Source: an uncultured Clostridia bacterium
Lineage (GTDB): Bacteria; Bacillota; Clostridia; TANB77; CAG-508
NCBI GenBank assembly: GCA_949388605.1
Contig: CASKJV010000008.1
Coordinates: 1-64,000 of the forward strand
Length of the DNA stretch: 64,000 nt
Reading direction: 5' to 3'
The notes under the pieces are model-generated. The model ran no database searches, was not told the origin of the DNA, and saw only the letters and a list, made by a program, of their open reading frames with translations. Below, one piece after another: positions 1 through 64,000 of this stretch. Position 1 is the first letter of the stretch. Every line of letters starts with the position of its first letter. A program made the translations under genes and the position numbers.

Positions 1-1800
1 CTCCGTTTTCTCCTGTTGTTATTGTTATTTGATTTCCTTCATTATCTAATAATGGTTCTCCTTCTTCGTTATATAATCCTATTACTGCTCCTTGTAAGCC
101 TATTTCTGTTCCTGTTCTGTATTTTCTTATTTTTGTACTTCCTGCTACTGAATATACTCTTCTGTTATAAATAATTCCATCTCTGTTGTTTCCTTCTGCG
201 TCTCCTAAAAATGTTATACTTCCATCTCCATTTACTCTTAAGCTATACATTGTGCTGTCTAATATGTATCCCTCTGGGGCTTGAATTTCCTTGTATTTAT
301 ATGTTCCATATTCTAATGATGGTATTCCTATCTCTCCATTTTCTCCTGTTGTTATTGTTATTTGATTTCCTTCATTATCTAATAATGGTTCTCCTTCTTC
401 GTTATATAATCCTATTACTGCTCCTTGTAAGCCTATTTCTGTTCCTGTTCTGTATTTTCTTATTTTTGTACTTCCTGCTACTGAATATACTCTTCTGTTA
501 TAAATAATTCCATCTCTGTTGTTTCCTTCTGCGTCTCCTAAAAATGTTATACTTCCATCTCCATTTACTCTTAAGCTATACATTGTGCTGTCTAATATGT
601 ATCCCTCTGGGGCTTGAATTTCCTTGTATTTATATGTTCCATATTCTAATGATGGTATTCCTATCTCTCCATTTTCTCCTGTTGTTATTGTTATTTGTTT
701 TCCTTCATTATCTAATAGTGGATTTCCTTCGTTGTCATATAGTCCTATTACTGCTCCTTGTAAGCCTATTTCTGTTCCTGTTCTATATTTTCTTATTTTT
801 GCACTTCCTGCTATTGAATATACTCTTCTGTTATAAATTATTCCGTCTCTGTTATTTCCTTCTGCGTCCCCTAAGAATGTTATACTGCCATCTCCGTTTA
901 CTTTTAGGCTATACATTGTGCTGTCTAATATGTATCCCTCTGGGGCTTGAATTTCTTTATATTTATATGTTCCATATTCTAATGATGGTATTCCTATTTC
1001 TCCATTTTCTCCTGTTGTTATTGTTATTTGATTTCCTTCATTATCTAATAATGGTTCTCCTTCTTCGTTATATAATCCTATTACTGCTCCTTGTAAGCCT
1101 ATTTCTGTTCCTGTTCTGTATTTTCTTATTTTTGTACTTCCTGCTACTGAATATACTCTTCTGTTATAAATTATTCCGTCTCGGTTGTTTCCTTCTGAGT
1201 CTCCTAAGAAGGTTATGCTTCCATCTCCATTTACTCTTAGACTATACATTGTACTGTCTAATATGTATCCTTCTGGTGCTTCAATTTCTTTGTATTTATA
1301 TGTTCCATATTCTAATGATGGTATTCCTATTTCTCCGTTTTCTCCTGTTGTTATTGTTATTTGATTTCCTTCATTATCTAATAATGGTTCTCCTTCATTG
1401 TCATATAATCCTATTACTGCTCCTTGTAAGCCTATTTCGGTTCCTGTTCTATATTTTCTTATTTTCGCACTTCCTGCTACTGAATACACTCTTCTGTTAT
1501 AGATTATTCCGTCTCTGTTATTTCCCTCTGCATCTCCTAAATATGTCACTGTACCATCATTATTTAATGTAAAACTATACATTGTATCATTTAATACATA
1601 TCCCTCTGGAGCACTTAATTCTTTATATTTATATGTTCCTTCTTCTAATTCTCTAAAACAAATTTGTCCACTTTCATCTGTCTCTAATTTAATTTGTTCT
1701 CCATCTATTCCCAAAATTGCTTCACCATTTTGATTGAATAAACCTATTATTGCGCCTTTTAATCCTATTTCTGTTCCTGTTCTATATTTTTTAATTGTTA
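1..1800 (-). repeat. 333-bp (111-codon) tandem repeat array encoding SpaA-like domains, at least 5 units plus partial
   Basis: The 'atgttata.../atgtcact' phase mark recurs at 211, 544, 877, 1210 and 1543, exactly 333 bp apart; units 1-333 and 334-666 are almost identical. Confidence 0.95.
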
Positions 1801-3832
1801 CATTTCCTTTTGTAAGATTTTTAGTCCACTTTGCATATAATGTTATATCTTCTTTTGGTGTATATACTGTATTTTCTGCAGTTGTTACTTGTTCTGTACA
1901 TGCTGAATCTTTATACCATCCTTCAAAAGTATATCCTGTTCTTTCTGGTGTATAATTTACACTTGATGTTTCCCATTGTGCATATAAATTTATTGTTTCT
2001 CCAATTGTAGATGTTAAATTTAATACCTCTTCATTATTTTCATAAGAATCTCCTGTTCCATCTGCATTTGAAGTCCAATTTTTAAAACTATATTTTGCAG
2101 TTTTAGTTATATTGTTACTATTTGTATAATTTTCGTCATATTTTACAGTATATTCTCTCTTAAATCCATTACTTGTTAAATTTTTTGATGTATCAAATAT
2201 ATGATAGCTCTTTGGCGTATTTCCACTTGTATGTCCATTGCCATTGTATTGTACTATGTAATCATATTCTAGAAATTTCATTACCATTCCGTCATTAGTT
2301 GATTTGTCTTCTAATTGATTACTATTATTTAAAATTATACCATTTCCTACATCCATTGAAATTGTTTGAAAACTTCCTGCTACAATAAATCCATCATCAC
2401 TTGTTAAAGTGAGCGAGTTTAACGAATCATATTTATTTCCCCCAATACTTTTTGTCCATTGTGGTATTCCACTACTATTGTACTTAATTATTACTACATC
2501 AAAACTACTAGTATTATTTGTTAATAATACTTCATTTCCTAAATCAATAGATTCTGAATTATAATATCCCCCTACTATGTAACCTCCATCATTTGTTTGC
2601 TGTACTGATTTTATATATTCATTAGCATTTCCTCCTATGTTTTTAGCCCATTGCAAAGTTCCAGTACTACTGTATTTAATTATCATTCCATCACTATATC
2701 CTTTATTAGTTAATGTAATTTTACTTTCCAAATTAATTGACTCGGCTTGAAACTTCCCGCCTACTATATATCCTCCATCTTTTGTTTGTGCAACGGAATA
2801 AATAGTATTTAAGTTGTTCCCGCAGATTGATTTAGCCCATTGTGGTGTTCCAGTACTACTATATTTAATTATCATTCCTGCTGGCTTTCTTAAAGAAGAT
2901 GTATTATCTGACCAATAGCTTGATGTATTAGTTAATTTTACATTATTTCCTAAATTAATTGTATTTAAATCTGTAAACTGTCCTCCTACAATATAACTTC
3001 CATCTTTTGTTTGTGCTACAGAATAAATATAATTTGAATATGACCCTCCTATAGTTTTTGCCCATTGTGGTATTCCATTATTATTATATTTGATAAAAAA
3101 AGCACATGTATTTTGATGATCTTTGGAATATGAAGAATTGCTTAAAGTTATATTATTTCCAATATTGACTGATAGTGAATTAAAACTTCCTCCAACAACA
3201 AATCCACCATCACTAGTTTTTTGTATTATTTTTATATCATTGTGTCCTTCTTTTGCACCTATGCTTTTTGCCCATTGAGCTTCACCCTTATTATTGTATT
3301 TAACAATTACCATGTCTGTAGTATATATACTATCTTGAACAACTTTATTAACAGATATATTATTTCCAAAATCTAGAGTATTACTTTTAAAATTTCCTAC
3401 TGCTACATATCCTTCATCATTTGTTTGTACTATAGATTCTATAAAATCATTCTGTTCTCCTCCTATTGGTTTAGCCCATTCAAGTTCATTTTCACTATTA
3501 TACTTAACTATCATTCCATCTGTACCACCTTGATTGTTAAGAATAATTCCATTTCCTAAATCAACTGTTTCTGAATTAAATTGTCCTGCTACTATATATC
3601 CTCCATCTTTTGTATCTACTGCTGAATTTATAATTTCAGAACCTTCGGCACTTCCTATTGCTTTAGCCCATATTGGTCCTGTTTTTGCTCCCATACTTGC
3701 TTTTGATAATTCTCTTATATTAGGCGTTATACTTATTTTCAAATTATTATATAATATAAAACTAATTATAATAGTTATTGTACAAATTATTAGCATTCCT
3801 ATTTTTTTATTTAATTTTAATCTTTTCTCCAT
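1..3832 (-). CDS. Large modular surface protein, C-terminal part beyond the window edge: TM/signal, delta-60-like beta-propeller repeats, InlB B-repeats, then a tandem SpaA/Cna-B-like 111-aa repeat array
   Basis: Minus-strand reading frame open from ATG at 3832 (MEKRLKLNKKIGMLIICTI...) through position 1; AGGAG RBS upstream. Contains repeated '..QTKDGGYIVGG.F' units, 'GYTFEGWYKDSACTEQVTTAENTVYTPKEDITLYAKWTK', and repeated 'KIRKYRTGTEIGLQGAVIGLYNEEGE...GEIGIPSLEYGTYKYKEIQAPEGYILDSTMYSL'. Absent from the ORF track because it runs off the edge. Confidence 0.88.
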   Translation of the reverse strand, partial: MEKRLKLNKKIGMLIICTITIIISFILYNNLKISITPNIRELSKASMGAKTGPIWAKAIGSAEGSEIINSAVDTKDGGYIVAGQFNSETVDLGNGIILNNQGGTDGMIVKYNSENELEWAKPIGGEQNDFIESIVQTNDEGYVAVGNFKSNTLDFGNNISVNKVVQDSIYTTDMVIVKYNNKGEAQWAKSIGAKEGHNDIKIIQKTSDGGFVVGGSFNSLSVNIGNNITLSNSSYSKDHQNTCAFFIKYNNNGIPQWAKTIGGSYSNYIYSVAQTKDGSYIVGGQFTDLNTINLGNNVKLTNTSSYWSDNTSSLRKPAGMIIKYSSTGTPQWAKSICGNNLNTIYSVAQTKDGGYIVGGKFQAESINLESKITLTNKGYSDGMIIKYSSTGTLQWAKNIGGNANEYIKSVQQTNDGGYIVGGYYNSESIDLGNEVLLTNNTSSFDVVIIKYNSSGIPQWTKSIGGNKYDSLNSLTLTSDDGFIVAGSFQTISMDVGNGIILNNSNQLEDKSTNDGMVMKFLEYDYIVQYNGNGHTSGNTPKSYHIFDTSKNLTSNGFKREYTVKYDENYTNSNNITKTAKYSFKNWTSNADGTGDSYENNEEVLNLTSTIGETINLYAQWETSSVNYTPERTGYTFEGWYKDSACTEQVTTAENTVYTPKEDITLYAKWTKNLTKGNVTIKKYRTGTEIGLKGAIIGLFNQNGEAILGIDGEQIKLETDESGQICFRELEEGTYKYKELSAPEGYVLNDTMYSFTLNNDGTVTYLGDAEGNNRDGIIYNRRVYSVAGSAKIRKYRTGTEIGLQGAVIGLYDNEGEPLLDNEGNQITITTGENGEIGIPSLEYGTYKYKEIEAPEGYILDSTMYSLRVNGDGSITFLGDSEGNNRDGIIYNRRVYSVAGSTKIRKYRTGTEIGLQGAVIGLYNEEGEPLLDNEGNQITITTGENGEIGIPSLEYGTYKYKEIQAPEGYILDSTMYSLKVNGDGSITFLGDAEGNNRDGIIYNRRVYSIAGSAKIRKYRTGTEIGLQGAVIGLYDNEGNPLLDNEGKQITITTGENGEIGIPSLEYGTYKYKEIQAPEGYILDSTMYSLRVNGDGSITFLGDAEGNNRDGIIYNRRVYSVAGSTKIRKYRTGTEIGLQGAVIGLYNEEGEPLLDNEGNQITITTGENGEIGIPSLEYGTYKYKEIQAPEGYILDSTMYSLRVNGDGSITFLGDAEGNNRDGIIYNRRVYSVAGSTKIRKYRTGTEIGLQGAVIGLYNEEGEPLLDNEGNQITITTGENG

Positions 3833-4112
3833 ATCTGCATTTCTCCTAAAATCTAAATAATTTCTTTCCTATAATAGAAAAAAATAATATTTACATAGTA
3901 TTTTTCATCTTTTGCTTACAATACTTGCTAATCTTACTATACTCCTTTAATTCCTGTTTGCATATAAAAACAATTTTACAAATTTTATCTTTTTCTAAAT
4001 TTTTTATACGCGTTGTAGTCTTTCATAACTTTATCATTTTAGTTACAGTATTAAAATATGAAAAAAATACCTACAAATATTAAAATATTTATAGGTATTT
4101 TTATATAATTTA

Positions 4113-4622
4113 TTATTTTTCTATTATTAAATTTCTCCAGCCTTCAGGATTTTTGTTAATTTTATTAGTTATAATATCAATATCCATTTCAGATATTTCT
4201 TTAATCATTTTTTCCATCAATTCTAAAGAAAGAATTTTCAATGCTCCCTGTTTAAAAAAGACTTGGTTTTTTACTTTTTCTGGGATAATAACTTTATATT
4301 TTTCTATTAATTTACTATTTAATATATCATAATCATCATATAAATCTGTACTTATACGAGATATATAATGATTATAAAATAAATAATCAGTTAGTAAATG
4401 CAAAAAATATCCTCTATTAAATTGATTGTTCAATTTATTTTCTTTTAAAAATTCATATAAATTCACTTTAGGACTGATTTCTCCATAGTGGGTTTTAGAT
4501 TTATCTGTAACACTATCTGGAAATAATACTCCCTCTATAAAATTACTATAATCAAATTTTTCTTTTTCATGTTTTTTTATATATTCTTGAGCAACAGCTA
4601 AATGTATAACATGTCCAGCCAA
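4113..4622 (-). CDS. Hypothetical protein, possibly zinc-dependent phospholipase C-like fold (His-rich helical)
   Basis: 169-aa ORF; MAGHVIHLAVAQEYI...FPDSV...KTHYGE...GYFLHLLTDYLFYNHYI; followed by a hairpin at about 4066-4105. Confidence 0.6.
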   Translation of the reverse strand: MAGHVIHLAVAQEYIKKHEKEKFDYSNFIEGVLFPDSVTDKSKTHYGEISPKVNLYEFLKENKLNNQFNRGYFLHLLTDYLFYNHYISRISTDLYDDYDILNSKLIEKYKVIIPEKVKNQVFFKQGALKILSLELMEKMIKEISEMDIDIITNKINKNPEGWRNLIIEK

Positions 4623-4674
4623 TTTTATCTTCCTTTCATATTACATTTTAAATTAATTTTTTATAACTCTAAGC

Positions 4675-5829
4675 TTACTTATTAGATAGAACAATTACTG
4701 GAACTTCCATTTCATCTTTTGTAAGGCCACAATGAGTAGATTTCTTTACTGGTTTACCTTCTGCTAAAAAAGTTTCTAGTCTTATTATGCTACTACCTAT
4801 TGATAAAGCAATATAATTTCCTATAAAATCGTCTATTTTTGGATGTTTTTTGCCAAATCCCAAAAAGTTATTTGCCAAAAATTCTTCTTTAGTCATTAGC
4901 CAAAAATCTTTCTCAAACACATTATTAAAACGTTCTTCAAATTGTTTTCTCATATTTTCTTTTACCCAGAAAGTTACAACTCTAGATTCTAAAGAAGCTG
5001 GCATAATTAAGCATTCTTGAATTTCTGGATAATCTAAAAGTGTATATGCTTTTTCTATGTCTTTATGACCATGGTCTGCAGAAATTATTAATATAGTATC
5101 TTTATCTAATTTTTCATATAATTCTTGTATTTTTTTCTCTGCTTCTTGAATAAATTCTTTTGCCTCTTCAGAAGTTGTTCCATATTTATGTAATATTCCA
5201 TCAGGATTATCAGAATATGCAAATATAAATTTTTCTCCTGGAAGTTCGCATAAATCTTCTATTGTATAAATTATTTCATCTATGTTTTCTGTTCTTATAC
5301 TTCTTTTGGCTCTTCTATCTGCATAAGATGGTTCTAGCTCATATGTTTTTACATTAGGTGAAGCTTTTTCTATTTGTTCGAAAATTGTTTCGTAATTAAC
5401 AATTTTATCAAATACATTTATTGTTGGGTTTTTTATTGGTTCTCTTATATAAGATTCATTATGTGTTAACATATCTAATGCTCTACCATATTCTTTAAAA
5501 TATTGTGACCATGCTATCCATCCTGTTTCATACGGTGGTTTTCCAGAATAATATGTTGTTAATGCTGCTGTTGTAGTAGATGGATAAACAGATGTAACAC
5601 AATCTATCTTATTTTTTGTAAAATATCCTTTTGATGATATGTTATTTAATATATGCTCTCCCATTCCATCTAAAACTAAAAAAATTACATTTTTATATTT
5701 TTTTTCTAATATTTTATCTAAACTTTCTAATGATTTATGGTTTGAATCAACATTATAATATTTTAATATTGAAGTAATTGTATTTAAAATACAATTATTA
5801 TAATTAGGTAATACTATTTCATTTTTCAT
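4675..5829 (-). CDS. Alkaline phosphatase family protein (type I phosphodiesterase/nucleotide pyrophosphatase-like)
   Basis: 384 aa; 'VIFLVLDGMGEHIL', 'SVYPSTTTAALTTYYSGKPPYETGW', 'LIISADHGH' metal-binding motifs. Confidence 0.88.
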   Translation of the reverse strand: MKNEIVLPNYNNCILNTITSILKYYNVDSNHKSLESLDKILEKKYKNVIFLVLDGMGEHILNNISSKGYFTKNKIDCVTSVYPSTTTAALTTYYSGKPPYETGWIAWSQYFKEYGRALDMLTHNESYIREPIKNPTINVFDKIVNYETIFEQIEKASPNVKTYELEPSYADRRAKRSIRTENIDEIIYTIEDLCELPGEKFIFAYSDNPDGILHKYGTTSEEAKEFIQEAEKKIQELYEKLDKDTILIISADHGHKDIEKAYTLLDYPEIQECLIMPASLESRVVTFWVKENMRKQFEERFNNVFEKDFWLMTKEEFLANNFLGFGKKHPKIDDFIGNYIALSIGSSIIRLETFLAEGKPVKKSTHCGLTKDEMEVPVIVLSNK

Positions 5830-5949
5830 ATATTTATTCTCCTTAAAATCTATTAAGAAAATTTTAATAGATAATTATCAAAATTTCCATAGTCACAATT
5901 CGTTTTGATTATAATATAATTATATATTTTTTTCAATATTTAGAGTGTA

Positions 5950-5986
5950 CAAAAAACCACTTAATCAAAATAGACTAAGTGGTTTT
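5950..5986 (-). terminator. Intrinsic terminator downstream of rpoC
   Basis: aaaccacttaatc-aaaata-gactaagtggttt hairpin just 3' of the rpoC stop. Confidence 0.8.
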
Positions 5987-5996
5987 ATTAGTAAAA

Positions 5997-8900
5997 CTAT
6001 TCTTCTACAGTTTCTTCAACATTTTCTTCTTCTTGTTTCTCATTTTCTGTATTTATTCTTATATCTTGGTAACGTCTTAAACCTGTTCCTGTTGGAATTA
6101 ATTTACCAATTATAACATTTTCTTTTAATCCCATTAAATTATCAACTTTACCTTTAATAGCAGCTTCTGTTAATACTTTTGTTGTTTCTTGGAATGATGC
6201 TGCTGATAAGAAACTTTCTGTTGCTAAAGAAGCTTTTGTAATACCTAGTAAAGTTCTCTTATATGTTGCAGGTTGTTTTCCTTCAGCTATTAATTCTTCA
6301 TTTCTTCTTTCAACTTCTAATAAATCAACTAATGAAGCTGTGTAGAATTCGGAATCACCTGGCTCATCAATTCTAACTTTTTTAAGCATTTGTCTTGTAA
6401 TAACTTCGATATGTTTATCGTTTATATCAACACCTTGGTTTCTATAAACTTTTTGAACTTCTGCTATTACATATGTGTAAACACCTTCAACACCTTTAAT
6501 TGCAAGTAAATCAGCTGGATTAATAGATCCTTCAGTAATTTGATCTCCTGCTTGTATTTCATTTCCATCTTTTACTCTTAATTTAGAACCAAAACTAATT
6601 GTATATGTTTTTGATTCTCCTTCTTGATTTGTAACAATAACTTCTTTTCTCTTTTTCTCGTCATTAATTCTAACTGTACCAGAAATTTCAGAAATAATTG
6701 CCATTCCTTTTGGTGTTCTTGCTTCGAATAATTCTTCAACTCTAGGAAGACCTTGTGTAATATCTCCACCAGCAACACCACCTGTATGGAATGTTCTCAT
6801 TGTAAGCTGTGTACCAGGCTCACCAATTGATTGTGCAGCAATAATACCTACTGATTCTCCTTCATTTACTCTTTCACGTGTAGCTAATCCCATACCATAA
6901 CATTTACTACAAGCACCATGTCTTGCTCTACATTCTAATATAGAACGAACTTTAACTTTAGTGATTCCAGCATTTACTATTTGTTGTGCCATTGCATCTG
7001 TAATCATTGTATTATTATCAACAATTAATTCTCCTGTTGATGGGTCTTTTATATCTTCTAATGGGAATCTACCAACTAATCTTTCTTCTAATGGTTCGAT
7101 TATTTGGTTTCCATCTTTTATGTCTTCAACTTCAATACCTCTAGTAGTTCCACAATCATCTTCTCTAATAATTATATCTTGTGAAACATCAACTAATCTT
7201 CTTGTTAGATATCCAGAGTCTGCTGTTCTTAAAGCTGTATCTGTTAAACCTTTTCTAGCACCATGTGCAGAAATAAAGTATTCTAATGAATCTAATCCTT
7301 CACGGAAACAAGAAGTAACTGGAATTTCAACAGCTTTACCTGATGTATCTGCCATAAGTCCACGCATACCTGCAATTTGTCTTAATTGGTTCATGTTACC
7401 ACGAGCTCCAGATTGAGCCATCATATAAATTGGATTTAATTCGTCAAAATTGTTCTTCATTGCTTCTGTTACATCATCTGTAGCTTTTTCCCAAATTTTA
7501 ATAATAGCATTATATCTTTCTTCGTTAGTAATCATACCACGTTGATATTGTTTGAATACATTAGTAACATCATCATCAGCTTTTGCTAATATTTCTTTTT
7601 TAGCTGCTGGTACTTTAACATCATCAACAGAAACTGTTATAGCTCCTCTTGTAGAATATTTATATCCTGTTGCTTTAATATAATCTAATACTTCAGCACT
7701 CTTAGATAAACCATGTACATTAATACATTTAGCAACAATTTTTCCTAAATTCTTTTTAATAACTGGGAAATCAATTTCTAAATCAAATTCTTTTTCTGGA
7801 TCTGTTCTATCAACAAATCCTATATCTTGAGGAATTCCTTGATTATAAATTAATCTACCTACTGTTGTTTCTATTGTTTTGTGTCTTACAGTTCCATCTT
7901 CATCAGTTTTAAATCTTCTTACTTTAATTTTGCAATGTAATCCTACATCACCATTTTGATAAGCCATCATAGCTTCATCTTCATCTTTAAAGTATAGTCC
8001 TTCACCTTTTTCTCCATCTATTTGAACTGTTAGATAATAAGCACCAAGAATCATATCTTGTGTAGGAACAGTTACTGGTTTACCATCTTGTGGTTTTAAT
8101 AGGTTATTTGTAGAAAGCATTAAATATCTTGCTTCTGCAATTGCTTCTGGTGTTAAAGGAACGTGAACAGCCATTTGGTCTCCATCGAAGTCAGCATTAA
8201 ATGCTGTACATACTAATGGATGAAGTTTAATTGCTCTACCTTCAACTAATATTGGTTGGAATGCTTGAATACCTAATCTGTGTAGTGTAGGAGCACGGTT
8301 TAACATTACAGGATGATCTTGAATAACCTCTTCTAATATATCCCATACTTCTGGTCTTAGTTTTTCAACCATTCTCTTTGCATTTTTAATATTGTGAGCT
8401 ATCCCTCTACCAACTAATTCTTTCATAACAAATGGTTTGAATAACTCAACAGCCATTTCTTTTGGAAGACCACATTGATAGATTTTTAATTCTGGACCAA
8501 CAACTATAACTGAACGTCCAGAATAGTCAACTCTCTTTCCTAAAAGGTTTTGACGGAAACGACCTTGTTTTCCTTTTAACATATCTGATAATGATTTTAG
8601 AGGTCTGTTTCCAGCACCTGTAACAGGTCTTCCTCTTCTACCATTGTCAATTAAGGCATCAACAGATTCTTGTAACATACGTTTTTCGTTTCTTACAATT
8701 ATTTCTGGTGCTCCTAATTCTAATAATCTTTTCAATCTATTATTTCTGTTAATAACTCTTCTATATAAATCATTTAAATCTGATGTAGCAAATCTACCAC
8801 CATCTAATTGAACCATTGGTCTTAATTCTGGTGGAATAACTGGAATAACATTCATTATCATGCATTCTGGTTTGTTATCAGATACTCTAAATGATTCAAC

Positions 8901-9539
8901 AGTATCTAATCTTTTTATCAATTTTGCTTTCTTTTGTTCACTAGCTTTCTTTAATTCTTTCTTTAATGTTTCTGCTAATTTATCAATATCAACTTCTGCT
9001 AATAATTTTTGTATAGCTTCAGCTCCCATTTCAGCTTTAAAAGAACCTCTACCATATTTTTCTTCTGCTTCAACATATTCTTTTTCTGTTAAAACTTGAC
9101 ATTTGATTAATCCTGATGTACCAGTATCTGTAACTATATAAGAAGCAAAATAAATAACTTTTTCTAAACTTCTTGGAGAGACATCTAATAATAGTCCCAC
9201 TCTACTTGGAATACCTTTGAAGTACCAAATATGAGCGATTGGAGCAGCAAGCTCAATATGTCCCATTCTCTCTCTTCTTACTTTAGCAGTAGTAACTTCA
9301 ACACCACATCTATCGCAAACTATACCTTTATATCTTACTCTTTTATATTTTCCACAATGACATTCCCAGTCTTTTGTTGGACCAAATATTTTTTCACAAA
9401 ATAAACCATCTTTTTCTGGTTTTAAAGTTCTATAGTTAATTGTTTCTGGTTTTTTTACTTCTCCATGAGACCATTCTCTTACTTTCTCATCTGAAGCTAA
9501 TCCGATTTTTAACTTATTGAAAACTTCTAATTCTTCCAC
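5997..9539 (-). CDS. rpoC: DNA-directed RNA polymerase subunit beta'
   Basis: 1180 aa; [12 protein letters not shown] catalytic motif; Zn-finger [23 protein letters not shown]. Confidence 0.98.
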
Positions 9540-9781
9540 TTTTAAAGTAGCCCCCTTAATTTTTTATTTATCTAGGTGGCAAATCAAATAATTTACCAAA
9601 TCTTCAAATATACTTTAAATTGTACACAGCTGAACAATTCATTTTGAAATTTAAACTATTTTGAAGATATATATTTAATTTTCATTTTATATTCCGTTTG
9701 GAAAAGAATTGATATTTGAGTAGGTAAATAAGTTATAAATTTAACGTTCTCAAATACAATTATCTTCCAAACCTTTATTAG

Positions 9782-12700
9782 TTATTCGTCGTCATCAAGA
9801 GAATCTAAATCCTCAAAAATCTTCTCATCAGGGATTTCATCTTCATCTAAAATATTGGTATAGAATTCGTCTCCATCTTCTTCATCTTGTTCTTCAACTT
9901 CTTCATTAACTTCTGTTAAATTTTCTGACTCAAGTTCACTTTCGTCGACTCTTTCTTCAATACCATCCATACCTTCTTCAGTATGTTCTTTAATTTCAAT
10001 TTCCTCATCAGTTTCACTATAAAGTTTAATGTCAAGACCTAAAGATTGTAATTCTTTAATTAAAACTTTAAATGATTCTGGAATTCCTGGTTCAGGTATA
10101 TTTTCACCTTTTACGATAGCTTCATATGTTTTTACTCTACCAACAACATCGTCTGATTTCATTGTTAAAATTTCTTGTAATGTATATGCAGCACCATAAG
10201 CTTCTAATGCCCAAACTTCCATCTCTCCAAATCTTTGTCCACCAAATTGTGCTTTACCTCCAAGAGGTTGTTGTGTAACTAATGAGTATGGTCCAGTTGA
10301 ACGAGCATGTATTTTATCATCAACTAAGTGGTGAAGTTTTAACATGTACATTACACCAACTGTAATTGGATGATCAAATGGTTCTCCTGTTCTACCATCA
10401 TATAGTATAGATTTACCATTTGTTTCAAGTCCTGCTGTTTCAAGCATTGCTTCAATGTCTTCTTCTGTTGCACCATCAAATACTGGTGTAGCCATTTTCC
10501 ATCCAAGAAGCCTTGCAGCAGCACCTAAGTGAACTTCAAGCACCTGTCCTAAGTTCATACGAGAAGGTACACCTAATGGGTTTAATACAACATCTACTGG
10601 TGTTCCATCTGGTAAGAATGGCATATCTTCTTCTGGTAATATTCTTGAAATAACACCTTTATTACCATGACGTCCAGCCATTTTATCTCCGACAGATATT
10701 TTTCTTTTTTGTGCTATATAAATTCTAATTACTTGATTTACTCCAGGAGCTAATTCATCTGAATTTTCTCTAGTAAATATTTTAACATCTACTACAGTTC
10801 CTTGTTCTCCATGAGGAACTCTTAATGATGTATCTCTAACTTCTCTCGCTTTTTCACCAAAGATAGCTCTTAATAATCTTTCTTCTGCTGTTAGTTCTGT
10901 TTCACCTTTTGGTGTAACTTTACCAACTAATATATCTCCAGGTCCAACTTCAGCACCAATTCTGATAATTCCATTATCATCTAAGTCGCGAAGTGAATCT
11001 TCGCCAACATTTGGAATATCTCTAGTAATTTCTTCTGGACCTAATTTTGTATCACGACATTCACAATCGTAATCTTCAATATGCATTGATGTTAAAACAT
11101 CTTCTTTAACTAATCTTTCATTTAAAAGAATAGCATCCTCGTAGTTATAACCTTCCCAAGTTGTAAATGCAATAAGTAAGTTTTTACCTAAAGCCATTTC
11201 ACCTTTTTGTGTAGCTGGTCCGTCTGCTATAACGTCTCCACGTTTAACAGCTTCTCCTTCTTTAACTATTGGTCTTTGGTTAATACATGTACTACCATTT
11301 GTTCTCTTGAATTTTCTTAAAGTATAAGTTCTTTTCTTTCCTAATTCGTTTTTGATAACAATCTTATCACCTTCAACAGTTTCTACAGTACCATTTTCTT
11401 CAGCTAAAACCATAACACCTGAATCTTTAGCTGCTTTATATTCGATACCTGTTCCAACCATAGGTGAATCTGTAATCATTAATGGAACTGCTTGACGTTG
11501 CATGTTTGATCCCATTAATGCACGGTTAGCATCATCATGCTCTAAGAAAGGAATCATAGCTGCACCAACAGAAACTAATTGTTTTGGTGAAACATCTATG
11601 TAATCAACTTTTGTTTTTTCAATTTCTTTGATTTCTGCACGATCTCTAACTCTTACTCTGTTATTTATTAAACAGTTATTTTCATCAAGTGGTTCTGATG
11701 CTTGGCAAATAATAAATTGATCTTCTTCATCAGCTGTCATATATGTTACTTCATCAGTTACTTGACAAGTTTCTTTATTTATTTTTCTATATGGAGTTTC
11801 GATAAATCCATAGTCATTTATAATTGCAAATGTAGATAATGCTGAAATTAATCCAATGTTTGGTCCTTCTGGAGATTCAATTGGACATAATCTACCATAG
11901 TGAGTATAGTGAATATCACGAACTTCGAAACCAGCTCTTTCTCTAGATAAACCACCAGGTCCTAATGCAGAAATTCTTCTCTTATGAGTTAATTCTGATA
12001 GTGGGTTAGTTTGATCCATAAATTGAGATAATTGAGAACTTCCAAAGAATTCCCTAATAGATGATGTAATAGGTTTTGTATTAATTAAAGATTGTGGTGT
12101 TACAACATCTAAATCTTGTAATGTCATTCTTTCACGGACAACTCTTTCAAGTCTTGTTAAACCGATTCTAAATTGATTTTGTAATAATTCACCAACACAT
12201 CTAATACGTCTATTTCCTAAATGATCTATATCATCTATTCTTCCAAGTCTTGGTTTAGATGGTTCTGTAATATAAATATTGTAATCTAAGTTCAATAAAT
12301 AGTTTACAGAGGCTAAAACATCTTCTGTTGTAACATGTTTTGGAATTAATTCATCGATGTTTTCTTCAATAGCTTTTCTTAATTCTTTATCATTGTTTGT
12401 TGTTTCTAAAATATGTTGTAATGCAGTATAATTTACATCAACTTTAATTTTTAAATCTTCAGCTATTTGAGGATCCACATAAGCTCTAATATCTACTGTT
12501 CCATTTCCTATAACTTTAGCTTTTTTACCTTCTATATTTACATATACAGAATTTATTCCACTATCTTGGATTTCTTTAGCAGTTTCTCTTGAAATAACTT
12601 CATCTTTTTCTACTAAAACTTCTCCTGTTTCTGGATTTACAACTGCTTCATATGCAATATGTTCAGCAATTCTTGAAGCTAAACTTAATTTTTTGTTGTA

Positions 12701-13531
12701 TTTATATCTACCAACTTTTGATAAATCATAACGTCTGCTATCAAAGAATAGGCCATCAAATAATGTTCTAGCAGCGTCAACTGTAGGTAGTTCACCTGGT
12801 CTTAATTTTTTATAAATTTCTATTAAAGATTCATCAGCATTTTTAATAGGATCTTTAGCAATAGTTGCTAATAATTTATCATCTTCTCCGAAAAAATCTA
12901 TTATTTTTTCATCTGTATCTAATCCTAATGCTCTTAATAAACATGTAACTGGTAATTTTCTTGTTCTATCAATTCTTACCCAAAATACATCATTGCTATC
13001 TGTTTCATATTCTATCCATGCACCTCTAATAGGCATTACAGTAGCTGTATATAATTTTTTACCTACTTTATCGTAACTAGAATCATAATAACATCCAGGA
13101 GAACGAACTAACTGGCTTACTACAACTCTTTCTGCACCATTTATAACAAATGTACCACTATCTGTCATAAGTGGGAAATCTCCTAAGTAGATTTCTTGCT
13201 CTTTGATTTCTCCAGTCTCACGGTTAATTAATCTAACTTTAACGTGTAGTCTAGTAGAATAAGTAGCATCTCTTTCCTTTGATTCTTCTAATGAATATTT
13301 TGTTGTATCTTCCATATAGTAATCAAAGAATTCTAATACTAAATTTCCTGAATAGTCAGCTATAGGTGAAATATCTTTTAATACTTCTCCTAACCCTTCT
13401 TTAATAAACCATTCATAAGAATCTTTTTGAACTTTTAATAAGTTAGGGATTTCAACAAAATCACCTATTTTAGAAAAAGTTTTACGTACACATTTCTCGT
13501 GTACAACGTCTTTTACTTGAATTTTTTTCAA
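9782..13531 (-). CDS. rpoB: DNA-directed RNA polymerase subunit beta
   Basis: 1249 aa; '[66 protein letters not shown]'; acidic C-terminal tail. Confidence 0.98.
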
Positions 13532-13746
13532 AATAAAATACCACCTTCATAATAAATTTAGCAGGTAATAATGTATATTTGATTTAATAGGTCCTTCTTG
13601 CAATAAAAGGTTTTTATAAAAAAAGATATCCCTGCCAAAAAACATCTTTCTTAAATAGTTCCTCTTTTACTCAATTCCTCCTATTAAATTTTCACGTTAT
13701 ATATTTATGGTAACAAGACGGACTTATCCCATAAAATCACTACAAT

Positions 13747-13775
13747 ATTATATAATATTATGTTAAATTAGTCAA
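13747..13775 (-). promoter_or_regulatory. Predicted vegetative sigma promoter of rpoBC
   Basis: Minus strand TTGACT-N17-TATAAT (plus 13770-13775 and 13747-13752); implies a ~210-nt 5' leader before rpoB. Confidence 0.75.
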
Positions 13776-14107
13776 GCTTTTTTATTCGTAATACTATACA
13801 CTTTTTGTAATTTTTGTGTTACAATGGACTATATAAAAAATGATTAAAACTCATAAAAAATTGCAAATTTTGTAAATTAGATTAAAAAGAATAGAAAATG
13901 CCATTATTGAAGAAGCGCCTAATTTATATATTACTCCTTCTTTAGGTTCTTTGGTAAATAACAATTTGACTGTTAATATTATAATTCATAGTCACACTTA
14001 CATTGTAAATCATAATTATAAAAATAAAATTAATTAACAAACAATTTTATTAACTCAATATGATTTAAGTTTAGTTCTCATAATTTATAATATGAAAGGT
14101 TCTAAAA

Positions 14108-14704
14108 ATGGAAAAATTATTTGAATTACGTAATAAATTAAATATTAAAAAAATTGCATTAACAGCAATAATTATTTTAGTAATTATATGTTTAATTTTT
14201 CTTACTCTTAGTATAATTAAACACAATAAAAAAAATAATAATTTAAATTCAAAATTTATTAGTTCTGATAATTCTATAAGTGTTGAATTATCAAATAAAT
14301 ATAATTTATCTAAATATAAGTCAGTTCAAGATTATATTTTAGAATTAAGATCACCTAATAATATAAACATCTTTTTTTCTCATAAAGATTTAATTGAAAA
14401 CAGAACTTTTAATGATATAGTTTCTTCTGATAAAAAGTTTTATATAGAAAATTTTAATAGCTATTCAAATTTATCTGATATTGCAGAATTAACTGTAAAT
14501 GGATATCCTGCTTATTCATATAGTTTTCATTATTTAGACAGTAAAGATGAAAGAACCCCATATTATTTACAAATACTTTGGATAGAAACTGAGAATGGGT
14601 ATTATATAATAGATATTGAATTTCCACTTAATTTTCTTGATAGCAATTCTAGTATAATAAATGATTTAATTAGTAATCTAACTTTTAGTTTCATAAAGCA
14701 ATAG
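14108..14704 (+). CDS. Hypothetical membrane-anchored protein (PsbP/DUF-like extracytoplasmic domain)
   Basis: 198 aa; N-terminal TM then soluble domain; 'atgaaaggttctaaaaATG' RBS; decayed homologue at about 17140-17345. Confidence 0.65.
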   Translation: MEKLFELRNKLNIKKIALTAIIILVIICLIFLTLSIIKHNKKNNNLNSKFISSDNSISVELSNKYNLSKYKSVQDYILELRSPNNINIFFSHKDLIENRTFNDIVSSDKKFYIENFNSYSNLSDIAELTVNGYPAYSYSFHYLDSKDERTPYYLQILWIETENGYYIIDIEFPLNFLDSNSSIINDLISNLTFSFIKQ

Positions 14705-14747
14705 AATTGTATGCATTTATTTCCTAAAGAACTTCTATAATACAACA

Positions 14748-14790
14748 AAAGAATCTTATTATGAATTCTCACTCATAATAAGATTCTTTT
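14748..14790. terminator. Bidirectional terminator hairpin between convergent genes
   Basis: aaagaatcttattatga...tcataataagattcttt. Confidence 0.8.
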
Positions 14791-14794
14791 ATAT

Positions 14795-16681
14795 TTATTT
14801 TGCATCTTTATTTGTATTTTTCTTTTTTTTAATTATAATTATAACAACATTTACTACAATTACTAATATTATCACAACTCCTATAGCTATTGGTAGTATA
14901 TCACCTGTATGTGGTATATTATTAATTTGTGTATTTATTTTGTTTTCTCCTTGATTTGCAACATTATTTGTTCCATTTTGTTGTTCTCCAATTGGAGTCC
15001 ATTTTGCATATAATGTAATATTATTTTCTGGTGTATATTCTTTAGCATTTATATCCATTACTTTATTTTGGCATTCTGCTTCTTTATACCATCCTTCAAA
15101 TTTATACCCTTCTCTTGTTGGAATAATAACTGATACAGTACTTGCTTTCCACACTGCATATAATATTTTTGTTTTTCCTTTTGTTAACTTAACTACATTT
15201 TGCTCATCATTATATAATTTTTCTTTACCTTTTTCCTCTGACCATCCAATAAAATTATATTTTGCTGTTTTATGTGATATATCAGCTCCTTCATAATTAT
15301 TACTAAATGTTACAGTATATTCTCTACTATATCCATTTTTATTTAATGTCTTTTCTTCATTATATTTATGAATACTATTATTAGTATTTCCTGTAGTGTT
15401 TCCATTTCCATCATATTTTATTGTATATGTAATTTCTTCGAAAGTTGCTGTGTATGTTATATCAGTATTAAAATTATTATCTACATATGGTATATCTATT
15501 ATTTCACCATTATCACTACGTTTCCATCCTGCAAACTTATATCCTGTTTCATTGTTAAGATTTTCTTCATCCCATAATATAGCTTTTGGTAAAAGATCTG
15601 TTTTATTACTCATTTCAGATTTACTTTTTCCTTGTGAACTCTTATATTTGTCATATTCAGGTAATATATAATTTGTTGCTTCACCAAAATCAAATGATAT
15701 AACTATACCTTTGAATAAATGTGCAGATGTTGAAAGTATAGTAGCTTTTTCTTCTAAATTATTTGTATTTATAAACTGAGCTGGCAAAAAAATTGATAGT
15801 CCAGTAGGTAATTTTGATGGTGCATATATTTCTTCTAATGCTGTACATTCATATAATACAGCATCTACATTGGTTACGTTACTCATGTCCCAATTACTTA
15901 AATTTAATGTTGTTAAACTACTGCAGTTCATGAACATTCTTCTCATATTTATTACATTACTTGTGTTCCAATTATTTAATTCTAATGTTGTTAGATTATT
16001 ACAACCATTAAACATATATTCCATATCTTTTACATTACTTGTGTTCCAATTATTTAAATCTAAAGTTTTTAAGCTTTTACAATTGTAAAACATATAACTC
16101 ATTTCTGTTACTTTTTCTACTTTAAAGTTTTCCAAACCAATAATTGACGTTAATTGTCTACAATTAGCAAACATAGAATTCGTAGCTTCTACCACACTTG
16201 TATCCCAATTATGTAAATCTAAAGTTTTTAAGCTTTTACAATTGTAAAACATATAATTCATTTGTGTTACTCTACTTGTATTTAAATAATTAATATTATT
16301 AATTGTTACAAGTTCTGTTAATCCCTGGAATAATTGTGTAGAAATATTAGGTGCATAAACTTCGTTTGCAAATGTAATAGTTTTAATGTTTTCTTTTCCA
16401 CAACTGTTCCAAAAAGCTTCTAAAACAAAATCAACAATAGTTCCTGTATCACTTGTACTAGAAATGGTAACTTCTCCTGTTGTACTATCAAAAGTAGCAT
16501 TTACATTCATACCCACAATTTGTGATATAGTTGGTTCTGCTAAAAAAGTTTTTCTAGAATTTGATGAAATTTCAAATTCTGTATTTGTTAATTTATACAT
16601 ACCAATCAACATTAAACATATTGATAGTAGTCCTAAAAATAAAAGTAATTTAAATCTTTCTTTTTTAACTATTTTATTCAC
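14795..16681 (-). CDS. BspA-family leucine-rich repeat surface protein with InlB B-repeats and IPHTG sortase-type C-terminal anchor
   Basis: 628 aa; repeated 'MSYMFYNCKSLKTLDLNNWNTSNVKDMEYMFNGCNNL' (BspA/DUF285), 'GYKFEGWYKEAECQNKV...LYAKWT', C-term 'NIPHTGDILPIAIGVVIILVIVVNVVIIIIKKKK'. Confidence 0.92.
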   Translation of the reverse strand: MNKIVKKERFKLLLFLGLLSICLMLIGMYKLTNTEFEISSNSRKTFLAEPTISQIVGMNVNATFDSTTGEVTISSTSDTGTIVDFVLEAFWNSCGKENIKTITFANEVYAPNISTQLFQGLTELVTINNINYLNTSRVTQMNYMFYNCKSLKTLDLHNWDTSVVEATNSMFANCRQLTSIIGLENFKVEKVTEMSYMFYNCKSLKTLDLNNWNTSNVKDMEYMFNGCNNLTTLELNNWNTSNVINMRRMFMNCSSLTTLNLSNWDMSNVTNVDAVLYECTALEEIYAPSKLPTGLSIFLPAQFINTNNLEEKATILSTSAHLFKGIVISFDFGEATNYILPEYDKYKSSQGKSKSEMSNKTDLLPKAILWDEENLNNETGYKFAGWKRSDNGEIIDIPYVDNNFNTDITYTATFEEITYTIKYDGNGNTTGNTNNSIHKYNEEKTLNKNGYSREYTVTFSNNYEGADISHKTAKYNFIGWSEEKGKEKLYNDEQNVVKLTKGKTKILYAVWKASTVSVIIPTREGYKFEGWYKEAECQNKVMDINAKEYTPENNITLYAKWTPIGEQQNGTNNVANQGENKINTQINNIPHTGDILPIAIGVVIILVIVVNVVIIIIKKKKNTNKDAK

Positions 16682-17006
16682 TTTTTTCTCCTTTGTAATA
16701 TATTAATTTACATTTTATTTACACTATATTTTTATATTGTATAATAATATTATAAAATTTTTATTTAATAATGTACATAACAGTTATATTACAAATTAAA
16801 GTTATTATTATTACAGATTTTGAAGACTATTATTTATTTCTATTATTCTCTGTCTTTTCAATTTTAGCAAAATACTTTTACAGATTCTCATCCTTTTTTT
16901 TGTGTAATTACTAATGACATATTTAATATTTTTAAAATACAAATTAAATTTTCACGTTATATATTTATGGTAACAAAACGGAATTATCCCACAAAATCAC
17001 TACAAT

Positions 17007-17035
17007 ATTATATAACATTATGTTAAATTAGTTAA
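17007..17035 (-). promoter_or_regulatory. Duplicated copy of the rpoB-type promoter, oriented toward the 14795-16681 surface protein gene
   Basis: Minus strand TTAACT-N17-TATAAT; about 5 mismatches over ~98 bp versus 13684-13780 at a constant offset of 3260 bp. Confidence 0.65.
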
Positions 17036-17129
17036 GCTTTTTACTTCTAAAGATATACACTTTTTGCATTTTTTATGATATAATTAAATGTAATTTATAG
17101 AGGAATATAAAATTTTATAAAAAACTTTA

Positions 17130-17345
17130 CCAGTTACTCAAATTTATCTGAAGTTGCTGAATTAACTATAAGTGACCATCCTGCTTATTCATATAGTTTT
17201 CATTATTTAGATAGCAAGAATAATAAAACATCAAATTATTTACAAATAATTTGAATAGAAACTTAAAATGTTATTACATACTAGATATAGAATTTCCTCT
17301 TGAGTCTCTTAATACAAATTATAATATAATAAATTAATTAATTAA
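17130..17345 (+). pseudogene. Decayed, truncated paralogue of the 14108-14704 gene
   Basis: 'agttactcaaatttatctgaagttgctgaattaactataagtgaccatcctgcttattcatatagttttcattatttagatagcaag...caaattatttacaaataatttgaatagaaactta' matches 14460-14600; TGG changed to TGA, 5' part missing. Confidence 0.85.
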
Positions 17346-17506
17346 TAAATTTAAAATGATTTAAAGTTCAAAAAAAGAAGAGAACAAAAATGGAGAATAT
17401 TTAACCTGCAAAAAATAAAAATTTACTGAATTGTCTATGTCTTTGTTCGTGTACCATTTTTTTCCAACAGCTTCTATAATAGGATTTCCAAAGCAATTTC
17501 CTAAAA

Positions 17507-17545
17507 AAATCTTATTATGAATATCTATCATAATAAGATTTTTTA
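17507..17545 (-). terminator. Terminator hairpin of the 17549-21487 gene, paralogous to 14748-14790
   Basis: aaaatcttattatga..tcataataagatttttt. Confidence 0.8.
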
Positions 17546-17548
17546 ATT

Positions 17549-20500
17549 TTATTTTACATCTTCATTTGTATTTTTATTTTTCCTAATTACAATTATAACA
17601 ACATTTATTAAAATTGACACTAATATTATTGTTACTGCAAGTATTGGTAATACATCACCTGTATTTGGTATCATACTTGTCTCTAAATTATTTTCATTCA
17701 AATTAGTTTTAGTATTTAAACTACTATTTTTTACAATATTTTTATTAATATTATTTGTTTTATTGTTATTTTTTTCATTATTTCTGTTAGTATCATTTAT
17801 TTTATTGTTATTGTTATTATTATTGCTGTTGTTATCATTGTTGTTGTCATTGTCGTTGTCATTGTCGTTGTTATCATTGTTGTTGTTGTCATTGTTGTTG
17901 TCATTGTTGTTGTCGTCATTGTTGTTATCGTTATTGTCATTGTTATCGTTATTGTCATTGTTATCGTTGTTGTCATTGTTGTTGTCGTTGTCATTGTTGT
18001 TGTCGTTGTCATTGTTGTTGTCGTTGTTATCGTTGTTGTCATTATTATCTTCTTTTACAAAATATACTTCTATTACATTTTCGTCTTCTTTTTCAGTAAT
18101 CACTAAAGGTAGATTTAATATTTTTTCTACTTTATATCCTTCTAATGTGTTATTCTCAATATTTTCTGCTATCATATCTTTGGAGATTATTTCACCTACT
18201 GTTGTTTCTATATTCTCTGTTTTTTTATTATCCAAAATATTATCATAATAATATTCAATTTTATAATCTACTTTATTAACTTCTGTTTCTTCTGATACAT
18301 AATAAATACTAATTATCTCTCTATCTATTGCTGAATCTGGTATCTCTTTTGTATCATCTAATTTATACCCTTCATATTTGTTAGCTGGGGCTATTTGGTC
18401 TTTATCTATAATAATTTTTTGTTCTAACACTTGTATTTTAGCTTGTACTGTTTGTTCCTCTGCTTTTATTTCATCTTTATAATACTCTACCTTATAACTT
18501 ACATCTTTTTGTTGTTCTTCATCTATTACATAGTACACTTTAATTACTGTTTCAGGTTTTACTTCATTTGGTAGATTTTCAACCATATCGTTATCTAACT
18601 CTATTTTATCTAGTTTATACCCTCTATATTTGTTTAATGGTGCTACTTCTTCTTTATTTATAAGTATATTTTCTTCTAGTTCTTGTATTTTAGTTTCTAC
18701 TATTTGCTCATCTGCTTTTATTTCATCTTTATAATACTCTACCTTATAACTTACATCTTTTTGTTGTTCTTCATCTATTACATAGTACACTTTAATTACT
18801 GTTTCAGGTTTTACTTCATTTGGTAGATTTTCAACCATCTCGTTGTCTAACTCTATTTTATCTAGTTTATACCCTCTATATTTGTTTAATGGCGCTACTT
18901 CTTCTTTATTTATAAGTATATTTTCTTCTGATTCTTGTATTTTAGTTTCTACTATTTGCTCATCTGCTTTTATCTCATCTTTATAATACTCTATCTTATA
19001 ACTTACATCTTTTTGTTGTTCTATTGTATTTTTTACATAATATACTTGTACTATTCCTCCATTCGTTACTAATGATGGTATTTCTTTTGTATTATCTAAC
19101 TTATATCCATCATATTTATTGGCTGGAGCAATTATTGATTTATCTACATAAATATCGCTTTGTAATTGTGTTAATACTTGAATTACTTTTTGTTCTACTT
19201 TTACATTTTCTTTATAGTATTCTACTGTATAACTCAAACTTACATATGTAGGATTTTTTATATAATATACTCTTATTACATCGTTAGGTTTTACCCTATC
19301 TGGAATTGTACTATCAAGATTTAACCTATATCCTGCGTATTTATTTAATGGTGCTATTTCATTTTTATTTATAGGAATATAATCATCTAATCCTGTAATT
19401 ACAGTTGTTATTGTTTTTTCCTCTTCTATATATGCATTTTTATAATATATTACTTTATAATTATATTGTTTTAAATCATAAGTTACTTCTACTTGTATAT
19501 TTTCTGTAATATTTTTAAGTTGCAATATATATGTATCATCTTCATTTGCTTCAAATGGACATTCTTCTCCATTAATTTTAATACTAACAATTTCGTAATG
19601 TTTATTTGGAGTCATAATAATTTCTTTTGTACAATCATCTTGATATTTTACACTTTCATATACTTCATCATTACTTCCAGAAATAGTTCCACCTTCTCCA
19701 TTTACTGAAGTTTTTATTGTATAAGTTTTTCTTTCATTGTTTACTCTTAATTCAGGTACTTCTGGAATTGCAGTATCTACACTTTCCTCACTTATTTTTA
19801 TATATGTAGCTTGTCCTCCAGAAGCATTTTCATAACCAGCTAATATGTATGAATTATCACTTATTGTTGCTACATCGTAAAAAATTTCATCATTAGTATA
19901 TCCAAATTCTTGTGCCCATTCTAGTTTTCCTTCTGCATTTACTTTTGCTGCTATACCTATAGAACTTCCTTTATTAGTTGATACTGGTGTTGTTTTTATA
20001 TCATATCCTGATTCTGTATTTCTTCCTATTTCTTGTAAGTTTCCTTGACTTGATGTTCCTGCTAAAATTATTCCATTGTCTCTAGTTAAATCCATATTAT
20101 AGAAATCATCATTTCCAGTTCCACCTATATCTCTTGCCCATTCTATTTTTAAATCAGGTGTTATTTTCATAACAAAACCGTCTGTACCACCTTTTGATGT
20201 TAATTCTATTGGTTTTCCTGATTTTGTATCTTCTCCTGGAAAGCTTATTGTTCCTGAGAATATACCTGCATAATATATTTCTCCATTTTGTCCTTTTTGT
20301 AGATTATGTATTTTATGATTATCATCATTATATCCACTTTCTGCTTTTGTATCTAAAAAGTCTTTTACTTGTAAAGTTTCTTTATCTACTAATAATATTA
20401 CAAACTTACTGTCCCCAATAGTTGTTTTTTTACCTGCTCTATCTGTAATTTCTTGTGAACCTACATATGCACTTATTAAATATCCTTCTTCTGTATCTAT

Positions 20501-21487
20501 AATACTATAAGCATACTCATTTTCTGTTCCTGATATTGTGCCTTCTCCTACTCCATATTCACTTCCGTCATTAATTTTATTAAAATTCGAATCAAATTTA
20601 TCTATAAATAGTTTGTTATTATCATTATCTCCATAATCTCCAAACCAAATATAGTTTCCATCAGAATCTATTGTAAATGCTTCATAAGCTGTATTATTAA
20701 TGCGATTATGTTCAGATAACTTATTACCATTATCATCATATCTTCTTATTCTACGTCTATATAAACAATCAATTCTATTTTCGCCTAATTCTATCTGTCT
20801 AATAATTCCACTATCACCTTCTAATTCATTTATACTTTTTGTCCAAGCTATAGTATTATCTGCATTAATGAAAGAAAGATTATTGTTATGATATAACACA
20901 CTAGTTCCATCTTCTCTTCCATCGATTGCATAATCAAAGACTTTTTTTCCTGCACTTGTAGTATATACTGGATTTTCTGCAATTATATTAGTACTGTTAT
21001 TTCTACTATCGTTTACTCCAATAGTCCAAATTTTATTTTCTTCATTTACTGAGTATCCATAACCTGTATTTATTTGTTGTATTTCATAAATACCCGGTTT
21101 CAAATTTGCAATCATTTCGCCATTTTCATTTGTTTCAAAAACTCTACAAATTTCTCCATTTATAGTTTCTTCTACACCTAAAACATTTCCCTCTTCATCT
21201 GTTGGATTTGAATAACTTTTTTGTTCTTCTGCAAATATTACTTCTTTTATAATGAATTTAGCATTACTAATTGCATAATCTCTATCATCTTTTAATATTA
21301 TTTTAAACAAATCATCTTCTGCCGTTTGTATCTCTTTAGGTAATTTTGTTATTTCTCTATTGGTTTCAGTAATAATTATTTTGGAGTCTCTATAAAAAAT
21401 TAAACATATTACTATAATTATAAATATTAATAATAATCTAAATATTGACTTTTTTACATTTTTATTTATCTCGATTACTTTTTTCAT
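17549..21487 (-). CDS. Large modular surface protein: SpaA-like N-terminal domain, delta-60-like repeats, MucBP-like repeats, Asn/Asp linker, IPNTG sortase-type anchor
   Basis: 1312 aa; 'YKVEYYKDEIKADEQIVETKIQ...APLNKYRGYKLDK...VKPETVIKVYYV' repeats; (N/D)n tract; C-term 'SMIPNTGDVLPILAVTIILVSILINVVIIVIRKNK'. Confidence 0.9.
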   Translation of the reverse strand: MKKVIEINKNVKKSIFRLLLIFIIIVICLIFYRDSKIIITETNREITKLPKEIQTAEDDLFKIILKDDRDYAISNAKFIIKEVIFAEEQKSYSNPTDEEGNVLGVEETINGEICRVFETNENGEMIANLKPGIYEIQQINTGYGYSVNEENKIWTIGVNDSRNNSTNIIAENPVYTTSAGKKVFDYAIDGREDGTSVLYHNNNLSFINADNTIAWTKSINELEGDSGIIRQIELGENRIDCLYRRRIRRYDDNGNKLSEHNRINNTAYEAFTIDSDGNYIWFGDYGDNDNNKLFIDKFDSNFNKINDGSEYGVGEGTISGTENEYAYSIIDTEEGYLISAYVGSQEITDRAGKKTTIGDSKFVILLVDKETLQVKDFLDTKAESGYNDDNHKIHNLQKGQNGEIYYAGIFSGTISFPGEDTKSGKPIELTSKGGTDGFVMKITPDLKIEWARDIGGTGNDDFYNMDLTRDNGIILAGTSSQGNLQEIGRNTESGYDIKTTPVSTNKGSSIGIAAKVNAEGKLEWAQEFGYTNDEIFYDVATISDNSYILAGYENASGGQATYIKISEESVDTAIPEVPELRVNNERKTYTIKTSVNGEGGTISGSNDEVYESVKYQDDCTKEIIMTPNKHYEIVSIKINGEECPFEANEDDTYILQLKNITENIQVEVTYDLKQYNYKVIYYKNAYIEEEKTITTVITGLDDYIPINKNEIAPLNKYAGYRLNLDSTIPDRVKPNDVIRVYYIKNPTYVSLSYTVEYYKENVKVEQKVIQVLTQLQSDIYVDKSIIAPANKYDGYKLDNTKEIPSLVTNGGIVQVYYVKNTIEQQKDVSYKIEYYKDEIKADEQIVETKIQESEENILINKEEVAPLNKYRGYKLDKIELDNEMVENLPNEVKPETVIKVYYVIDEEQQKDVSYKVEYYKDEIKADEQIVETKIQELEENILINKEEVAPLNKYRGYKLDKIELDNDMVENLPNEVKPETVIKVYYVIDEEQQKDVSYKVEYYKDEIKAEEQTVQAKIQVLEQKIIIDKDQIAPANKYEGYKLDDTKEIPDSAIDREIISIYYVSEETEVNKVDYKIEYYYDNILDNKKTENIETTVGEIISKDMIAENIENNTLEGYKVEKILNLPLVITEKEDENVIEVYFVKEDNNDNNDNNDNNNDNDNNNDNDNNNDNNDNNDNNDNNDNNDNNNDDNNNDNNNDNNNNDNNDNDNDNDNNNDNNSNNNNNNNKINDTNRNNEKNNNKTNNINKNIVKNSSLNTKTNLNENNLETSMIPNTGDVLPILAVTIILVSILINVVIIVIRKNKNTNEDVK
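17770..18050 (-). repeat. Trinucleotide-type low-complexity repeat encoding a poly-Asn/Asp linker
   Basis: Runs of gttgtcattgtt... on plus strand; encodes NDNNDNNDNNNDNDNNNDND... Confidence 0.95.
18459..18962 (-). repeat. 252-bp near-identical tandem repeat (84-aa MucBP-like unit), further diverged units alongside
   Basis: 'tctgcttttat(t/c)tcatctttataatactct' at 18459, 18711 and 18963. Confidence 0.9.
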
Positions 21488-21697
21488 ATTTCCTCCTCAA
21501 TAATTATATTTATCGATAAACATTTAAATTTCTCAGTAATTAAACATAATTTTCTAATATTACTATACGAATTTAATATCAAAAAGTAAATAACAATTGT
21601 CTTACAAATTAAGGCTATAATTGTAAAATATTTAGGGATGTCTACTTTACAACATATTTTCTTTTTTATTACATAATTAATAAAATTTTGTATTATA

Positions 21698-21859
21698 GAA
21701 CAAAAGTGGACGATATGATAATTACAAAATACAAAAATTTACTAAATCGTCCTCGTATTTGTTCGAAGCACCAATTTTGTTGTACAAAATTGTGTGCGAA
21801 AATTAGAGAAGCTTTTATTGAGTAGGAAGTGCAGAGTACTTTCCTACTCAATAAAAAAA
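21698..21859. repeat. Intergenic structured repeat, copy A
   Basis: gaacaaaagtggacgatatgataattacaaaatacaaaaatttactaaatcgtcc...agcttttattgagtaggaagtgcagagtactttcctactcaataaaaaaa; shared with 42239-42399 and 49657-49786. Confidence 0.9.
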
Positions 21860-21908
21860 GCAGTATAATCAAAATTGATTATACTGCTTGTGCACAAATA
21901 TAGTTTCT

Positions 21909-23051
21909 CTATATTTTAAATTCAAATTTCTTTTTATTACTGTATTCAATAAAATTCATTACTACTAGCTTTATAAATGCAATTACTGGAACTCCTAAAA
22001 ACATTCCTATAACTCCAAAATAACTTCCCCCAACAGTAACTGCGAAAATAACTAATATTGGGCTTAAATTTAATGATGTTCCTAATATTTTTGGATTAAT
22101 TATATTAGCATCAATTTGTTGTAATATTACAATAACTATTCCAACTGCAATTGCTTTTGCAAATCCACTTGTGAATATTGTAATTATAATTGTTAATATA
22201 ACTGCAAATATTGCTCCAAAATATGGAATGATGTTAAATACTCCAACTAAGAATCCTAGTAATATTCCATATTTTACTTTCATAATAGCTAATGCAATTC
22301 CTATAATAAATCCTACTACTATTGCATCTATAATTTGTCCCGAAATATAACTAAAGAAAATACTATTAGTTTTTCTTAAATATTTAGCAATTGCATTATT
22401 TATTTTCTTAGAAAATGCTACATTTGATAAATTTGTAAAAAAGCTTTTTATGTCGTCTCTTTCTAATAACATATATACTGATACTACAATAGTTACAAAT
22501 ATATCAAATATTATGCTTGTAGCACCTACTATTCCTTGAATATATGAATTTATATTTTCTAAATCTATCCAACTTACTATTCCTTTTAAAATATCAACTT
22601 TTTCAAGTTCTTTTATATAATCATTAACTTTAATTTTTGATAAGATTGAATCTTCATCTAGACTATCGAAATATTCTAATGCACTATTATAATAGTTTGG
22701 TATATTAGCTACTAAATCTTTCACACTAGTAATTACATTTGGTATTACAAAATTAATAATTATAAAAATTATTAATATTGCAATTAAATATGTACAAAAT
22801 ACACCTAACCCACGTGCATGCTTATTTAAAAACCTTATTTTGCACGATTTTATTGAATTTTCTATTCCCTTACATGGAATATATAATATATATGCAACTA
22901 ATATTGCCATTAAAAATGGTGCTATTACACTAAAAAATCCATTAAATATTCCAAAAATAGAAGATACACTACTTATTACTTTATAAACTAATATAATTGC
23001 TACTGCAAAGGAAAACCAATACAGCCATTTTCTCCATTCCTTTTTATTCAT
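21909..23051 (-). CDS. AI-2E family transporter (YtvI/PerM-like permease)
   Basis: 380 aa, multiple TMs; 'GILLGFLVGVFNIIPYFGAIFAVIL', 'ILQQIDANIINPKILGTSLNLSPILVIFAVTVGG'. Confidence 0.9.
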   Translation of the reverse strand: MNKKEWRKWLYWFSFAVAIILVYKVISSVSSIFGIFNGFFSVIAPFLMAILVAYILYIPCKGIENSIKSCKIRFLNKHARGLGVFCTYLIAILIIFIIINFVIPNVITSVKDLVANIPNYYNSALEYFDSLDEDSILSKIKVNDYIKELEKVDILKGIVSWIDLENINSYIQGIVGATSIIFDIFVTIVVSVYMLLERDDIKSFFTNLSNVAFSKKINNAIAKYLRKTNSIFFSYISGQIIDAIVVGFIIGIALAIMKVKYGILLGFLVGVFNIIPYFGAIFAVILTIIITIFTSGFAKAIAVGIVIVILQQIDANIINPKILGTSLNLSPILVIFAVTVGGSYFGVIGMFLGVPVIAFIKLVVMNFIEYSNKKKFEFKI

Positions 23052-23160
23052 AATTTTCTCCTATTAATTAATAATATACAATTCTATTATACATATAATT
23101 ACCTTTTAAGACAAGCTTTTTAGCAAAATTTGCCTAATGCTTTATATTAAAAATTTTGTA

Positions 23161-23523
23161 TTATATAAAAACATTTTTTATATGATTTATAAATTTATTT
23201 TTTTTATTTATATACACTTCTATAATATCAAATCTTATATTTTTATTTTCTAATGAATTTTTATATACATAGTATTTAGTTGCATTTACTATATGTTTTT
23301 GTTTATATTTATTTACACTCTCTACTGGGTTGCCGAATTTTTTTGACATTCTAGTTTTTACTTCAACAAATATATAATCTGATTCATTTTTGGCAACAAT
23401 ATCTATTTCTCCATTATAAGAAAGAAAGTTTCTGTTCAGAATCTCATAATTACTATTTTCTAAATATTTACATGCCTCTTCTTCACCAATTTTTCCAATT
23501 TCTTTATTATGATAATTATTCAT
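23161..23523 (-). CDS. YraN family endonuclease-like protein (UPF0102)
   Basis: 120 aa; 'IGKIGEEEACKYLENSNYEILNRNFLSYNGEIDIVAKNESDYIFVEVKTRMS'. Confidence 0.93.
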   Translation of the reverse strand: MNNYHNKEIGKIGEEEACKYLENSNYEILNRNFLSYNGEIDIVAKNESDYIFVEVKTRMSKKFGNPVESVNKYKQKHIVNATKYYVYKNSLENKNIRFDIIEVYINKKNKFINHIKNVFI

Positions 23524-23680
23524 ACCATTCTATATGATATATTGATAATTAAAATATATCATAAACTCCTTATATAATATATTTAGGCTTTTAATAAGGT
23601 TTTACCTATAAACCTTTAAGTTTATATTCCTAAAGTCAATTTATTTATCACAATTTATCTTTTTAAGCAACCTTATACAA

Positions 23681-24544
23681 TTAATCTTTAATTTTGTAAA
23701 CACCCATTTCTTGGGTAACAATATTCTCCAATTCCATTTTTAATAGTAATTCCAAAATTTCCTTAATAGAATAATTAGTACTTGTTAATAATTGATCTAT
23801 TGTACTTTCTCCTTTCTCTAATAAATTATAGATTTTCTTATATTCCTTTTTTATAATTATTTTATTTACATCTTTTTTACACTTTCTATTCATAAACTGT
23901 GGATAATTTACTAAGATATCTTCTATTGAAGTAGTTAATATTGCTCCTTCTTTTATTATTTTATTAACTCCTACACCATATACACTGTCTATTCTTCCAG
24001 GTATTGCAAACACTAATTTTTCTTGTTCTCTTGCATATCTTACTGTAATAGATGTTCCACTTCTATATCCAGCCTCAATTACCAAAACCCCTTCTGAAAT
24101 AGCAGATACAATTCTATTTCTTAATGGAAAATGTTCTTTAGTTGCTAATAAATTATTCTCATATTCAGTTAATACTAAACCATCATTTTTAATTATTCTT
24201 TCAAATAAATTATAATTCTCTGGTGGAAATATCTTTTCAAGTCCACCCCCTAAAACAGCTATTGTTTTTCCACTATAATCTAATGCTGTTTGATGAGCCA
24301 TTGCATCTGTTCCAATTGCCATTCCACTAACAATAGGTATATTTCTTAAAACTAATTCCTTTGAAAACAATTTACAGTTTTTTATTCCATATTTTGTTAT
24401 ATTTCTAGTTCCTATTACTGCAAAAGAATCCTCATACAATAATTTTATATTTCCCATAAAATATAATTGTTCTGGAGACTTATTTATATTTTTTAGCTTA
24501 TTAGGAAATTCACTTTTTTCTAATTTACAAATTTTATATTTCAT
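23681..24544 (-). CDS. dprA: DNA-processing protein DprA/Smf
   Basis: 287 aa; 'FAVIGTRNITKYG', 'IPIVSGMAIGTDAMAHQTAL', 'TIAVLGGGLEKIFPPEN'. Confidence 0.93.
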   Translation of the reverse strand: MKYKICKLEKSEFPNKLKNINKSPEQLYFMGNIKLLYEDSFAVIGTRNITKYGIKNCKLFSKELVLRNIPIVSGMAIGTDAMAHQTALDYSGKTIAVLGGGLEKIFPPENYNLFERIIKNDGLVLTEYENNLLATKEHFPLRNRIVSAISEGVLVIEAGYRSGTSITVRYAREQEKLVFAIPGRIDSVYGVGVNKIIKEGAILTTSIEDILVNYPQFMNRKCKKDVNKIIIKKEYKKIYNLLEKGESTIDQLLTSTNYSIKEILELLLKMELENIVTQEMGVYKIKD

Positions 24545-24569
24545 TCATTTTATCCTTTATTTATAATAA

Positions 24570-26093
24570 TTATCTATCTAATATTCTATACTGAATTGCT
24601 TCTAAAACATGATTTAATTTAATATTATTTTCCTTATCTAAATCTGCTATTGTTCTAGCTACTTTTAAAATTTTAGAATATGCTCTATTTGATAATTTTA
24701 ATTTTTGTAAATATTCTTCTATCACTTTAAATGTTTTATCTTCTATTTCACAATATTTTTCTATCATATTTGCTGTTAATTCTGCATTAGAATATATTAA
24801 ATCATCCTTATATCTATCTAATTGTAATTTTCTAGCATAATTCACTCTTTCTTTAATGTCTTTAGATTTTTCTGTTTTTCTATCTCTTAATTTTGTATAT
24901 TCTACTGAGTTAACCTGTATTTGTAAATCAAATCTATCTATCATAGGTCCACTTAATTTTGATCTATAATTTAATCTTTGCTTTTCTGAACATACGCATT
25001 CTTTTATCTTACTTCCATAATACCCACATGGACAAGGATTCATACTAGCTATAATCATAAAATTACAAGGATAAGAAACACTTATACCTACTCTTGTTAT
25101 ATTAACTACTTTATCTTCCATAGGTATTCTTAAAACTTCTAATGTACTTTTATTAAATTCTAATAATTCATCTAAAAACAATACCCCTAAATGAGCTAAG
25201 CTAACTTCTCCTGGTTTAGGAATTCTTCCACCACCAATTAAAGCTCGCTCAGATATTGTATGATGTGGTGCTCTAAAAGGCCTTTGTGTAATTAATGTTT
25301 GGTTTTTTAAATTTCCTGCTATACTATGAATTTTGGTAATTTCTAAAGATTCTTCAAAACTCAAATCTGGTAAAATAGTTGGAAAACGTTTTGCCATCAT
25401 CGTTTTACCTGAGCCTGGACTTCCAAACATTAGACAATTATGGCCTCCTGCTGCTGCAATTTCTAACGCTCTTTTGACTATTTCATGTCCTTTTACATCT
25501 GAATAATCTATAATATTTTCCTCTACATTTTCAAAAACATCTTGTATATTAATTTCTTCTTTTTTTATTTCTTTCTTTTTATTTAAATATTCAATCAATT
25601 CTTTTAAATTTGAAATACCTATAGCTACCACGCCATCTATTATTGATGCCTCCTGTACATTTTCTTTTGGAAGGATTATTCTTTTTATCCCTTTTTTCTT
25701 TGCTTCAATACAAATTGGCAAAACACCATTTATTTTATTTAATCTGCCATTTAAGGATAATTCCCCAATAAAAATAGTATCTTCTAATAATATTTGATGT
25801 ATTATTTCCATAGATTTTAAAATTCCTACTGCAATTGCTAAATCTAATGAAGCTCCTGCCTTTCTTATATTTGCTGGTGATAAATTTATAATATATTTTC
25901 TGCTTAATAATTCAATTCCACAATTTTTTATTGCTGTTCTTACTCTTTCTTTAGACTCTTTTATATTTGTATCTGGTAAACCTACAATTTCAAAGCATGG
26001 CATTCCAGAAGAAATATCTACTTCTACATTAATTAAAATTCCATCTAATCCTTGCAAGTACATGCTTTTTACGAATGATAACAAACACATCAC
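24570..26093 (-). CDS. YifB family Mg chelatase-like AAA ATPase (ComM-like)
   Basis: 507 aa; 'GGHNCLMFGSPGSGKTMMAKRFPTILP', 'ASMNPCPCGYYG'. Confidence 0.95.
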   Translation of the reverse strand: MMCLLSFVKSMYLQGLDGILINVEVDISSGMPCFEIVGLPDTNIKESKERVRTAIKNCGIELLSRKYIINLSPANIRKAGASLDLAIAVGILKSMEIIHQILLEDTIFIGELSLNGRLNKINGVLPICIEAKKKGIKRIILPKENVQEASIIDGVVAIGISNLKELIEYLNKKKEIKKEEINIQDVFENVEENIIDYSDVKGHEIVKRALEIAAAGGHNCLMFGSPGSGKTMMAKRFPTILPDLSFEESLEITKIHSIAGNLKNQTLITQRPFRAPHHTISERALIGGGRIPKPGEVSLAHLGVLFLDELLEFNKSTLEVLRIPMEDKVVNITRVGISVSYPCNFMIIASMNPCPCGYYGSKIKECVCSEKQRLNYRSKLSGPMIDRFDLQIQVNSVEYTKLRDRKTEKSKDIKERVNYARKLQLDRYKDDLIYSNAELTANMIEKYCEIEDKTFKVIEEYLQKLKLSNRAYSKILKVARTIADLDKENNIKLNHVLEAIQYRILDR

Positions 26094-26281
26094 TCCTTTT
26101 TATTTAATTTTAAATTTTATTTGGAAAAATTTGAGCGGATGCTCATGAAATAATTTTTAGTATAATACAATAGTAAATTAAATTTGTCAATATATAAAAT
26201 GTAAAAACTCATAATGTATTAACATTATGAGTTTTCTTTTCTTCATTTTACTAATAATGAGATGTTTAAAATATTATAACA

Positions 26282-26695
26282 TTATTTTAATAATGCTTCA
26301 CCTGCAGTAATTCCAAGTTCTTTACAAAGCGCTGCGAATTTGTTTCCATCCAGTTCTTTAATTATCTCTTCCATTTTCCAATCTCGAATGTAATCGAGTT
26401 TTAATTTCTGTACTTTACCATCGGGATAAGACATGAGTTCTCCTGGCTTAAAGTATTTTCTATATGACTTCCAACCTTCAAAACATTTTCCCCGACCAGG
26501 TTCTTTCTTCATACGATTTCGGATTTTTTCTTCGATAATTTGGGGGGCTTCTGACTCATCACATATAGTCTCTACCCATCCATATGAAAGAATTGGAACT
26601 CTTTGATATTCTTTCCGTTTCCACCAATGTTTCTTTTTTTTTAACATAGTAAATCCTTCCATTACAAAAATTTGACTTGCTTTTACTAATGCCAT
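26282..26695 (-). CDS. Hypothetical protein, unknown family (start moved from 26806 to 26695)
   Basis: Minus-strand AAGGAGGAATCAATATATGGCATTAGTAAAAGC gives a clear RBS for ATG at 26695; hairpin terminator at about 26208-26233. Confidence 0.6.
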   Translation of the reverse strand: MALVKASQIFVMEGFTMLKKKKHWWKRKEYQRVPILSYGWVETICDESEAPQIIEEKIRNRMKKEPGRGKCFEGWKSYRKYFKPGELMSYPDGKVQKLKLDYIRDWKMEEIIKELDGNKFAALCKELGITAGEALLK

Positions 26696-27182
26696 ATATT
26701 GATTCCTCCTTACGTGTTGACTATATAATTTTAGATTACTATATAGTATGAAAAATTTTATAAGAATTACCTTGTAAATCATAACATATTTATGTAAACA
26801 TGTCAATTTTCACAATATTCCTATAGTGGCAATCTCTCTGGAAAATTTATGAAATGAGGGATGTTCACGTTGCCTTTGATATATGGGCAAGAAGTGAAAG
26901 AGGCGCATTTTATAGATTTAGAATTTGTATGAAATTTAGCTTGAACGAGCATATTTTTGCATTTTTCATATTGTATTACTGCAAGTCTAAATAAGAAATC
27001 TATTATTATATTTATATTAACTAATATATTTTTTGAAACTAATTTATTATCTATTTGGTATAATATAATTATTTTAATAATCTACCTACAAATTAAAATT
27101 TTATTGTTTTACAACTCTTCTAAGTTTATTATCCTAATACTTAAAAAAAGAACTCTAAGGAAAATCCTTAAAGTTCATATTT

Positions 27183-28157
27183 TTATTCATATACATAACA
27201 TTCTAAGCTTCTTCTACCAAAGCTAATTGCTGATGAATGAGAACCCATATAAATATCTATTCTATTATTAGATATTGCTCCTCCTCTATCTTCTACAACA
27301 AACCACCCACCGTTTGGTTTATTTGCTAATGCTGGCACATAAATAACTGTTCCTATTGGGTATCCACTTCCAGCAGCTACAGTATGCCATTCTTTAGCAT
27401 GAGCGCCAGAACTTGTAATTCCGTTAGTTTTACCAGTACATTTTGCACATGAACAATAAGCAGAAGTATTCATTTTAACAACTTTTGGTGTCATTCCTTC
27501 AACACTAGCTGATAATGTTTCTGGAGAAACTACAGTTCTATTTCCACCTGATCTTGAAGTAATTTTTGTTGATATTTGAATAATCTTCTCTACTGGCTCT
27601 CTTATAATTGTTTCTGCAATTACATTTCTTTCTATTTCAACTTCATCTTGGTATTTTGCTTTATATTTAATTTCTTTTAATCCATTAACACCTTCTTGAA
27701 GAACTTTATCGTTAGTTTCAGTTCCTTCTTTTGAGACGTCTTTGGTTATTGTTTCATAAGGTATTTCAACTTGCTCTACGATTATTTTTTCAGTTACTGT
27801 TACATATTTTCCTAATATTTCTTCAGTAGTAACACTTTCAACTTGCTCAGAAACAACACTTTTCTCTTCTGTTATTTTAGAAATAGTAATTGTTTTTGTT
27901 AAATCAATATTTGAATTAATATCAGGATAAACTATCTCATCTGGTAATATTATAGTGTGATTTTCTGCTAATATATCTGCTATTTTAATATTTGATGTCA
28001 TAACAGTAGTTTCATAGCCTTCTGGAAAAACTATAGTTACATAGTTTACTTCTGACTTTGAAGCTTTAACTCCTATTGTAAGTATACAGATTAAAATAAT
28101 GCTTATAAAAACAATTTTTCTAATTATCCTTATAGATAATTTTTCATCTGTTTTCAT
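27183..28157 (-). CDS. G5 and 3D domain-containing cell-wall protein (YabE/Rpf-like)
   Basis: 324 aa; DUF348-like N-term, G5-like 'EVEIERNVIAETIIREPVEKIIQIST', C-term 3D domain 'MNTSAYCSCAKCTG...FVVEDRGGAISNNRIDIYMGSHSSAISFGRRSLECYV'. Confidence 0.9.
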   Translation of the reverse strand: MKTDEKLSIRIIRKIVFISIILICILTIGVKASKSEVNYVTIVFPEGYETTVMTSNIKIADILAENHTIILPDEIVYPDINSNIDLTKTITISKITEEKSVVSEQVESVTTEEILGKYVTVTEKIIVEQVEIPYETITKDVSKEGTETNDKVLQEGVNGLKEIKYKAKYQDEVEIERNVIAETIIREPVEKIIQISTKITSRSGGNRTVVSPETLSASVEGMTPKVVKMNTSAYCSCAKCTGKTNGITSSGAHAKEWHTVAAGSGYPIGTVIYVPALANKPNGGWFVVEDRGGAISNNRIDIYMGSHSSAISFGRRSLECYVYE

Positions 28158-28240
28158 AAATTTGCCCCCTTAATTTGCGTTATCATTATATAATTAATTT
28201 ATATGTTTGTCAATCTTAAAAGATGACAAGACTGTCCAAA

Positions 28241-28296
28241 AAAAGAATACAAAAAACCTTAGTCTTTTTTTTGACTAAGGTTTTTTGTATTCTTTT
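28241..28296 (-). terminator. Long perfect hairpin (24-bp arms) between 27183-28157 and 28397-29251
   Basis: aaaagaatacaaaaaaccttagtc-tttttttt-gactaaggttttttgtattctttt. Confidence 0.75.
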
Positions 28297-28396
28297 ATTC
28301 CTAAATTTATAGGGAATAAATATAATTTTACAATTGTATGAAATTATTTTATTTGATAAATATACTACAAAAATACTAATAATAATCGTTTATTAA

Positions 28397-29251
28397 TTAA
28401 AAATATTTTACTTTTGAATATTTATACATTGTTTTGCTTTTATCCTTATGATCTACTCTAATCTTATTTTTAGAAATAAGCAAATAATTTAAAGTTTCTC
28501 CTGTATCATTCCAACAGACATCTACATACTTGATTACATTATTAACTTTTACTTTATTCCAAGAATGTGATTGCCATCCAGTATTTGTTTTTACAATTCC
28601 AACTACATATTGGGCATTTAATCCCACTGTCTTACAAATTGCACAAAATTCATATGCATAACCTGAACATACTGTATTTCCAAACAAAGCTGCTGATAGA
28701 GTATTTTTCTTGTGTTTATAATCGTATTTAACAGTATCAGATATATATTTATTAATCTTCTTTACAGCATTTACTTCTGTGGTTTTTTTCGTAAGTTTCA
28801 ACTGGTTAATAATTCTCTTTATCTTTTTTTCATTTAATTTACTGTTATCTAATGTTGCAGCAATTTTCTTCATCTGTACCATTTGACCTGTGACTTTCGT
28901 TTTTTTCTTATCGTATATTGGACATATACCAGAAAGATATGAAGTTGCATCAGAATAATGGCATTCTGGTAAAATATGGGGATTATACATAATCATTCGC
29001 ATTTCATATACTGTCATTTCTATTTCGGTGACTATGCCCTTCCGTACACCTTTATTATATAATTCCAATATCTGATTCCAAAAAACTTCTTGAGAATTTG
29101 TTAATTTATATTGCGTCTCATAAATGTTATTCATTGTTAACATTTTATTCTTTGCTTTTGCATCTATAATATCTGGATCAATTTCAAATATTATACCAAT
29201 TAGTATTAGTAAAAATAATGTACGAGTTATTATCTTTCTTAATAAATTCAT
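28397..29251 (-). CDS. Secreted transglutaminase-like domain protein
   Basis: 284 aa; signal/TM; 'TVCSGYAYEFCAICKTVGLNAQYVVG...WQSHSWNKVKVNNVIKYVDVCWND' (Cys-His-Asp). Confidence 0.87.
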   Translation of the reverse strand: MNLLRKIITRTLFLLILIGIIFEIDPDIIDAKAKNKMLTMNNIYETQYKLTNSQEVFWNQILELYNKGVRKGIVTEIEMTVYEMRMIMYNPHILPECHYSDATSYLSGICPIYDKKKTKVTGQMVQMKKIAATLDNSKLNEKKIKRIINQLKLTKKTTEVNAVKKINKYISDTVKYDYKHKKNTLSAALFGNTVCSGYAYEFCAICKTVGLNAQYVVGIVKTNTGWQSHSWNKVKVNNVIKYVDVCWNDTGETLNYLLISKNKIRVDHKDKSKTMYKYSKVKYF

Positions 29252-29412
29252 GAATTTGTCCTCCTCTTTCGAATTACAATATTACAATTATAAAATTATC
29301 AATGTGCAATTTTTATATAAATTTAATTATAACAGACTTACATAATTTTTCAAGTATTATATATAAATATCCAATATTCTAGATTGTTTTTAGAATATTG
29401 GATATAATTAGA

Positions 29413-30309
29413 CTATCTTAAATTTTCTAAGGCTTCAATTCTTTCTTGTGTTGATGGATGAGTTGAAAATAAATTACTTTTTTCTTTTCTTTTATTTTTA
29501 AAAGGAGTAACTATATACATATAAGCATTACTATCACTTGCATTTTCCATCTGTGTTTCATCTCCACTAATTTTTTTCAGAGCAGATATTAATCCATTTG
29601 GATTTCTTGTAAAAGATATTGCCGTTGCATCTGCTAAAAATTCTCTTCTTCTTGATACAGCAAGTTGTATTAATTGTGATACTATAGGAGATATTATTAA
29701 AAATATTAATCCAACAATTAAAATTATTGCTTGTGCTGAATTATTATCTTTATCATCTCTACTATTTCTACGTCCCCTAAATGCCATTCTAGCAAACATA
29801 TCAGAAAGCATAATAACAAATCCTACCATTACACTTATAACTGCACTTAATCTAATATCATAATTTTTTATATGTGCAAGTTCGTGTGCAACAACTCCTT
29901 CAAGTTCATAATAATCCAATTTCTCAATTAAACCTCTAGTTACACATATTACAGCATTTTCTGGATTTCTCCCTGTAGCAAATGCATTTGGTTGCATAGA
30001 GTCTACTACATATAATCTTGGCTTTATTGTTAATCCTGATGCAAACATTAAATCATCCAAAATATTTGTTAATTGTAGATCTTCTTCTTTAGTAGCTGGT
30101 CTTGCTTTTACTGATGCAAGTACTATTTTGTCGCAATTATAATATGTAGTAATTGTAGAAATAATTGAAAATATTAATGCTATTATTAAAGCATATTCAC
30201 TATATCCAAAAGAATAGCATAAAAAATATATAATTAATGTTATCATTGTCATAAACATTAGTACTATTATTCCTGTTTTTATTTTATTCTTTTTTATATC
30301 ATCATACAT
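29413..30309 (-). CDS. htpX: M48 family zinc metalloprotease HtpX
   Basis: 298 aa; 'LEGVVAHELAHIKNYDI', 'RRREFLADATAISFTRNP', 'STHPSTQERIEAL'. Confidence 0.93.
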   Translation of the reverse strand: MYDDIKKNKIKTGIIVLMFMTMITLIIYFLCYSFGYSEYALIIALIFSIISTITTYYNCDKIVLASVKARPATKEEDLQLTNILDDLMFASGLTIKPRLYVVDSMQPNAFATGRNPENAVICVTRGLIEKLDYYELEGVVAHELAHIKNYDIRLSAVISVMVGFVIMLSDMFARMAFRGRRNSRDDKDNNSAQAIILIVGLIFLIISPIVSQLIQLAVSRRREFLADATAISFTRNPNGLISALKKISGDETQMENASDSNAYMYIVTPFKNKRKEKSNLFSTHPSTQERIEALENLR

Positions 30310-30432
30310 ATTCTACACCTCCTATCTTTTTTATTATATGTTATTTCTTATATAGTATATCTTAATAAAATACGCTATTCAATAGAATAGCGTATTTTAT
30401 TTAAGATATTTATAATGCATAATAATTAGTCA

Positions 30433-30984
30433 TTATTTGCTGAAATCTACTTTTACATTTTGTCTTGCTTCTTCAGATGTTGTTTTGAATAATTCTGCTG
30501 GTGTAAAATTAAACATTCCTGCTATTATACTTGTTGGAAATATTCTCAATTTTGTGTTATATATTGTAACACTATCATTATAAAATTGTCTTGAATAAGA
30601 AATTTTATTTTCTGTACTTCTTAGTTCTTCTTGTAATTGTGTAAAATTTTGGTTAGCTTTTAAGTCTGGATAATTTTCAGTAACAGACATAATTGTTTTT
30701 AAAGTGCCTGATAATTGATTATCCAATTCTGCTTTTTCTGCTACTGTTCCTGCTGATGCCCAAGATGTTCTAAGTTCAGTAACTTTAGTTAAAACTGCTT
30801 CTTCATGTTGCATATATCCTTTTACTGCTTCAACTAAATTTGGAATAAGATCAAATCTTCTTTGTAGTTGAACTTCTATTTGACTCCAAGCATTTTCTGT
30901 TTTCATTTTTGCTTGAACTAAACCATTATACATTGCAATAATTGCAAATATTATTACAACAATAATTATTATTAACCAAATCAT
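30433..30984 (-). CDS. lemA: LemA family protein (start moved to 30984)
   Basis: 'NGLVQAKMKTENAWSQIEVQLQRRFDLIPNLVEAVKGYMQHE'; minus-strand GGAGGAACAAAATATGATTTGG supports M at 30984. Confidence 0.92.
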   Translation of the reverse strand: MIWLIIIIVVIIFAIIAMYNGLVQAKMKTENAWSQIEVQLQRRFDLIPNLVEAVKGYMQHEEAVLTKVTELRTSWASAGTVAEKAELDNQLSGTLKTIMSVTENYPDLKANQNFTQLQEELRSTENKISYSRQFYNDSVTIYNTKLRIFPTSIIAGMFNFTPAELFKTTSEEARQNVKVDFSK

Positions 30985-31309
30985 ATTTTGTTCCTCCATT
31001 ATTAAATTATAAATAATTATATCAATATAATTATTTTTTTGCAATATTTTTAAAACAAAAGTTAAGTTCGAACACTTTTTTAAATTAAGTTACTAATCAT
31101 GCTTTTTTCAAAAATAGTTTTTTTCTTTAATTTTTTTTATAAAATTGTAAAACAAACTAGCTCTAATTAATCTAATTCTGAAAATGTTCATTCTTGTTTA
31201 TCTTTTTCAATACTGGAAAGCTTAAGGAACTTTCCTCATATAATATAAAATGAAGAGATAACCTCTTTAAAAGTTATCTCTTCAGGGATTTTATTTATTT
31301 AAGAAAATA

Positions 31310-32179
31310 TTATATACCTTTCATTTTTATATATTTGTTGTAGCTAATATAAGCTATTGCAACTAATATAATTGCTGGTATTATTAATATTTTAGCACCT
31401 GTTGCAGGTAAATTTCTATTAGATAAAGTATTATCTGTTTGATTTACATTTCTTGCAACATTGGTATTCGCATTTTTATTTGCTGTATTTGTATTTCTAT
31501 TTTCATTTTTGGCAGTATTATTTGAAGATACATTTTGGTTATTTTCATTTGCTACATTATTATAATCAGTTTTATTTTCATTATTATCTGGAGTATTGCT
31601 TCCAGTTTCTTTAACTGTTAAATTAACATTTTTAGTAATTTCTTCTGATCTATCAGCGCCTGCTGTTATAACAAACATTGAATAACTAATAGCATTTTCT
31701 ATGTCTCCAATTGTTGCATTAGATTTTACTTTAAATTTCATAGTTAATAAGTCAGTATCTTGTGTTAGTCCTTTATTAAAATCTATAATAAGTCTAACAT
31801 CATTGTCAGTTGCTGGAGAACCGTTAAATCCTACATAAGCTGAACTTGTTGACATATTATCTTTTGAAACATTTGTTAAATCTTCAACTGGTAAAACTTC
31901 ATCTCCAATGTTTACAGTATTATCATCGTTTTTAACTATACTATCATAATTTATTGTTTCAATAACATCTTTATTATAATTGATATATCCATCTATACTT
32001 GTAACTTTTTTATTACTGTCAACATCTTTTAATGAAAGTATAACTTCTACTGTATCTCCTCTATTTAATGTAGAGTTTGAAACTGTAACTCCTATTGTTG
32101 TTTCGACTGCTGCATATACACTTGTGCATATTAATGCAATTACGATAAAAATTTGTAAAAAAATCAATTTATTTTTCAT
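31310..32179 (-). CDS. Sortase-anchored (LPATG) cohesin-like domain protein
   Basis: 289 aa; signal peptide; 'VSNSTLNRGDTVEVILSLKDVD...SIDGYINYNKDVIETINYDSIV...LTMKFKVKSNATIGDIENAI'; Asn/Thr-rich linker; 'NLPATGAKILIIPAIILVAIAYISYNKYIKMKG'. Confidence 0.8.
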   Translation of the reverse strand: MKNKLIFLQIFIVIALICTSVYAAVETTIGVTVSNSTLNRGDTVEVILSLKDVDSNKKVTSIDGYINYNKDVIETINYDSIVKNDDNTVNIGDEVLPVEDLTNVSKDNMSTSSAYVGFNGSPATDNDVRLIIDFNKGLTQDTDLLTMKFKVKSNATIGDIENAISYSMFVITAGADRSEEITKNVNLTVKETGSNTPDNNENKTDYNNVANENNQNVSSNNTAKNENRNTNTANKNANTNVARNVNQTDNTLSNRNLPATGAKILIIPAIILVAIAYISYNKYIKMKGI

Positions 32180-32326
32180 ATCATCAATCTCCTCTTTTGC
32201 TTATACACCATAAGAATACCATTTATACTAAAAAATTGCAATACCTTTTTTATTTTTTATCTAAGATGACATTTTTTGTCATCTTAGATAAGTATATTTT
32301 CTCTTTTTAATATTCAAATATTCAGA

Positions 32327-35300
32327 TTATTTTGTATAATCTAGATTGTATCCATTAACTTCAGCTCTATGATATAATAATAATTTTGAATCTTTAATAT
32401 CTACTACATTATCGTTGTTTATATCAGCTGCTTTTAGGAATGTTCCTGATAACATTTCAACTTCATTTCTATGAGCTTTTATTAAAAGTGTATCAATTGA
32501 ATTTGCATGTCCATCTCCATTGATATCTCCTTTTACTACAATTTCATAAACTAATAAGTTACCATTACTATCTTTAACAACTTTTCCATCTTTATCTTGA
32601 ATTTGTACAAACATTCCTGTTGCTATATTTCCTGTTCTAACTTCTCCATCAGAATTTTTTACAACAGCTATATATTCATTATTATTTTTCAAAAGAATAG
32701 ATTTAAAATCTTCAACAGGTGTTTTAGATTTTATTCCTGTTAAATAATCATTATCACTATCTATTGTATATCCTAACTCAATAGGTGTTACTGGATCTGT
32801 TGGATCTGTCGGATCTGTTGGTTCTGTTGGATCTGTTGGTTCTGTCGGATCTGTTGGTTCTGTCGGATCTGTTGGATCTGTTGGATCTGTTGGTTCTGTT
32901 GGTTCTGTTGGATCTGTTGGTTCTACTGGTGTTTCTGAAACTATAACTGTTACAGATACGTTTCCTGAAACTGTATTATCATAGAATGATGTAGCAATAA
33001 CTTCTATATTTTCTGATTGTTCATCAGCACCTACAGTTAATAATCCTGTTCTAGAAATTTTTGTATTTTCACTAGTATTTCCAGAAACTGACCATTTTAC
33101 TCCTAAATGTGCTACATTTTCTCCACTAACTTCTGCTACAAATTGTTGTGTTTCTCCTGCTTTTACTGTAGAGTTTTCTGGTGTAACTGTTATTTTAATT
33201 GGTTCTCCAACTATATATGCAATAACACATGTTGTTCCATATCCTATACTAATTGTATTTTTTGTATTTGTAATTGATACACTTGCTACATGATTTCCTT
33301 TTGAACTTACATCAACTATAGCTTGTTTACCATCACTAGTTACATTTCCATGTATACTATCAATTGCAAAACTTGTATTTGCATAATCTATTTTTTCAAT
33401 TTGTTGGAATATTGGTGGTAAATCAATTTTTGATGTTGTACCAACATTAATCATTCCATCAACAATCAATTCTAATTGTTGTCCTGTTAAGTCAAGATTA
33501 AATGTATTTTCATCTCTTAAATATTCTAATACATCTGTAAATCCTGCTGCTCTTGCTTCATAAGTTAAATAATTTAATAATCTTTGTATATCTGAAATTT
33601 GGTTATTACTTAAATCTAGGTTCTTTAATTTTTTCAAATTTTCAATTTTGAATGTTAATTCACCTTCAATTAAGTTTTTAGATAAATTTAAGTCTTGTAT
33701 ATTAGATAATACTTCTAATGGTTCAATATTACTAATATCGTTAAAACTTAGATCTAATATTATTAAATGTTCATTAATTGAAGTCCAATCAACTTTTGAA
33801 ATATCTACTATCTCATTGTCTCCTGCATAGAATTCTACTAATTTTGATAATTCTGCTAGTCTATCAATATCTTCAATTAAGTTTTCATGAATATTTAATC
33901 TTTTCAATCTTGGTAAGAATATATATGCTTCAATTTCTTCTGCTGAAGCTAATGTCATTCTTTTTCCATAGAATAAAAATTCATCATCTCCCATTTCAGT
34001 TTTACAATTTTCTTTAAAGCTATCTTTAATGTCTGTATAAATTTTAGTATCTTGTCTATCTATTTCTAATCTTCTAATTATATAATTTACATATTCGTCT
34101 GCAACACAAGTATCAGGTCTAGACTTTTCTTCAGGAAGTGTATTTGCAAAACTACAATATGTATACATTGCTAAATAAATATCAGCTTCTTTAAAAGATT
34201 TTAAAGCTTCTTTGTAATCATATAATCTCCAATTATCATTTGGCAATTCTGAAAAATGTTTTGAAATAGGTTTTTCTATTGGTTTTGTTTCTGTTACTCC
34301 ATCTATTTCTACACTTACAACAGTTTCTATTGTATATTTTGTTTTTGTTAAATATTGTTTCTCAAAAGATGTTAAATAATCTTCCATATTTGCTATTTTA
34401 GAAACTTGACTATCATATAATGATTTAGCTTCTTCAAATGTTAGACTTGAGAATTCTTCATCAGTCATATTTCTAATTCCAACTACAGCAAATGATGCTA
34501 ATCTATCTACTCTATTATAAATAATATATAGATTTTCCATTCTAATTTTTAAAGTTTCTCTTAATCTTGTTAGTGTAGCTGTTAATTCTTCTTGTTTAAA
34601 TCCAAGTTCAACTAATTCTTTTTTAACTGCATCAATATTAGCATTTAATCTAGTTTGTTCAGCTATTTTGGAATTAATGTTGTTTACATCTTCTTGATAT
34701 TTTTTTACTAATGCTTGTTGAGTTGCTATTTCGTTATTTTTTTCTTCTATATTAGCTTCTGCTTCTTTTAATTCTTCTCTTGCTTCATCTAATCGATCAG
34801 TAGCTCCTGTAGCTGAACCTGCAAGTTCTAAACTTTCAATTTCATCTTTTAGATCTTCTTTTTGTGTTATTAAAGAATTTAATTCATCTTCATATCCTTT
34901 TAAAGTATCTTGAGCTGTTTGTAAATTACCTGCAGCATTTGGTGATTTTTCTGTTGCATCTTTTATTGCATCTTCTACTTGTTTTAACTGTGCCTTTAAA
35001 TTATTAAGTTCTTCATTCTTTTTATCATAATTTTCTTTTACTGCTTTTAATTCTGCTTGTGTTTTTTCAATTTCATCAACTGTTTCTTTTATTAGAGCAA
35101 TTTGAGCATTAACTCTTTCTCTTAAAAGAGCTTCTTCTTTAACTTGATTTTCTTCTAATTCAATTAATTTATCCATTGATTTTATATAATTACTAGATAA
35201 ATCTAAATCAAGTTCTAAACCAACAAAATTTTCTATACCAGTTATATCTGATATTCTTTTGTTAGATAATTTTAAACTTGGTATTTTATTAATAATATCA

Positions 35301-36280
35301 TTTATAGTTATTACTAAAACTTGTGGTTCATCAAAAAATCTTTCATATAAATTTTTTGAATTGTTTGCATCTTTATGGCTTATTAAATCTTCATTTTCTT
35401 CTTGTCCTTTTGTTAATTGAGATTTTATAGCCTTATACATATTTTTATCTTTAATAAAGATTCCTCTTTCATCAGATTTAACTACTACAAAATATAAATT
35501 AATATCTGAATTATATAAGCTATTTTTTGAATCAGTAATTTTTATGCTAAGTTTTACCATACCTGTATTAATATCATAACTATTATCTGTTTTATTAGCA
35601 TAAACTACTTTTAAATTTTCATAATCAAAAGATCTCCAATCTATATATGGTCCTTTTCCTTCTTCTTGTTGTGTATTATTTGTGTAATTTTCTTCAACTA
35701 ACCATTCTGATTCAATATGACCAGCATATTCTTTTACTATTTGTGGTAATGAATATACAAAAGTATCATTTTGGTCAGATGTTGCTGTATCATCAGCATT
35801 AACCATTTCTATAACATTGAATTTTTGATTGTGTAAGTTTAAATTTTGAATATTTTTTATATTCGCTATCATACTTACATCTTCAATTGAGTTTGAAGAT
35901 ATGTCTAAACTTGTTAATTCAAAAGAATTTAAAACTTCTAAATTACTATCTTTAGTTAAATTATTTGAAGACAAATCTAGAGCTTTTACATTAGTGAATA
36001 CTTCAAGACCTGTTAAATCTGTTAATCCACCATTTGATAAAGAAAGTTCTGTAACTTTAGTTATCTCTTCATCACTAATAATTAAAGTACGTTGTGCATC
36101 ATTGTAAATAGCATTAATCTCTTTACTTTCCAATTGTGATTTTAAAGCATAATATAAGTTGCTTTCTAATACTAGACTTGAGTCTGTTGTTGCTGCAACT
36201 TCTAACTCTAAAATTGGAGCGATGCAATTCAATAGCATAATGAAAACTATGGCTATTGAGATTAACATTTTCTTTCTCAT
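32327..36280 (-). CDS. Large secreted LRR (SDS22-like) / coiled-coil / BIG2-like / Pro-Thr linker / type I dockerin protein
   Basis: 1317 aa; 'LTSLDISSNSIEDVSMIANIKNIQNLNLHN'; coiled coil; 'ITVTPENSTVKAGETQQFVAEVSG'; 'PTDPTEPTDP' linker; C-term 'GDINGDGHANSIDTLLIKAHRNEV...ADINNDNVVDIKDSKLLLYHRAEV' duplicated dockerin Ca-loops. Confidence 0.9.
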   Translation of the reverse strand: MRKKMLISIAIVFIMLLNCIAPILELEVAATTDSSLVLESNLYYALKSQLESKEINAIYNDAQRTLIISDEEITKVTELSLSNGGLTDLTGLEVFTNVKALDLSSNNLTKDSNLEVLNSFELTSLDISSNSIEDVSMIANIKNIQNLNLHNQKFNVIEMVNADDTATSDQNDTFVYSLPQIVKEYAGHIESEWLVEENYTNNTQQEEGKGPYIDWRSFDYENLKVVYANKTDNSYDINTGMVKLSIKITDSKNSLYNSDINLYFVVVKSDERGIFIKDKNMYKAIKSQLTKGQEENEDLISHKDANNSKNLYERFFDEPQVLVITINDIINKIPSLKLSNKRISDITGIENFVGLELDLDLSSNYIKSMDKLIELEENQVKEEALLRERVNAQIALIKETVDEIEKTQAELKAVKENYDKKNEELNNLKAQLKQVEDAIKDATEKSPNAAGNLQTAQDTLKGYEDELNSLITQKEDLKDEIESLELAGSATGATDRLDEAREELKEAEANIEEKNNEIATQQALVKKYQEDVNNINSKIAEQTRLNANIDAVKKELVELGFKQEELTATLTRLRETLKIRMENLYIIYNRVDRLASFAVVGIRNMTDEEFSSLTFEEAKSLYDSQVSKIANMEDYLTSFEKQYLTKTKYTIETVVSVEIDGVTETKPIEKPISKHFSELPNDNWRLYDYKEALKSFKEADIYLAMYTYCSFANTLPEEKSRPDTCVADEYVNYIIRRLEIDRQDTKIYTDIKDSFKENCKTEMGDDEFLFYGKRMTLASAEEIEAYIFLPRLKRLNIHENLIEDIDRLAELSKLVEFYAGDNEIVDISKVDWTSINEHLIILDLSFNDISNIEPLEVLSNIQDLNLSKNLIEGELTFKIENLKKLKNLDLSNNQISDIQRLLNYLTYEARAAGFTDVLEYLRDENTFNLDLTGQQLELIVDGMINVGTTSKIDLPPIFQQIEKIDYANTSFAIDSIHGNVTSDGKQAIVDVSSKGNHVASVSITNTKNTISIGYGTTCVIAYIVGEPIKITVTPENSTVKAGETQQFVAEVSGENVAHLGVKWSVSGNTSENTKISRTGLLTVGADEQSENIEVIATSFYDNTVSGNVSVTVIVSETPVEPTDPTEPTEPTDPTDPTDPTEPTDPTEPTDPTEPTDPTDPTDPVTPIELGYTIDSDNDYLTGIKSKTPVEDFKSILLKNNNEYIAVVKNSDGEVRTGNIATGMFVQIQDKDGKVVKDSNGNLLVYEIVVKGDINGDGHANSIDTLLIKAHRNEVEMLSGTFLKAADINNDNVVDIKDSKLLLYHRAEVNGYNLDYTK
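32785..32930 (-). repeat. 9-bp-unit repeat encoding a PT(D/E) linker
   Basis: tandem ggatctgtt / ggttctgtt units; encodes PTDPTEPTEPTDPTDPTDPTEPTDP... Confidence 0.93.
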
Positions 36281-36558
36281 AATAAATCCTCCCTGATTTT
36301 TTTCTGAAATTTGAATATTTTCATTACCATCATAATAGCATTTCTATTTTTTTTTTCAATAGCACTTTTTTTCATTTTTTCCAAACCTTGTCAAAAAGCT
36401 TTACGGAACTACCTTTGAACGATTTAGATTTAGTTTTGTTAAGTTTTTATTACTTTTTTTGTTATTTTTTTACTTTTTCTTACGAAATAAGGATTTTATG
36501 GATTTTTTATGAATAAAATTAATTAAATAATTTTTTAAAATCTTATTAAAATATATAC

Positions 36559-36603
36559 AAAAAAAGTGCAGATTCTACTTTATTAGAAACTGCACTTTTT
36601 TAT
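36559..36603 (-). terminator. Intrinsic terminator downstream of the TatD-family gene
   Basis: aaaaagtgcagattcta...tagaaactgcacttttt. Confidence 0.75.
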
Positions 36604-36678
36604 ATTCTATTACTTTTAAGAGTTATTTACTATACTCAAAGTTTTCTCTTAATTTTCAAGCTAATAACTTAGTTCTTA

Positions 36679-37455
36679 TTAGATTCTAAATATTTTACTT
36701 GCATTATTATAAGTAACTTTAGCAATCTGTTCTAAAGGAATATTTTTGATTTCAGATATTTTTTGTGCTACTAACTTTACATTTATAGAAGTATTTCTTT
36801 TTCCTCTATATGGCTCTGGTGACAAATATGGTGAATCTGTTTCTATTAAAAGTTTATCTAATGGTACTAATGAAATAACAGCTTCTGGTTTAGCATTTTT
36901 AAAAGTAACAACTCCACTAAAAGATATATAATATCCTAGATTTAATCCTTCTTTTATTAATTCTTGATTTAATGGACAACAATGAAAAATACCTGTATTC
37001 TTTACTGGATGTTTTTTTAAAATATCTATTGTATCTATATATGCATCACGTGTATGAATAATTATTGGTTTATTATATTTGTTTGCAATTTCAATTTGTT
37101 TAATAAAAAGTTCCTTTTGTTCTTCTTTATTTTCCTTATTCCAATGATAGTCTAAGCCTATTTCTCCTATAGCAACTACCTTTTCTTGTTTTGCCATTTC
37201 TTCTATTTTTAATAAATTTTCTTCTGAATTATCTTCTATATCGTTAGGAGATATTCCACAAGAAGCATATATATATTCGTTCTTTTGTGCTATTTCTATA
37301 GCTTTTAAACTCTTTTCTACATTATACCCTATACACATCATTCTTGTTATATCTTGATTTAATGTTTCTTTTATTAATTTTTCTCTATCTTCTTCAAAAC
37401 TTTCATCATTATAATGAGAATGTGAATCAAAAAATTCCATTTTATTATTAAACAA
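36679..37455 (-). CDS. tatD: TatD family hydrolase
   Basis: 258 aa; 'FFDSHSHYND', 'AIGEIGLDYHW', 'IIHTRDAYIDT', 'IETDSPYLSPEPYRGKRN'. Confidence 0.95.
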   Translation of the reverse strand: MFNNKMEFFDSHSHYNDESFEEDREKLIKETLNQDITRMMCIGYNVEKSLKAIEIAQKNEYIYASCGISPNDIEDNSEENLLKIEEMAKQEKVVAIGEIGLDYHWNKENKEEQKELFIKQIEIANKYNKPIIIHTRDAYIDTIDILKKHPVKNTGIFHCCPLNQELIKEGLNLGYYISFSGVVTFKNAKPEAVISLVPLDKLLIETDSPYLSPEPYRGKRNTSINVKLVAQKISEIKNIPLEQIAKVTYNNASKIFRI

Positions 37456-37567
37456 CTATTTAATAGTATACCTATTAAATAATTATATTTCCTCCTTTTA
37501 TTTTAATATTTTATAATTTAATATGACCTTTAAAAATTATAAGAAACTTTTAAAGGCCATTAAATAA

Positions 37568-37939
37568 CTATTTGTTGTTTAGTATTACAGTAACATATGC
37601 TACTGCATATTCTTTACAATGTGAAATACTTATTTCAATACTATCTAACTCTTTTATTTCTAAATGTAAATAAATCTTTGGTTTACCATTATTTGTATTT
37701 ACTATTTCAAAATCTTTCCAACTATAGTTTGTATTAATATTTTCGCTTAATGCTTTATATATTGCCTCTTTTGCGGCAAATCTTGCAGCATAACTTTGAT
37801 ATCTTTGCTCTTTTCGAGCTTCACAATATTCAATTTCTTTTTCTGTGTATACTCTATTTAAAAATTCTGAGCCTCTAGTATTAATTAGTTTTTTTATTCT
37901 ATCAATTTCAATAATGTCGGTACCAACTGATAATTTCAT
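37568..37939 (-). CDS. acpS: Holo-[acyl-carrier-protein] synthase
   Basis: 123 aa; 'GTDIIEIDRIKKLI', 'FAAKEAIYKAL', 'ISISHCKEYAVAYV'. Confidence 0.95.
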   Translation of the reverse strand: MKLSVGTDIIEIDRIKKLINTRGSEFLNRVYTEKEIEYCEARKEQRYQSYAARFAAKEAIYKALSENINTNYSWKDFEIVNTNNGKPKIYLHLEIKELDSIEISISHCKEYAVAYVTVILNNK

Positions 37940-37955
37940 TTTTATTCCCTCTTTA

Positions 37956-39218
37956 TTATGATAATAAATATATTAAAAATAAAATATTTACTGTATTAAA
38001 TAACAATGAAAATACAAGTAATATAACTATTATTGAATAATATGTATTATTTTTTTCTATATTTAAATCTTTATATATTACTTCATATTTATTTTGTATT
38101 TCTTCATATAATATATCCAATTCTAATGTCTTGTTTACTGTTTTATAATATAATGACCCTGTATCATCTAAAGTAACATCTTTCCCCCATAATTCTTTAG
38201 TAAATTTTATGAATTTCTGTTTCATTTTAATAATTTGGTCATATGCTTTAAAATCATTATTAAGTTTCATTAAAAACATTAATTTATACAATGACAATAT
38301 ATACATATAAAAATATTGATTTTCATATTCGTAAGGTAATCTTGTATAATTATATGTATCTATTCCAGAACACATAATATTAGAACTTGTATTAGATATA
38401 GTTGTTTTAACATATTTGAATTTTTCTATTATGTGAAGATTGTGTTTTAAATTTGCAGTATTAAAATCCGAAGTATAATTGCTAGGTAAAACATTAGCAA
38501 ACTTCAAAAAATCGTTTTCTATATTTATAAAATCTGTTTTCTCACTCCAATTACTTGTTTCTACACATACATAAGAATATGTATAAAATTGTGAATTTAT
38601 TAAATCTTCTTTTTTGTTATTTGTTTTTTGTTTTGCACTAATTCCTGTTATTTGATTAATTAATTCTGATATATCATTTATATCTTGAAAAGTATCTGTT
38701 TGAATTTTTATATTTTCAAAATCTTTTAATGATGCAAATTCTGATGTAATTCCTTTAAATCTATAATTAAAATCTAATAGGTCAAAAAATTTATTTGTAT
38801 TTTCTAAATGCGTTTTCATTGTGAAAAAACATATTCCTGTGTTGAAACATATTATTTCAATTCCTTCGATTTTAAAAAAAATTCCATTTTCTGTTCCTAC
38901 TTTTCCTTGAATATCTTCTGCCAAATTATAATTAAAATGTACAACATTATCTTTAACTAAAATTTTGCATTGTTCTTCAGGTTTTAAATTTTTGAATTCT
39001 CTAAGTTTATCTCCTCTGAGTTCAAAAGTAGGAAATAAGTATGATCTTATTGCAGGTAAAAAGAAATTATATATGTCTAAATCTTTTTCTTTTTCAAAAA
39101 TTTTATATGAACATTTTCTATCTTTTATTAATTTAAGAATATATTTATTATATTTTTTTTGATCAATTATATACGGATGAATAAAATACGTATATTGATA
39201 TTTTGTCATTAGTTCCAA
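37956..39218 (-). CDS. Hypothetical protein with C-terminal TM segment
   Basis: 420-aa ORF between acpS and the WG-repeat gene; C-term hydrophobic 'YYSIIVILLVFSLLFNTVNILFLIYLL'. Confidence 0.65.
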   Translation of the reverse strand: MELMTKYQYTYFIHPYIIDQKKYNKYILKLIKDRKCSYKIFEKEKDLDIYNFFLPAIRSYLFPTFELRGDKLREFKNLKPEEQCKILVKDNVVHFNYNLAEDIQGKVGTENGIFFKIEGIEIICFNTGICFFTMKTHLENTNKFFDLLDFNYRFKGITSEFASLKDFENIKIQTDTFQDINDISELINQITGISAKQKTNNKKEDLINSQFYTYSYVCVETSNWSEKTDFINIENDFLKFANVLPSNYTSDFNTANLKHNLHIIEKFKYVKTTISNTSSNIMCSGIDTYNYTRLPYEYENQYFYMYILSLYKLMFLMKLNNDFKAYDQIIKMKQKFIKFTKELWGKDVTLDDTGSLYYKTVNKTLELDILYEEIQNKYEVIYKDLNIEKNNTYYSIIVILLVFSLLFNTVNILFLIYLLS

Positions 39219-39244
39219 AGTAAATTACCTTCCTTTTTCTTCTG

Positions 39245-40801
39245 TTATTTAGTATAAACATTTAGTTGTAAATCTTTATTTTTGTGCCAATTATTTATGA
39301 AATCAATATATAAATAGTCTTCAAGGTTAACACTTGGAGTAAGTATTTCTGCTCCGTTAGATCCTAAAACTCCCCATTTTCCATCTTTATTTACAGCACA
39401 GTAGCCAAATTCATTTTGTTCTTTTGCGTCATCATAAATACATTCAACTATTCTACTTCCATTTTTATTTTCATATCCATATTTTCCATTTTCTTTTACT
39501 AAAAATAGAGTATTGGTTGTTAACACTTCTTTATTTGTTTTTTCCTCTAATTTTAAATTATAATATTTATAATCATCATTTTCTCTAACTCTTAAATATC
39601 CATTATCTATATTTAACTCTGAAACAATAATATCACTTAAAACTACTTTTAAGTTTCTATCTATAATGTCTGTTGTAAAATTTGACTTTTCAGCTTCAAA
39701 AAAGTCTGCTTCTTTTATATAAATAATATTTTCATAATTGAAACCTATTATTTCGTTTGAATTTTCATCTATAATACCATATTTTCCATTTAATTCTGCA
39801 ATATAGTAATTAGAAAATGAATATTTTAAGGAATCATATTTGTTTTCTATAACATTTTCTCCTGTTTTAGAAATAAGTCCATATTTTCCATCTTTATTTA
39901 TAATGAATTTATCTGCATTTATTTCTTCAATATTGTTAAATCCTTTATTTAAAATGACTGTACCTTTTTTGTCTATTACTTCTAAAACACCATTTTCTAA
40001 CACAACATAGTATCCATTTCCAGTAACATTTTTTATTTCATCGTATTTTACTTCTACTAAAGTTGTTTTATCAGGAGAAATTACTCCAAATTTATTAGCA
40101 TCATTTTTTACAATATATCCGTCTTCATAAGATTTAGTTAAACTAGTAATTTCTTTATATTCTGTAGGAATAATTACTTCTCCTAGTGCTGTAGTAACAA
40201 GACCTTTTTTCCCATCCTTTTCTACAATTAAGCTTTTTTCAATTCCTGGAATAACATTTATATTATCATAATTTGGTTCTAAAATAACTTTTCCTTCAAA
40301 ATTAATTAAACCATATTTATTATCTTTTTCATATTTTAAAACATTATTTTCATACCAAATATTTGAACCATCTGTGTTTTCAATAGGTTGTACCATATTA
40401 TATTCAGTAAATATTTCTTCACCATTTTCATTAATAACTTTTGTTTTAAAAGTTTCGTTATTATAATTTACATCTTCAAAAACTATAAATATTCCTTTAT
40501 TTTTATCTGGAACTAAAATCATTTCATTATAGTCGCATTTTATTATTACATTTCCTTTATTATCTATAATTCCCCATTTATTATTTTCATAAGCACTCAT
40601 ATATGTTGTTAATGTGGAAACTTCTTTTGTATTTTCACTGTTAGTAAGTAGATTTTTAAGTGAAACAATAATCATTATAAATACTATTATAGTAATTATT
40701 GTTGCAAATACTTTTTTCATATTTAACTTAGGAGTATCATCATATCTTCTTCCTCTATTTCTACTCATTTTGACCTCCAGATACATATTATTTTTATACA
40801 T
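39245..40801 (-). CDS. WG-repeat-containing membrane-anchored protein
   Basis: 518 aa; 'NNKWGIIDNKGNVIIKCDYNEM', 'NGKYGIIDENSNEIIGFNYENI', 'DGKWGVLGSNGAEI'. Confidence 0.88.
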   Translation of the reverse strand: MYKNNMYLEVKMSRNRGRRYDDTPKLNMKKVFATIITIIVFIMIIVSLKNLLTNSENTKEVSTLTTYMSAYENNKWGIIDNKGNVIIKCDYNEMILVPDKNKGIFIVFEDVNYNNETFKTKVINENGEEIFTEYNMVQPIENTDGSNIWYENNVLKYEKDNKYGLINFEGKVILEPNYDNINVIPGIEKSLIVEKDGKKGLVTTALGEVIIPTEYKEITSLTKSYEDGYIVKNDANKFGVISPDKTTLVEVKYDEIKNVTGNGYYVVLENGVLEVIDKKGTVILNKGFNNIEEINADKFIINKDGKYGLISKTGENVIENKYDSLKYSFSNYYIAELNGKYGIIDENSNEIIGFNYENIIYIKEADFFEAEKSNFTTDIIDRNLKVVLSDIIVSELNIDNGYLRVRENDDYKYYNLKLEEKTNKEVLTTNTLFLVKENGKYGYENKNGSRIVECIYDDAKEQNEFGYCAVNKDGKWGVLGSNGAEILTPSVNLEDYLYIDFINNWHKNKDLQLNVYTK

Positions 40802-40897
40802 AGTAACTATATCATTTTAATTGTGAAATTACAATATTTATTATCAAATTTCATAATTATTCCTGGTTTTGTTTTTAATTATAATTATTAAAAAAAA

Positions 40898-40919
40898 GAA
40901 GTCCCATTTGGGACTTCTT
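40898..40919 (-). terminator. Intrinsic terminator downstream of 40968-41993
   Basis: Minus strand aagaagtccc-aaat-gggacttctt followed by ttttttt. Confidence 0.85.
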
Positions 40920-40967
40920 TGAAATGTAAACATTTTATTTCTTTTCAAGATAGTTTTCACATATTAA

Positions 40968-41993
40968 TTATTTTTTAAAAAAATAATTAAATATACGTCC
41001 AAAAACGCCTTTCGCTTTTGACTCTTCCCTTGATTTTTCAATTGTAGGTACCTCTTCTTTTTCATCTTCAATATTTTCAGGTTCTGTGGAAACTTCATCT
41101 TTCTGAATAGGTTTTATTGTAAAAAGATGTTCCAAACTCTGCTGACAAAATCCCAGCTTATCTTCTATACTATCTGTTATTGCAATCCTTTCATCATTTA
41201 CTGTTGTTCCTAATTCGAATCGGAAACTTTTGACATACTGTTTCCAATTTCTAAAAATCGGATGATACATAATGTAATTGTGAAGCTGAGCTGAAATATA
41301 CAGCTTAACTTTATTGGGTGTTTCAGGATCTGCAATAAGACGTGGGTTACCTCCATTATGACAATACAAGCCTGTAACTTCTAATCCAAAATCTTTTTCA
41401 ATATCTTCTTTCATTGCATTATAGAGAAATACCCTATAGTCTTTTTCCTGCAAGTTTTTCAGTCCAGTGCCTTTTTCTGCAGTGTCAGCACCATGAATCC
41501 TTTCAAAATAAAATCCACTATTAACAGACTCTTTCTGCATGTTGTAGGATGCAGAAGCAAAATATTCCTTTAATTTTCCAATTTGATGAATTCCTTTTTT
41601 GTTATCAATTGGTTGCCAAAAAATCGCTTCAATTACTGAATTTTCTTCTCCACCAAGAACATTGTGAATATCAGAAAGATTTACTCCTAATTCTCCATTG
41701 TATCTTCCATAACACCAATATGAATCTTCAATATAAACAATAGGCAAAACTTCGCCGTTTTCCAATTGTTTATACTCTTTGTATGGAATAATAACAATTA
41801 GTTCTTCAAATGTGTTCACTAATAGCAATGGGGAATTCTTCTCAAGACTTTTTGGCATAATCCGGTCATCTACACCTTCTTCATCAGATATAACGTTTTT
41901 TGTCAATATCGGCATTTCTAACCATTCTGCAATAATCTCAGCGAATTTTTCCTTCCATCCCTTAATAGTTGCATTGTTTTTGTTTCCTTCCAT
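40968..41993 (-). CDS. Hypothetical protein, unknown family; flanking composition differs
   Basis: 341 aa; strong RBS (AAGGGAGGTATGAAACACGATG); own terminator. Confidence 0.65.
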   Translation of the reverse strand: MEGNKNNATIKGWKEKFAEIIAEWLEMPILTKNVISDEEGVDDRIMPKSLEKNSPLLLVNTFEELIVIIPYKEYKQLENGEVLPIVYIEDSYWCYGRYNGELGVNLSDIHNVLGGEENSVIEAIFWQPIDNKKGIHQIGKLKEYFASASYNMQKESVNSGFYFERIHGADTAEKGTGLKNLQEKDYRVFLYNAMKEDIEKDFGLEVTGLYCHNGGNPRLIADPETPNKVKLYISAQLHNYIMYHPIFRNWKQYVKSFRFELGTTVNDERIAITDSIEDKLGFCQQSLEHLFTIKPIQKDEVSTEPENIEDEKEEVPTIEKSREESKAKGVFGRIFNYFFKK

Positions 41994-42238
41994 CGTGTTT
42001 CATACCTCCCTTGTTGTGTTTGCAATTACATTTTGTTGTTGCCATGTTTACATCTACATTTTATCTCTTACAAATTTTATTTATAGTTATACAACAGATG
42101 ACAGTTGTAGAGACAAATATAATTATTTGACGCCAATATTATATCACGTTTTATGTAAATTATCAATATGATTTATGTAAGAATTAAGGAGCCTATTGTA
42201 ATATATTTAAAATTTCACATACTCTTATATAAATATAC

Positions 42239-42399
42239 AGAACAAAAGTGGACGATATGATAATTACAAAATACAAAAATTTACTAAATCGTCCACGTAT
42301 TTGTTCGAAGTCGTGATTTTGTTGTACAAAATAGTGCACAAAAATTAGCGAAGCTTTTATTTAGTAGGAAGTGCAAAACACTTTCCTACTAAATAAAAA
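42239..42399. repeat. Intergenic structured repeat, copy B
   Basis: agaacaaaagtggacgatatgataattacaaaatacaaaaatttactaaatcgtccacg...agcttttatttagtaggaagtgcaaaacactttcctactaaataaaaaaa. Confidence 0.9.
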
Positions 42400-42445
42400 A
42401 AATGAACAAAATGTTCATTTTTTCCGTTCATAATTGTTCATTTTC

Positions 42446-43273
42446 TTATAGAAAATATTGATATATCTCATTTTTACTTACTTTTCTATCTTTAGCAATT
42501 CTTTTTATTATTTCCTTTTTATCTAATCCCTGTGATTTGTATAAATTATAATGTTCTTCTAAAGATAAATTATTTAGATTATCTAATTCAATATCTTTTT
42601 TTGATACTGAACTTCCTTCAATTAGAATAACAAATTCTCCTTTTATATCTTCTATCCTTTTTAAAATATCACTTACTTTTCCTCTTATAAATTCCTCATG
42701 AATCTTAGTTAATTCTCTTGCTAAAACAACATTTCTATCTCCTAATATTTCAAAAATTTGCTCTAATGTACTTTTTAACTTATGTGGAGCTTCATATAAA
42801 ATCACAGTTTTTGTTTCATATTTTATTTCTTCTAATTTTTCTTTTTTCTCTTTTTTTACTGCAGATAGAAATCCAATAAATGTAAATTCTTTTGTTGATA
42901 ATCCAGATACAATTAGAGCATTTATTAAAGCGCAAGCTCCTGGTATAGGTATAATTTCAATATTATTTTCTATTGCTACTCTTACAATCTCTTCACCTGG
43001 ATCTGATATTCCTGGTGTTCCTGCATCAGAAACAATAGCAATATTTTTGCCTTCTCTTAATTTCTCTATTAATACTTCACTCCTAGCTTTTTCTGTTTGT
43101 TTATAATAACTAATTAATGGCTTAGAAATTTCAAAATGATTTAACAATCCTAAAGTATGTCTTGTATCTTCTGCTGCAATTAAATCTACTTCTCTTAAAA
43201 CATTTAATGCTCTAATTGTTATATCTTCTAGGTTTCCAATTGGTGTTGCAACTAAATATAATTTTCCTGACAT
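42446..43273 (-). CDS. rsmI: 16S rRNA (cytidine(1402)-2'-O)-methyltransferase
   Basis: 275 aa; 'LYLVATPIGNLEDITIRAL', 'AAEDTRHT', 'VSDAGTPGISDPGEE'. Confidence 0.95.
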   Translation of the reverse strand: MSGKLYLVATPIGNLEDITIRALNVLREVDLIAAEDTRHTLGLLNHFEISKPLISYYKQTEKARSEVLIEKLREGKNIAIVSDAGTPGISDPGEEIVRVAIENNIEIIPIPGACALINALIVSGLSTKEFTFIGFLSAVKKEKKEKLEEIKYETKTVILYEAPHKLKSTLEQIFEILGDRNVVLARELTKIHEEFIRGKVSDILKRIEDIKGEFVILIEGSSVSKKDIELDNLNNLSLEEHYNLYKSQGLDKKEIIKRIAKDRKVSKNEIYQYFL

Positions 43274-43328
43274 ATCTACTTCTCCTTTTAATTACAAATA
43301 TCTTTCTGTAAAAATTTATTTTTTTTAA

Positions 43329-44066
43329 CTACTTTTTATTATATATTTCTAAAATTTCATTTGTATAATTTCCTCTATCGTCATACACTATTAATGGTTT
43401 TTCTACTTTTAACTGATATCCTGCATTTTTTACTGCCTTTATTAAAACTAAATTTGGCGCTTTATTTATTTTTGGTTGAATAAATCTTAAAATCTTTGGT
43501 TCAAGTTTATATTTCCTTAAATAATATAATATGTCTACAATGCGTTCTGCTCTATGTACCATATAAAATTCACCATTACTCTTTAAGAGTCTATAACTTA
43601 TTTTAATTATATCTTCTAATGTACATTCAACTTCATGTCTAGAAATTAATTTTTTCTTTTGTTCATTTATAGCTCCAGTATTTAATTTCATATATGGTGG
43701 ATTAGTAACTATTGCATCAATTTCATTTGGTTTTAAATATTCAAAAATATCTTTTATATTTGTATTAATTATTTCTATTTTATCATCTAAACTATTTAAC
43801 TTAACACTTCTTTTTGCCATTTCTGCTACTTCTTCTTGTATTTCAATACCATAAATTTTATTTATTTTTGCTTTAGCAGATAATAAAATAGAAATAATTC
43901 CTGTTCCAGTTCCTATGTCAACTACATTAGAATTTTTCTTTATTCCTTTTGCAAAATCTGAAAGTAATACGCTGTCTATTCCAAAACAAAATCCTTTTTC
44001 GTCTTGTATTATCTTCAAATTTTTATGCTCTAAATCATCTATTCTTTCATTTTCTAATAATTCCAT
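43329..44066 (-). CDS. tRNA1(Val) (adenine-N6)-methyltransferase-like (TrmN6/YabB)
   Basis: 245 aa; 'VDIGTGTGIISILLSAK', 'IVTNPPYMK'. Confidence 0.88.
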   Translation of the reverse strand: MELLENERIDDLEHKNLKIIQDEKGFCFGIDSVLLSDFAKGIKKNSNVVDIGTGTGIISILLSAKAKINKIYGIEIQEEVAEMAKRSVKLNSLDDKIEIINTNIKDIFEYLKPNEIDAIVTNPPYMKLNTGAINEQKKKLISRHEVECTLEDIIKISYRLLKSNGEFYMVHRAERIVDILYYLRKYKLEPKILRFIQPKINKAPNLVLIKAVKNAGYQLKVEKPLIVYDDRGNYTNEILEIYNKK

Positions 44067-44100
44067 TTTTCCCCCATGCTTTTACATATAATATGAACAA

Positions 44101-44133
44101 TCCCCCATAACAATTGGCTTTGTTATGGGGGGA
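44101..44133. promoter_or_regulatory. Hairpin in the 5' leader of the TrmN6-like gene, with potential alternative pairing to its RBS
   Basis: tcccccataacaa...ttgttatgggggga; the C-rich arm is also complementary to the SD 'ATGGGGGA' at 44070-44077. Confidence 0.5.
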
Positions 44134-44216
44134 CTTTTTTACCACAATGTTTTTCAAAATTACATTTTAAATTTATAAGTATTATAGCATCTCTCATATT
44201 ATATGTCAAACTGTTT

Positions 44217-44732
44217 TTACAATTCAGTATTTTCCAAATTTTCGGCTGAGTTGTTTTGAATTTCTTGGTTTTCAACTAAGATTTTAATACTATTAATTTC
44301 TGTAAATTCTTTTAATGATTGATATATAGTATTTACTATTTTTTCTGTTTGGACTTCATCTGTCAAACCTTCTGAAAACTCATTACTAAAATTAATTACC
44401 AAGCAATTATTTTCAAGTTTTGTTTCTAAAATTCTTGTGTTTTCTGGTATAGCTCTTTCATAATTTGAATTTTCTGGACCTGAAATTAACATTTTTAAAA
44501 CTTCTTCATAAGGATTTATTATCAACATTTTAGAATCTATTAATCTACTCTCTTTTACCATTTCTTTAGTATCTTTATTTATAAAATATAAAGTTATAAT
44601 TGTTTTTCTTAATTCCGTTTCTTCTATTTCTGTTTCTGGCGTATATTCAGTCTCAATATCCACATTTAATACTATAATTGTGGTTAAAATTAATATTATA
44701 AAAATAACAAATAAAATTATCCATTTCTGCAT
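44217..44732 (-). CDS. GerMN domain-containing membrane/lipoprotein-like protein
   Basis: 171 aa; 'MLISGPENSNYERAIPENTRILETKLENNCLVINFSNEFSEG...EKIVNTIYQSLKEFTEINSIKILVENQ'. Confidence 0.85.
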   Translation of the reverse strand: MQKWIILFVIFIILILTTIIVLNVDIETEYTPETEIEETELRKTIITLYFINKDTKEMVKESRLIDSKMLIINPYEEVLKMLISGPENSNYERAIPENTRILETKLENNCLVINFSNEFSEGLTDEVQTEKIVNTIYQSLKEFTEINSIKILVENQEIQNNSAENLENTEL

Positions 44733-45039
44733 GGCTTTTCCTCCTTTTTTACAATATTATTCATCTTACAAATTATTATGACTGCAATTTATAGTAATAT
44801 ACTAATTTTACAAAATTTGCTTTTTAGTCCAAAATTAATCATATTTCAATTATTATAAAAATTAAAATTATTTATATAAAATTTTGTCTACCAAAAATTT
44901 CATTGTATATACGGAAATACGGAAAATATAAACATTGACAAAATTCGATAAAGCTTATAAAATGTAACTATTATTACTAATATTTTTAAGCAAAAAATTT
45001 AACACATATATCTAATGTGTTATGAATAGGAGATTAAGA

Positions 45040-48000
45040 ATGAAAGATTTATTACATGTCGGATTAGATATTGGTTCAACAACAGTTAAAATAGTAATTT
45101 TAGATAATAATTTAGATATTATATATTCAAATTATGAAAGACATTATTCAGATACAAAAGTAACTTTATATAATGTTTTATCAAAACTTATTAAAGATTA
45201 TCCTGATAGCACATTTACAATGTCTTTAACTGGTTCTGGTGCACTTGATATAGCAAAAATTTTAAATATTAATTTTATTCAAGAAGTTATTTCTTGTAAA
45301 TCAGCTGTTGAGAAATTAATTCCAGAAACAGATGTTGTAATTGAACTTGGCGGAGAAGATGCAAAAATAATATATTTTGATAAATTTATAGAACAAAGAA
45401 TGAATGGTACTTGTGCAGGTGGTACAGGAGCCTTTTTAGACCAAATGGCTACATTATTAAATACAAATACTAATGGATTAAATGAACTTTCTAAAACTTA
45501 TGAAACAATCTATCCAATTGCTTCTCGTTGTGGTGTTTTCGCAAAAACAGATATTCAACCATTATTAAATGAAGGAGCTAGAAAAGAAGACATTTCTGCT
45601 TCTATTTTTCAAGCAGTTGTTAATCAAACAATTAGTGGATTAGCTCAAGGAAGACCTATCAAAGGTAATGTTGCATTTTTAGGAGGTCCTTTAAATTATC
45701 TTCCTGAACTAAGAAAAAGATTTATTGAAACTTTAAATTTAACAGATGATAAAATAATTATACCAGAAAATGCTCATCTTTTAGTTGCTACAGGTGCAGC
45801 TTTTTCTTCTGTTGAAACAACACCAATTACTTCTAATGATTTAAAAGAAAGACTAAAATCATTTAAAAATGCAAAATTTACTGAAGGACAAACTTTAGAA
45901 CCATTATTTCCTACTAATCAAGATTATGAAGACTTTAAAACAAGGCATGATAAAGATAAAGTAAAAAGAAATGATTTAGCAACTTATGAAGGAGATGCCT
46001 TTATTGGAATAGATGCTGGTTCTACTACAACAAAAGTTGTCTTAATAGACAAAGAAGGCGCCTTATTATATTCTTTATATGAAAATAATAAAGGAAATCC
46101 ATTAAAAAGTGTTATATCAATGCTAAAAAAAATATATAAAATTCTTCCTGAAAAAGTTATCATTCGTTTTAGTGGAGTAACTGGTTATGGAGAAAAATTA
46201 ATTCAAACTGCATTAAATATTGACTTAAATGAAATTGAAACAATAGCACATTATACTGCAGCAAAAAAATTCTTACCAAAAGTTAATAGTATTATTGATA
46301 TTGGTGGACAAGATATGAAATACATAAAACTAAAAAATAGCGCAATTGATAACATTATGCTAAATGAAGCTTGTTCTTCTGGATGTGGTTCTTTTTTAGA
46401 AACATTTGCGAAAAGTTTAGATTTATCTATTGAACAATTTGTTGATGAAGCTTTAAAATCAAAAACACCTGTTGATTTAGGATCTAGATGTACAGTATTT
46501 ATGAATTCAAAAATAAAACAAGCACAAAAAGAAGGTTATTCAGTTGGTGATATTTCTAGTGGATTATCTTATTCAATAATAAAAAATGCTATTCAAAAAG
46601 TTATGAAAGTTAGGGATGTGAAAACATTAGGAAAAAACATTGTTGTACAAGGTGGAACCTTTTATAATGATGCGGTACTTCGTGCTTTTGAATTAATCGT
46701 TGGAAAAAATGTTGTTAGACCTGATATTGCAGGTTTAATGGGAGCTTATGGTGTAGCTCTTTTAGCTCAAGAGCAATACAATAACAATCTTGATATGACA
46801 TATAGATCAACTATTTTAAAAACCGAACAATTAGATAATTTAAACATCAAAATATCTCATGTTCGTTGTAAAGGTTGTGAAAACAATTGTCTATTAACTA
46901 TTAATACATTTGAAAATGGTAAAAAATTCGTCTCAGGAAACAGATGTGAAAAAGGCGCTGGAAATCAATCTTCAGAAAAGAAAGATTTACCAAATATTTA
47001 TAAATATAAATATGAACGCTTATTTAGTTATGAACCGCTTTCTGAGGAAAATGCTAAACGTGGAACAATCGGTATCCCTAGGGTTTTAAATATGTATGAG
47101 GACTATCCATTTTGGTTTACTTTCCTTACAAAATTAGGTTTTAAAGTTATAATTTCTGAAAAGTCAAATAGAAAAACTTATGAAAAAGGTATGGAATCAA
47201 TGCCTTCAGAATCAGTTTGCTATCCAGCTAAACTTGCACATGGACATGTTATGAGTTTATTAAAACAAGGTATAAAAACAATATTCTATCCTTGTATTCC
47301 TTATAACAGAAAAGAATATGATCAATCAGATAACCATTATAACTGTCCTATTGTTATTTCATATTCAGAAGTTATAAAAAATAACATTGAAGAATTAAGA
47401 AATCCAGAAATAAAATATTTAAACCCATTCTTACCAATAGATAATGTTAAAAATTTAGCAAAAGTAATGTATGAATGTGAGGATTTCAAAGAATATAAAT
47501 TTACTAAAAAAGAATTATTAGAAGCTGCTCAGTTAGCAGAAAACGAATATCAGAACTTTAAAAATGATATACGTAAAAAAGGTAAAGAAACAATAAAATA
47601 TATAGAAGAAAATAATTTAAGAGGAATTGTATTAGCTGGTCGTCCATATCATGTTGACCCAGAAGTTAACCATGGAATTGATACTCTAATTACAAGTTTA
47701 GGGTTATGTGTATTATCTGAAGATAGTATTTGTGAACCAGATAATGGCGTTAGTAAACATTTACGTGTTGTTGATCAATGGGTATTCCATTCAAGATTAT
47801 ATGCAGCAGCTGAGTTCGTAGGAAAACACGATTTCTTAGAAATGATACAATTAAACTCTTTTGGTTGTGGTGTTGATGCTGTAACAACAGATCAAGTTGA
47901 AGAAATATTAAAAAGCTATGATAATATGTATACATTAATTAAAATTGATGAAATTAACAATTTAGGTGCTATTCGTATACGTATTAGATCATTACTTGCT

Positions 48001-49428
48001 AGTATGAATAAACGTATTGCCCAAAAGCAAGAGCAACAAGAAACTGAAAATAATATAACAGAAACACAAGAACTTGGAAATTATGAAATTAAAAGAGTTC
48101 CTTTTACAAAACAAATGAAAAACGAAGAATACACAATTTTAATTCCACAAATGATACCAATCCACTTCGAGTTAATTGAATCAGCAGTTAAATCTCTTGG
48201 CTATAATGTTAAGTTATTAAGAGAATGTACAGAAAAAACTGTAGAAACAGGTTTAAGATATGTAAATAATGATGCTTGTTATCCATCTATATTAACAACT
48301 GGACAATTCATTGAAGCTCTTCAATCTGGAGAATACGATGTAAATAGAACAGCTCTTATAATGTCTCAAACTGGTGGTGGCTGTAGAGCAACAAACTATA
48401 TTGGATTTATAAGAAAAGCACTTAAAGATGCCGGTTTTGCCAATGTACCTATAGTATCATTTAATGTTGTTGGTATGGAAAAAGCAACAGGATTTAAAAT
48501 TACAATTCCTATGGCAATTAATTTAGTAAAAGCTGTTTTTTATGGTGATTTATTACAAAAATTACTATTAAAAAATAGAGCCTATGAAATTCACAAAGGT
48601 GAATCTCAAGCAATGTATGAAAAATGGTTAGAAAAATGCAAAACTTTATGTTCTAAATCTACATATAATCAATTTAAGAAAAGTATTTATGAAATGGTAA
48701 ATGATTTCGAAACTATAGAATTAGATACATCTATAGAAAAGCCAAAAGTCGGAATTGTAGGTGAAGTTTTAATTAAGTATCATCCTTTTGGAAATAATCA
48801 TGTAATTGATGTTCTTGAAAAAGAAGGTGCTGAAGTTATTTCACCAGATTTCATGGGATTTATAAAATTTATCGCAACACATAAAGTAACTAATAATAGA
48901 TTATTAAATATAGATAAAGCAAAAGCGAAAATTTTCAGAACAGTAATTAAATTAATCGAAATGCTAGAAAAAGATTTAAGCAAAGCTTTATCTGCATCTA
49001 AAAAAGATTACTTATTACCTTGTGATATTTTTGAACTAGAATCTAAAGTTAAAGATATCTTATCAATAGGAAATCAAACTGGAGAAGGCTGGTTCTTAAC
49101 TGCAGAAATGATTGAATATATTGAACATAATATTCCAAATATTGTTTGCGTTCAACCATTTGCTTGTCTTCCTAACCATGTTGTTGGAAAAGGTGTTATA
49201 AAGTCAATTAGAGAAAAATATCCTTATGCTAATATCTCTCCTATTGATTATGACCCTGGTGCTAGTGAAACAAATCAAACAAATAGAATTAAATTACTAA
49301 CAACTGTTGCTAAAGATAATTTAAAAAAGAAAAAACAATCTAAAAAAGCTATAGAAATTGAAAATATTGTAAATGAAAAAGAAAAAAATGAAATTAGTAA
49401 TTTTAAGGAAAAATCTTTAAAAAATTAA
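45040..49428 (+). CDS. Giant 2-hydroxyacyl-CoA dehydratase activase/BadF-BcrA-type ATPase fused to DUF2229/HgdD-like domains
   Basis: Start moved to 45040 (AGGAGATTAAGAATGAAAG); two ASKHA repeats 'VGLDIGSTTVKIVILD' and 'IGIDAGSTTTKVVLID', 'NGTCAGGTGAFLDQMA', 'EACSSGCGSFLETFA', C-terminal CoA-dehydratase-like half. Confidence 0.93.
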   Translation: MKDLLHVGLDIGSTTVKIVILDNNLDIIYSNYERHYSDTKVTLYNVLSKLIKDYPDSTFTMSLTGSGALDIAKILNINFIQEVISCKSAVEKLIPETDVVIELGGEDAKIIYFDKFIEQRMNGTCAGGTGAFLDQMATLLNTNTNGLNELSKTYETIYPIASRCGVFAKTDIQPLLNEGARKEDISASIFQAVVNQTISGLAQGRPIKGNVAFLGGPLNYLPELRKRFIETLNLTDDKIIIPENAHLLVATGAAFSSVETTPITSNDLKERLKSFKNAKFTEGQTLEPLFPTNQDYEDFKTRHDKDKVKRNDLATYEGDAFIGIDAGSTTTKVVLIDKEGALLYSLYENNKGNPLKSVISMLKKIYKILPEKVIIRFSGVTGYGEKLIQTALNIDLNEIETIAHYTAAKKFLPKVNSIIDIGGQDMKYIKLKNSAIDNIMLNEACSSGCGSFLETFAKSLDLSIEQFVDEALKSKTPVDLGSRCTVFMNSKIKQAQKEGYSVGDISSGLSYSIIKNAIQKVMKVRDVKTLGKNIVVQGGTFYNDAVLRAFELIVGKNVVRPDIAGLMGAYGVALLAQEQYNNNLDMTYRSTILKTEQLDNLNIKISHVRCKGCENNCLLTINTFENGKKFVSGNRCEKGAGNQSSEKKDLPNIYKYKYERLFSYEPLSEENAKRGTIGIPRVLNMYEDYPFWFTFLTKLGFKVIISEKSNRKTYEKGMESMPSESVCYPAKLAHGHVMSLLKQGIKTIFYPCIPYNRKEYDQSDNHYNCPIVISYSEVIKNNIEELRNPEIKYLNPFLPIDNVKNLAKVMYECEDFKEYKFTKKELLEAAQLAENEYQNFKNDIRKKGKETIKYIEENNLRGIVLAGRPYHVDPEVNHGIDTLITSLGLCVLSEDSICEPDNGVSKHLRVVDQWVFHSRLYAAAEFVGKHDFLEMIQLNSFGCGVDAVTTDQVEEILKSYDNMYTLIKIDEINNLGAIRIRIRSLLASMNKRIAQKQEQQETENNITETQELGNYEIKRVPFTKQMKNEEYTILIPQMIPIHFELIESAVKSLGYNVKLLRECTEKTVETGLRYVNNDACYPSILTTGQFIEALQSGEYDVNRTALIMSQTGGGCRATNYIGFIRKALKDAGFANVPIVSFNVVGMEKATGFKITIPMAINLVKAVFYGDLLQKLLLKNRAYEIHKGESQAMYEKWLEKCKTLCSKSTYNQFKKSIYEMVNDFETIELDTSIEKPKVGIVGEVLIKYHPFGNNHVIDVLEKEGAEVISPDFMGFIKFIATHKVTNNRLLNIDKAKAKIFRTVIKLIEMLEKDLSKALSASKKDYLLPCDIFELESKVKDILSIGNQTGEGWFLTAEMIEYIEHNIPNIVCVQPFACLPNHVVGKGVIKSIREKYPYANISPIDYDPGASETNQTNRIKLLTTVAKDNLKKKKQSKKAIEIENIVNEKEKNEISNFKEKSLKN

Positions 49429-49466
49429 AAACTAATTTAATTAATAATAACAATAAGATAAACTAA

Positions 49467-49505
49467 AAATCACCATAATTGCATTAAAAGCAATATGGTG
49501 ATTTT
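49467..49505 (+). terminator. Intrinsic terminator of the 45040-49428 gene
   Basis: aaatcaccataattgc...gcaatatggtgatttttta. Confidence 0.8.
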
Positions 49506-49656
49506 TTATATTCCTAGTTCTATTAAAACATTTTTGAAGAAGCAAACTAATATAATAATATAAAAGAAAACTTTTAATTATATTTGCTTTATCCACATAA
49601 TCAAAAATCCCCTCATGCATTTTAAATAAGTTTAATTGGCTTGCCTTTCCTCTGTA

Positions 49657-49786
49657 TCCAAAAATTTATTAAATCGTCCACATATTTGTTCGAAGTGCCG
49701 ATTTGCTTGTACAAAATTGCGTGCAACAATTAGCAAAGCTTTTATTTAGTAGGAAGTGAAGAGCACTTTCCTACTAAATAAAAAAA
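49657..49786. repeat. Intergenic structured repeat, copy C (5' truncated)
   Basis: ccaaaaatttattaaatcgtccacatatttgttcgaagtgccgattt...agcttttatttagtaggaagtgaagagcactttcctactaaataaaaaaa. Confidence 0.88.
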
Positions 49787-49809
49787 TAGCACAGCGAACT
49801 GTGCTATTT

Positions 49810-49902
49810 TGGCGGAGATTGAGGGATTTGAACCCTCGCGGCCACTTACGCAACCCTAACGGTTTAGCAAACCGTCCCCTTCAGCCACTTGGGTAAATCT
49901 CC
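49810..49902 (-). tRNA. tRNA-Ser(GCT), CCA encoded
   Basis: GGAGATT acceptor stem/AATCTCC, anticodon loop TTGCTAA, long class II variable arm, GGGTTCAAATCCC T-arm, 3' GCCA. Confidence 0.95.
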
Positions 49903-49965
49903 AAATTTCTGAATTACTTCCTATTATTAAAAAAAGACGGAAGCTTTTGTCCAGCTTCCGTTCTA

Positions 49966-50058
<93 letters not shown>

Positions 50059-50195
50059 ATTGGTTGCTGTTTTTAACAACACATATATATTAGCACATTA
50101 TTTATCGCTTTGTCAATAAGAAATATATATTTTTTTATTTTCCTTAAATTTAAAATTAAATTTCATACAAAATTAAGTAAAATTTACTTTTACGC

Positions 50196-50882
50196 TCAAC
50201 CTTTTTTTATTTCATTTAAATAAGTATCTAAATAATTAATCCACTCTGGATTATTTTCTTCTTCAAAAAAGTGATATAGAAAATCAACCATTATTTTATG
50301 TCTTTCTATAGCTTCTTTTCTTCCTGAATCAGTTAACATTAATCCTTTTAATTTTAATAATTTTTCGAACATATGAGTAATAATCGTTCCAGATTTTTTT
50401 GCCATATAATCAGTTACAGATATATTTAATGTGGGAAATATATTCTTATCAAAAAGTAACATATTGTGAGCTAAACCATATTGATAAACACGTAGTATTC
50501 CTGTACTACCAATTGCATCACACATATCAGCATCTGATACTATCATCCCTTCAAGTGTTATTGGAATAATTCCATTCAATCTTTTACTATAACCAATAGT
50601 TTTAATAGCATCTAAAACTTGCTCTCTAATATTGCTTTCAATAGAACACTGTTGTAAAATTTTTCTAGCATTTATTAAATTATTAGCATTTTCAATTTCA
50701 AATAGTTTATAATCATCAACATCATGTAATAATGCTATAAAAGCAACTATTTCTCTATTAGCTTTTTCCTTTTCAGCAAATTTTAAAGACATTTTTAAAA
50801 CTCTTTCAATATGTTCCATCCCATGACCAGAATTATCTTTATCTAATAGTTCACATACTTTTTTTCTTACTTCTTCTATCAT
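50196..50882 (-). CDS. HD domain-containing phosphohydrolase
   Basis: 228 aa; 'GHGMEHIERVLKMSLKFA', 'VAFIALLHDVDDYK', 'MIVSDADMCDAIG'. Confidence 0.9.
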   Translation of the reverse strand: MIEEVRKKVCELLDKDNSGHGMEHIERVLKMSLKFAEKEKANREIVAFIALLHDVDDYKLFEIENANNLINARKILQQCSIESNIREQVLDAIKTIGYSKRLNGIIPITLEGMIVSDADMCDAIGSTGILRVYQYGLAHNMLLFDKNIFPTLNISVTDYMAKKSGTIITHMFEKLLKLKGLMLTDSGRKEAIERHKIMVDFLYHFFEEENNPEWINYLDTYLNEIKKG

Positions 50883-51420
50883 TATAATTGCCTCCTATGT
50901 TTTTAGTTAATTAATATGGCTCTTTTATATGGACTAGTATATATTTTTTTCTATTTTACAACAATCTAACTTTTTTGTATTTTCTTTTACTTTATTTTTT
51001 CCATTTTATTATATTAGACATAATTTCAATATATTTAAAATTTAAAGCCTTTTATTATATTAATAATATAACTTGTTTAATTTTATTTTAAATCCCTTTA
51101 TTTTCGATTTTCGTGTTTTATTTTATTTACTATATATATGCAAACCTATCTATAAATTATAATTTTTTTAAATAAATTTTAAATTTAGATTATACTCTGT
51201 TTATATTTTTCTATTACATTTTTTTTATGCAAAATTAATTTAAAATTACATATTTATTTTTACCTTACATTTTAAATTTTGATATACAATATTTTAAATT
51301 TTATTTATATATTTCTGCAAATTTTATTAATATACCAAATTATATTTTTATTATTCCTTTTTTATTTATATTTTTAAAAATTTCTTGTTTTATTGAATTC
51401 CGTAGGATTTTTAAATTTTC

Positions 51421-51453
51421 AAAACCTGTGGATAAAATTTATCCACAGGTTTT
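51421..51453. promoter_or_regulatory. 33-bp palindrome composed of two inverted perfect DnaA boxes
   Basis: AAAACCTGTGGATAAA-A-TTTATCCACAGGTTTT; contains TGTGGATAA (51427-51435) and TTATCCACA (51439-51447). Confidence 0.7.
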
Positions 51454-51470
51454 ACACATGCTATTTTATA

Positions 51471-51992
51471 CTATTTTCTATGTTTTGCTATAAAATTTTT
51501 ACTTTGTTCTGCAATCTCTAATGCTTCTTTTTCTTCTTCTGATAATTGATATTTTGAAACACCATTTTTTACAGGTTTTGCAAATATATTAGATGACTCA
51601 GAACCATATAATCCATTTAAAACAACACCATTATCATTTCTATCTAACAATGCTATTGCAAAACTTAAATCACTTCCAACATCTTTAAAAGCATTATACC
51701 TTACTAACCCAATTTTTTGTACACAAGAATCTATGTTATTATCTAATTGTGTATAATAAGCTTTAATTTCAGAATTATCCTTTTTTATTTCTCTTACGTC
51801 TTCTAAATATTTTTTTAGCATTTCATCTAAATTATTTCCATTACCCATTTTTCTCATAAAGTTTATATATTTTCTGTTTGTATAAATCATATATGCTATA
51901 TTAATAAATACTAATATAATTAAAACAATATTTGTTATTAACATAGCTTTTAAAAAATCTTGATTTTCAATCAATTCAGCAAAATTTTCCAT
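51471..51992 (-). CDS. DUF4446 family protein
   Basis: 173 aa; N-term TM; 'IQKIGLVRYNAFKDVGSDLSFAIALLDRNDNGVVLNGLYGSESSNIFAKPVKNG'-type sequence downstream of parB. Confidence 0.9.
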   Translation of the reverse strand: MENFAELIENQDFLKAMLITNIVLIILVFINIAYMIYTNRKYINFMRKMGNGNNLDEMLKKYLEDVREIKKDNSEIKAYYTQLDNNIDSCVQKIGLVRYNAFKDVGSDLSFAIALLDRNDNGVVLNGLYGSESSNIFAKPVKNGVSKYQLSEEEKEALEIAEQSKNFIAKHRK

Positions 51993-52004
51993 TATATCAC
52001 ATCC

Positions 52005-52853
52005 TTATTTTATTAAACCTAAAATTCTTTCTAGGTCGTCATTTGATGAATATTGAATAATAATTTTTCCTTTTCTTTCACCAGCATCTAATTTTACTTT
52101 TGTTCCGAAAAAACCTCTAAAAGATTCTTCTATGTCTCTATATATAGGTAAATATTTATCATTTTTCTTGCTAGTTTTTTTTCTAATTTTCATCTTTTTT
52201 TCAGCTTCTCTAACCGAATCTCCTGATTCAATTATGTATTGTGCCATTTTATATTGTCTTTCAGAATCGTCAATTGCCATTAATGATTTACAATGTCCTT
52301 CTGTTAGTTTACCCTCTAATGCCAAATTTATAACTCTTTTATCTAAATTCAATATTCTAACTGTATTAGCTATACTACTTCTACTTTTTCCTAATTTTTC
52401 AGCTACTTTTTGTTGTGTTAAATTATATTCTTCCATTAATTGCTTTATTCCTCTAGCCTTTTCTATTGGATTTAAATCTTCTCTTTGAATATTTTCAATT
52501 AATGAAATTTCCTTATTTTTTTGCTCATTATCATCTCTGATAATTGCAGGTATTTCAGCCAATCCAGCTTTTTTTGAAGCTCTCCATCTTCTTTCACCAG
52601 CAATTATTTCATAATAATTTGATTTTTTACTTACAATAATTGGTTGAATAACACCATATTCTTTAATAGAATTTGCTAAATCTTCTATTGCTTCTTCATC
52701 AAACAATTTTCTTGCTTGCTCTTTATTTGGCTCTACTTCATTTATTTTTAATTTTTTAACCAATTCTTCTGTATCTTTTACAGATTCTTCTATTAATGGT
52801 GTACTAAATAATGCATCTAAACCTTTTCCTAAACCTGTTTTTTTAACAGCCAT
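52005..52853 (-). CDS. parB: Chromosome partitioning protein ParB
   Basis: 282 aa; 'GLGKGLDALF', 'YEIIAGERRWRASKKAGL', 'LIENIQREDLNPIEKARG', HTH 'LTQQKVAEKLGKSRSSIANTVRIL'. Confidence 0.97.
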   Translation of the reverse strand: MAVKKTGLGKGLDALFSTPLIEESVKDTEELVKKLKINEVEPNKEQARKLFDEEAIEDLANSIKEYGVIQPIIVSKKSNYYEIIAGERRWRASKKAGLAEIPAIIRDDNEQKNKEISLIENIQREDLNPIEKARGIKQLMEEYNLTQQKVAEKLGKSRSSIANTVRILNLDKRVINLALEGKLTEGHCKSLMAIDDSERQYKMAQYIIESGDSVREAEKKMKIRKKTSKKNDKYLPIYRDIEESFRGFFGTKVKLDAGERKGKIIIQYSSNDDLERILGLIK

Positions 52854-52855
52854 AT

Positions 52856-53644
52856 CTATTCCTCCTTATTTTTTTTCTCTCTTATTTCAGTATTCTTTAA
52901 TAATTCTCTTGCCAATTTTTCGTATGCTCTCGCTCCTTTTGATTTAGGATCATAAATAATTATTGGCATTCCAAAACTTGGTGCTTCACTAAGTTTAATA
53001 TTTCTAGGGATAACAGTTTTATATACTTTATCTTCAAAATATCTCTTTACTTCTTTTACAACTTGATTAGATAAATTTGTTCTCATATCATACATTGTAA
53101 GAACTGCACCTTCTACTTCTAAACTTCTATTTAAATGTTTTTTTACCAAATTAATAGTATTTAAAAGTTGCCCTAATCCTTCTAAAGCAAAATATTCGCA
53201 TTGTACTGGTATTAATACTGAATCTGATGCTGTAAAAGCATTTAAAGTTATTAATCCTAAAGATGGAGGACAATCAATTATTACAAAATCATAATTATCT
53301 TTTATTTCATCTAATTTTTCTTTTAATCTTCTCTCTCTAGACATTTCAGAAACTAATTCTACTTCAGCCCCTGCAAGATCCATATTAGAAGGACATACTT
53401 TTAATGTTTTTATTGATGTATTAATTAAAGTATCTTCAATATTTGCATCGTTAATTAAAACATCATACAATGATGTTTCCATATCTTTTTCAAGACCTAA
53501 TCCACTTGATGCATTTCCTTGTGGATCTGCATCTATTAATATTACTTTTTTCCCTTTTTTAGCTAATATAGCGCTCAAATTTACTGCTGTTGTTGTTTTT
53601 CCAACTCCACCTTTTTGATTTGCTATTGAAATTACTCTTCCCAA
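52856..53644 (-). CDS. parA: ParA/Soj family ATPase (TTG start at 53644)
   Basis: 'GRVISIANQKGGVGKTTTAVNLSAILAKKGKKVILIDADPQGNASSGLG'; AAGGAGGGATTTACTTTGGGAAG RBS. Confidence 0.96.
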   Translation of the reverse strand: MGRVISIANQKGGVGKTTTAVNLSAILAKKGKKVILIDADPQGNASSGLGLEKDMETSLYDVLINDANIEDTLINTSIKTLKVCPSNMDLAGAEVELVSEMSRERRLKEKLDEIKDNYDFVIIDCPPSLGLITLNAFTASDSVLIPVQCEYFALEGLGQLLNTINLVKKHLNRSLEVEGAVLTMYDMRTNLSNQVVKEVKRYFEDKVYKTVIPRNIKLSEAPSFGMPIIIYDPKSKGARAYEKLARELLKNTEIREKKNKEE

Positions 53645-54123
53645 AGTAAATCCCTCCTTTTTTATCCATATTATAATATAAAAAATTAAGGCATATGTCA
53701 ATGTGTTTTAAAGAACAAATCTGAATTTTTTTCATTTTCATCCTATTTTTTTATATATTTAATTTATGAAATAAATGTGTGGGTAAATACTAGTGCAATC
53801 CATTGTTTAATTGAAATTTAGATAATTTTTTATTAAATAACAAAATAGCCACCTTTAATATTCTTTAAATTTTTAAATATATTTAACTAGTTCGTCTTTC
53901 CTCCATATAACTTACTTGTAGTTTGCTTCTCTCACACAGTTAAAAAATGTTTGATACGCCAATTAGCATAGTAAGCTTGCTGCAATATTAGTTCAAGAAT
54001 TTATATTATAGAAATTGTGGAGCAATTTCCTATATTACAAAAAAACAATAATGTAATTCAAATATTTTTCATTACACTATTGTTTTCTATATTAATATCA
54101 TAAATGTTTTTTGTGGAACAATT

Positions 54124-54843
54124 CTATCTAAGTGGCTCTTTTAGTGGTTTTGATTGTCCTCTAGGATATTGTTTTGAAGTTTTTTTAATTTTTCTAATAA
54201 TTATTATATTTCTCTCCAATTCTTCTCCAACATTAATTGAATCTACTTCTTCTAATTTACCACCTAAAATCTCTATTGCTTTTTTAGATTCTTCTAATTC
54301 TTCTTTAAAATTAGGTCCCTTCATACATATTGCTAATCCATTTAAATTCACAAATGGCAACATATATTCTGCTATTGTAGATAAATTTGATACAGCTCTT
54401 GTTGTTGCAACATCATACTTTTCTCTATACTCTTTATTTTGTGCTAATTCTTCTGCTCTTGTATGTATTATTTCTAGATTTTCCAATTGAATTTTTTCTG
54501 ATAAATCTCTAATAACATTCAATTTCTTATTCACAGAATCTATTAATGTTACCTTCATATCTTCATTTACAATTTTTAATGGTATTCCAGGAAATCCTGC
54601 TCCTGTCCCTATATCTATTAATGATTTGGCATTTTTTAAATACTTGTTTATTGTTAATGAATCCAAAAAATGTTTCACGATAAACATTTTCTCTTCGGTT
54701 ATTGCTGTAAGATTAATTTTAGTATTCCAATCAAGTACTCCAATCATATAATTATAAAAATTATTTAATTGTTTATCAGTTAATCTTAGATTACTTTTCT
54801 CTAGCATTGTAGAGAAAATATCTTTAAATTCTTTTTTTTCCAT
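54124..54843 (-). CDS. rsmG: 16S rRNA (guanine(527)-N7)-methyltransferase
   Basis: 239 aa; 'WNTKINLTAITEEKMFIVKHFLDSLT', 'SLIDIGTGAGFPGIPLKIV'. Confidence 0.96.
   Translation of the reverse strand: MEKKEFKDIFSTMLEKSNLRLTDKQLNNFYNYMIGVLDWNTKINLTAITEEKMFIVKHFLDSLTINKYLKNAKSLIDIGTGAGFPGIPLKIVNEDMKVTLIDSVNKKLNVIRDLSEKIQLENLEIIHTRAEELAQNKEYREKYDVATTRAVSNLSTIAEYMLPFVNLNGLAICMKGPNFKEELEESKKAIEILGGKLEEVDSINVGEELERNIIIIRKIKKTSKQYPRGQSKPLKEPLR
54671..54686. promoter_or_regulatory. Candidate parS site (2 mismatches to TGTTTCACGTGAAACA)
   Basis: TGTTTCACGATAAACA inside rsmG. Confidence 0.5.
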
Positions 54844-55059
54844 TTAAATTTCCTTTTTCTATTTTATTTTAATCACTCTAGTTTATTTAATATACTAAAA
54901 TTTCTTATTTAGCTAAAATCATACATTACAAATTTTTTATTTTTGTTAACTAATCATATAAAAACTTATGTGTAATCTTTTATTTAATATAAAAGTGTTC
55001 TACATTTTTTACTAAAAAATTCCTTTTATTTCACAATTTTAGTTATCTTATATTCACTA

Positions 55060-56934
55060 TTACTTTCTATTTTTTTGTTCCAAATATATTAATAATACTG
55101 ATATATCAGCTGGTGAAACTCCTGATATTCTTGAAGCTTGTCCTATTGAATAAGGCTTATATTTATTTAATTTTTGTCTTGCTTCTAATCTTAAACCTTT
55201 TATTTCATTATAATCTATATCTTCTGACAATAATTTCTTTTCTAATTTTTTGAAGCCTTCAACTTGTTTTTTTTGCATGTTTATATATCCTTCATATTTT
55301 ACCATTATTTCAACTTCTTCTTCTACTTGCTTATCTAACTCTGGTCTTTCTTTATCTATTTCTTTTAAAATCGAATAATTTAATTCTGTTCTTTTTAATA
55401 GTTCTGAAAGCCTTATTCCTGTAGATATTTCAGATGTTCCGTGTTTGCTTAAAAATTCATTAGTTTCTTTATTTGGTTTTATAATAGTTGAATTTAATCT
55501 TTCTATTTCCTTTTCAATATTATTCTTTTTTAATAAAAACTTATTATATCTTTCATCTGAAATCAATCCTACTTTATGTCCAATCTCTGTTAATCTTAAA
55601 TCAGCATTATCTTGTCTTAATAATAATCTATATTCAGCTCTAGAAGTCATCATTCTATATGGCTCTTGTGTGCTTTTTGTAACTATATCATCAATTAAAA
55701 CACCTATATATGCATCTGATCTATCTAATATTACTGGTTCTTTTCCTTTTATTTTTTGACTTGCATTTATACCAGCAATTAATCCTTGGCAAGCTGCTTC
55801 TTCATATCCTGAAGTTCCATTAATTTGCCCTGCAAAAAACATTCCACTTATTGTTTTTAATTCTAAAGAACTTTTTAATTGTGATGGTTCTATAGAATCA
55901 TATTCAATAGCATATGCTGGTCTTGTAAATTCAGCATTTTCTAATCCTGGAAGGGTTCTATACATAGCTATTTGAACATCTTCAGGAAGAGACGAACTCA
56001 TTCCTTGTATGTACATTTCATTTGTATCTAAACCTACTGGTTCTACAAATATTTGATGTCTTTCTTTATCAGCAAATCTTACTACTTTGTCTTCAATAGA
56101 AGGACAATATCTAGGTCCTGTTCCTTCTATTACACCTGCATACATAGGAGATCTATGAAGATTATCTCTAATTATTTCATGTGTTTTAGCATTTGTATAT
56201 GTAAGCCAACAAGGAATTTGTTCTATATTTGGCATTTCATCTTCAAACGAAAATGGTACTAAATCCTTATCCCCTTCTTGTATTTCCATTTTTGAAAAAT
56301 CTATACTGTTTTTGTTTATTCTTGCAGGAGTTCCAGTTTTAAATCTTTGTATTTCAATATTTAATTTTTTTAAAACTTCTGACAATTTATTGGCAGCAGC
56401 CACACCATCTGGCCCACTTTCATATGATGTTTCTCCAATAAATATTTTTCCCTTTAAATATGTTCCTGTAGCTAAAATAACACTATCAACAGAATATATT
56501 GCTCCAAGATTTGTTTCAACAGCAACAACTTTTCCATCTTCTACTTTTATATCAACTATTTCAGCTTGTTTTACAAAAAGATTTTCTTGATTTTCTAATG
56601 TGTGTTTCATTTCCATTTGATATTTTTTTCTATCAGCTTGCGCTCTTAAAGAATGTACTGCTGGCCCTTTTGATGTATTAAGCATTCTTAGTTGAATCAT
56701 TGTTTTATCAATATTTTTTGCCATTTCTCCACCTAGGCTATCTATTTCTCTTACTAAATGCCCTTTTGAAGTACCTCCTATATGTGGATTACATGGCATA
56801 TTTGCTATGCATTCTAAACTTATAGAAAATATTAATGTTTTCATTCCCAATCTTGCCGCTGCTAATGCTGCTTCACATCCTGCATGTCCTGCACCTATTA
56901 CAGCAATATCGTATTTACCTGCATTATACTTCAT
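55060..56934 (-). CDS. mnmG: tRNA uridine-5-carboxymethylaminomethyl(34) synthesis enzyme MnmG
   Basis: 624 aa; '[22 protein letters not shown]', '[24 protein letters not shown]'. Confidence 0.98.
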
Positions 56935-57201
56935 TTTAATACTATTCCTCTCTTTAATTTGCTATTACTTGTTTCACCACTTGCAAATCAAAAAACATAT
57001 ATGGGCAATATCTGATTTGCAAAAGATAAAATTACTTTATCTAATTATTCATATATTTCTTCTATATAACTTATTTTTAAATTAGTTTAGCAATAAATTA
57101 TTTTTTTACTCAGTAAACAAATTTTAATTAATTTATATAACAATAAAAATTAATTAAAGTTTAATAACATTAAATCACAATTTTGCTAACTTTTTTGTAA
57201 T

Positions 57202-57217
57202 TGTTTCTCGTGAAACA
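57202..57217. promoter_or_regulatory. Candidate parS site (1 mismatch)
   Basis: TGTTTCTCGTGAAACA in the mnmE-mnmG intergenic region. Confidence 0.75.
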
Positions 57218-57221
57218 ATTA

Positions 57222-58586
57222 TTATTTTCCTAAACAGAATTTAGAAAATATTTCAGAAATTACGTCTTCAGTAACTGTTTCACCTGTTATCTTTCCAAGT
57301 TCTTCTATAATTTCTTTTAAATATGTTGAAATTATATCTATTGGCATATTATTTTTTATTGTTTCTCTTGCTTTATCTAAATTGTTTTTTGATTTTATTA
57401 TTATAGTTTTATGTCTTTCATTACTAACTATAATTTCATCATCAACTGCAATTTCATTTAATTTAAACATATCTGATATTTCTTTATATAATTTATCTAA
57501 ACCTTCTCTTGTTTTTGTTGATATTTCAACAACTGGTTTATCATATTTTTTTATTTCTTCTATTTGTATATTTTTTGTTAAATCTATTTTATTTAATAAA
57601 ATAATTGCATTTTTTTCTTTTAACAATTCTAATATTTCTCTATCTTCATTTGTTAATTGCTTATTACAATCAAAAATTGCAATAACTATATCACTTTTTT
57701 TTGCAATTTCTTTTGCTTTATTTACCCCAATTTTCTCAACTTCATCACTTGCATTCCTTATTCCAGCAGTATCTATTATTTTTAAAGGAATACCTTCTAT
57801 AGAAATAAATTCTTCTATTGTATCTCTCGTTGTCCCTTCTATATCTGTAACAATAGCTCTTTCTTCATTTAAAATAAGATTTAATAATGAAGATTTTCCA
57901 GCATTGGGTTTACCTATAATTGCTGTACTTATACCTTCTCTTAATATTTTTCCGTTATAAAAACTTTTTTCTAATTCATCTAATAATACATCTACATTAT
58001 CAAGAATATCAGAAATTTTGCTATTGGTTACTTCTTCTAAATCATATTCTGGATAATCTATTGTAGCTTCAATATCAGCCATTACCGAAATAATTGTTTT
58101 TCTTATTTTAGTAATTTTTTCTGATAGATTTCCTTCAAGTTGTTCTATAGATACTTTTGCTTCTCTATCTGTTTTTGAATTAATTACATCTATAACAGCT
58201 TCCGCCTGAGATAAATCTAATCTACCATTTAAAAAAGCTCTTTTTGTAAATTCTCCTGGCTCAGCTAGGTCTGCCCCATTTTTTATACATAAATCTAATA
58301 TTTTATTCATTATAACAATTCCACCATGTGAATTTATTTCACACATATTTTCAGCAGTATAACTTTTTGGTGCTTTAAAATAAGAAACTAAAACTTCATC
58401 AATTATACTATTATTATCGAAAATATGACCATATTTAATTGAATAACCTTTAATATCTTCAATATCTTGAGCATTTTTTTGTTTAAAAACTTTATTTAAT
58501 ATTTCGAAACATTGTTCACCACTCATTCTAATTATACCAATACCACCTATACCTGGTGCAGTTGAAATTGCTACAATAGTACTCAT
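57222..58586 (-). CDS. mnmE: tRNA uridine-5-carboxymethylaminomethyl(34) synthesis GTPase MnmE
   Basis: 454 aa; 'IVAISTAPGIGGIGIIRMSG', 'IIGKPNAGKSSLLNLIL', C-term 'FSKFCLGK'. Confidence 0.98.
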   Translation of the reverse strand: MSTIVAISTAPGIGGIGIIRMSGEQCFEILNKVFKQKNAQDIEDIKGYSIKYGHIFDNNSIIDEVLVSYFKAPKSYTAENMCEINSHGGIVIMNKILDLCIKNGADLAEPGEFTKRAFLNGRLDLSQAEAVIDVINSKTDREAKVSIEQLEGNLSEKITKIRKTIISVMADIEATIDYPEYDLEEVTNSKISDILDNVDVLLDELEKSFYNGKILREGISTAIIGKPNAGKSSLLNLILNEERAIVTDIEGTTRDTIEEFISIEGIPLKIIDTAGIRNASDEVEKIGVNKAKEIAKKSDIVIAIFDCNKQLTNEDREILELLKEKNAIILLNKIDLTKNIQIEEIKKYDKPVVEISTKTREGLDKLYKEISDMFKLNEIAVDDEIIVSNERHKTIIIKSKNNLDKARETIKNNMPIDIISTYLKEIIEELGKITGETVTEDVISEIFSKFCLGK

Positions 58587-58845
58587 TTTTTCTCCTTAAA
58601 TCTATAATTTACTTTATATATTATTAATTATATATATTAAAATTTAAAATTCTATTCTATGAATTTCTTTTTTAAAAATCGATTAATATTATATCATAAT
58701 TTACATAATTGTACAAGGTAAAACGTTTTATTATTAAAAATTTTTGTTAACCCTCATAAGTCTTTATTAATAGAAATTTAGAACATAATATAACTGTTTC
58801 ATTAATGTCTTCTTATTGTTCTTTTTGACTCATTCCATGAATAAC

Positions 58846-59010
58846 TTAGACCTCGTTCCAATCAACTTCATCTACTTTATCCAGTAACGTTTTCCATGAT
58901 ACCACTTCCTCTTTTAAACTTTCACACTGTGCCTTAATTTTTTCAAATTCCATAATCGTTCTACTTTTATAAAATATTTGTAGAGTAAAACTCATAGCAT
59001 TATTTACCAT
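58846..59010 (-). CDS. Possible small ORF (54 aa) or gene remnant
   Basis: MVNNAMSFTLQIFYKSRTIMEFEKIKAQCESLKEEVVSWKTLLDKVDEVDWNEV; no convincing RBS; followed by hairpin-containing DNA. Confidence 0.35.
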   Translation of the reverse strand: MVNNAMSFTLQIFYKSRTIMEFEKIKAQCESLKEEVVSWKTLLDKVDEVDWNEV

Positions 59011-59159
59011 ATACACAAACAATATTCTACAATATAAAAAGAAAATGACAAATCAAAATAGATTTGTCATTTTCTAAAATTTCTTTTAAATATTTTTAGT
59101 TTTTTAAGTCTTTTTTTATAAAAATTTCTTTTTTAAAATTTAATAAAATATTATTAAAT

Positions 59160-59657
59160 TTAAAGAAATCTAATATTTACTGTAAATCCCAATATATCAG
59201 ATATTTGTTTGTTTTTGTGTATTTCATAATCTTTAGCAGAAAATGATTCATCTGGATCGAAGTCGTAATTTGAATCATATACAATAGCTAACCAATATTC
59301 ATTATTAGATTTACTTTTTTCCTTTGTTATTTTTTTAATATTTTCGTTTGTATATCCCATATAGTTTAATACTTTTCTTATTCTTTCTATTTCATTTATA
59401 GAATTTAATTCAAGTATATCCATTTTATAGTATTTAATTTTAACTACTATTTGTCCCAGTTTATTACTTTTTACTCTTTCAAAAACGATGTTATCAATAT
59501 TATTTTCAAAAATATTATACTCTTCTAATATTTTTTTTATAAAAAAACACATATTTGAAATTGTATTAGATTGATAAATATAGGTTGGAACAAAAAAACT
59601 CAGAGTTACATATAAATCCGTTTCTTCCCGTGATATTTCAAAATCTTTAATTTTCAT
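59160..59657 (-). CDS. Hypothetical protein
   Basis: 165 aa; AGGAGGT RBS directly upstream (taggtacctcct). Confidence 0.6.
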   Translation of the reverse strand: MKIKDFEISREETDLYVTLSFFVPTYIYQSNTISNMCFFIKKILEEYNIFENNIDNIVFERVKSNKLGQIVVKIKYYKMDILELNSINEIERIRKVLNYMGYTNENIKKITKEKSKSNNEYWLAIVYDSNYDFDPDESFSAKDYEIHKNKQISDILGFTVNIRFL

Positions 59658-59729
59658 AGGTACCTCCTTAAATGGATTTTTAATTATACTAATCTATATT
59701 TATATTAATTTATATAAAATACATTATAA

Positions 59730-60131
59730 TTAATATAAAATAATTTTCTTTTCAGAAAGCTCCATTCCTTTTTTTATTTCATCAAAATTAGCACCACTCA
59801 ATATTCCAACTTCTCCTGTACCAATGGATATACTAGCTATACTTCCTAAAGTATTTATTGAATCAAAACATTTTTTAATAACTTCTGTTTGATTTTGCCA
59901 ACCATTTCTTAAAGAATGACAAACTAAAGCATAAAATGTTATATCATCACTATCTTTTGTTAATACTGTTCCTAATTCACATTTACCAATATATGCAAGT
60001 TCTGGCCAGTATTTACGTAAAATCATTCCAGCAAATCCTGAATCATTAATTCCTTCAGTATTTACTGCAAAAGCAATCCGCTTTTCTCCAGATTTCAAAA
60101 TATCTCTTCCTTGCAGTTTTTCAATAATCAT
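59730..60131 (-). CDS. Macro-domain-like small protein (start moved to 60131)
   Basis: 'IAFAVNTEGINDSGFAGMILRKYWPEL...TFYALVCHSL...ISIGTGEVGILSGANFDEI'; TAGGAGGGAACATTATG RBS. Confidence 0.55.
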   Translation of the reverse strand: MIIEKLQGRDILKSGEKRIAFAVNTEGINDSGFAGMILRKYWPELAYIGKCELGTVLTKDSDDITFYALVCHSLRNGWQNQTEVIKKCFDSINTLGSIASISIGTGEVGILSGANFDEIKKGMELSEKKIILY

Positions 60132-60458
60132 AATGTTCCCTCCTAGAATGATATTTATTTGAAGAAAGATCTTCAAATAGTATTAATATGTTTCGGGGTA
60201 TTATTATAACAGATTTTAAGTAAAAGTCAATTTATATATTAATTATTTTTTAAAGGCAATTAATATTGAATATGTAAAAATAATTATCCATATATTTACT
60301 ATATATAACTTATCAACTAGCTTATTTTAAACTATGCATAATTTATCTGTATCTACATATAAGAAATTTAACTCACCTTATTTAGTAAAAATAAGAAACG
60401 TTCAATAGTTCCCAAAAACTTTCTATAATAGGAATTTAGAAAGTTTTTCATATTACAA

Positions 60459-60490
60459 AAAAAGGGACTTTTTTAAAGTCCCTTTTTTCT
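60459..60490 (-). terminator. Intrinsic terminator downstream of jag
   Basis: aaaaaaagggacttttttaaagtccctttttt. Confidence 0.8.
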
Positions 60491-60501
60491 GTAATTATAT
60501 T

Positions 60502-61203
60502 TTATTTATTTAAACTTACAACAATTTTTCTATATGGTTCTTCTCCAACGCTATGAGTTTTTACTCTATCATTTTCTTGTAATTTTGTATGAATTACTTT
60601 TCTTTCATAAGCTGGCATTGGTTCAAGTGTTATTGATTTTTTAGTTTTTATAACTGTTCCAGCAATTTTAGTAGCTAAAACTTGTAAATCTTTTTCTCTT
60701 TTTTCTCTATAACCACCTATATTTAATATAACTCTAATTCTCTCTTTACTATGATTTGAAGCTATATTACTTACAACTGTTTGTATACTATTTAAAACCT
60801 CTCCCCTATAACCTATTAAATATCCTGTATCTTCACCTGTTATATCAATTTTAATTATATTGCTTTCTTCAATTATTGTATATTTTAAATTATTATTAGG
60901 AAGCTTAGAAATAAATTCGTCTAAGAATTTATTTAAATTTTCAATACATTTATCAATTTCTTCATTACTAATTTTTTCTGTTTTAACAACTTTTTTATGT
61001 GTTTTTTCCTTTTCTTCAACATTTTCTTTAAGTTTCATTTCAACTTTTACAACCCTAGGTGTTAAAATACTAAAAAAACTTCTTTTATCTTCTTGTTCTA
61101 ATATTTTTATATCAACTTTATTTTTTGAAACTTTTAATTCTTTTAAACCTTTTTCAATAGCTTCTGTAGAAGTTTTTCCTTCGAAAACATATACTTTATC
61201 CAT
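60502..61203 (-). CDS. jag: Jag/KhpB RNA-binding protein (KH-R3H)
   Basis: 233 aa; Jag_N 'EGKTSTEAIEKGLKEL', 'GYLIGYRGEVLNSIQTVVSNIA', R3H 'MPAYERKVIHTKLQ...THSVGEEPYRKIVV'. Confidence 0.95.
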   Translation of the reverse strand: MDKVYVFEGKTSTEAIEKGLKELKVSKNKVDIKILEQEDKRSFFSILTPRVVKVEMKLKENVEEKEKTHKKVVKTEKISNEEIDKCIENLNKFLDEFISKLPNNNLKYTIIEESNIIKIDITGEDTGYLIGYRGEVLNSIQTVVSNIASNHSKERIRVILNIGGYREKREKDLQVLATKIAGTVIKTKKSITLEPMPAYERKVIHTKLQENDRVKTHSVGEEPYRKIVVSLNK

Positions 61204-62047
61204 TATCTTTTTCCTCCTCTTTAAAGAATTTATTTATAACTATTCTTTCACATAATGTAAAAATATTTCCAACTAACCAATAAAGAGCTAGTCCTAAAGG
61301 AGCTATTAAAGCAATACTTACAGACATTATAGGAACCATAAGTTGCATTTGTTTATTCATTTCTGTCATTGCTTCAATTTCCTTATTCTCTTTTGTTTCC
61401 TCAGAAATTTGTTTTTCTTCTTTTTCTTTAGGAGATTTATTAACCATAGATATAAGTTTTGTAGAAATAAAAGATGTAAGAACATATAAAACTGGTATAA
61501 TATAAACTTTCCAATTTTTATAATTTTCTGAAGGAATGTCACTTAAATCTAATCCTAAGAAATTCATATTTAAATTAACATTCTCATCTGTATTCCCCAT
61601 TGCTTTTATAATAGCTATTTCTCTATATCTTAAATTTTTGTCTGAATCTTCAGAAATTTGTTGTTGATAATTTTCTAACACTTGTGGCTCAACATGTTTC
61701 ATATATGTTAATGGTTGACTTACTAAATAAAACATAGATAAAACAATTATCATTTGAACAATTGATGTTAAACATCCTCCAAATGGATTATAATGTTCCT
61801 TTTTATATAAATCCATTAATTCTTGACTTTGTCTTGCCTGATCTTTACTATATTTATCTTGGATTTCTGAAATTTTCTTTTGCATTTCACTATTTTTTTT
61901 CATAGCTTTTTGTTGTTTTACAGAAATTGGTAGCATTACAATTTTAAAAATAATTGTGAAAATAATTATAGCTAGTCCATAATTATTTACAAATCCATAA
62001 ATAAAATTCAGTAAGTATCCTAAAAAGTTAGCAAAAAATTTAATCAT
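61196..62047 (-). CDS. yidC: Membrane protein insertase YidC
   Basis: 283 aa; 'GLAIIIFTIIFKIVMLPISVKQQKAMKKNSEMQKKISEIQDKY', 'NPFGGCLTSIVQM'. Confidence 0.96.
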   Translation of the reverse strand: MIKFFANFLGYLLNFIYGFVNNYGLAIIIFTIIFKIVMLPISVKQQKAMKKNSEMQKKISEIQDKYSKDQARQSQELMDLYKKEHYNPFGGCLTSIVQMIIVLSMFYLVSQPLTYMKHVEPQVLENYQQQISEDSDKNLRYREIAIIKAMGNTDENVNLNMNFLGLDLSDIPSENYKNWKVYIIPVLYVLTSFISTKLISMVNKSPKEKEEKQISEETKENKEIEAMTEMNKQMQLMVPIMSVSIALIAPLGLALYWLVGNIFTLCERIVINKFFKEEEKDNG

Positions 62048-62057
62048 AATTCCTCCT

Positions 62058-62270
62058 CTATTTTAAGGGATCATATCCACCTTTTGAAAATGGATTACAC
62101 TTTAAAATTCTAATCATTCCTTTTATAGTGCCTTTTACTGCCCCATATTTCTCTATAGCTTGTTTGGTATATTCTGAACATGTTGGATAATATCTACAAT
62201 TATGCCCTAATTGGCGAGAAATTTTATTTTGATAAAATTCAATTAATTTAATAAATATTTTTTTCAACAT
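62058..62270 (-). CDS. yidD: Membrane protein insertion efficiency factor YidD
   Basis: 70 aa; 'CRYYPTCSEYTKQAIEKYGAVKG...RILKCNPFSKGGYDPL'. Confidence 0.96.
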   Translation of the reverse strand: MLKKIFIKLIEFYQNKISRQLGHNCRYYPTCSEYTKQAIEKYGAVKGTIKGMIRILKCNPFSKGGYDPLK

Positions 62271-62271
62271 A

Positions 62272-62616
62272 TTAATCTACCCAAATTTTTGCCTTTTTCA
62301 ATGTTCTTTCGAAATTTTCTTTTATATCATAATAAGAAATTTCTTTTATATTTTTTTCTTTATTTATAATAATTAAAATATTAGTACCCAATTTAATATT
62401 ATTTTCAAAAATTTTATAATTTTCTCTAATAAGTCTTTTTATTCTATTTCTTTCAACAGCTTTACCCTGTTTTTTCGAAACAGCAATTCCTAATTTATTA
62501 TATTTTCTATTTGTTTCTTTTATGTACATATGAATATATGTACCATACACAAATTTACCTTTCGAAAATAAATATTTGAATTCAAAATTCTTTTTAATCA
62601 TTATTGTTTTTTTCAT
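62272..62616 (-). CDS. rnpA: Ribonuclease P protein component
   Basis: 114 aa; 'KLGIAVSKKQGKAVERNRIKRLIREN'. Confidence 0.95.
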   Translation of the reverse strand: MKKTIMIKKNFEFKYLFSKGKFVYGTYIHMYIKETNRKYNKLGIAVSKKQGKAVERNRIKRLIRENYKIFENNIKLGTNILIIINKEKNIKEISYYDIKENFERTLKKAKIWVD

Positions 62617-62669
62617 TTTAAATCTTTCCTTTATACAAGAAAAAGGGCAATAACAGCCCTTTTTTTAAT

Positions 62670-62804
62670 TTAAGCAGAAATTCTTTTTCTTCCTTTATTT
62701 CTTCTTGCTTTTAAAACTTTTCTTCCAGCTCTTGTTTGCATTCTTTTTCTGAATCCATGAACTTTATTTCTTTGTCTTTTTTTTGGTTGGTATGTTCTTT
62801 TCAT
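62670..62804 (-). CDS. rpmH: 50S ribosomal protein L34
   Basis: 44 aa [44 protein letters not shown]; below the ORF-track size cut-off; terminator at 62640-62666. Confidence 0.98.
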
Positions 62805-62889
62805 TTTGCACCTCCTATTTTCTATATATATATTTATTTTAAACTATTTCATTATTCCTTTGTAATAAATATGTAATATTTATCCAAAA

Positions 62890-63443
62890 GTAATTTCAAT
62901 TATACACTAAAAACTTTCAAAAAGTCAAGTATTAATAAATATAAGTTTAAAATACCTTACAAATCAAATATATAATTATAATAAAAAAAATAAATATATA
63001 TTTATTATAAAACGATATATAACTCAGAATATGTATACTCTAACTATTAATAATCACATATTTAACTACTAGAATAATTTCTTTTAGTATAGCTAAAAGT
63101 CCACCATATAATATATAAAAATTAAAAAATCTAGTTCTAAGAAATATTTATAATATATTTCAATTTCCGTAATATAGTAATTTCAACGTATTTTATTATT
63201 ATAAAAAAACACATATTACTTTTATTACAAAATACAAATAAAGTTATCCACAATTTTTTGAAATTTTACTTGTTTTTTTAAATTATTTTTGATATTATAT
63301 GAGCACAATGGGATAAAAAGACATTTTAGAAGTTATCCACATATTGTTGATATCTCAAACCCTTAAGGAGCGTTGATTTTTAAGATATATTGTGGATAAT
63401 CATGTGGACAAATTAATATATAGAAAGGACGGTTGTCAAAGCA
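62890..63443. promoter_or_regulatory. oriC: Chromosomal replication origin region (oriC)
   Basis: Between divergent rpmH and dnaA; very AT-rich; DnaA boxes TTATCCACA at 63244-63252 and 63333-63341, TGTGGATAA at 63391-63399, near-match TGTGGACAA at 63403-63411. Confidence 0.85.
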
Positions 63444-64000
63444 ATGTACACCGACAAAAATGATTTACTTACTAAAGCAAAAGATTTATTAAAAGAAGAA
63501 ATGACAACAATTTCATATACAACTTGGATTAAAAATTTAGAAATCCAATCAATAAAAGATAATAAAATTGTTTTAATTGCTCTTTCTAAAATGCAAAAAG
63601 ATGCTATAGAATCTAGACTATTTGATTTAGTTGCAAATACATTTAATTTTATTACTAACAAAACTTGTGAAATAGAGATAAAAGAAAAATCAGAAATAGA
63701 TTTAGATCAAGTTAAAGAAGAACCAACTGCAGACTTTATAAATACAGAAAACTATACAAATAGTTTTCTAAACCCAAAATACACTTTTGATAATTTTGTA
63801 ATAGGAAATAATAATAAATTTGCACAAGCTGCTGCTATAGCGGTTTCAGAAGCACCAGCTACATCTTATAATCCATTATTCATATATGGTGGAGTTGGGC
63901 TTGGTAAAACTCACTTAATGCATGCAATTGGAAATAAAATTATTCAGAACAATCCAAATACAAAAGTATTATATGTAACATCAGAGCAATTCATTAATGA
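63444..64000 (+). CDS. dnaA: Chromosomal replication initiator protein DnaA (partial, runs off window)
   Basis: [34 protein letters not shown]...[55 protein letters not shown]. Confidence 0.97.

Follow-up and report, generated by a model that had tools for sequence, protein, structure and literature searches.

A modular, structured repeat in fixed polarity behind intrinsic terminators of uncultured Clostridia

Results

The 64-kb stretch of DNA analysed here, referred to as the window, contains five copies (A to E) of a structured intergenic repeat:

21698 to 21859, plus strand: copy A, full length (model positions 1-161; cmsearch 183.7 bits, E 3.5e-39)
42240 to 42402, plus strand: copy B, full length (176.8 bits), followed by the hairpin tgaacaaaatgttca of the minus-strand gene 42446-43273
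49624 to 49786, plus strand: copy C (100.9 bits), right 130 bases intact, left part degenerate or replaced
17382 to 17516, plus strand: copy D (58.4 bits, E 4.3e-11), partly degenerate; right neighbour, the hairpin tcttattatg...cataataaga of the minus-strand gene 17549-21487
about 53713 to 54046, plus strand: copy E, two degenerate units in tandem, of which the second has module X (see below); right neighbour, the hairpin of the minus-strand gene 54124-54843

Copies A and B are 90% identical across 162 bases (blastn). In copy C the covariance model still covers 49624-49785, and this is therefore not a mere cut-off copy. The model match in copy E (28.8 bits) spans 53945-54044 only, the remainder being assigned by reading the sequence. 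A first-pass annotation had located copies A and C where they are found here and had begun copy B at 42239, one base ahead of its actual start; its three copies are real, but D and E had been overlooked and were found by the covariance model. The motif it had listed as shared, AAATCGTCCNCNTATTTGTTCGAAG, was counted three times in the window, the expectation from shuffles being 0.00. The gene to the right of copy D (17549-21487, minus strand) encodes a 1312-amino-acid cell-surface-like protein whose C-terminal membrane anchor is preceded by a long, low-complexity Asn/Asp tract, and a shorter relative of this protein lies at 14795-16681.

A genome-wide search by blastn and covariance model, which the first-pass annotation had proposed, returned many further copies: the host genome (G000) holds 44 non-redundant places by blastn and at least 55 model matches. 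Within the genus the element is present in 20 of 53 genomes, with 0 to at least 55 copies each (none in 33 of 53). Thirteen further genomes of the genus carry from 6 to at least 55 copies each by model search, and copy-rich relatives include G034 (49 copies), G031 (40) and G015 (31). When the order was sampled evenly, the element turned up in 64 of 243 genomes and in 18 of 40 genera, and all among the matches listed lie in one taxonomic family. A degenerate pattern run on GTDB contigs matched uncultured Clostridium or Clostridia assemblies only. Carriage by phages or plasmids was rejected, as blastn gave no match to the repeat in phage and plasmid collections, and of two patterns run on IMG/VR one had no match and the other matched four contigs, none with the element by model. 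All genomes appear to be metagenome assemblies.

The fold was described by a covariance model built from 38 full copies out of seven genomes (alignment A1, genus level). In copy A it comprises:

21698 to 21765, plus strand: helix H1, outer stem GAACAAA/TTTGTTC and inner stem GTGGACGAT/ATCGTCCTC, with one mismatch in A (alignment A1 pair counts)
21769 to 21798, plus strand: helix H2, GCACCAATTTTG...CAAAATTGTGTGC, a slot that holds another module in other copies
21806 to 21815, plus strand: mini-hairpin H4, three pairs, AGAGAAGC in A and AGC-GAA-GCT, GGC-GTAA-GCC or GCC-GAA-GGC elsewhere
21814 to 21855, plus strand: helix H3, the long 3' hairpin

In the majority of copies the inner H1 stem reads GTGGACGAT/ATCGTCCAC. 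H1 was added by eye to the RNAalifold structure, and the H1 part of the model leans on this manual reading. The folding z-score for H1 and H2 of copy A together is -4.34. H3 contains the G-C pair flagged in the first-pass annotation as a compensatory change, TTGAGTAGG/CCTACTCAA in A against TTTAGTAGG/CCTACTAAA in B and C; the change is real and is one among very many. The 5' foot of H3 in copy A pairs with the first A's of the A-tract.

Base pairing in the repeat is strongly conserved. In A1, 94.4% of cells pair, compared with 88.5 ± 0.3% after shuffling, both sides have changed at 25 of 53 pairs, H4 shows double changes at all three of its pairs, and the covariation score is 0.204, against 0.097 for shuffled and at most 0.065 for slid versions. 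A second alignment, A2, holds copies from other genera fitted to the model, and is hence biased in its favour; there, double compensatory changes occur at 42 of 53 pairs, 95.9% of cells pair (75.7% shuffled), and the score is 0.387 (0.100 shuffled; 0.027-0.070 slid). Across the genus and family alignments together, slid controls score 0.025-0.070. Many of the swaps are from A-U to U-A, with intermediates absent. On the plus strand, G.U exceed A.C cells by 54 to 15 in A2, where 25 of the G.U come from one site (29 to 15 without it), and by 89 to 46 in A1 (62 to 46 without the equivalent site). This excess points, although not strongly, to the plus strand as the strand that may be active, either as RNA or as single-stranded DNA. 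A weak model match to H1 only (E 0.027) at 56994-57061, between two minus-strand genes, is possibly a decayed copy.

A known RNA family was rejected, as Rfam 15 at the gathering threshold matched only tRNAs in the window, and the best matches at a relaxed threshold (E 0.34-3.2) were all below gathering. The view of the first-pass annotation, a novel structured intergenic repeat with covariation, holds: further copies exist, covariation is above both shuffled and slid controls, and the repeat falls into no known Rfam or MITE family. That picture is extended here by mobility, terminator docking, modularity and a family-wide range.

The repeat sits directly behind the stop signals of opposite-strand genes, in one fixed polarity. 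At copies A and C the following were identified:

21853 to 21859, minus strand: A-tract of copy A, which read on this strand is the T-tract of the terminator of gene 21909-23051 (terminator scan)
21858 to 21889, minus strand: intrinsic terminator hairpin abutting copy A, 14 pairs then TTTTT, belonging to minus-strand gene 21909-23051
49783 to 49810, minus strand: terminator of two tRNA-Ser genes at copy C, a scan call whose T-tail enters the copy

The T-tails of both scan-called terminators run into the copies; for 21858-21889 the scan found one terminator against 0.1 expected. At copy B, tgaacaaaatgttca fails the G+C rule of the scan. The first-pass annotation had concluded that the hairpin is no canonical terminator on either strand, and for the 3' hairpin of the repeat itself this holds. 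The A-tract had been correctly noted without its meaning being seen: read from the minus strand, it forms the T-tract of the adjoining canonical terminator.

A right-hand gene could be called for 39 copies in the host genome, and for 37 of these it is encoded on the opposite strand; one of the two exceptions adjoins an apparent RNase P RNA on the opposite strand. tRNA genes act as right neighbour at copy C and at two other sites. The hairpin beyond the closing A-tract differs from site to site. Over the 40 bases right of the element, median folding energy is -10.2 kcal/mol in G000 and -7.0 in other genomes, compared with -1.5 for the left flank, -1.8 after other A-runs and -1.7 for random positions (p = 2.5e-22). 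A looser stem count puts a stem in 73 of 88 right flanks, in 36 of 88 left flanks and in 27% of the sequences that follow other A-runs. Among copies from other genera, a folding energy of -5 or lower was reached by 18 of 26 flanks on the right and by 7 of 26 on the left. The stretch between element and hairpin is six or seven A's long in 61 of 88 right ends. Because the young copies L134, L135 and L155 have no clear hairpin at the right end, the terminator hairpin may be a strong preference rather than a rule, favoured and perhaps not required. Apart from group IIC introns, we know of no other element with the terminator T-tract as its target. A conserved CTATTATA left of some copies was considered as a promoter and dropped; only the A at -1 is strongly conserved, and promoter matches are near background.

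Empty sites indicate mobility. At locus B the orthologous site in 20 other genomes contains no element by model (a degenerate copy was seen by eye in G031), and many of these sites read as A-tract plus hairpin. At locus C, relatives have no element 3' of tRNA-Ser; G012, for instance, reads TATAAAAAAGCAATACTACAGAAGTATTGC there, and G032 reads TATAAAAAAAAGAAACAGTACAAAAATAATACTGTTTC. A run of A6-A9 ahead of the hairpin is also found in empty orthologous sites of both loci. The junctions are not base-exact, since the nearest orthologous flanks are about 80% identical. The left flank ends in A for 59 of 62 copies. The simplest reconstruction would have the element enter the A-tract one or two bases in from the tract's far end (...TATA^AAAAAA-hairpin), which would make the A-tract part of the target. 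This is supported by head-to-tail arrays, which have AACAAA followed by a further A common to the junction: inner junctions read AAATAACAAAAGTGG, whereas the last unit of the arrays on contig C7 reads AAATAAAAAA and is followed by the hairpin. Two sites, L134 and L135, carry identical elements, and several nearly identical ones occur in G016; activity is or was therefore recent. The ends of the repeat, GAACAAAAGTGG and CTAAATAAAAAA, are not complementary, and a search of them for terminal inverted repeats found none; such repeats would be expected of a MITE derived from a DDE transposon. In the flanks of young copies, read without a base-exact empty site, there is no target duplication beyond a few AT bases.

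The element is modular, with inner hairpins swapped or inserted. In G064, G034, G023 and G063 module X (CATAACTTATCTGTAG...CACAGCTAAGAAATG) occupies the H2 slot or the junction after H1, sometimes with an extra hairpin nested in its loop. In some copies the inner part of H1 is exchanged wholesale while GAACAA/TTGTTC is kept, in some the loops of H2 and H3 are inverted, and in some subfamilies GAACAAA is repeated at both ends. Fragments resembling module X (CTTTCCTCTGTATAACTTATCTGTA) occur in the left flanks of L004, L029, L033, L008 and L003, which suggests decayed upstream units or a separate repeat. L060 and L067 (G029) are short internal-deletion forms joined at TACTAAAT, a sequence common to H1 and H3.

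No mobilising enzyme was found among the reverse transcriptase (RT), Y1, Y2 and TnpB families searched. RVT_1 had no match in G034, G031, G015 and G063 of the genus or in G181, G191, G205 and G241 of the order sample, and Y1_Tnp had none in G034, G031 and G063. Y2_Tnp was found in G010, G069 and G017 only, hence in no copy-rich genome, and TnpB was above cut-off in G058, G031, G017 and G020 only, of which only G031 is copy-rich. Each of RT, Y1, Y2 and TnpB is absent from copy-rich genomes that are nearly complete; any single absence could be an assembly gap, and jointly the absences argue against any of these enzymes alone as a resident mover. Run on 35 loci, mostly of Y1 transposases and RTs, the model gave nothing convincing (best E 0.016, inside a transposase match).

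Individual partners were rejected accordingly: RAYT/IS200, whose ends are unrelated, whose enzyme is absent from copy-rich genomes and whose RAYT gene is flanked by different repeats; IS91-type Y2 and TnpB, which are absent from nearly all copy-rich genomes; and RT, which is present in some genomes with the repeat and absent from others. In G016 one copy (L163) adjoins an RT; this RT looks like a diversity-generating one from a phage, and its position was taken as coincidence. Several other mobile or RT loci were seen. G000:C5:37162-37494 (L073, 1105-1869) is a single RAYT-type Y1 transposase gene with its own inverted repeat, GACCAATTGGGGACGTTAG...CTAACGTCCCCAATTGGTC, unrelated to the repeat. 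L079 and L102 (G016) are IS200-type elements, and in L079 the left end directly follows the T-tract of a tRNA terminator, which may reflect the same safe-harbour habit. L071 (G000:C2:8224-11832) has an RT beside an ORF resembling the variable protein of a diversity-generating retroelement, and L072 (G000:C12:22600-26244) encodes at 1156-2484 a 442-amino-acid stand-alone RT-like protein, perhaps of a defence type.

Discussion

The genomes contain a repeated, folded and modular element of fixed polarity, adjacent to terminators, with empty sites, identical copies and tandem arrays. It is probably a mobile, structured element that is non-autonomous: an enzyme would move it in trans, and terminator T-tracts would be its insertion sites. 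Such an element, about 145-230 bases long and encoding no protein, would be recognised by its fold, in which a long 3' hairpin follows the conserved outer stem (GAACAA/TTGTTC) and at least one exchangeable inner hairpin. New copies would enter the far end of an intrinsic terminator T-tract, six or seven bases past the terminator hairpin and close to the end of transcription. The 3' hairpin would always face the terminator, which would leave the copy antisense behind the gene and the gene undamaged. One strand, folded as RNA or single-stranded DNA, would be the mobile substrate; the terminator hairpin would help to choose the site, and the trans-acting enzyme would perform the insertion.

As no RT tracks the element, we lean towards single-stranded DNA over RNA as the substrate. 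A hairpin-reading nuclease or recombinase could act on it in trans, much as for IS200/IS605-derived or REP elements, and the 5' foot of H3 would pair to the target as a guide does; we regard this as a serious though still tentative possibility. Hairpins lie at both ends, and the foot complements adjoining sequence in many copies (TTTT/AAAA, TGTT/AACA, TGAT/ATCA), a pairing that would suit a guide, although it is mismatched in others (C36:2983, C7:50087). Tandem arrays, strand asymmetry and the inverted H2 and H3 loops of some copies are also in keeping with it. Against this, Y1_Tnp is missing from G034, G031 and G063, Y2_Tnp from every copy-rich genome and TnpB from nearly all, and the ends of resident IS200 and RAYT elements are unrelated.

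A SINE-like retroposon, in which the A-tract of the plus-strand RNA anneals to the 3' end of the terminator T-tract and an RT acting in trans copies from there, is rather unlikely. It would fit the A-rich 3' end set against a T-tract, the fixed polarity with neither inverted repeats nor evident duplication, the plus-strand G.U excess and the many copies with an intact 3' end and a degenerate or missing 5' part, although in several of these the seeming truncation is a 5' part that was replaced or has diverged. The same kind of target is used by one class of retroelements, the group IIC introns (PMC4424553, PMC10190682). However, RVT_1 is absent from G034, G031 and G015, which are copy-rich and nearly complete, and from G181, G205, G241 and G191; by eye, the RTs in G000 and G016 resemble diversity-generating (phage) or defence types; and the A-tract appears to derive from the target. 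We consider it unlikely that the element is the bacterial equivalent of a SINE: an RNA retroposon found throughout the family and encoding no protein, with an A-tailed RNA that an RT, acting in trans or only transiently present, copies into the chromosome starting at the T-tract end of intrinsic terminators.

It seems improbable that a tyrosine or serine recombinase joins a double-stranded circle to the A-tract by site-specific recombination. Tandem arrays and GAACAAA at both ends in some subfamilies would follow from integration of such a circle, and no target duplication is evident, but this route alone explains neither the strong pressure on base pairing nor the hairpin beside the site. A host RNA or 3' regulatory element kept for terminator function and not mobile would have the strict position and strong structural conservation seen, but is very improbable given the patchy presence (20 of 53 species), empty orthologous sites, arrays, many decayed copies and swapped modules.

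Small structured repeats are common in bacteria, and the movers of many are not known. The repeat described here belongs to this known kind, the small structured interspersed repeat. A literature search for an earlier description returned only BOX, SPRITE, MITE reviews and group IIC papers. IS200/IS605-derived repeats and RAYT-REPs share with it hairpin ends, one polarity and the lack of inverted repeats, and they make no duplication, of which none is evident here, but no transposase with matching ends is present and some copy-rich genomes lack Y1. The bcr1 repeat of Bacillus cereus is about 155 bp, structured and mobile, and makes target duplications; its similarity in size, structure and mobility is one of description.

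By organisation the closest relative is pneumococcal BOX, and by target the group IIC introns; the repeat is a member of neither, as it lacks the inverted ends of the former and the ribozyme and RT of the latter. In the passages of PMC3049150 that deal with them, the BOX elements of Streptococcus pneumoniae are small, intergenic, modular (boxA-boxB-boxC) structured repeats of about 100 copies, thought to be parasitic, and BOX and RUP have terminal inverted repeats and target duplications. The modular, structured and intergenic character is common to both, with swapped and nested hairpin modules here; by that description, our repeat is set apart by the lack of inverted ends and by duplication not being seen, and the same passages describe no docking at terminator T-tracts for BOX. 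SPRITE of S. pneumoniae is likewise a small terminator-linked repeat, but according to these passages is itself terminator-like (PMC3049150), whereas our repeat lies behind a site-specific host terminator outside it. Group IIC introns insert at intrinsic terminators beside a DNA stem-loop (PMC4424553, PMC10190682), a likeness in target; in contrast, our repeat has no ribozyme or Rfam group II match and, at about 160 bases, is too short for an RT gene.

In this repeat, pairing preserved through hundreds of compensatory changes goes together with module swapping and with one-polarity docking at T-tracts. Annotation pipelines could mistake the repeat for a small RNA or for part of a terminator. 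It provides a clean case for how a folded, protein-less element without inverted ends finds the end of transcription, and suggests that mobile DNA may generally find a safe harbour at terminators.
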